Origin: a virus
Virus record (IMG/VR): IMGVR_UViG_3300037245_000622
Location: 1 to 26,732 of that record
Reading direction: 5' to 3' (one strand)
Length of the DNA stretch: 26,732 nucleotides
Positions 1 through 26,732 of this stretch are shown here, in pieces. A model generated the notes under the pieces. That model ran no database searches. It saw nothing but the letters and a program-made list of their open reading frames with translations, and was not told the origin of the DNA. How positions within the stretch are numbered: position 1 is the first letter of the stretch; each line of letters begins with the position of its first letter. A program made the translations under genes and the position numbers.

Positions 1-802
1 GCTGAATTACCGCATATTCACCAAACGGAACACCTTCAGATGTGAAACCACCGACACCCTTGTACATCATTTGATTGTGTTCAGTCGCAAAAACTGATTT
101 CCCAGCTGTTTCTGGATTAGCGTTATAATGGAATATGATATCCTCCATTGCTGGAACGGTATCAGTACCAAGGAAACTTGCTAGTTGACCAGTACCACCC
201 CACCCTGCTACTTCTGGTGTTTTTGCGGAACGCATACCGAAGTCATGCAACTGATACAGAATGTGATTATACGCTTCACAACTGATCGAAGCGGCTTGAA
301 TTAGCATACGTTTCATATACTTACTCTTGGTTGCTTGCATATTCGATGTGAATGTATTGGTTAGGATCGTTTCAACGTGAGATACAATACCAACAACACG
401 AGCATCACCAATAGCACAATCAGAAAGTTCAACGGACATCATGATATTATTCATGGGTACTTCTGTACCTTCTGGAACCGCTTTGATTTTGATCGGTGGA
501 ATACCATTGTAATCGTTAATGATCGCATCCCACATGATAACATTCAAATCATCTCGACTACCCAAGTGGTATTTCGCTAACTGTTTTGCACGTTCCAATC
601 GTTCAGGTGTGATTTTGATATCATCGATATCCATGTACATATCTAGGAATTGTTGTAATCCCTCACATACGGTTGTTGGGAATTCAGCACCATTACGACT
701 CGTAAGGAATGCATAGTTTCCGGTGACGTTTTCAAACATAGATCCATTAAGGAACTTGTAAGAATCTGTCAATGTAATAAAGTTCGGTTCTCTTCTAGCC
801 AT
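1..802 (-). CDS. nadV: Nicotinamide phosphoribosyltransferase (NAMPT/NadV), C-terminal part beyond window
   Basis: Joins nicotinamide to PRPP to give NMN, the first step of NAD+ salvage in the cytoplasm. About 267 residues are visible of a family that usually runs near 450-500, so the gene continues past the left edge. The N terminus reads MARREPNFITLTDSYKF, matching the TDSYK motif of NAMPT. Further in, the segments HDFGMRSAKT and FLGTDTVPAM match the family's FGxRG and GTDT signatures, followed by ATEHNQMM, corresponding to the conserved EH of the active site. The start is set by a GGGG-rich ribosome site just upstream of the ATG at 802. It lies downstream of three small envelope genes and shares a strand with nadM at 1534-2487, the next enzyme of the same pathway. 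NAMPT is seen from motifs; the coupling to NadM is established for phage KVP40 and for NARP2 anti-defence systems. Confidence 0.9.
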   Translation of the reverse strand, partial: MARREPNFITLTDSYKFLNGSMFENVTGNYAFLTSRNGAEFPTTVCEGLQQFLDMYMDIDDIKITPERLERAKQLAKYHLGSRDDLNVIMWDAIINDYNGIPPIKIKAVPEGTEVPMNNIMMSVELSDCAIGDARVVGIVSHVETILTNTFTSNMQATKSKYMKRMLIQAASISCEAYNHILYQLHDFGMRSAKTPEVAGWGGTGQLASFLGTDTVPAMEDIIFHYNANPETAGKSVFATEHNQMMYKGVGGFTSEGVPFGEYAVIQ

Positions 803-847
803 TTCATTTCCCCTTTTTTAATCTTTAATCTTAGGATTTTTATGTAT

Positions 848-877
848 GACCAACTACACCACCCGATGTAGTTGATC
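848..877 (-). other. Stem-loop in the leader of nadV
   Basis: The arms CAACTACA (851-858) and TGTAGTTG (867-874) pair perfectly around an 8-base loop, with two more pairs after a mismatch. It sits between the stop of the 45-residue membrane protein gene and the nadV ribosome site. No T-run follows on the minus strand, so it is not a standard terminator. It could be a processing or attenuation structure controlling nadV; this is inference. Confidence 0.45.
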
Positions 878-890
878 AAATTGTGTTAAT

Positions 891-1028
891 TTAGTCTTCG
901 ATTTGTCGAAGTCCATATGCAATTAGACCAACACCCCAACCAGCACCAGCACCAAAAGTATAACCAATAACGATTGAACCAATGAGGATTGCAACCATAC
1001 TCAGTACATTATAAATAATGTTGTTCAT
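891..1028 (-). CDS. Small membrane protein, 45 aa
   Basis: An unrecognised 45-residue protein. It starts MNNIIYNVLSMVAILIGS, followed by a Gly-rich hydrophobic stretch (TFGAGAGWGVGLIAYG) and a short charged tail ending RQIED. This gives one long or two short membrane segments in residues 4-40. Its ATG overlaps the stop of the upstream lipoprotein gene by one base (TAATG), which suggests translational coupling with that gene. With the lipoprotein and prepilin-like genes it forms a three-gene envelope cassette between the two NAD+ salvage genes. A holin, a spanin partner or a superinfection-exclusion factor are all possible; nothing in the sequence decides between them. Confidence 0.6.
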   Translation of the reverse strand: MNNIIYNVLSMVAILIGSIVIGYTFGAGAGWGVGLIAYGLRQIED

Positions 1029-1222
1029 TATTGAACCCCGTTTGGTGTTGACATCAATTCAAGTGCATCAGCGATACGCTTTAATTCGATATTCTGTTGC
1101 TCAAAAAGTTGTTCCTGTCGAATTTCACTTTGAGCTTTACTAATCGATGGTGAAATAAATGAACACCCACTCGATGTTAACATAACTCCGACAATACTGA
1201 TAATTACAATTACTTTTTTCAT
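1028..1222 (-). CDS. Small putative lipoprotein, 64 aa
   Basis: The N terminus MKKVIVIISIVGVMLTSSGC has two lysines, a hydrophobic core and a lipobox (TSSGC), the signal for lipid attachment at Cys20 and anchoring in the cell envelope. The remaining ~44 residues are polar and helical (QSEIRQEQLFEQQNIELKRI), probably a short coiled coil in the periplasm. An open frame extends upstream to 1354, but that part overlaps the prepilin-like gene in another frame. The ATG at 1222, or possibly the one at 1231, fits the signal peptide. The size and architecture recall Rz1-type outer-membrane spanins, although the mature part is not Pro-rich as in lambda Rz1. Lipoprotein: fairly sure. Role in lysis or superinfection exclusion: inference. 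Confidence 0.7.
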   Translation of the reverse strand: MKKVIVIISIVGVMLTSSGCSFISPSISKAQSEIRQEQLFEQQNIELKRIADALELMSTPNGVQ

Positions 1223-1235
1223 TTTTATCATTTGT

Positions 1236-1472
1236 TTATTTAACCACTTCAACGGTGTTCGTTCCATCTTCGACATTGATCCAACCCGTAACACATCCAA
1301 GTGGTGGAACAAGACCGATACCATGTACGATTTCACGTTTATATGGTGCATCAAAATCCGATGTACAGAATTTATAGATGTTCATACCATATGGTACAAT
1401 ACCCAAGATTACACCGAAGATTACTACTACGATCATAATTTCAATTAATGTGAATCCACTTTTACTTTTCAT
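1236..1472 (-). CDS. Type IV prepilin-like protein, 78 aa
   Basis: The N terminus MKSKSGFTLIEIMIVVVIFG is a textbook class III (prepilin) signal: a short basic leader, Gly6, then Phe-Thr-Leu-Ile-Glu with the invariant Glu at mature position 5, and a long hydrophobic helix. A host prepilin peptidase (PilD/GspO) would be expected to cut after Gly6 and methylate Phe7. The ~50-residue remainder is short for a major pilin and holds two cysteines (FCTSDF and PLGCVTG) that could form a disulphide, as in minor pilins and pseudopilins. An AAAAGGA ribosome site precedes the ATG. It heads the three-gene envelope cassette. It may insert into, cap or block a host pilus or type II secretion machine; that role is inference. 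Confidence 0.75.
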   Translation of the reverse strand: MKSKSGFTLIEIMIVVVIFGVILGIVPYGMNIYKFCTSDFDAPYKREIVHGIGLVPPLGCVTGWINVEDGTNTVEVVK

Positions 1473-1533
1473 TTTACTATTCCTTTTGGTTAATTTTCAC
1501 CAACATACCATTAACAACTACATATGTAAACTA

Positions 1534-2487
1534 TTATTTTGATAAATATTCAACGAGCTTCAACATCAACGGACGATGACCCTTAACAATTTGAACTTCA
1601 TTTTTAAGTTCATCCAATGTAGGTGCATAACCATCCTCCCAAATGAAATCACTCATATCAAACCAACGAACCTCTTCGATATCATCATCTGCTTGTGGAT
1701 CACCACCAACGCGATCACCAATCCATAATGTGGTTTTAATACAGTCAACCTCACCACGGTATCTCCAATCATCTACAACCATCGAACATATATATTCTGG
1801 GTATGATAATTCAACATGAGTTTCTTCCATGGTTTCTTTCATTGCATCAATTTCAAGTGATGCACTATTTGGTTCAGAGAACCCACCAATAAATCGAAAC
1901 TTCATCTCATCGGTTTTACGTCCAAGGAGTATTCGGGTTCGATTATTATCCATAATAGCTACATCAACCGTACAGTATGCAGTTGGATAACGAAATTGTG
2001 ATGCTAAAGTCATTCCAAGTCGTACAAAGTAATTAGCGATTATACTTCTGGATGCTTCTTTACGAACTTGTGTTGCAGAAATGAATGAATCGGATTCGAG
2101 TTCTTCTGTATCGAATCGACCACCAGCTTTTTTATATGTTGCAATGAATGAATCACGGGAACCATACAATAGGGGTTTATGTAAAGGCAACTTCATATCA
2201 CAGACCATGGAATCTAATGTTTTGACCCATCGTTCATTGGAACGTTGATCTTTAACATAGAAGCATTGTACGTTTGGATAATCTTCTTCGATCATCTTAG
2301 CACGTTGATTGAAGTCTAACGGGTTCTTGATTGTACCCATAATAGGTGAAAGACCGAGGTAACATACCACCTTTTCATGTCTGGAACAGACATAATCAAA
2401 TAGTTTCTTGTGGCTTTCATGTAGTTTTGGTGTTTGGAATCGTCCAACGATCACACCTACATCATATTCTTGTTCTTCTGTATCCAT
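1534..2487 (-). CDS. nadM: Bifunctional NMN adenylyltransferase / Nudix ADP-ribose pyrophosphatase
   Basis: Makes NAD+ from NMN and ATP (N-terminal domain). The C-terminal Nudix domain is expected to hydrolyse ADP-ribose, as in the NatV protein of vibriophage KVP40. Domain 1, residues ~8-145: GVIVGRFQTPKLHESH is the nucleotidyltransferase signature in the LHExH form, and ISATQVR (136-142) is the second ATP-binding motif (ISxTxxR). Domain 2, residues ~170-317: GGFSEP...SLEIDAM followed by KETMEET is a Nudix box of the GGFxxPxxxSLExA type. At 317 residues it has the usual length of the fusion. GGAG lies 8 bases before the ATG. A perfect late promoter octamer lies at 2542-2549. It works with NadV encoded to its left. 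Confidence 0.93.
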   Translation of the reverse strand: MDTEEQEYDVGVIVGRFQTPKLHESHKKLFDYVCSRHEKVVCYLGLSPIMGTIKNPLDFNQRAKMIEEDYPNVQCFYVKDQRSNERWVKTLDSMVCDMKLPLHKPLLYGSRDSFIATYKKAGGRFDTEELESDSFISATQVRKEASRSIIANYFVRLGMTLASQFRYPTAYCTVDVAIMDNNRTRILLGRKTDEMKFRFIGGFSEPNSASLEIDAMKETMEETHVELSYPEYICSMVVDDWRYRGEVDCIKTTLWIGDRVGGDPQADDDIEEVRWFDMSDFIWEDGYAPTLDELKNEVQIVKGHRPLMLKLVEYLSK

Positions 2488-2541
2488 TCTCTTATCTCCA
2501 ATTTAATCTATTAATCTAGAAGTTATGAGTTACTATACTGT

Positions 2542-2549
2542 TATTTATA
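2542..2549 (-). promoter_or_regulatory. T4-type late promoter octamer upstream of nadM
   Basis: Minus strand reads TATAAATA, the exact T4 late -10 recognised by gp55-containing polymerase. It lies about 55 bases before the nadM start. Late timing for an NAD+ salvage enzyme is unexpected. Confidence 0.6.
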
Positions 2550-2562
2550 AAAAAGTAAACTA

Positions 2563-3015
2563 TTAATTCGGTATATATTTATCGAGAATGAAGTAAAGAT
2601 GCTTGCAAACGTACTTTTTACCATCTGGGTTGGTTATGTCTGTCCATTCTTTATTTGGTTTAGCTATCAATCTTTTCTCGTATTTTTTATCTAATTTCCA
2701 TGTAGCTAATTCATCTTTTTCGAGTGGTGCATACAATCTATAGAAGAAGTCTTTACAATCACAGAACATTTCATGTATTTCTTTGGTCTTCGGATTCCAG
2801 TCAATATAACCGTGGTGGGTCTTCTTCTCAACTGTTGGTTTAGCTTTAACAATATAATCAGACCGCTGTAATTCAGGTCTACCACCCGTTAACGCTAATG
2901 GTGATCGTCTAGTCTTAACCTGTGTTTTACCACGGAAAGTACGACCCTCATCGGTATTAGCGAACAGTTGACTCTTCTTTATCTCTTCGGTGTAATATTG
3001 TTTAAAACCCGTCAT
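2563..3015 (-). CDS. SWIM-type zinc-binding protein, 150 aa, with capsid-targeting-like N terminus
   Basis: The metal motif FCDCKDF (Cys85, Cys87) followed far downstream by VCKHLYF (Cys137, His139) fits the CxCx(n)CxH pattern of SWIM domains, which bind zinc and usually contact DNA or protein. The N terminus MTGFKQYYTEEIK resembles the T4 capsid-targeting sequence MKTYQEFIAEA. Residues 20-65 are basic and probably flexible. The start lies two bases beyond the stop of the upstream gene at 3017, as part of a compact minus-strand cluster. The motif spacing is seen directly; the family assignment is by pattern only. Packaging in the head and DNA binding are inference. Confidence 0.6.
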   Translation of the reverse strand: MTGFKQYYTEEIKKSQLFANTDEGRTFRGKTQVKTRRSPLALTGGRPELQRSDYIVKAKPTVEKKTHHGYIDWNPKTKEIHEMFCDCKDFFYRLYAPLEKDELATWKLDKKYEKRLIAKPNKEWTDITNPDGKKYVCKHLYFILDKYIPN

Positions 3016-3016
3016 G

Positions 3017-3301
3017 TTAACTTAACCCGTTTTTTATATCCTGAACTATTATTTTTGGATCTTTATTGAAATGAACACCAGCAATCCATATAAGCTGATC
3101 TGGTGTTGGTGTCTTTTTGAATAGAATTTTAAAATCTGTTATAGTTTTTCTGAATTCAGCACCAAATACATTGATAAGTTCCATCACCAGTTTCTTGTCA
3201 CCACCCGCTAAAATGGATAATGCCCTACCTTGGTTAATTATCTCATCTCGAACAGCTTCATCCATGTGTTCTGGTTCATACATATCGACCAACTTTTTCA
3301 T
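3017..3301 (-). CDS. Uncharacterised protein, 94 aa
   Basis: Not recognised. A small, mostly helical protein beginning MKKLVDMYEPEHMDEAVRDE; its N terminus is a weak match to the capsid-targeting pattern shared by its neighbours (hydrophobic at 4, MYE at 7-9). The C-terminal half has a motif-like stretch TPDQLIWIAGVHFNKDP. Its start abuts the stop of the 76-residue gene to the right (TAA directly followed by ATG), so the two are likely co-translated from the late promoter at 3567-3574. It may be an internal head protein; no function can be read from the sequence. Confidence 0.55.
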   Translation of the reverse strand: MKKLVDMYEPEHMDEAVRDEIINQGRALSILAGGDKKLVMELINVFGAEFRKTITDFKILFKKTPTPDQLIWIAGVHFNKDPKIIVQDIKNGLS

Positions 3302-3532
3302 TTAACCCTTGACGTTCTTTTTGATCCAATCTTCCAGTTCAAAAATAGTGTTTCGAATTTCATTGGTCTTTTTTAACCACTGTTCATTCAATTTATCTTC
3401 ACCTTTTGCTAATAATGCATCGGATATAGGGTTTGAAATTTCAGCAATACCATACACATTAAAGTCAATTAGATTTTTAACCGCCTTCTTTATATCACTT
3501 TTAGATTCATATAGTTCTTTCAATGTATTCAT
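3302..3532 (-). CDS. Uncharacterised small protein, 76 aa, putative capsid-targeted
   Basis: Not recognised. The N terminus MNTLKELYESKSDIKKAV closely parallels the capsid-targeting sequence of T4 internal proteins and contains LYE, which fits the prohead protease cleavage rule (Leu/Ile-x-Glu, cut after Glu). If cleaved there, the mature protein would start at residue 10. The rest is helical and highly charged, ending WIKKNVKG. The start has a GGAG ribosome site 8 bases upstream and a perfect late promoter octamer at 3567-3574. It heads a run of three adjacent minus-strand genes (this one, 3017-3301 and 2563-3015). Virion packaging is inferred. Confidence 0.6.
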   Translation of the reverse strand: MNTLKELYESKSDIKKAVKNLIDFNVYGIAEISNPISDALLAKGEDKLNEQWLKKTNEIRNTIFELEDWIKKNVKG

Positions 3533-3550
3533 TTTTCACTCCATAAATAG

Positions 3551-3556
3551 TATAAT
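3551..3556 (+). promoter_or_regulatory. Possible sigma70-type -10 for the gp55-like gene
   Basis: TATAAT with a preceding G (AGTATAATACC), 31 bases before the gp55-like ATG. No convincing -35 is seen at 16-18 bases upstream. A near-consensus late octamer CATAAATA overlaps this area at 3542-3549. Weak call. Confidence 0.35.
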
Positions 3557-3566
3557 ACCTTAATCA

Positions 3567-3574
3567 TATTTATA
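3567..3574 (-). promoter_or_regulatory. T4-type late promoter octamer for the 3532-2563 gene run
   Basis: Minus strand reads TATAAATA 35 bases before the start at 3532. It lies in the divergent gap shared with the gp55-like gene. Confidence 0.65.
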
Positions 3575-3587
3575 CAACGGAGATTAA

Positions 3588-4091
3588 ATGGCTGAACCAA
3601 AAAAGAAGAAGAAGAAGAAGAATTATTGTTCGAATGATGAATTTGTAATAGAATTGACTAGATACCATGATGAAGGTGTGATGTCTGATGCAATTGGTAT
3701 TATATTCATGAATATCGCAAACAGGCTAACAGGACATTCATATTTTCGATATTACGATCAATATACAAAGGATGAACTAGTTAGTTCAGCAATTGTTCGG
3801 ATGGTATCACAAATTGATATGTTTGACTTAACTAGAGTTCCATCAAATCCATTTGCATATTTCACACAAACCGCATGGAATTCGTTTGTACGTGATTGTG
3901 CTGGTCATTATCGACAGAAGAATATCAAACGTAAGATTGCAATCAATTACTTCACTGAGATGGAAAGTAACCCCCACATCAGCATTGATCGGAACCTTTA
4001 TGCAACAATTAAAGAGATGATCGATGAAGATGATCATTATGTTACACAGAAGAAGAAACGGAAAGCAGAAGTTGAAGCGAGTGAAGAGTAG
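3588..4091 (+). CDS. 55: gp55-like late transcription sigma factor, 167 aa
   Basis: Directs host RNA polymerase to late promoters of the TATAAATA type found throughout this window. It resembles T4 gp55: a single sigma region 2 at residues ~35-115, with NPFAYFTQTAWNSFVRD aligning with NPHAYITQACFNAFVQR of T4, and no region 4. Length (167) is close to T4 gp55 (185). The N terminus is a run of seven lysines (residues 5-11), encoded by an AAG repeat prone to slippage. The C terminus ends in charged residues and lacks the hydrophobic clamp-binding tail (SLDFLYE) of T4 gp55. GGAG precedes the ATG. It stands alone on the plus strand and ends at a bidirectional terminator. Confidence 0.8.
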   Translation: MAEPKKKKKKKNYCSNDEFVIELTRYHDEGVMSDAIGIIFMNIANRLTGHSYFRYYDQYTKDELVSSAIVRMVSQIDMFDLTRVPSNPFAYFTQTAWNSFVRDCAGHYRQKNIKRKIAINYFTEMESNPHISIDRNLYATIKEMIDEDDHYVTQKKKRKAEVEASEE

Positions 4092-4130
4092 TCTAAAACC
4101 GTCATAAACGACCTTTAAGCGGGTTTATAC

Positions 4131-4167
4131 AAAAAGAGTACATATGGGTCACCAGTGTACTCTTTTT
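4131..4167. terminator. Bidirectional rho-independent terminator between convergent genes
   Basis: The arms AAAAAGAGTACA and TGTACTCTTTTT pair perfectly over 12 bases around a 13-base loop, giving a T-run on either strand. It terminates the gp55-like gene (plus) and the gene at 4185-5291 (minus). Confidence 0.85.
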
Positions 4168-4184
4168 GATGTCAGAACCGATTA

Positions 4185-5291
4185 TTAAGCGATTGACCAC
4201 TCTTTATTCATTTGTTCCTGTGAACGCATCTTCTTTTTTGATCCATCAGGAAAAATGACACTGTGGAATGTTGTTGGGAAACGGAAGAAAGGATCACTGT
4301 AACCGCTGTAGACAATAACCGCTTTGTTTCGAACAGTGAAACCAGTACCATCTTCAAACTTAATCTTGATTTCACCATTGAAACCGAAACCTTCAAGGTT
4401 TCCACTCGATTGTAATGTCTTAAGTGGTGAAGTCTTCTTGTAGATGACTGAACCAACCTTTTCGATATTCTTGATCAGGTAACGTGCTTTTAGGTCATCA
4501 ACAACCGCAACCGCAAGACTATTCAACATCTTGTCGTAGTCTTTAATCTTGACGGGGTTGGTAACCTTGAAACTACTTGGGTTATCAGCATCAACAATTA
4601 AACGTCCAACAACAGTACGTGGTTGAGGTGAACGAGCAAAATAATCATAGGGTGATTTGGAACCATCATGGTTATCAAGGTAATCATTAACATAACCCTC
4701 ATACTGACTCTTGATTGACTTAACTAGATCACCATATTGTTCTTCAATCACATCAGTCAACGCTTTCTGAACCAGTTTGAATGTTTCAGGGTTTAAACGA
4801 TCAGGGGTGAATTTATCTTTCACAACCGCATTCGGATTGGGTTTACGACCCTTTTCGATGTAGGGTTTCAATGCTTTCATCGCTAGTGCATATTTATGGA
4901 ACTCTTCAAACCCTTTAACTTGGTCTTTCACAACCTTGTGTTTGGATTTCTTTATAGTTCGAGTGAATTTACTCAATTGAGCAAAACTGTGTGGTATATC
5001 GTAATACAGTTGAATTAGATCTTCATGTTCACTGTCATACACACCATTATTTGGGTCATACGTCTTACCACGACCCGCATCAAGGAATGACAATTGAATT
5101 GGTGAAGTCCAACGTTCGTAATATTTATTGATTTTTGCTTTCAAATCCTTGATATCGACATTCCAGATATGTTTGGTTTCAAGGGCTAGGTTGATCTGGT
5201 CGGCAAATTGTTGAGCAACTGCTTGATCGATGATTGAGATTGGTTTTACTTTGGTGACACCTTCATTGACAAATGTTTTAAATGATTCCAT
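4185..5291 (-). CDS. Uncharacterised protein, 368 aa, putative capsid-targeted
   Basis: Not recognised by family. The N terminus MESFKTFVNEGVTKVKPI is the best match in the window to the T4 capsid-targeting sequence MKTYQEFIAEA: VNE at residues 8-10 would be the cleavage site. The body (to ~residue 230) is basic and lysine-rich; the C-terminal ~100 residues look beta-rich (GFGFNGEIKIKFEDGTGFTV). The frame is open up to 5330, but the ATG at 5291 has GGAG 8 bases upstream and yields the capsid-targeting pattern, so I choose it. It ends at the bidirectional terminator at 4131-4167. By size it could be an injected effector analogous in placement to T4 Alt or internal proteins; no catalytic motif was found. 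Confidence 0.65.
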   Translation of the reverse strand: MESFKTFVNEGVTKVKPISIIDQAVAQQFADQINLALETKHIWNVDIKDLKAKINKYYERWTSPIQLSFLDAGRGKTYDPNNGVYDSEHEDLIQLYYDIPHSFAQLSKFTRTIKKSKHKVVKDQVKGFEEFHKYALAMKALKPYIEKGRKPNPNAVVKDKFTPDRLNPETFKLVQKALTDVIEEQYGDLVKSIKSQYEGYVNDYLDNHDGSKSPYDYFARSPQPRTVVGRLIVDADNPSSFKVTNPVKIKDYDKMLNSLAVAVVDDLKARYLIKNIEKVGSVIYKKTSPLKTLQSSGNLEGFGFNGEIKIKFEDGTGFTVRNKAVIVYSGYSDPFFRFPTTFHSVIFPDGSKKKMRSQEQMNKEWSIA

Positions 5292-5352
5292 TACGTGTTC
5301 TCCGTTGTTTATGTATGTATAAAAACACATAAACAGTGACTGGTCAAATGTT

Positions 5353-5631
5353 TTATTGAAAAACTTTAGGACTAATTGATTTTAATTTTCTGATGGTTGG
5401 TGCTGGTTTACCCATCACCTCAAGTTTACCAAGTGCATACAATATATCATTCAATGTTGATTTGGTACCCTTATCGTTAACAGTCTTCATTAACAATGCA
5501 ACAAAACCCCTTAATTCATGGTATGTTAGATCACTATCCTCACTGAGAACTCTCCGTGTAACTTCCATTCGCTCATTTACGATTGCAAACTTAGTTATAA
5601 CATCGGTTATGTATTTCTCATATAATTTCAT
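5353..5631 (-). CDS. Uncharacterised small basic protein, 92 aa
   Basis: Not recognised. Begins MKLYEKYITDVITKFAIV, loosely like the capsid-targeting pattern of the surrounding genes (ITD in place of ITE). Predicted helical, with a basic C-terminal third rich in Lys and Pro (KPAPTIRKLKSISPK). Its ATG overlaps the stop-strand junction with the 74-residue gene to its right as TAATG, indicating coupled translation. It may belong to the putative internal-protein cluster, but its N terminus is one of the weaker matches. Confidence 0.55.
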   Translation of the reverse strand: MKLYEKYITDVITKFAIVNERMEVTRRVLSEDSDLTYHELRGFVALLMKTVNDKGTKSTLNDILYALGKLEVMGKPAPTIRKLKSISPKVFQ

Positions 5632-5855
5632 TATTTAACCTTTATACTGACAATTGAATCACCACCATCACCGTCCCAACCAAACGTTCTTTTACCATCA
5701 CCATCTGGATCAACTATGATGTCAAAGGAGTGACCACCATTACCGTTGGTTTTTATAAATTCAATAAGATGCTCCAATGAATCATCTTGGTCATGTGCTT
5801 CTATTGTTATCGTCTTTACTGTTCTAGCCTCATACATCTGTTTAATTGTATTCAT
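5631..5855 (-). CDS. Small Asp/Gly-rich protein, 74 aa, putative capsid-targeted
   Basis: The N terminus MNTIKQMYEARTVKTI is almost the same as that of the 76-residue protein at 3302-3532 (MNTLKELYESK), although the rest of the two proteins is unrelated. The C-terminal half carries GHSFDIIVDPDGDGKRTFGW and DGDGGDSI, a GHSF...DPDG...DGDG pattern I associate with small proteins of T4-like phages; the DxDGDG loops could bind calcium. It is coupled to both neighbours by TAATG overlaps. Function unknown. Confidence 0.6.
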   Translation of the reverse strand: MNTIKQMYEARTVKTITIEAHDQDDSLEHLIEFIKTNGNGGHSFDIIVDPDGDGKRTFGWDGDGGDSIVSIKVK

Positions 5856-6145
5856 TATATACCAACTGCAATATAAGGTGTGCTATCCGATACCCACCTG
5901 AATGATTTAACCTTTACTAGTTTGACCAATTTATCTTTCATAAATTTATATGGAGAATTATACACTTTCGGTTCTAGCATTATGACGAAACCACCTATCC
6001 CCTCAAATACATCAGCCGTTTCTTTAGCACCAAAAATCTTCAACACCACACGTGCTTCGATTTGTTTGTCTAATGGTAGTTCATCAAATGTTATTGAACT
6101 TGCTTCGTTTATTTCTCTTTTTGGGTATGTATCTAAACTCTTCAT
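5855..6145 (-). CDS. Uncharacterised protein, 96 aa, putative capsid-targeted
   Basis: Not recognised. The N terminus MKSLDTYPKREINEASSITF is basic and contains INE followed by Ala, which fits the prohead protease rule (Ile-x-Glu, then Ala) at residues 12-15. The middle has a hydrophobic stretch (GIGGFVIMLEPKVY). ATG overlaps the TGA of the gene at 6142-6684 (ATGA), and its own stop overlaps the next ATG (TAATG), so four genes from 6684 to 5353 form one coupled unit driven by the late promoters near 6751-6776. Confidence 0.55.
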   Translation of the reverse strand: MKSLDTYPKREINEASSITFDELPLDKQIEARVVLKIFGAKETADVFEGIGGFVIMLEPKVYNSPYKFMKDKLVKLVKVKSFRWVSDSTPYIAVGI

Positions 6146-6684
6146 TTTATTATCACCTTTGTGTTAAACTTTAACTCATGTAAACCTTTTTTGACATACT
6201 CAGTGGTATATATCGGTTTATTTCGCATATATCCACCATATATGAACTGTATTGTATTTATTTTGCTTGTATGATTCTTTCCACCATCAATCAATATATA
6301 GAATGATGTGTCTGAATTTCTTTTGATTTGATCTACGTCCGCTTTTGTTACGTTCTCAATAACTTTGATAAATTTTTCTTTATCTATGAAAACTATACCA
6401 ACTCGTTCAACAAATGGGTTGATGTTGACATCCTTAAGGGTTTCACGGATTACTGTATCTTCAGTTTTATAGGTATTATCACACATAGTTTCTACTTTTT
6501 TATCCTCTATTCCAGCCATTCTTTTGACGATAGCGGTTACCAACGCAAAGAAACGTTCTGATTCTGGATCAACATCTTCATAGTTTTTCTTAACAACTAT
6601 ATTAGCTTCATCCCAGTACTTCTCTATGGTGGCTATAGACTTACCACTACGTTTAGCAAATGACTTTAATGTGTCTGACGGCAT
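6142..6684 (-). CDS. Phage protein with N-terminal LKxFAKRSGKS domain, 180 aa
   Basis: The N-terminal ~55 residues (LKSFAKRSGKSIATIEKYWD, then FFALVTAIVKRMAGIE) match a small helical domain that recurs at the ends of many large-phage proteins, with the pattern FAKKSGKS...WDKAK...ILKKMLGI. The remainder is not recognised; it is beta-rich toward the C terminus (FYILIDGG, NTIQFIYGGYM). No enzymatic motif is visible. AAGGA lies 9 bases before the ATG. It is the first gene of the minus-strand unit that starts at the divergent promoter cluster. Recognition of the small domain comes from memory and should be treated as moderate. Confidence 0.6.
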   Translation of the reverse strand: MPSDTLKSFAKRSGKSIATIEKYWDEANIVVKKNYEDVDPESERFFALVTAIVKRMAGIEDKKVETMCDNTYKTEDTVIRETLKDVNINPFVERVGIVFIDKEKFIKVIENVTKADVDQIKRNSDTSFYILIDGGKNHTSKINTIQFIYGGYMRNKPIYTTEYVKKGLHELKFNTKVIIK

Positions 6685-6722
6685 TTCGTATTATCCTTCT
6701 TTAAATTCATTAAGGTTATTGG

Positions 6723-6728
6723 TATAAT
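6723..6728 (+). promoter_or_regulatory. Possible sigma70-type -10 upstream of the 6789 gene
   Basis: TATAAT within TTGGTATAATAGAC on the plus strand, with the preceding G seen in other candidate promoters of this window. No good -35 is visible. Weak call. Confidence 0.3.
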
Positions 6729-6744
6729 AGACTAATCAATAACT

Positions 6745-6752
6745 TATAAATA
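6745..6752 (+). promoter_or_regulatory. T4-type late promoter octamer for the 6789-7738 operon
   Basis: Plus strand reads TATAAATA 36 bases before the ATG at 6789. It overlaps by two bases a minus-strand copy, creating a divergent late promoter pair. Confidence 0.65.
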
Positions 6753-6758
6753 TTTATA
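6751..6758 (-). promoter_or_regulatory. T4-type late promoter octamer for the 6684-5353 unit
   Basis: Minus strand reads TATAAATA about 67 bases before the start at 6684, back to back with the plus-strand copy at 6745-6752. Confidence 0.6.
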
Positions 6759-6768
6759 CAACTAACAC

Positions 6769-6776
6769 TATTTATA
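6769..6776 (-). promoter_or_regulatory. Second minus-strand late promoter octamer
   Basis: Minus strand reads TATAAATA 18 bases upstream of the copy at 6751-6758. Tandem promoters facing the 6684 gene, inside the leader of the plus-strand 6789 gene. Confidence 0.5.
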
Positions 6777-6788
6777 CCAAAGGAATAT

Positions 6789-7202
6789 ATGAGTAAAACA
6801 ATATTAAGACGATGTGATGTATGCCATAAACGGGAAGGTGTTGAAATTGAAGCTGGTGATTTTGTGGATCAGGCATTGACCATGACTATGGATAATTTTG
6901 ATGGGTCATCATTAACTATCTCATGTAATATAACAATTAAAAACGACTCACACCCTGATGGTGATAACATTATCGATGATGTAATCAATGGTTATACACC
7001 AACCGATCAATTTAACTCAGATATACACTACCATGATACATATCCAACTAGTCGTGATATCGCTGAAGCGCAACTTGAACAGATAATGGTAAATACTCAG
7101 AATATTGGTAACGATACATCTGATCTATGTAAGGTATGTTTCAAAACCATGTTGAGTATGGTTGAACGATATGCTAAATTTGATGAAGAGGTTAAATTCT
7201 AA
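6789..7202 (+). CDS. Protein with two CxxC pairs, 137 aa
   Basis: Not recognised by family. Two CxxC pairs at the ends, RRCDVCHK (Cys9, Cys12) and LCKVCFKTM (Cys114, Cys117), could together bind one zinc ion and bring N and C termini together, as in small zinc-ribbon proteins. The middle is acidic and rich in Asp, with a His-rich patch (HYHDTYPTS). AAAGGA precedes the ATG. Its stop overlaps the start of the next gene (TAATG), so it is probably made together with the possible terminase small subunit. Confidence 0.6.
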   Translation: MSKTILRRCDVCHKREGVEIEAGDFVDQALTMTMDNFDGSSLTISCNITIKNDSHPDGDNIIDDVINGYTPTDQFNSDIHYHDTYPTSRDIAEAQLEQIMVNTQNIGNDTSDLCKVCFKTMLSMVERYAKFDEEVKF

Positions 7203-7738
7203 TGAGTAATTTTAAAACACCAGATGAAAAGATAAACGAAGCATTGGGTATCGAAGATAGTAATACAGTCGAAGATGTATTGTCATCATTTGACGAAGAG
7301 TTGGAAAACATTGAATCAAGTATGAAAAATGCTGTTGATAAGATTGATACATCAATTGGGTCCACTGATGATATACATGACCTACGTGGTGCTCTAGGTG
7401 AACTAAGTGAATTGATTGGTGTATCTAAGGGTATGTTGGGTGATGTATATCGTTATATAGCCGGTAGTGAAATTATGGACCCCGATGTTATTCGTTCAGG
7501 TGCTGACTTAATCAAAGCATCAACTGAACTTATCCGTGAATATCTTGATATCTATAAAGAGAAGATTCGACATTTCAATTCAATTGAAATGGAGATGATC
7601 AAGAACGATAATAAGATGAAGTTTGAAAAGTATAAACATGAGTTAAAAAATGGTGGTAATGTGACTGATGATAATGTTGACACATATGAATACACTCAGG
7701 AATCCATTGTTAAAGCAATGGCTATCCTTGAAGAATAA
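7202..7738 (+). CDS. Possible terminase small subunit (gp16-like), 178 aa
   Basis: A mostly helical acidic protein. The central part (ALGELSELIG...VYRYIAGSEIMDPDVIRSG...LIKASTELIREYLDIYKE) has the layout of phage small terminases: a hydrophobic helix, a segment like SExPDxI, then LIKA...L..YLDIYK. The C-terminal quarter is a charged coiled coil followed by an Asp-rich linker. Length is close to T4 gp16 (164). If right, it recognises phage DNA and starts packaging with a large subunit encoded elsewhere. It is the last gene of a plus-strand late operon and ends at a strong terminator. The family call is by pattern only; a generic coiled-coil protein is the alternative. Confidence 0.45.
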   Translation: MSNFKTPDEKINEALGIEDSNTVEDVLSSFDEELENIESSMKNAVDKIDTSIGSTDDIHDLRGALGELSELIGVSKGMLGDVYRYIAGSEIMDPDVIRSGADLIKASTELIREYLDIYKEKIRHFNSIEMEMIKNDNKMKFEKYKHELKNGGNVTDDNVDTYEYTQESIVKAMAILEE

Positions 7739-7763
7739 CATATATTTTTCATTTAATCAAGAC

Positions 7764-7795
7764 AAAAAAAAAGACTCCCGAAGGAGTCTTTTTTT
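7764..7795. terminator. Strong bidirectional rho-independent terminator
   Basis: GACTCC and GGAGTC arms with a CGAA tetraloop, extended by A- and T-runs of 7-9 bases on both sides. It lies between the convergent 7202-7738 gene and the major capsid gene. Confidence 0.95.
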
Positions 7796-7815
7796 GTATA
7801 CCCGTAATCTTTCGA

Positions 7816-9183
7816 TTAGTAGGTGAATACACGTGAACCGTCACCCGCTAGGGTTGTGTTCTTCATGTCTTCGATTGCGATGAACTGGTAATAGTTCTCC
7901 GAACCCCAAACGTTACCCATAACACCGTAACGTGTTCTAACACCGACTTCTGGTGTGAAGTCTGCATCTTTAGTTGCTCTCATCAACTGTAGTGGGATAT
8001 ATGGAGAGTAGATGATACCAGCGTCCCAAGGAGAACTTCCCTTGTAACCCAACATTGCATAGTCACCCTGTGCAAATGTATCACGAACTAGTAGCTGTGT
8101 TCCATCATTGATAAGACCAACTTTTACAAGCGATCCAACACCAGTGGCTGGAAGTGAAGGCATAGTAGCACCCTGATTAGCTACGAATGCGTTACTGTTC
8201 AAGCGTTGTAGTACCGCTGTTACAGATGGAGAAGTGATGCAGAAGTTTGCAGAACCACGACGAGTCGCTGTAGCAATATCCTGAGTTTTCTCATTGATCT
8301 GAGTCATAAGAGTACCAATACGTTCTAGCTGGTTACGTCCATCAGCAGATACTGGAGTCCATGTAGATGTTTTACCACCTGTGATTGCAGACTTAACCAT
8401 TTCGGTTAGCATCTGACGGTCAATCTCAGCACCAACTTCGTAGGTAAGGATGTTGATCATCTCACCATCTACGTCAATACCGTGCATAGCCATCATGTCT
8501 TCAGCAAGCTCTGGTGACCAGTTAGCCGCTAATTTACGTGATTTAGCTTCAACAGCCGCTTTGATCAAGTCAAATTTAGCCATTGGGTAATCATTATTCA
8601 CCTGTGCATATTCACCGTTTGCAGTTACCTGTCCCTGACCTCTCCACTCAGTGTTAGAGGTACCGAAGTACGACTTCCAATAGTCTTGGTCAGTAGATGC
8701 ACTAGCTTCAGTACCCTGTAGTAAACCAGATACACCAGTGTAACGAGTATCAACCGTATTGTAACCGATTTCGTTACCAGACTGATCCAAGTTGCCTACA
8801 CCCAACTGTCCATTAGTTCCGTATTTTGCACGAAGTGCGAATGCGAATCCAATTGGAGCGGTCATTGGCTGAACACCAACAAGCTCGTGAGCCATCAACT
8901 GTGGAAAAATACGTCTTACAGTTGGAATAACAATGCTAGGCCAGTGGTAATCATTTGGTCCAAGTACACCTGTTGATGCAGAACCATCACCAGCGATACC
9001 AGTACCCATACCAGCTTCTTCGGTCACTAGACCACGTTTCTCGAAATCCTTTTGAGTGGATTCAAGTACCATAGCGGTTGAGATACGCTTTTGTTCATCT
9101 GTAATAGATTCACCAGCGTCAAGAACCGCTCCCCATTTTTGTACCAATCCTTCTTGGTACTGTTTGTCCATTAATTCTACCAT
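7816..9183 (-). CDS. 23: Major capsid protein (gp23-like), 455 aa
   Basis: Forms the hexameric head shell. It matches T4 gp23 along its length: IVIPTVRRIFPQLMAHELVG, then VQPMTAPIGFAFALRAKYG (T4 VQPMNSPTGQVFALRAVYG), EAKSRKLAANWSPELAEDM, a RRGSANF segment, DYAMLGYKGSSPWDAGIIYS and VRTRYGVMGN near the C terminus. Residues 52-55 (LVTE, followed by Glu-Ala-Gly) are placed like the T4 maturation site FLTE/AEIGG, so the prohead protease probably cuts near residue 55. AGGA lies 9-10 bases before the ATG. It is the last gene of the head operon, ended by the terminator at 7764-7795. Confidence 0.96.
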   Translation of the reverse strand: MVELMDKQYQEGLVQKWGAVLDAGESITDEQKRISTAMVLESTQKDFEKRGLVTEEAGMGTGIAGDGSASTGVLGPNDYHWPSIVIPTVRRIFPQLMAHELVGVQPMTAPIGFAFALRAKYGTNGQLGVGNLDQSGNEIGYNTVDTRYTGVSGLLQGTEASASTDQDYWKSYFGTSNTEWRGQGQVTANGEYAQVNNDYPMAKFDLIKAAVEAKSRKLAANWSPELAEDMMAMHGIDVDGEMINILTYEVGAEIDRQMLTEMVKSAITGGKTSTWTPVSADGRNQLERIGTLMTQINEKTQDIATATRRGSANFCITSPSVTAVLQRLNSNAFVANQGATMPSLPATGVGSLVKVGLINDGTQLLVRDTFAQGDYAMLGYKGSSPWDAGIIYSPYIPLQLMRATKDADFTPEVGVRTRYGVMGNVWGSENYYQFIAIEDMKNTTLAGDGSRVFTY

Positions 9184-9222
9184 GGTTTATTTTCCTTTTT
9201 GGTTTATTTTCGTTTTATTTTC
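9184..9222 (-). repeat. Short repeats in the capsid gene leader
   Basis: The unit GAAAATAAACC (minus strand) occurs twice, with a third partial copy (GAAAATAAAAC), between the scaffold stop and the capsid start. One copy flanks the ribosome site. It may keep this leader unstructured; that is inference. A one-mismatch late octamer (TGTAAATA) lies at 9224-9231. Confidence 0.4.
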
Positions 9223-10119
9223 TTATTTACAAGATTTGGTTGTGATATCAGCATACATAGTCATCTGGGATGATTCGTTTAATTTATCATCGTTAACGAT
9301 TTCATCTTCAATATCAGCTTCATTGGAAACATCTTCGATGATAGATTTGATTTTATCATAATTTGTGAATTCATCATCTGTTTTTATAACTTCAGTGTAT
9401 TTGATATTCTCATATACTTCGTCAAAGTCTTTTTCAATTTCCTCAACTGATGCTTCAGCAAAATGTTTCAAAAGTTTAGATGCTTCCAAATCTGGAATAT
9501 CCTTTACTTTGCAATTGATAAGTTGAGTAGCTTTCATAGTGTTCAATTCACTTTCAACTTTGATACGATGTTCCATCTCAGTTTGCAGTTGTTCAGTTTT
9601 AATTTTAAGATTTTCGGTATTACTTTCATTACTTTCATTAATCGAATCTTCGATTTCAGTAATTTTAGCATGTACATCAGCATCCGATATAAGACAGGTG
9701 TTACGAACCGACTCAGCCATCTTCTCTAGTGTTGATAATCTCTTATAATCAACAACCAATGCTTCAGGTGTTGACTCTTTAATGTATACGTCTAAATATT
9801 TATCAAGTTTTTCAACTAACTGATCAGCAATTTCCGATGTACCTTCAACAACTGCAAGTTCTTCACGTTTTTCAATCAACGTATCGATCTGTTCAACCAA
9901 TTCGGTTACCGATGTATCGATCTCAGATTCGTATTCAACCAGATGAGTTGTAGCAACTAATTTAGAAGCATCAAAACCAGCATTGTACCCTTCTTCACGT
10001 TCAGCATTCAATTTTTCAACAATCGAATCACCGAATGTGTTAAGTTGTTCACGCTGTGAATCGGTTAATACCTTCTCAGTATCAATAGACTCAATTAATT
10101 TGATAAGTTCTTCTCTCAT
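9223..10119 (-). CDS. 22: Prohead core scaffolding protein (gp22-like), 298 aa
   Basis: Called by position and composition: it lies between the protease/core genes and the major capsid gene, exactly where T4 gene 22 lies. It is very acidic, with long coiled-coil stretches (residues ~85-200), as expected of an internal scaffold that is digested during maturation. T4 gp22 is 269 residues. Several Leu/Ile/Val-x-Glu sites (such as LIES near residue 9 and VVEG in the middle) could be cut by the prohead protease. Its ATG overlaps the stop of the small core protein gene (TAATG). Confidence 0.85.
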   Translation of the reverse strand: MREELIKLIESIDTEKVLTDSQREQLNTFGDSIVEKLNAEREEGYNAGFDASKLVATTHLVEYESEIDTSVTELVEQIDTLIEKREELAVVEGTSEIADQLVEKLDKYLDVYIKESTPEALVVDYKRLSTLEKMAESVRNTCLISDADVHAKITEIEDSINESNESNTENLKIKTEQLQTEMEHRIKVESELNTMKATQLINCKVKDIPDLEASKLLKHFAEASVEEIEKDFDEVYENIKYTEVIKTDDEFTNYDKIKSIIEDVSNEADIEDEIVNDDKLNESSQMTMYADITTKSCK

Positions 10120-10262
10120 TAGTTGTCTCCTTTAGCTTCTTCGACGTTATCTATATATTCATTAAATTTCTCTTCTAATACATCACCAAGTATGGTTTTT
10201 GCAGTAGCGTAATCGTTCTCTTTGATATTATTTATAAAAGATTTCAGATTTTTAGAACTCAT
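10119..10262 (-). CDS. Small prohead core protein (gp67-like), 47 aa
   Basis: A 47-residue protein, MSSKNLKSFINNIKENDYAT onward. The pattern of a short helix, IKxNDY, then ATAKTILGDVLEEKFNEYID resembles the start of T4 gp67 (LIEAIKSNDLVAARKLF). It lacks the long acidic tail of T4 gp67, ending soon after EEAKGDN. It sits between the protease and scaffold genes, whereas in T4 genes 67 and 68 precede the protease gene 21. A late promoter octamer at 10297-10304 lies 35 bases upstream, and its stop is fused to the scaffold start (TAATG). Confidence 0.7.
   Translation of the reverse strand: MSSKNLKSFINNIKENDYATAKTILGDVLEEKFNEYIDNVEEAKGDN
10229..10236 (-). promoter_or_regulatory. Late promoter octamer inside the small core gene
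   Basis: Minus strand reads TATAAATA within the start of the core gene, about 110 bases ahead of the scaffold gene. It may add scaffold transcripts, or be chance in AT-rich coding DNA. Confidence 0.35.
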
Positions 10263-10296
10263 TGTTTAAACTCCATAATTGCTTTGTTTCTATATC

Positions 10297-10304
10297 TATT
10301 TATA
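10297..10304 (-). promoter_or_regulatory. T4-type late promoter octamer for core-scaffold-capsid genes
   Basis: Minus strand reads TATAAATA, overlapping the stop of the protease gene and 35 bases before the small core protein start. Confidence 0.65.
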
Positions 10305-11007
10305 AACTTTTTAAAAATTCGTTCATTAAATTAAATATATACTCCGAACGTTGCTTTTTAGGTAGGTTGCTTAAACCGTTTTCAACTATATTATAATTGA
10401 CTTCAAGTATGTCACCATGTATATCAACCATGAAGTTTTTCGACTCCAGTATACCATCAACAAACTGACCTATTGATGGGTTAACAACACAGTCAACGGT
10501 GGACATCCGATAATTTCGAACCACCGACTCTTTCTTATTTCCCCACTTCTCTTGAACTAGTTTACCAACACCACGTGTTGAGAATCCAATCTTGGAACCG
10601 TGTTGAACTAGTGATGCTAATATATCACCCTTTGGTGTACCTTTAATGTTGTTATCTTGATCAGATGCTAATATAATGGATTCACCGATCCATACACCTT
10701 CATCATCTTTCTCCTCATTAAGTTTTGTGATTCTGATAGCCGCTTCAGCAGGATTGATATGGGTGTACTCTGGGTGTTCAAGTTCACCAAGTGCTCTATT
10801 GGTCTTAACCATCTCGTTAATGAACCGTGTTACTTCTGTTCTCATATCATCGAGTGGGTATAGTCGGTCATTGCCATTTAATTTGTTTGCAACTATATAT
10901 GGACCAACCAATTTCATCTGTTTGAATCCAGCATCATTGGCTTCAGTGACTATATCATAGTCATTGAAGTCGTTTTCAACCATAAGTTTTAGTAAAGTTT
11001 CTTTCAT
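10300..11007 (-). CDS. 21: Prohead maturation protease (gp21-like), 235 aa
   Basis: A serine protease of the herpesvirus-assemblin fold that cuts capsid, scaffold and internal proteins after Leu/Ile-x-Glu. Motifs: NGNDRLYP, ALGELEHPE with catalytic His78, and KIGFSTRGVG with catalytic Ser143; these align with ALGELNHP and GVSSRGLG of T4 gp21. The frame is open from a TTG at 11028, but the late promoter octamer at 11032-11039 would leave no leader. The second ATG of an ATGATG pair, at 11007, has GGAG six bases upstream, so I choose it. It is separated from the portal gene by a terminator and has its own late promoter. Confidence 0.93.
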   Translation of the reverse strand: MKETLLKLMVENDFNDYDIVTEANDAGFKQMKLVGPYIVANKLNGNDRLYPLDDMRTEVTRFINEMVKTNRALGELEHPEYTHINPAEAAIRITKLNEEKDDEGVWIGESIILASDQDNNIKGTPKGDILASLVQHGSKIGFSTRGVGKLVQEKWGNKKESVVRNYRMSTVDCVVNPSIGQFVDGILESKNFMVDIHGDILEVNYNIVENGLSNLPKKQRSEYIFNLMNEFLKSL

Positions 11008-11031
11008 CATTATCTCCATGTTCTTCAATGT

Positions 11032-11039
11032 TATTTATA
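11032..11039 (-). promoter_or_regulatory. T4-type late promoter octamer for the protease gene
   Basis: Minus strand reads TATAAATA, directly between the portal terminator and the protease gene, about 25 bases before the chosen ATG. Confidence 0.7.
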
Positions 11040-11040
11040 C

Positions 11041-11074
11041 AAAAAGACCCACCAAATAATTGATGGGTCTTTTT
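11041..11074 (-). terminator. Rho-independent terminator after the portal gene
   Basis: AAAAAGACCCA pairs with TGGGTCTTTTT around an AT-rich loop; T-runs occur on both strands. It separates the portal gene from the protease promoter. Confidence 0.9.
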
Positions 11075-11102
11075 AAATGATTTATGTTATTATATTTGGA
11101 TG

Positions 11103-12794
11103 TTAGAACTCTTCATCATCTTCAGGTTCTTCCTCTTCAGGTTCTTCCTCTTCATCCCATGGAATTGGTGAATCAATATCTTTAGGACCGAATTCCTCAA
11201 TACGCTCAGTCCAGAATGTGATAATTGATTCCTCTAATAACTCTTTACGGTTAAACGTTCGGTTTTCATCAATCTTTTCCTGTGTCCAACCAAGTATATC
11301 AGCCATTGCAAGTTCTTTTGAAAACTCATCCTTATCTGCTACAAGTTCATAGTTCTCCATTTTAAGTTGTAGAAGCTTTTGTTGCTGATATAGTTCATAT
11401 AGTATAGGTTTATTAATGTTGATTTCAAAATCATATCTACTTAATTCATACTTGTCCCATAATCCACGTAATTTAAGATGTGTGATATAACCATTCTTGA
11501 ATCCAGCGGCAAACATGTTTTGAATTCTTATAATAAAACGGGTAAATGCATATTCCTCATATGTGATCGTATCATCACGTTCCATGGTATTCTCAGCTTG
11601 TTGGTACCTTGAGAATGGAACCTTCAATGATTTATATAAACGTCTTAGGAAATATTCCACGTCCTCCATTTCACCATATGTAGCGGTTGAACCTAGTGTG
11701 GTAACTTCTGTTCCACCACCCTCTTTTGATTTCCAGAAGTAATATGATTCAAGCATTGCATGTGGATCATATCGACTTTGTTTCTGACCATCACGGTTGG
11801 TTGTTTTTTTAGAGTTCATTGAGTTAACAAATGACCGCATATGTTGTTTAGCTTTCTTATCAGGCATATTACCGATATCAACATTAAACACTAAACGTTC
11901 AGGTGCTCTAACGACACGAAGAATAACCGCCGCATCATGCATAAGTGCTAACTGGTTATATGATTCACGTGATCTATCAATCAGTGGATATACAATCGAA
12001 CCTGAATGATCATAATCTCCGGTGTTGATGTATGTCATCTGTGACCACAACATTGGTATTACATTATTATTCAATACCTGACTCGTATAAGAAGCACTGC
12101 CCGAATTTGGATCAATGTCCTGAAATGCTGTCATTGATGTTGAGAAGTTTGATGATAATTGATTAACTGCACTATCAATATCTTTGAATAATACACCAAC
12201 ATTCTCATCTTTGACCACATCACGTAAGAAGTCATATCGATCAGTTGGTAGATATTTTATACCAATAATACCCTTATCAATTTTCTTATCATCTATGATA
12301 TTCTCCCACGCAAGTTCACCATCAACAAGAAACTGTTTAACATAGTTAAATCCATTCATATTTAAATCGAATAGTGCAATATACTTACTCCACTCTTCCG
12401 TTAAAATCTTCTGACGATCTTGTGATTCAGTATTTTTCGATGTTGGGTTGAATGTGATTGATGTGTATCGATCAGTATCATCTTTCATCCACGTATCATC
12501 AGCTATATCCTCAATACATTGAAGAACCTCTGGATACCTAGCCATTAGTCGATATGTTCTTAATCGACTTTCTTTATTAGTTGGGATGGGTGTATATATT
12601 TTGTTATAATAGTAATCCTGATTCATATAACGCATCTCTGGGTCAGTACCGTTATTACTATTACCAGTTACCGCTAAATCTTCAATATCAATCTCATCCG
12701 TACTAAGTTCAGAAAATACATCCATATTTGGATTTGCTGTATCAATCTCACCTTTAGTTCTACCCACACCACCAAACATCTTAAATATATTCAT
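11103..12794 (-). CDS. 20: Portal vertex protein (gp20-like), 563 aa
   Basis: Forms the dodecameric ring through which DNA enters the head and to which the tail binds. Recognisable segments include YRLMARYPEVLQCIEDIADD near residue 90, a central RAPERLVFNVDIGNMP, KAKQHMRSFVNSMN, ALGSTATYGEM-like text around VTTLGSTATYGEMEDVEYF, and SRYQQAENTMERDDTITYEE; these follow the T4 gp20 order. Length 563 against 524 in T4. The C terminus is a very acidic tail encoded by a 15-base direct repeat at 11121-11150. GAGG precedes the ATG, with a late promoter octamer at 12838-12845. Confidence 0.94.
   Translation of the reverse strand: MNIFKMFGGVGRTKGEIDTANPNMDVFSELSTDEIDIEDLAVTGNSNNGTDPEMRYMNQDYYYNKIYTPIPTNKESRLRTYRLMARYPEVLQCIEDIADDTWMKDDTDRYTSITFNPTSKNTESQDRQKILTEEWSKYIALFDLNMNGFNYVKQFLVDGELAWENIIDDKKIDKGIIGIKYLPTDRYDFLRDVVKDENVGVLFKDIDSAVNQLSSNFSTSMTAFQDIDPNSGSASYTSQVLNNNVIPMLWSQMTYINTGDYDHSGSIVYPLIDRSRESYNQLALMHDAAVILRVVRAPERLVFNVDIGNMPDKKAKQHMRSFVNSMNSKKTTNRDGQKQSRYDPHAMLESYYFWKSKEGGGTEVTTLGSTATYGEMEDVEYFLRRLYKSLKVPFSRYQQAENTMERDDTITYEEYAFTRFIIRIQNMFAAGFKNGYITHLKLRGLWDKYELSRYDFEININKPILYELYQQQKLLQLKMENYELVADKDEFSKELAMADILGWTQEKIDENRTFNRKELLEESIITFWTERIEEFGPKDIDSPIPWDEEEEPEEEEPEDDEEF
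11121..11150 (-). repeat. 15-base tandem repeat encoding the acidic portal tail
   Basis: Two perfect adjacent copies of TTCAGGTTCTTCCTC (plus strand), encoding repeated Glu-Glu-Glu-Pro-Glu. Likely to vary in copy number between relatives by slippage. Confidence 0.8.
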
Positions 12795-12837
12795 TATTTA
12801 ACCTCTTCTTATTAACATTAAGTCACTTCTTCATTGG

Positions 12838-12845
12838 TATTTATA
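12838..12845 (-). promoter_or_regulatory. T4-type late promoter octamer for the portal gene
   Basis: Minus strand reads TATAAATA 44 bases before the portal start, in the gap following the DNA polymerase gene. Confidence 0.7.
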
Positions 12846-12846
12846 C

Positions 12847-15495
12847 CTAAAAACTGAATACATCTTCAACCATCTGGTTAGTTGGATTATATTGGATGAA
12901 CCCCATAGCTTCAACATAACCCTCCAATGGTTTTATTACCAGTTTAGTAAACATTTTGATATAATCAATTGTGAATAGCTCTTCAAACTCTTTCGGCATC
13001 GAACCATCTATAAAGGATATAACATCAATCCCATATTCATTACTTTTATTTATATAACAATACCGGATGAAATCACCCAACCTTATTTCGGTATATTTAT
13101 CCCTTATATTAAGGTCACCCAATAAGTCATTATGGTAATGTAAACCTCTAACTTGTGCTCCAGTACCCTTCTCTGTTGACAAGAAACCTGTTGATTCCTT
13201 TGCAGTCCGATAACCCTTCCATATTGAAATATCATCATATCCGAAGTTGATGAATTTTTCATATACCTCATTTAGATAGTCTACATATTCAGCATAACCC
13301 CAACTATTATTGCATGTATTTTCATATATGTCTTTAAGGAATGTTTTAATACCTGCTGGTAATTCACCCTTCTTAACAGCGATACCCATATATTTGAATT
13401 TATCTTTCTGTTTACCACCAACATCTATCAAATGCATTAGATAATGCTTTTTCTTGAAGAAAATGGACTCTGATGCTAATACCTCACGTTCATATTGTAT
13501 ATTATAACCCTCAGTGGTGAAACACTCTGTATCGACCATATTCTTAGCGAAATCATTCACATCCTCCGCAACGAATTTGTCAATCTCAACCAACATGGTT
13601 TTGATGTCTGTTCTGGTGAATTCCTTTAATGAACTCTTTCCAAATTTTTCACAATATTCATCGGTTATATTTTCGATGTTGATATATTGGGAATCAGTGT
13701 CACCAGCAATGGTGTTACCCTTTCCGAATTTATCTTCAATCATCGCGTTTACACCCCTATTGATAAATTGTCCGGTTAATGTAACTGATTGTGCTATATC
13801 GGCATCATAAATCGGTGAGAATGGTGTACCGAAAACCCCATAAACTGAATTCAACTTAATTTTCTGTGCATATTGGGCATTATCATATCGATCTGACATA
13901 TTTTTATATTCAAGCTTCAGTTCTGGGTCGTCTTCCCGTTTATACATCTTTTCATATTTGTATGATAATTTTTTCATCTTAACACGTTCATTATATGCGT
14001 TCTTCAACCAACTAGTAACAACACCCATTTTCTCATCATGTTTATAGAATAATGTTGCATTCTTCGATAGGGTACATTTCTTACTAGTCAATGTATCAAG
14101 TTGTTTGGTTGTGATACGTTTAACCTTTCCATTCGGTCTATAAAGGTCATATGTTTCATCATCAATGTAACTGAGTTTACCAACCTTTGTTTCAGGTGAG
14201 CAATTTAACGCAATCATTGTATTTGGATACAGTGATTTTAAGTCGATTCCAATAACACCCTTATCATAGAAACCCATCTGTGTTGGGAACACATACGCAC
14301 CCTCAAACTTTACAGCGTTCGTATCTTCATCACGGGCTTTATATGATGGAAATACACCACTTGATGTGTTTCGTGAGTGTGCCGCTAATGATCCAAGTAT
14401 ATAACCAATTGATGTATAAATTGAATCCATTTGACATAGACCAGATGATGTAATAGTTCGACTCAATTTGATCAGGTTTAACTTCTCTTCCAGTTTCACT
14501 AATAGTTCTACGTCTCGAACGTTATATTCGAACCAATGCTGGAAGTCATTCTTATAGAATTCTTTCATTGTTCCAGTGTAATGAAGTTTATTTTCACCAA
14601 GCTCTACTTCACATACATTGTCAAGTTTATAACCACCATCAATTTTATGCATGAACTTGTCCCGATACAACACCATCAAGTCCATCTGGGAAACACCCTT
14701 CAGGTACACCATGATGTCGTTTGGATTATCATTATTATCTTTGATGTAATAATCACGTACTGGTGACATCTTCTTAGCTTCTTCACCATCCAATACATTT
14801 TCAATTCGTCTGATTATATATGGTAAATCGAACATCCTAGTGTTCCAACCAACTATTACATCAGGGTAATTTCTAGTGATCCAGTCAATGAAGTTTTTAA
14901 GTAACTCAACTTCATTATCAAATTGGAATAACAGTATATCATGTTTATCTGATAATGTATTTTCCAACTTGTTATTAGCACTTGGTAATGCCCAAGTATA
15001 ATAACGCTCATGTTGAGTGTCATAGATGGTTATCAGGTTGATTGGATAAGCCGCTTGACGTGGTAGTGGAAACTCATCCTCAATAGCAATCTCGATATCA
15101 AGATAATGGTAACGTAGTTTCTGAGAGTTGAATTCACTATCGTCAATATATTTACTGAAATGGATCTGTGTGAACTCTTGTTCTGGTTGATAGCACTCAA
15201 TGATCTTAATTGACCCTGTGAGACTCTTCATCCATTTATTACGATCATAGACATTCCTAAAGTCCTTAGTGGCTACATACTCACCAAAAATGGACTTCTC
15301 ACGTGTCTTGTATGGTACGATATATTTTACATGTGAATGATGTTCAAATTTATATGTTTTTGGGTGACCCTTCTTATCATACCCATATAATATGATTTCA
15401 CCATTATGGGTATCTCTATTAACCCTGTACGCTATATTTCTATAACCCGCACCAATATCACCAATATCAATTACTTTTATTTCATCATTATCCAT
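12847..15495 (-). CDS. 43: Family B DNA polymerase (gp43-like), 882 aa
   Basis: Replicative polymerase with proofreading. Exonuclease domain: Exo I LDIEIA (Asp133, Glu135), Exo II GWNTRMFDLPY (Asp223), Exo III YNVRD (Asp328). Polymerase domain: motif A GIDLKSLYPNTM (Asp418; Asn replaces the usual Ser after YP), motif B KIKLNSVYGVFG (Lys545-Gly553) and motif C GDTDSQ (Asp599, Asp601). Length is close to T4 gp43 (898). The C terminus MVEDVFSF resembles the sliding-clamp-binding tail of T4 polymerase (ends in LDFLF-like residues). GGTGA precedes the ATG. A candidate early/middle promoter lies just upstream, and the late portal promoter follows its stop. Confidence 0.97.
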   Translation of the reverse strand: MDNDEIKVIDIGDIGAGYRNIAYRVNRDTHNGEIILYGYDKKGHPKTYKFEHHSHVKYIVPYKTREKSIFGEYVATKDFRNVYDRNKWMKSLTGSIKIIECYQPEQEFTQIHFSKYIDDSEFNSQKLRYHYLDIEIAIEDEFPLPRQAAYPINLITIYDTQHERYYTWALPSANNKLENTLSDKHDILLFQFDNEVELLKNFIDWITRNYPDVIVGWNTRMFDLPYIIRRIENVLDGEEAKKMSPVRDYYIKDNNDNPNDIMVYLKGVSQMDLMVLYRDKFMHKIDGGYKLDNVCEVELGENKLHYTGTMKEFYKNDFQHWFEYNVRDVELLVKLEEKLNLIKLSRTITSSGLCQMDSIYTSIGYILGSLAAHSRNTSSGVFPSYKARDEDTNAVKFEGAYVFPTQMGFYDKGVIGIDLKSLYPNTMIALNCSPETKVGKLSYIDDETYDLYRPNGKVKRITTKQLDTLTSKKCTLSKNATLFYKHDEKMGVVTSWLKNAYNERVKMKKLSYKYEKMYKREDDPELKLEYKNMSDRYDNAQYAQKIKLNSVYGVFGTPFSPIYDADIAQSVTLTGQFINRGVNAMIEDKFGKGNTIAGDTDSQYINIENITDEYCEKFGKSSLKEFTRTDIKTMLVEIDKFVAEDVNDFAKNMVDTECFTTEGYNIQYEREVLASESIFFKKKHYLMHLIDVGGKQKDKFKYMGIAVKKGELPAGIKTFLKDIYENTCNNSWGYAEYVDYLNEVYEKFINFGYDDISIWKGYRTAKESTGFLSTEKGTGAQVRGLHYHNDLLGDLNIRDKYTEIRLGDFIRYCYINKSNEYGIDVISFIDGSMPKEFEELFTIDYIKMFTKLVIKPLEGYVEAMGFIQYNPTNQMVEDVFSF

Positions 15496-15509
15496 ATATC
15501 ACCTTACCC

Positions 15510-15538
15510 ATTATACTAACCACCGTCCAATATAACAA
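15510..15538 (-). promoter_or_regulatory. Candidate sigma70-type promoter for the DNA polymerase gene
   Basis: Minus strand: TTGTTA (15538-15533), 17 bases, then TATAAT (15515-15510), 15 bases before the ATG. The -10 lies in GTGGTTAGTATAATGG, similar to the site before the ribonucleotide reductase gene. A terminator immediately precedes it, fitting a new transcription unit. Confidence 0.55.
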
Positions 15539-15544
15539 CATGAA

Positions 15545-15572
15545 AATCCACATAGTATTAACCATGTGGATT
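15545..15572 (-). terminator. Hairpin terminator after the 94-residue gene
   Basis: AATCCACAT pairs perfectly with ATGTGGATT around a 10-base loop, followed on the minus strand by a short TTTT. It separates the 15595 gene from the polymerase promoter. The T-run is short, so it may be leaky. Confidence 0.65.
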
Positions 15573-15594
15573 ATCATCAATGTTTATGAGTGTA

Positions 15595-15879
15595 TTAACT
15601 ATAAATAGATGTTGTACTCATTCCATGTTCGTTCTGTTTTGGTTTTTTGGGTGTGATATCTTCAATCACTGGTTCTTCATCGGGTATGATAACGTACAAC
15701 TCAATGAACCGTTCATTGGTTAATATAAGTTTACCTTCACCTGTTTCAATTATCCAATCACCAGTGTTGACGGTCTGTTCACCAAATAAACCAGCCATCA
15801 TTGTAAACGGTTTACCAGTTTCTTCATCCGCTTCAAACCGTACTGCTTCGTATTCGTATTGCTTATTAGTAACCTTCAT
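15595..15879 (-). CDS. Small phage protein with GDWIIETGEG motif, 94 aa
   Basis: Unknown function. YEAVRFEADEETGKP, then NTGDWIIETGEGKLILTNER and FIELYVII resemble a common small phage protein of the form EAVxF...GDWIxTGxxGExYxxxPxxFExTY. The last ~25 residues are a Pro/Glu/Lys tail. Its start overlaps the end of the tandem GroES-like gene by 14 bases, so the two are likely translated together, and a terminator follows. The resemblance is from memory of the family pattern; no role is established. Confidence 0.6.
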   Translation of the reverse strand: MKVTNKQYEYEAVRFEADEETGKPFTMMAGLFGEQTVNTGDWIIETGEGKLILTNERFIELYVIIPDEEPVIEDITPKKPKQNEHGMSTTSIYS

Positions 15880-16501
15880 TATAATTTACCTCACATCTTT
15901 TATAGTTTGCTAATTCATCTCTACTCAATTCAACTGTTGCGATTACCATATCTTCTTTATATATACTAAGATTCTCACCAAGTACAGTCACCCTATCCGC
16001 ACCTTGTGATAATGGGATATATGATCCAACCTTGATAATTTTTGAAGATGATGCAACAACCTTACCTAATGGAAGCTCTGAATTTGATATATCACTCAAC
16101 ATGATTCCATCAATCTCACGATTAACAGCGTTCATCGATTTAACAAATACCATACCTTTGAATGGATATGGATCACCATCACCATCGATACCACATATAA
16201 TATTCTCATAATCAATTACACACACTGGGTTCGTATCATAATAAACCGATAACCTATCCGCTAATACTATATCACCGGAAACAATACCATATTCATCATG
16301 TGATTTATCGGAATAATCTTCCACACTATATCGACCCATCCGGTTATTCATCTCAGCCGATTCTGGGATGATTATATCACCAGCTAAACGGGTGATACCA
16401 TTATCAATCATCCGTAATACGACCTTACGACTTTCACTTAATGGTGTTAGATTTTTATCATACACCCCGTCACTTCTACCTATACACCCGTTAATACTCA
16501 T
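15866..16501 (-). CDS. Protein with two tandem GroES-like domains (putative co-chaperonin), 211 aa
   Basis: Each half has the outline of the ~95-residue GroES barrel. Domain 1 (residues ~25-106): RKVVLRMIDNG, a mobile-loop region, GDIIIPESAEM, GIVSGDIVLADR, and CVIDYENIICGID, matching the GGIVLPESA, VKVGDxVL and DYENILxVxE pattern. Domain 2 (~115-191): PFKGMVFVKSM, IDGIMLSDIS, LGKVVASSS, IKVGSYIPLSQ, and LSIYKEDMVIATVE. T4 gp31 is a single-domain (111 aa) GroES substitute needed to fold the major capsid protein, so a similar task is plausible here. The double arrangement recalls chloroplast Cpn20. It lies just left of a 58-residue gene. Confidence 0.65.
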   Translation of the reverse strand: MSINGCIGRSDGVYDKNLTPLSESRKVVLRMIDNGITRLAGDIIIPESAEMNNRMGRYSVEDYSDKSHDEYGIVSGDIVLADRLSVYYDTNPVCVIDYENIICGIDGDGDPYPFKGMVFVKSMNAVNREIDGIMLSDISNSELPLGKVVASSSKIIKVGSYIPLSQGADRVTVLGENLSIYKEDMVIATVELSRDELANYKRCEVNYNEGY

Positions 16502-16504
16502 AAA

Positions 16505-16681
16505 TTAACCGTTCAGTATGTTCAATTTTTCAAGCATGATGTTAACCAGTGACGCACCACTTTTAACATCAATAGTATCATTACTGTTGTTTAGGTTGAC
16601 AAGTTTTTCACCAATACGCTTATAGTGGTTGGTACCTATCATCACTGTTTCGCCTTCTTTAATGTCAGTAGTATCATTCAT
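16505..16681 (-). CDS. Uncharacterised small protein, 58 aa
   Basis: Not recognised. Starts MNDTTDIKEGETVMIGTNHY; the first half (IKEGETVMIGTNHYKRI) looks like a small beta strand pair, and the second half is Asn-rich then helical (VNIMLEKLNILNG). GGAG lies six bases before the ATG. It overlaps the end of the upstream glycosyltransferase-like gene by eight bases and ends three bases from the GroES-like gene start, so it sits firmly in the operon. Confidence 0.65.
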   Translation of the reverse strand: MNDTTDIKEGETVMIGTNHYKRIGEKLVNLNNSNDTIDVKSGASLVNIMLEKLNILNG

Positions 16682-17438
16682 TGTTTTCTCCTTTGTCTAT
16701 TTTTTCAATAATATATTCAATAACCGCATCCACGCTGTTGAAGTGTTCCCACTTATATCCAACACTTTCTAGATGTTGTTGATCCTTGAATACTATCTCA
16801 TCTGTAATGGTTCTAACTGAACCAGTGTCTACAATATTTATATATTTCCATGATTCTTCAATATCAACAAAGAAGTTAAAGAATGGGATCTTTTTAGCAT
16901 TGACCAACGTGAACAGGTACATATTGTCTTCAAGGCAGTTGAGATTTTCGTCATATTTATATTCACCAATCTCATCTAGATTATAATAACTATAACCATT
17001 AGGATGGTGTGCATTGAATAGTATCAAAAAATCTAGATCCGAATATCGACCAAGTTTACATTTCAACCGTGGGTTGTGCATACCGGATACATCATTAACT
17101 GAATTGGTATACCCATTGTTTACATATGGTATATCAAGCACCCTTGATAAATGCTCATATTTATCAAATATTGAGGTATCAATAATTTCAATATCATCAT
17201 CAACCAAGTGAAGGTGTTTAATACCGTTGACTTTACACATTTCAATGATCGCATTACGTGATTGGGCAACATTCATACCACTGATATCAATATTGATATC
17301 ACACATCGGATTGGTATTATCATTTGTTGCAAATATAGTAAATAGATCACAAACACTATCGTTGACTAAATCTTTAAACCAACTGAAATCCGAATGTTTC
17401 CGACCATAATTAAGAACTGCTATACATCTTTTTTCCAT
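16674..17438 (-). CDS. Putative GT-A type glycosyltransferase, 254 aa
   Basis: The segment VAQSRNAIIEMCKVNGIKHL followed by HLVDDDIEI resembles the AxxRNxAIxxA...FLDDDV pattern of GT-A fold glycosyltransferases, where the DDD supplies the metal/nucleotide-sugar binding acidic residues (~80-115). A later NAHHPNGYSYYN and CLEDNMYLF (possible ED-type acceptor residue) fit such enzymes. Slightly short for GT2 members. The frame runs to a GTG at 17447, but the ATG at 17438 has an AAGGGTGG ribosome site and is preferred. It directly follows a GT-B glycosyltransferase, so the pair may add successive sugars. The sugar and acceptor are unknown (phage DNA, virion or host surface). Confidence 0.55.
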   Translation of the reverse strand: MEKRCIAVLNYGRKHSDFSWFKDLVNDSVCDLFTIFATNDNTNPMCDINIDISGMNVAQSRNAIIEMCKVNGIKHLHLVDDDIEIIDTSIFDKYEHLSRVLDIPYVNNGYTNSVNDVSGMHNPRLKCKLGRYSDLDFLILFNAHHPNGYSYYNLDEIGEYKYDENLNCLEDNMYLFTLVNAKKIPFFNFFVDIEESWKYINIVDTGSVRTITDEIVFKDQQHLESVGYKWEHFNSVDAVIEYIIEKIDKGENNE

Positions 17439-17449
17439 AATATCCACCC

Positions 17450-18646
17450 TTAAGAAATGATCTCAATGTCATTACCATCGATTTCACCAGCTTTATTTTT
17501 TTGTCTATCCAAGTATTGTTCAATATCGATATCAAGGCATTTACTTCTCATCTTGAATAGTGAAATCCATTGATCCATATTTCGCTCAAACCACCAACCG
17601 TTTGGTGACTGTTTATCACCAGATTCAACACGGTTGAAATTATTTTTAACGATCTTTTTATATTTACCTTGATCTTTTAGTAGATTGTTTAATTTTACCG
17701 CAAGATCAGTTCCATCATTGAACACCATATCAGTGTAGTCTGAATACATTGGAAGGTTCTGTGCAAGTACTGGGATTCCCATAGCCCAACCTTCGATCAA
17801 CTTAATGTTGGACTTGCATCGATTGAACGTGTTATCTTCAAGTGGAGCAACAATTGCATTCAACTTCTGACGTGATAATGCAAACGGGTATGTCATAATG
17901 TCACACCCACTGTTGACCTCAATTTTACGACTATCAACTAAATCTTTCAGTGATGGTGGTGGTGTACCCATAAACACCCATTGATACTTATCAACCGTCG
18001 ATCTAATGAAATCATTGATATGTGTTAAATCATCAACACCGTTATTATTATTGGTTATATCATAATGTGGACTTGATGAAATAATCCCAACCCGTGGTTT
18101 CTTACGATTCAGGTTATACAACTTCATCGTTTTGTTTATATCATAATACCCACCCATCCACCAATGTGGAATATAGTTTGGTATCACTTTGATCCGGTCA
18201 AGTTCAACTTCAAATCGTTCATGGTAGTATTGCTTGATATATTCAGTGGTTGTTAAGAGTATATCTGAATTTAACAACATTGATGAAATATTATCCATCA
18301 AACCATCTTCCTGATAAACACTCCACGCCTTATTATATTTTGGGATATCATCCTTATGGATCACATCATCAATATTATATACAACCCACATACCATTAGT
18401 TTTAGATAGTGGATGGATGAATTTATTGAAATACATTTCATGTGGGTTTGAAACCTGTCGCTGTAGCATTACCATATTAACTTCTTTGAAATAGTCAACG
18501 TCAGTCACGAACCGTCTCGATACACTGACATTTGACTCATTCAAGTTCAACACTGATTGCAGTGTCATATATGGAGCTAACATACGGTAAAAACAACAAC
18601 CCGTGTTATCAGCTGGAAATAAAACTGTGTTATACGATCTAGACAT
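17450..18646 (-). CDS. GT-B type glycosyltransferase (group 1 / GT4-like), 398 aa
   Basis: Transfers a sugar from a nucleotide donor. The N-terminal Rossmann domain begins with NTVLFPADNTGCCFYRMLAP, the pattern (P...GxxxYR) of group 1 enzymes in large phages; VVYNIDDVIH marks the interdomain side. The C-terminal donor domain carries RVGIISSSPHY (~175), WVFMGTPPP, then CKSNIKLIEGWAMGIPVLAQ, the E-x7-E-like donor motif region with GxPV. GGAG lies nine bases before the ATG. It overlaps the sigma-factor gene by eight bases. Partnered with the GT-A gene downstream. Confidence 0.8.
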   Translation of the reverse strand: MSRSYNTVLFPADNTGCCFYRMLAPYMTLQSVLNLNESNVSVSRRFVTDVDYFKEVNMVMLQRQVSNPHEMYFNKFIHPLSKTNGMWVVYNIDDVIHKDDIPKYNKAWSVYQEDGLMDNISSMLLNSDILLTTTEYIKQYYHERFEVELDRIKVIPNYIPHWWMGGYYDINKTMKLYNLNRKKPRVGIISSSPHYDITNNNNGVDDLTHINDFIRSTVDKYQWVFMGTPPPSLKDLVDSRKIEVNSGCDIMTYPFALSRQKLNAIVAPLEDNTFNRCKSNIKLIEGWAMGIPVLAQNLPMYSDYTDMVFNDGTDLAVKLNNLLKDQGKYKKIVKNNFNRVESGDKQSPNGWWFERNMDQWISLFKMRSKCLDIDIEQYLDRQKNKAGEIDGNDIEIIS

Positions 18647-19388
18647 TATGTAAATCTCCCATACTTCTTATATTCATATTTGCAATAAGATGTTTCTTAA
18701 TCTTACTCATTACATTGTTATAATGATGACCAACCATGGATGAAGTTATCCCCATATGTTTCGCTATTTCACGTTTCGTCTGGTTTTTATAATAGATACC
18801 ATCCATGACAAATGTTTCTTTATATGTTATTATACCATTTACAAGCATATTATTAATCAAATTTTCAACAAAATCAACATCTGACTTTTCACATAGTTGA
18901 TCACACGGTGTTAATTCATCTGGTTCCATACGATAATTCATTAGGTAATCACCCCTTTCACCATCAGCATCCGTTGATAATACATTATGTGTATCATTGA
19001 TTGATGTCACCATACCATTAGTCATACCGTCAAATTGTCTGTTGCTTTTATTATACAATCGAGTGACGTATTTTTTTACATAAAAGTATGCATACGTTGC
19101 AAATTTAACATTAGCGTTTATATCGAAACGGTCAACTGCATCCAATAAACCCGCAATACCCTCTTGGAAAATATCATCAGCATCAAGTTGTGTTCGATAT
19201 TGTTGAATGAATGGTGTAACCAATGTCATATTATGATCAATCAGTTTACCTTTCAGTGTTTCAGGGTCATCAATATATTCATTAATAAGTAATCGCTCCT
19301 CATCTAATGTGAGTACCTTATATTTTTCATAATTTTTTTCACTTTTCAATTCTGCAATCACTTCATTGTACGAATAACCAGTTGTCAT
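18639..19388 (-). CDS. Second sigma factor (sigma70 family, regions 2 and 4), 249 aa
   Basis: Region 2 at residues ~50-112: NMTLVTPF, then LDADDIFQEGIAGLLDAVDR and FDINANVKFATYAYFYVKKYV, the core-binding and -10 recognition helices typical of the family (DLxQEGxxGLxxAxxxFD...F.TYAxxxIR). Region 4 at ~180-232 ends in a helix-turn-helix, KREIAKHMGITSSMVGHHYN. It therefore has the architecture of an alternative (RpoH/FliA/SigF-like) sigma and differs from the gp55-like factor, which has region 2 alone. Region 1.1 is absent. It lies among middle-type genes, upstream of the glycosyltransferases. It likely redirects host polymerase to a second class of phage promoters. Confidence 0.88.
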   Translation of the reverse strand: MTTGYSYNEVIAELKSEKNYEKYKVLTLDEERLLINEYIDDPETLKGKLIDHNMTLVTPFIQQYRTQLDADDIFQEGIAGLLDAVDRFDINANVKFATYAYFYVKKYVTRLYNKSNRQFDGMTNGMVTSINDTHNVLSTDADGERGDYLMNYRMEPDELTPCDQLCEKSDVDFVENLINNMLVNGIITYKETFVMDGIYYKNQTKREIAKHMGITSSMVGHHYNNVMSKIKKHLIANMNIRSMGDLHNV

Positions 19389-19391
19389 ATA

Positions 19392-20003
19392 TTAATCCCT
19401 GTCTTTCATCACATCACACTCACTCAAATTAAACCACTCAGGTACTGATGTACGCTTATACACATCCATTGCAATCTGTCGATATCGATCAATATAATAT
19501 CTACGCATTGCAACAGCTATATCAAGTGTCGTCCGATACTTTAATGGTAAAATCTTAATTGGGTATGGTAACGGTGTTTTTACTGAAGGTAGTACGGTTG
19601 GTACATTCATAAAGTACCAATCTAATACATCTTCTAATTTATGTTTCCTATTATACCTTTTTTCATATTCAACGCAAGCACTTTTTCCAATTTTTATTAT
19701 ATACATATAATGATTCATACATTGACGGACATATTTATATTCCGGTTTTGCACTGAATTTTGGTGTAGGTAACTTATCATCTGGGTAATCCTTAAACATT
19801 TCTCGCAACTTCTCAATACTATATTGTTGGTATACCATCGACTTCTTTATACCATTCAAATGTAATATACATGACCCTAACAGCTTCACGGTGTTTTTTA
19901 TATTCCGGTCAAGATCTTTATCAGTAAGATATGATGATGATTTTTGATGGTCATTATCAAGTATATACAGTTCAGGTACTAAGTTATGTCGGAAACCACT
20001 CAT
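19392..20003 (-). CDS. Pyrimidine-dimer-glycosylase-like phage protein, 203 aa
   Basis: Resembles a widespread phage family often annotated as pyrimidine dimer DNA glycosylase-like (Pyr_excise): LYILDNDHQKSSSYLTDKDL (~11-30) aligns with the family's VxxLDxDPxxAAxxLxDKHV, then KYVRQCMNHYMYIIKIGKSA with CVEYEKRYNRKHKLEDVL (~95-125), and TTLDIAVAMRRYYIDRYRQI near the C terminus matching DxVxAYRxYY..K. In this copy the usual DKHVVKM is DKDLDRN, losing the His and one basic residue. The match comes from memory of the pattern; the enzymatic label in that family is itself poorly supported. Coupled by TAATG to the upstream membrane protein gene. Confidence 0.55.
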   Translation of the reverse strand: MSGFRHNLVPELYILDNDHQKSSSYLTDKDLDRNIKNTVKLLGSCILHLNGIKKSMVYQQYSIEKLREMFKDYPDDKLPTPKFSAKPEYKYVRQCMNHYMYIIKIGKSACVEYEKRYNRKHKLEDVLDWYFMNVPTVLPSVKTPLPYPIKILPLKYRTTLDIAVAMRRYYIDRYRQIAMDVYKRTSVPEWFNLSECDVMKDRD

Positions 20004-20203
20004 TAGAAAATTCGCTTAAGTAGTTTGACGATACCAAAAATACACATGAACATAATGATAAAACCCAGTACCTGTGGTGTCAACACTACGAGTAATACCG
20101 CACAAATGGTGATAACCACATATATGAGTATCGATAAGATGAATATGACCAATGCAAGTGTAATCGTACATATAAATGCAAGTATACTAGCAATTATTTC
20201 CAT
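20003..20203 (-). CDS. Small hydrophobic membrane protein, 66 aa
   Basis: Almost entirely hydrophobic: IIASILAFICTITLALVIFI and ILIYVVITICAVLLVVL, then a third stretch LGFIIMFMCIFGIVKLL ending in LKRIF. Two or three membrane helices with no charged residues until the basic C terminus, which would face the cytoplasm. Not recognised. A GAGG ribosome site precedes the ATG; its stop overlaps the next gene start (TAATG). It could be a holin-like or superinfection factor, but it does not sit with the lysis-type genes. Confidence 0.65.
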   Translation of the reverse strand: MEIIASILAFICTITLALVIFILSILIYVVITICAVLLVVLTPQVLGFIIMFMCIFGIVKLLKRIF

Positions 20204-20216
20204 AACAAAACCTCAT

Positions 20217-20438
20217 TTACAATTCAAACACATCACCATCATGATCTGGTTCAGTTGACGTAACCCAATTTTCATCCACATACAATATATCACCATGTCG
20301 ATTTTCAACTGTAACCATTTTACCGGATTCACAAATCTCACCAATCTTGATATTTGTGATGATACCCGAACCAAACCGTTTATAGTTTGGTACGGTTTTA
20401 TCCCATAAACACATACGTATATTATCACCGATATTCAT
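20217..20438 (-). CDS. Small beta-rich protein, 73 aa
   Basis: Not recognised. The text MNIGDNIRMCLWDKTVPN, GSGIITNIKIGEI, KMVTVENRHGDILYVDENWV suggests a small SH3-like or Tudor-like barrel: a GDxIRM start, alternating strands, then a loop and closing strand. The C terminus is acidic (DHDGDVFEL). I choose this frame over the overlapping one because of its regular strand pattern and its fit between the reductase stop and the membrane gene. It lies directly downstream of the ribonucleotide reductase and is probably co-transcribed. Confidence 0.6.
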   Translation of the reverse strand: MNIGDNIRMCLWDKTVPNYKRFGSGIITNIKIGEICESGKMVTVENRHGDILYVDENWVTSTEPDHDGDVFEL

Positions 20439-20498
20439 AACTTTTTTCTTTATTTGTGGATACAGTTACATTTTATGGTACGAATGTCAATGGTTAAT

Positions 20499-22742
20499 CT
20501 ACTTTAATTCACATGAACCACCAGCACACGCAACAATTTCACGATGTATGGTGTTGTCGTCGAATTCACTCAATGACGTATAATCGACATTCTGATACCC
20601 ATCAGTATAGTTTGCCCAAATAGCTTCATCATCAGATGAATTTACTTTTTCATGTGGTGCTTGTTCATATATGGTTCCAGTTTCTGATTCGTCCGGTAAC
20701 ATTGATACACCAGTGAAATATTCTTTGTTCTCATAAATGTAATCACACACATCATCCCATTCATCCGACTTAACGGTGATTGTATTTGATACGTTATGTG
20801 TTAGATCTGGAGTTGAATCCGGTAACGCTGTACCGTTTACTACCCAGTTTATTTGAGTACTCTTGATGATGTCCAAGAACTCTATTGCTGTCATGTCATC
20901 TTTGGTGATTGCATCTTTTGGTGCATTGACACAGAATGTGATTACATCATCAGTTCCATTTGCACCCCATACAGATGTCTCACAGCAGTGTGGGTTCTGT
21001 TCCTTGAAGTGTTTATACACTGGATCGTTTACATTGGCTTGAATGCGTCTGAAGTACCTTTTTGCGTATCTAGGGTGTATTCCACTCGCAGTATTCAGTA
21101 GGATCGATGTTGTACCCTCCGGTTTGACACATGTAACCCTTGCGGCTTGTGGTATATTTATCTTTTTAGCAATCTCCATATTAACTTCAATTGCATAGTG
21201 TGACATCATTGTTTGAATCACTGGATCTAATGTGATTTGTGGGTTATCCATCATACCTGTAATTGATAACCCAAGTAAAGATTCACGTCTACATATTTCT
21301 TCCGTGTATTTACCAAGATATGGGAATTTATTATAACCCGCTTGACATGTTCCAATGATCGCTGAAGCTTTTACCGCAATCGTGAAGTCATCAACACTTT
21401 TTAACATACCACCATTGATACTGGTTAGGTTGCAGAACTGGAACCCCGTGGTTTGTTCATCTAACGTTTCACCATCAGGCATTGTATACCCTTTCGGTAA
21501 ATATGGATTCAACCCAATTTCGACACATGGATTTGTCCCAGTATCAGTGTTATTAACAAAATAGAATGCGGGTTCACCAAACGCTTTCTGTGTTTCAAAT
21601 ATACGCTTAAACTGATCCTTACTTGTTTCTGATCTAATCAATTTAACCGAATTGTTTGACCGTCCACGTTGTGGGTCAGTCTCAAACCATTTACCAGTTT
21701 TGGCATTCATCATGTCAATGTCATCTGGACTGAATAAACAAATTGTTGCTGAACGTCTCACACCACCCGCTAACACTGCATCAGCACTATGCATAACAAT
21801 ATCATATGCTTCGATTGGTTTAAGTTGTCCGTCACGGGTTGCTACATCATCTAATATCGTCCTGACTTTTTCGATTGCTCGTCTCAGTGGGATATGACTT
21901 GGTGCTTTACCACCGCTTGAAATTGGTTCACCCTGTTTACGTATCTCAGTGTATATAAATTCGATTGTGTATCCATGGATGTATGACTTAACCAATTCAT
22001 CAATTGAATCAGCCCACCCTTCGATTGTGTCCGGTATGGTGTAGTGTTTAATTTCTTTCATTGATGGTTCTATGAGTTTCGGTAGTTTGTTTATATTTTC
22101 AAATTCAACCGAGAACCCAACACCACAACCTGAAAGTAGTAGGAACATAGTCTCCTTGAAGAAATCGACCCTATCGATAGCTGAGTATGTACAATTGTAT
22201 AATCTTGTATTCTTATCCTCAATTGGCTTACCACCAAACTGCATAGACCGCATTGATGGTAATACTCGTTTTTCACGAACCATTTCGAATGCCCAATTAA
22301 TGTCGTCAATTATTTCTGGGTATTTTCTAATATGCATGTCACGGACACGATCAACCGCTTCATCCCAAGTTTCCCGTCTGTTCAGTTCCGGTATGAATCT
22401 TGAATAACGATTGGTGAAAATATATTCCGACATTGCATTATTGTCGATAGACATACTTTCAATCTTCTTTTTCTCATCACGATTGAGAATGAACATCTTT
22501 GCTTCGTCATATAGTTTTTGATTCATCAACTCACGTTCTACATAATCATTGATGTCATTTGTTGATATGGTATCAGCCCCATTTGACTCAACCATCACCA
22601 TAACACCTTCAACGATTTCAGCCATATCATATTCAGTTATCTCGAAATCACTTTCATCAAATACACATTTTAAAGCATTTATGATCTTATCTCTTTCGAA
22701 TTCCACTTCACGACCATCACGCTTAATCACTCTAACTACCAT
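20499..22742 (-). CDS. nrdJ: Adenosylcobalamin-dependent (class II) ribonucleotide reductase, monomeric type, 747 aa
   Basis: Reduces ribonucleotides to deoxyribonucleotides for phage replication using coenzyme B12, in aerobic or anaerobic cells. Residues 3-85 form an ATP-cone (VIKRDGREVEFERDKI). Core: TRLYNCTYSAID (Cys184), LLLSGCGVGFSVEF, ADAVLAGGVRRSATI, and active-site NPCVEIG (Cys406 for the thiyl radical, Glu408), then FQFCNLTS (Cys437). LLGLSITGMMDNP and the C-terminal pair ACAGGSC (Cys739, Cys744) are typical of the Lactobacillus-type monomeric enzyme. Odd points: Val in place of the usual Gly in NPCGE, and an ATP-cone, which the L. leichmannii enzyme lacks. GGAG precedes the ATG. It is preceded by a terminator and promoter. 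Confidence 0.92.
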   Translation of the reverse strand: MVVRVIKRDGREVEFERDKIINALKCVFDESDFEITEYDMAEIVEGVMVMVESNGADTISTNDINDYVERELMNQKLYDEAKMFILNRDEKKKIESMSIDNNAMSEYIFTNRYSRFIPELNRRETWDEAVDRVRDMHIRKYPEIIDDINWAFEMVREKRVLPSMRSMQFGGKPIEDKNTRLYNCTYSAIDRVDFFKETMFLLLSGCGVGFSVEFENINKLPKLIEPSMKEIKHYTIPDTIEGWADSIDELVKSYIHGYTIEFIYTEIRKQGEPISSGGKAPSHIPLRRAIEKVRTILDDVATRDGQLKPIEAYDIVMHSADAVLAGGVRRSATICLFSPDDIDMMNAKTGKWFETDPQRGRSNNSVKLIRSETSKDQFKRIFETQKAFGEPAFYFVNNTDTGTNPCVEIGLNPYLPKGYTMPDGETLDEQTTGFQFCNLTSINGGMLKSVDDFTIAVKASAIIGTCQAGYNKFPYLGKYTEEICRRESLLGLSITGMMDNPQITLDPVIQTMMSHYAIEVNMEIAKKINIPQAARVTCVKPEGTTSILLNTASGIHPRYAKRYFRRIQANVNDPVYKHFKEQNPHCCETSVWGANGTDDVITFCVNAPKDAITKDDMTAIEFLDIIKSTQINWVVNGTALPDSTPDLTHNVSNTITVKSDEWDDVCDYIYENKEYFTGVSMLPDESETGTIYEQAPHEKVNSSDDEAIWANYTDGYQNVDYTSLSEFDDNTIHREIVACAGGSCELK

Positions 22743-22777
22743 TACATATCTCCATATTACTCATTAAATTGTATACC

Positions 22778-22797
22778 ATTATACGCTACCACATTGT
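22778..22797 (-). promoter_or_regulatory. Candidate promoter for the ribonucleotide reductase gene
   Basis: Minus strand carries GTGGTAGCGTATAATGG, with TATAAT at 22783-22778, 36 bases before the ATG. The GTGGT plus GTATAATGG arrangement is shared with the polymerase promoter. No consensus -35 is seen, so it may need an activator or the second sigma factor. Confidence 0.45.
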
Positions 22798-22807
22798 TTA
22801 AAACCAA

Positions 22808-22841
22808 TAAAAACACCCGAAAATTAATTCCGGTGTTTTGT
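22808..22841 (-). terminator. Hairpin terminator after the GAF-like gene
   Basis: On the minus strand AAACACC-GGAA pairs with TTC-GGGTGTTT across an AT-rich loop and is followed by a T-run. It ends the 22880-23623 transcript ahead of the reductase promoter. Confidence 0.8.
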
Positions 22842-22879
22842 TTTTATGTAGTTAGTTACATATTAAAGTGTTGTGGTGA

Positions 22880-23623
22880 TTACTTACCATTCTCTATTGT
22901 TGACAACATCTGTGATACCATTGCGGATGTGTCACATAATGTTTTCGAGTTTGTTGCTAATAAACATTCAGACATCTCACCATCAGAACAAAACTCAACC
23001 ATTATATAACCAACAACTTGGTTATCAATATTAACGATTGGAGATGCTAACCCGAATTTTGTTGATCTGTTCAACATCAATGCATGAAAATATGTGTTTG
23101 AAATTTTATCAGTATCGATCCGATAAATACCTAAACCTGATGCACACTCTAGGTTACCATCATCATTACTACAGTGACATGGTTCAACATGGGTTATACC
23201 GTCTGATTTAGATTTATTAACTAGTGCCGATATCAACGGTGTTAGAAGTGATGCTTTAATATCCTGTACGTTTGCAATCTCAGATGATACACCATTCTCA
23301 CATATCTCATGGGTGTTTGATACTTTCCATATCGGATTATTTGTTGAGAATGTGTTACCGTTATGGAATTGGAATAAACCAATTCTTGAGGCTTTAACAT
23401 TGAATAGGATTCTAGTTAACTCTTTATATATATCTGAGTCACATTTAATTGATTCAGGCATCTTACTTTTATAAGAAGGTTTGAAACCGTTAACGATTGC
23501 ATTTATGACTTCTTTGGTCATATCCGATTTAATTTTTTTAATAATTGCGACTAGTGCCGTTAATAAAAGAAGTCCAATAAGACCACCCATATGTTGTACT
23601 AATCCGTTTAAAAGTGATTCCAT
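22880..23623 (-). CDS. Membrane-anchored GAF-like domain protein, 247 aa
   Basis: One N-terminal membrane helix (LIGLLLLTALVAIIKKI, residues ~14-30) followed by a cytoplasmic domain whose segments ASRIGLFQFHNGNTFST, WKVSNTHEICENGVSS, KFGLASPIVNIDNQVVGYIM and VEFCSDGE follow the order of a GAF-type sensor fold. The FHNG motif recurs in membrane proteins of large phages, whose function is unknown to me. It contains nine cysteines, a high number, including EPCHCSN and LECASG, which could bind metal or sense redox state. Start: the frame opens at a TTG, but the ATG at 23623 has GGAG six bases upstream. A late promoter octamer at 23656-23663 points to late expression. Confidence 0.55.
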   Translation of the reverse strand: MESLLNGLVQHMGGLIGLLLLTALVAIIKKIKSDMTKEVINAIVNGFKPSYKSKMPESIKCDSDIYKELTRILFNVKASRIGLFQFHNGNTFSTNNPIWKVSNTHEICENGVSSEIANVQDIKASLLTPLISALVNKSKSDGITHVEPCHCSNDDGNLECASGLGIYRIDTDKISNTYFHALMLNRSTKFGLASPIVNIDNQVVGYIMVEFCSDGEMSECLLATNSKTLCDTSAMVSQMLSTIENGK

Positions 23624-23655
23624 GTGAAGCTCCAAAAAAGTTATACTGGTAATAC

Positions 23656-23663
23656 TATTTATA
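23656..23663 (-). promoter_or_regulatory. T4-type late promoter octamer for the GAF-like gene
   Basis: Minus strand reads TATAAATA 33 bases before the ATG at 23623, just beyond the holin-like gene. Confidence 0.65.
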
Positions 23664-23704
23664 CAAAAAACACGATTATGTGTAATACCATGTTATGTAT
23701 ATAT

Positions 23705-24136
23705 TTACCTAGTAACCTTTGAGAAACCAGAACCAAAAACGAAACCAACCACCGACATCACTGACATTCTAACCCATTCTGGATATACCAAACCTTCAGC
23801 TTGGATAACATTATATGCTTTACCCCATTTAATGAACCCCCATAAGAATTCATGTTGTGGTGCATCTTGTATAATACTTACTGGTATATCGAAGAATGGT
23901 GCAACCAATAACCCACCAAACGCAATTGTGATTATAATCAAACCAATTGTCTTTCGTAAAAATGGTGAACCACGTTTAGCCGCTTCGTTTGCGTTTTTAT
24001 TTGCTTGATCATCCCTCTTGATTTGCATCTCAAGAAGACCCATCATATCAGCATGTTTTTGTGCATTCATCTTCATGATGAATGAACCAACGGTTGTTGT
24101 CAACATTACTATAGTTTCTACTGGTAATCCAAACAT
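23705..24136 (-). CDS. Holin-like membrane protein, 143 aa
   Basis: Three hydrophobic segments: residues ~5-22 (PVETIVMLTTTVGSFIMKM), ~66-85 (TIGLIIITIAFGGLLVAPFF) and ~122-138 (MSVMSVVGFVFGSGFSK), with a charged helical stretch between the first two (QIKRDDQANKNANEAAKRG). This resembles three-helix phage holin-like proteins in which a helix precedes a RK-T-GxxxxxxxF membrane segment. A holin would permit lysis at a set time. GGGAG precedes the ATG. Neighbours encode an envelope protease-like protein, a DUF1353 protein and a secreted protease, consistent with a lysis or envelope cluster. Not proven to be a holin. Confidence 0.6.
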   Translation of the reverse strand: MFGLPVETIVMLTTTVGSFIMKMNAQKHADMMGLLEMQIKRDDQANKNANEAAKRGSPFLRKTIGLIIITIAFGGLLVAPFFDIPVSIIQDAPQHEFLWGFIKWGKAYNVIQAEGLVYPEWVRMSVMSVVGFVFGSGFSKVTR

Positions 24137-24145
24137 AATAACTCC

Positions 24146-24688
24146 CTAAAAATTAGTCCAATCAGCGTTCTTTATCTCCGATGATTTAAGTTTATATTCA
24201 CCATCTTGATTAGGCCAGCAATCGAAGAATACACTCTTACCTTTCTTGACATAACACTCAACACATACATGACCCTTCTTATCCTTCCTGATAAATGAGA
24301 ACGGTGCAATACCCAAACCTAACCCATGTTGGTCACCAACGTTTATATAAAACCATTCCTTCATCAATGTACACATACGTTCAGCATAATCATCACAATC
24401 TCGCCATCTATATACATTATTAGATAGTTTCCAATCAGTTTGTTTCATCTGGTCATGAGCATATCTAGCTGATGTCAACAGTTCATCCATTGTCGGTTTG
24501 TAATATTTGGAATCAACCTGTCTGGAACCAATCTTCCACACCTTCTGTAAAAACACAGTCAAACCAGTAAAACATAAGATATTCAAACCAGCCATATCCC
24601 AGTAATCAAACACTGAGAACGATAGACCGACCTGAATAATTGAATACACTGCCATAATGGCTATACATATTATCATTTTACTTTTCAT
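24146..24688 (-). CDS. Membrane-anchored transglutaminase-fold cysteine peptidase-like protein, 180 aa
   Basis: Two N-terminal hydrophobic segments (residues ~4-26 and ~32-50) followed by a domain with a Cys-His-Asp set in transglutaminase-like order: YRWRDCDDYAERM (Cys98), KKGHVCVECYV (His140) and VFFDCWPN (Asp156). Such phage proteins are thought to cleave or amidate peptide or peptidoglycan bonds. If the anchoring places the domain outside the membrane, it could act on the cell wall during lysis; if inside, on a cytoplasmic target. It overlaps the DUF1353 gene by 11 bases. The catalytic triad is seen in sequence; substrate unknown. Confidence 0.65.
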   Translation of the reverse strand: MKSKMIICIAIMAVYSIIQVGLSFSVFDYWDMAGLNILCFTGLTVFLQKVWKIGSRQVDSKYYKPTMDELLTSARYAHDQMKQTDWKLSNNVYRWRDCDDYAERMCTLMKEWFYINVGDQHGLGLGIAPFSFIRKDKKGHVCVECYVKKGKSVFFDCWPNQDGEYKLKSSEIKNADWTNF

Positions 24689-25109
24689 AACGTTTCATCA
24701 CCTTTAATTTTAATAGTTTCCTTATAAAGTTAGATATAAATATACCAAAGTACCAATAAAATTCAACACTTAAATACATCACATACCGTATTAGTCGCTT
24801 AACCTTCAACACCTTCATTGCCTCTTTAAAAATCATATTGATTTGATGATAGGTGAAATCATGTTTATCCATATTATCAATTAACCAATCATGTACAATT
24901 GTTGCTCTACTATATCGACCAACTGGTGGTATAATAGACCAAAATATCCGTGGTACATTTGCTAAGTTTGATCTATAATGATCATCAATTGTTATCATTT
25001 TATGGTAATCAGTTGAATAAAATTCAAACACACCAATAACTTCGAATGGTTTTTCATTCAATGGGACATTATGTATTAAACAACTAAATGGTTTAGTGAA
25101 AGAACTCAT
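24678..25109 (-). CDS. DUF1353 family protein, 143 aa
   Basis: Contains SNLANVPRIFWSIIPPVGRY (48-67), RATIVHDWLID, and IFKEAMKVLKVKRLIRYVMY, matching the DUF1353 pattern TDxASVPRxxWxxxPPxGRY...AAxxHDxLY...FxxAMxxxGV. This family is common in phages and often lies near lysis genes; its biochemical role is not established to my knowledge. The C-terminal ~30 residues are hydrophobic then strongly basic (LSVEFYWYFGIFISNFIRKL), suggesting membrane association. The frame extends to 25121, but the ATG at 25109 has GGGGA five bases upstream and overlaps the protease stop (TAATG), so it is chosen. Confidence 0.8.
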   Translation of the reverse strand: MSSFTKPFSCLIHNVPLNEKPFEVIGVFEFYSTDYHKMITIDDHYRSNLANVPRIFWSIIPPVGRYSRATIVHDWLIDNMDKHDFTYHQINMIFKEAMKVLKVKRLIRYVMYLSVEFYWYFGIFISNFIRKLLKLKVMKRYEK

Positions 25110-25909
25110 TACAATCCCCATCCTCTATTTACGGGCATCAAATCTGCATGTATGCAGTGGAAACCCTTGACGGATGTAATCACACCGATGAGTACAGGGT
25201 TGCCTTCTACAATGACGAACACGGGGTCACCCGAATCCCCTATGTATAAACCGAGTGCGCTCCCCCATCCACCACCGAACTCGCGTACCTGATAGATATT
25301 CACACAGACCGGAACTCCATTCTGTTTGAGTACTGTGAATGGTACGTGGTTACTGTACCAACTCCACCCCCCTAAATCAAAGTAGCTTTGGAAGTTAATA
25401 GGAGCTAATGTGCAGGGTTTAATCGGTAAGTCCCTATCTAGTTCCATGAAGCAATAGTCATACACACCAGTCGTACCGTCTGACATGATGATTGGCGTAC
25501 CGTCTTCCCCGTAAATCGTATCATACGCAACATTAACCACAACCGCTGTATATGCTCCGAATATCATCTTCTCACCAACCTGATGATGCCAATGCTCACA
25601 ACTAACCGCAATATTCGGTGCAACCAAAGTGGCTCGCTTACCTTCCGTTGTGGTAAAGGAGTAGTCGATCTGCTTGTAGTAGTTGGTACAGTCCTGAACT
25701 GCGATCACCATATCAAACGGGGTTACTTTGATTTCAGTGGTGTAGAACTCGCTATCCTCAATACTCAAGAGGGTTTGAGTGGATACTTCAACCTGATTAG
25801 TCAAAGACCCACGACTCGTCACAAGTTCAACCTTCACGGTTCCACCATAACACACCCCATAAAATAAATTCATCAATATGATGATTGCTATGATGGATCG
25901 ATTCAACAT
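25109..25909 (-). CDS. Secreted trypsin-like serine protease, 266 aa
   Basis: Signal peptide at residues 1-~22 (a basic start, then IIAIIILMNLFYGVCYGG), so export across the inner membrane is expected. A chymotrypsin-fold triad is visible: His106 in IAVSCEHWHH, Asp151 in VYDYCFMELD and Ser226 in GDSGDP (usual GDSGGP has Gly where Asp228 lies here). Five cysteines near the core could form disulphides in the periplasm. The gene is about 50% GC in sampled lines while its neighbours run at 22-35%, pointing to recent acquisition. AGGA lies seven bases before the ATG. It is followed in the same operon by DUF1353, transglutaminase-like and holin-like genes. Target protein unknown. Confidence 0.8.
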   Translation of the reverse strand: MLNRSIIAIIILMNLFYGVCYGGTVKVELVTSRGSLTNQVEVSTQTLLSIEDSEFYTTEIKVTPFDMVIAVQDCTNYYKQIDYSFTTTEGKRATLVAPNIAVSCEHWHHQVGEKMIFGAYTAVVVNVAYDTIYGEDGTPIIMSDGTTGVYDYCFMELDRDLPIKPCTLAPINFQSYFDLGGWSWYSNHVPFTVLKQNGVPVCVNIYQVREFGGGWGSALGLYIGDSGDPVFVIVEGNPVLIGVITSVKGFHCIHADLMPVNRGWGL

Positions 25910-25918
25910 TATTATATC

Positions 25919-26713
25919 CTATTGATAAAACTTATTATAAAACCACGGATTATTAGCAACAATTTGTTCAGACACCTGTCTCCCAAGTATATCATTATAT
26001 CTAATTGGTGACGGTTTAACTACGGGTTTAATTTCATGATTACCAAATACACCATGAATTTCGTGATTTTCTTCAACTTCTTTGACTACGTTTTTGAAAT
26101 CGTGTGTAAATTGTGTCATACCTAGATAATCATAAATACCACTCATAGTACCTTTAGGATCGGTTGTGAGGTCTTCAAACCTAACACAATGAATACTATC
26201 TAGGTTACCCCGAATATCGGCATCATTAAGCCGTTGAAGTGCTGTAGCGATATGAGAGTTATTCAACCATTCCTGAACACGCTGTTCAACCATCAAATGT
26301 CCACCAATTGGAAGGTGTTGATTTTCTCTCCATACAAGTTCCTGACTTACCATTACTTCACGGAGATCACGAACCATACAAATCATTTTAGGCGTTTCAC
26401 CCATGATATTGGTCAACCACTCATGTACGATCATCCACCCTCTGGATTTATCACAAACGTTCAGTCTATCCGTAATTGGCTCATAGAAACCGTCCATCGC
26501 ACTTCTACATGAATGAAGCATCGCCTGTCTCATCAACTCTGTTGGTTGACTCTTTACTTCAGGCATTTCCATATGGTTTTTAATTCCTTCACAGAATCCC
26601 AATAATGGACTTGTTGGTGATCCATAAATCTCAGGATTTTGGTGAAGAATAACTTGAAGTAGTTCACTACCAGATCTTGGCATACTACTATTAAACATAA
26701 ACTTTTTACTCAT
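25919..26713 (-). CDS. Sulfotransferase-like protein, 264 aa
   Basis: Transfers sulfate from PAPS to an acceptor. Residues 6-22 (MFNSSMPRSGSELLQVILHQ) hold the 5' phosphosulfate-binding loop (PRSGSxxL), and MICMVRDLREVMVSQ (~110) the 3' phosphate-binding motif (RDLxxVxxS). HPNPEI-like HQNPEIYGS follows the family's usual order. Sulfotransferase genes of this type are frequent in marine T4-like phages. The frame opens from a TTG at 26719, but the ATG at 26713 has AAGG eight bases upstream and is chosen. It precedes the protease gene by nine bases. Acceptor unknown; it may modify surface glycans together with the glycosyltransferases. Confidence 0.82.
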   Translation of the reverse strand: MSKKFMFNSSMPRSGSELLQVILHQNPEIYGSPTSPLLGFCEGIKNHMEMPEVKSQPTELMRQAMLHSCRSAMDGFYEPITDRLNVCDKSRGWMIVHEWLTNIMGETPKMICMVRDLREVMVSQELVWRENQHLPIGGHLMVEQRVQEWLNNSHIATALQRLNDADIRGNLDSIHCVRFEDLTTDPKGTMSGIYDYLGMTQFTHDFKNVVKEVEENHEIHGVFGNHEIKPVVKPSPIRYNDILGRQVSEQIVANNPWFYNKFYQ

Positions 26714-26732
26714 TGACAATACCTTAACTTTT

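Follow-up and report, generated by a model that had tools for sequence, protein, structure and literature searches.

A putatively exported, chymotrypsin-fold serine protease with signs of acquisition in an operon of a T4-like phage

We identified a putatively exported serine protease of chymotrypsin-like fold in a T4-like phage, encoded on the minus strand by a 266-aa open reading frame with an ATG start (25109..25909; family and fold evidence), for which homology, an invariant catalytic triad, the fold, a foreign codon usage, absence in relatives and a fit to the surrounding operon were computed. Our leading interpretation, to which we give an even chance, is that this acquired, S1-like endopeptidase would be exported by Sec and would cut envelope proteins late in infection, aiding lysis and release or removing receptors. 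The window, that is the whole stretch of 26,732 bases analysed here, is a complete IMG/VR record and a fragment of a T4-like phage; it encodes a gp23 capsid protein (PF07068, 3.6e-82), a portal, a family B DNA polymerase, a ribonucleotide reductase (RNR) of the B12 type and an S77 prohead protease. At its other end we observed a nicotinamide phosphoribosyltransferase fragment (2-802; PF18127) and an NMN adenylyltransferase-like/Nudix protein (1534-2487; PF01467 weak, PF00293), which would form a phage NAD-salvage pair, possibly directed against NAD-depleting defences.

Searched alone, the protease gave no usable match in Pfam, PHROGs, NCBIfam, PDB sequences or phage records and just two chance-level matches in plasmids; viral contigs and genome contigs returned none, in a search by exact 8-residue patterns that therefore excludes close relatives only. 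The pattern GDSGDPVF was found at four loci, with the motif in an open frame in none of them. A degenerate DNA pattern for GDSGxPxFx4Gx3LxG retrieved 32 viral loci, many of which encode a common type of domain. To avoid the circularity of motif retrieval, the part of the protease preceding the motif was scored separately, and this N-terminal part, not used in retrieval, reached 26.0 bits, while the highest-scoring of 5,000 shuffles reached 8.6; the whole protein scored 53 bits with a family HMM built without it. The shuffle test thus places the window protease among the homologues of this family beyond the retrieval motif. A five-member alignment extended the family to 68 viral (IMG/VR) and 26 bacterial loci, the latter mostly from Verrucomicrobiota, with some from Planctomycetota and others. 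In the resulting alignment of 56 divergent homologues (A6), to which the window protein is only about 20% identical, the sole invariant columns were H106, D151, S226 and G227, and invariance across such divergent sequences makes the triad more than a chance arrangement. A literature search for studies of A6-type trypsin-like proteins found none.

The triad residues lie exactly where the initial annotation had placed them, with His106 encoded at 25592..25594, Asp151 at 25457..25459 and Ser226, within GDSGDP, at 25232..25234 (all minus strand). By profile they align with His57, Asp102 and Ser195 of solved S1 proteases, the known triad of chymotrypsin. With a threshold of E<=1, the A6 profile matched 290 different PDB sequences; each of the 60 listed among them is an S1-type serine protease, the best at E 2.4e-5. 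An AlphaFold (AF2) model based on the A6 alignment was of modest confidence overall (mean pLDDT 60), with residues 1-74 unresolved and a core at 65-91 across most of residues 84-250, with dips; a fold prediction made without an alignment reached a pLDDT of just 31.8. The AF2 model superposed on chymotrypsin with a VIA Z of 16.1 (170 residues, rmsd 3.1) and gave a Foldseek E of about 1e-6. Taken together, the invariant columns, the S1 matches in the PDB and the chymotrypsin-like model uphold the earlier call of a chymotrypsin-fold serine protease with an intact triad, and the predicted double beta-barrel, S1-like (clan PA) fold is well supported. The window protease resembles MEROPS S1 and PF00089 Trypsin in fold, triad order and GDSGxP, and differs from them in that PF00089 does not match it (7 of the 56 homologues match at E<=0.01) and in having Gly at position 189. 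The equivalent of this residue, placed by its distance from Ser226, is Gly220; with Gly rather than Asp here, Arg/Lys specificity is unlikely, the trypsin-type specificity originally implied was not borne out, and the Asp189 expected of trypsin proper is lacking.

Inspection of the N-terminus revealed a signal-peptide-like segment, MLNRSIIAIIILMNLFYGVCYG (codons 1-22; 25844..25909, minus strand), which is followed by GTV and reads as a short n-region with positive charge, a hydrophobic core of 14 residues and a cleavage site of small residues. Regions resembling the n, h and c parts of the signal peptide proposed before are thus visible in the sequence, and from these we infer that the protease would be exported by Sec. 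Six cysteines are present in the mature chain once the signal is removed. This N-terminus argues against a cytoplasmic protease that would process (mature) phage or host proteins, which we consider very improbable, as does the presence of a separate Peptidase_S77 prohead protease at 10300-11028 (PF03420, 7.1e-22). The protease at 25109-25909 did not match PF03420, the T4-type prohead protease family, and because the phage has its own S77 enzyme, head maturation has no need of it.

The gene is flanked closely by others on the same minus strand. Upstream lies a sulfotransferase-like gene (25919..26719; profile matches to PF13469 and phrog_27463), distant relatives of which occur in marine cyanophages. 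Downstream are a DUF1353 protein (PF07087; 24678..25109), its start codon set by alignment with the nearest phage relative found (L002), a membrane-anchored protein (24146..24688) whose transglutaminase-like Cys98/His140/Asp156 pattern was recognised by eye and is conserved in L002, and a 143-aa protein with hydrophobic segments (23705..24136; phrog_38283) that is 88% identical to its L002 copy. The 24146-24688 protein has conserved DC(D/E)DYA ... GHV.VEC ... FFD motifs, resembling transglutaminase-like cysteine proteases, and found no match in a Pfam search. A Shine-Dalgarno-like AGGA (25917..25920, minus strand) overlaps the stop codon of the sulfotransferase gene, and in TAATG (25107..25111, minus strand) the protease stop overlaps the DUF1353 start; these two overlaps indicate that the protease gene is fitted to the operon in which it had earlier been placed. 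By inspection, several genes downstream of the protease encode hydrophobic membrane segments, which is in keeping with an envelope-directed gene cluster. We also considered a lysis cassette around the 143-aa gene, which is not proved by the neighbours of its family in other phages, a mixture of structural and amidase genes.

To examine how the gene came to be in this operon, we compared its composition with that of the other genes. Its GC content is 45.3% overall with local peaks of 50-58%, against 28.5% and 37.3% in the two adjoining genes, so that the earlier figure of about 50% was slightly high. The GC content of the major capsid gene comes close to this (44.8%) but its GC3 of 0.351 is ordinary, which makes GC alone a weak sign of transfer. 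That doubt was settled by GC3 and codon usage: the protease has a GC3 of 0.498 compared to 0.243-0.359 in the other 28 genes, in which no 267-codon stretch exceeds 0.378, and the elevation runs along most of the gene. In the codon-usage comparison that had been proposed, the protease scored as foreign with a z of -9.1, the next most extreme gene being at -2.3.

The window and L002, whose RNR is 92% identical, have in common the order DUF1353, transglutaminase-like protein, 143-aa protein, 251-aa protein and RNR; in L002, an unrelated frame apparently ends a short distance before DUF1353, the non-coding sequence between them lies directly upstream of DUF1353 in place of the protease, and a second relative (L037) carries another, different protein at the site. 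A protease profile run against the whole L002 and L037 records, both fragments, matched nothing, while the window gene was recovered at 2.4e-35. This syntenic comparison covers only these two fragmentary relatives, which may instead have lost the gene. Together with the codon outlier, absence at the site in both supports acquisition from an outside source, as the initial annotation had it. The suggestion of a Vibrio donor fared less well: no close donor appeared anywhere we searched (plasmids, genome contigs, Verrucomicrobiota, Planctomycetota), although Vibrio was not searched by itself, and the single-protein search of 338 Verrucomicrobiota and 343 Planctomycetota genomes, which returned none, was weak and lacked a positive control. 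In a tree the window protein groups, with all branches long, with two phage-contig members (L042 and L043), with which it has in common a Cys before the catalytic Glu/Gln-His. Foreign codon usage and the absence of a close relative in all searches would also fit passenger cargo with no selected function, or an assembly chimera, an explanation that we regard as quite improbable, since frame and triad are intact and the ribosome site and the stop/start overlap mesh with the AT-rich genes on either side.

In the family, 41 phage open frames include matches to long-tail-fibre N-termini, tail sheath and Big_2/fn3 (Ig-like) domains, and two members match the T4 gp15 tail-sheath stabiliser (PF16724, best 1.1e-64). 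Two frames appear to join a trypsin-like domain to a PF16724 domain, and we treat this fusion as a candidate only. The immediate neighbours of phage members match tail-fibre, virion, hyaluronidase, endolysin and amidase families. Most phage members are without a signal peptide and virion-associated in appearance, often being C-terminal domains of tail proteins, and the Verrucomicrobiota members start with lipobox-like signals, as lipoproteins do. The window protein, by its sequence, appears to be an odd member of this family in being both stand-alone and signal-bearing. Among other arrangements, we observed two copies of the trypsin-like domain on several phage contigs, as separate genes or in tandem within one protein (L103, 2903-4123 and 5425-6735; L132, 5809-8511; L051, 3050-4309 and 6467-7681). 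Four phage-contig members (L042, L043, L052 and L068) end in a dockerin-like repeat (PF00404 in L043, 9.4e-8) and all have the window protein's Cys before the catalytic Glu/Gln-His.

This distribution raises the alternative that the enzyme is displayed on the virion, its hydrophobic N-terminus serving to anchor it or to direct assembly, and the protease on the tail aiding penetration of envelope or matrix. Such a role would agree with relatives that form the C-terminal part of tail-fibre, tail-sheath, sheath-stabiliser and Ig-like proteins and that neighbour tail-fibre and virion-protein genes; we nevertheless consider it unlikely, as the window copy stands alone, begins with a signal-peptide-like segment and has no recognisable tail domain. 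Equally unlikely, in our view, is that a protease domain which phages normally bear on the tail was freed, gained a signal peptide and came to lie in an envelope-directed operon, where it would act as a proteolytic lysis or surface-stripping factor; if so, tailed-phage lysis would include a component that is neither a peptidoglycan hydrolase nor a holin or spanin.

It had been suggested that exported trypsin-like proteases are unusual in phages, which proved overstated, since IMG/VR contigs bearing this domain family are widespread and other phage cases have export- or anchor-like starts or a 'protease' label. Viral contigs from the motif search, a set on which terminase genes are present, include further trypsin-like proteins (L045, L056 and L064) whose N-termini are signal-like or lipobox-like. 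PHROG 9683 'protease' comprises phage trypsin-like proteins and is matched by L056, with its signal-like N-terminus, but not by the window protein. Staphylococcal exfoliative toxin A, a prophage-borne secreted chymotrypsin-fold serine protease, offers a precedent with no relationship implied; unlike the window protease, it is a lysogenic-conversion factor of a Gram-positive pathogen. Another T4-superfamily phage, Sinorhizobium phage phiM9, encodes a 'trypsin-like serine protease domain protein' (Sm_phiM9_102; KP881232) that, like the window protease, is stand-alone and trypsin-like with a hydrophobic N-terminal export/anchor segment. It belongs to a different branch, Trypsin_2 (PF13365, E 1.8e-10), shows no detectable sequence similarity to the window protein or A6, and is encoded next to capsid genes rather than in an operon of the window type. 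A trypsin-like serine protease domain protein is also reported for Rhizobium phage P10VF (PMC10783043).

We therefore return to the acquired, exported endopeptidase as our leading interpretation. A T4-like phage would have picked up the gene from an outside source and set it into a tightly packed operon of sulfotransferase, protease, DUF1353, transglutaminase-like membrane protein and small membrane protein, which would be expressed during infection. A Sec signal peptide would direct the protease into the periplasm or onto the cell surface, and it may fold in the periplasm with the six cysteines left after signal removal. Late in infection it would cleave host envelope proteins and thereby either assist lysis and release or strip receptors; its activity, timing and envelope target, like its export, we infer. 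That phage relatives have tail-fibre, virion, endolysin and amidase genes around them was counted toward an envelope role, and because those relatives are mostly signal-less and look virion-associated, the lysis or envelope role is a guess from location. The same evidence of export and activity applies to a secreted or surface factor against competitors that, instead of aiding lysis, would destroy receptors, including those on debris, or incoming phage tails in superinfection exclusion, and both recent acquisition and a variable position are typical of accessory functions; we found no relative with a tested role of this kind and consider this explanation somewhat unlikely.

These findings describe a trypsin-like family, widespread among phages from the environment and borne mainly by tail proteins, whose member in the window is recognised by no Pfam or NCBIfam model. 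In at least one T4-like phage the domain occurs as a probably exported enzyme whose gene clearly shows signs of horizontal acquisition. How phages act on the host surface by proteolysis has been little studied, and concrete genes are now to hand.
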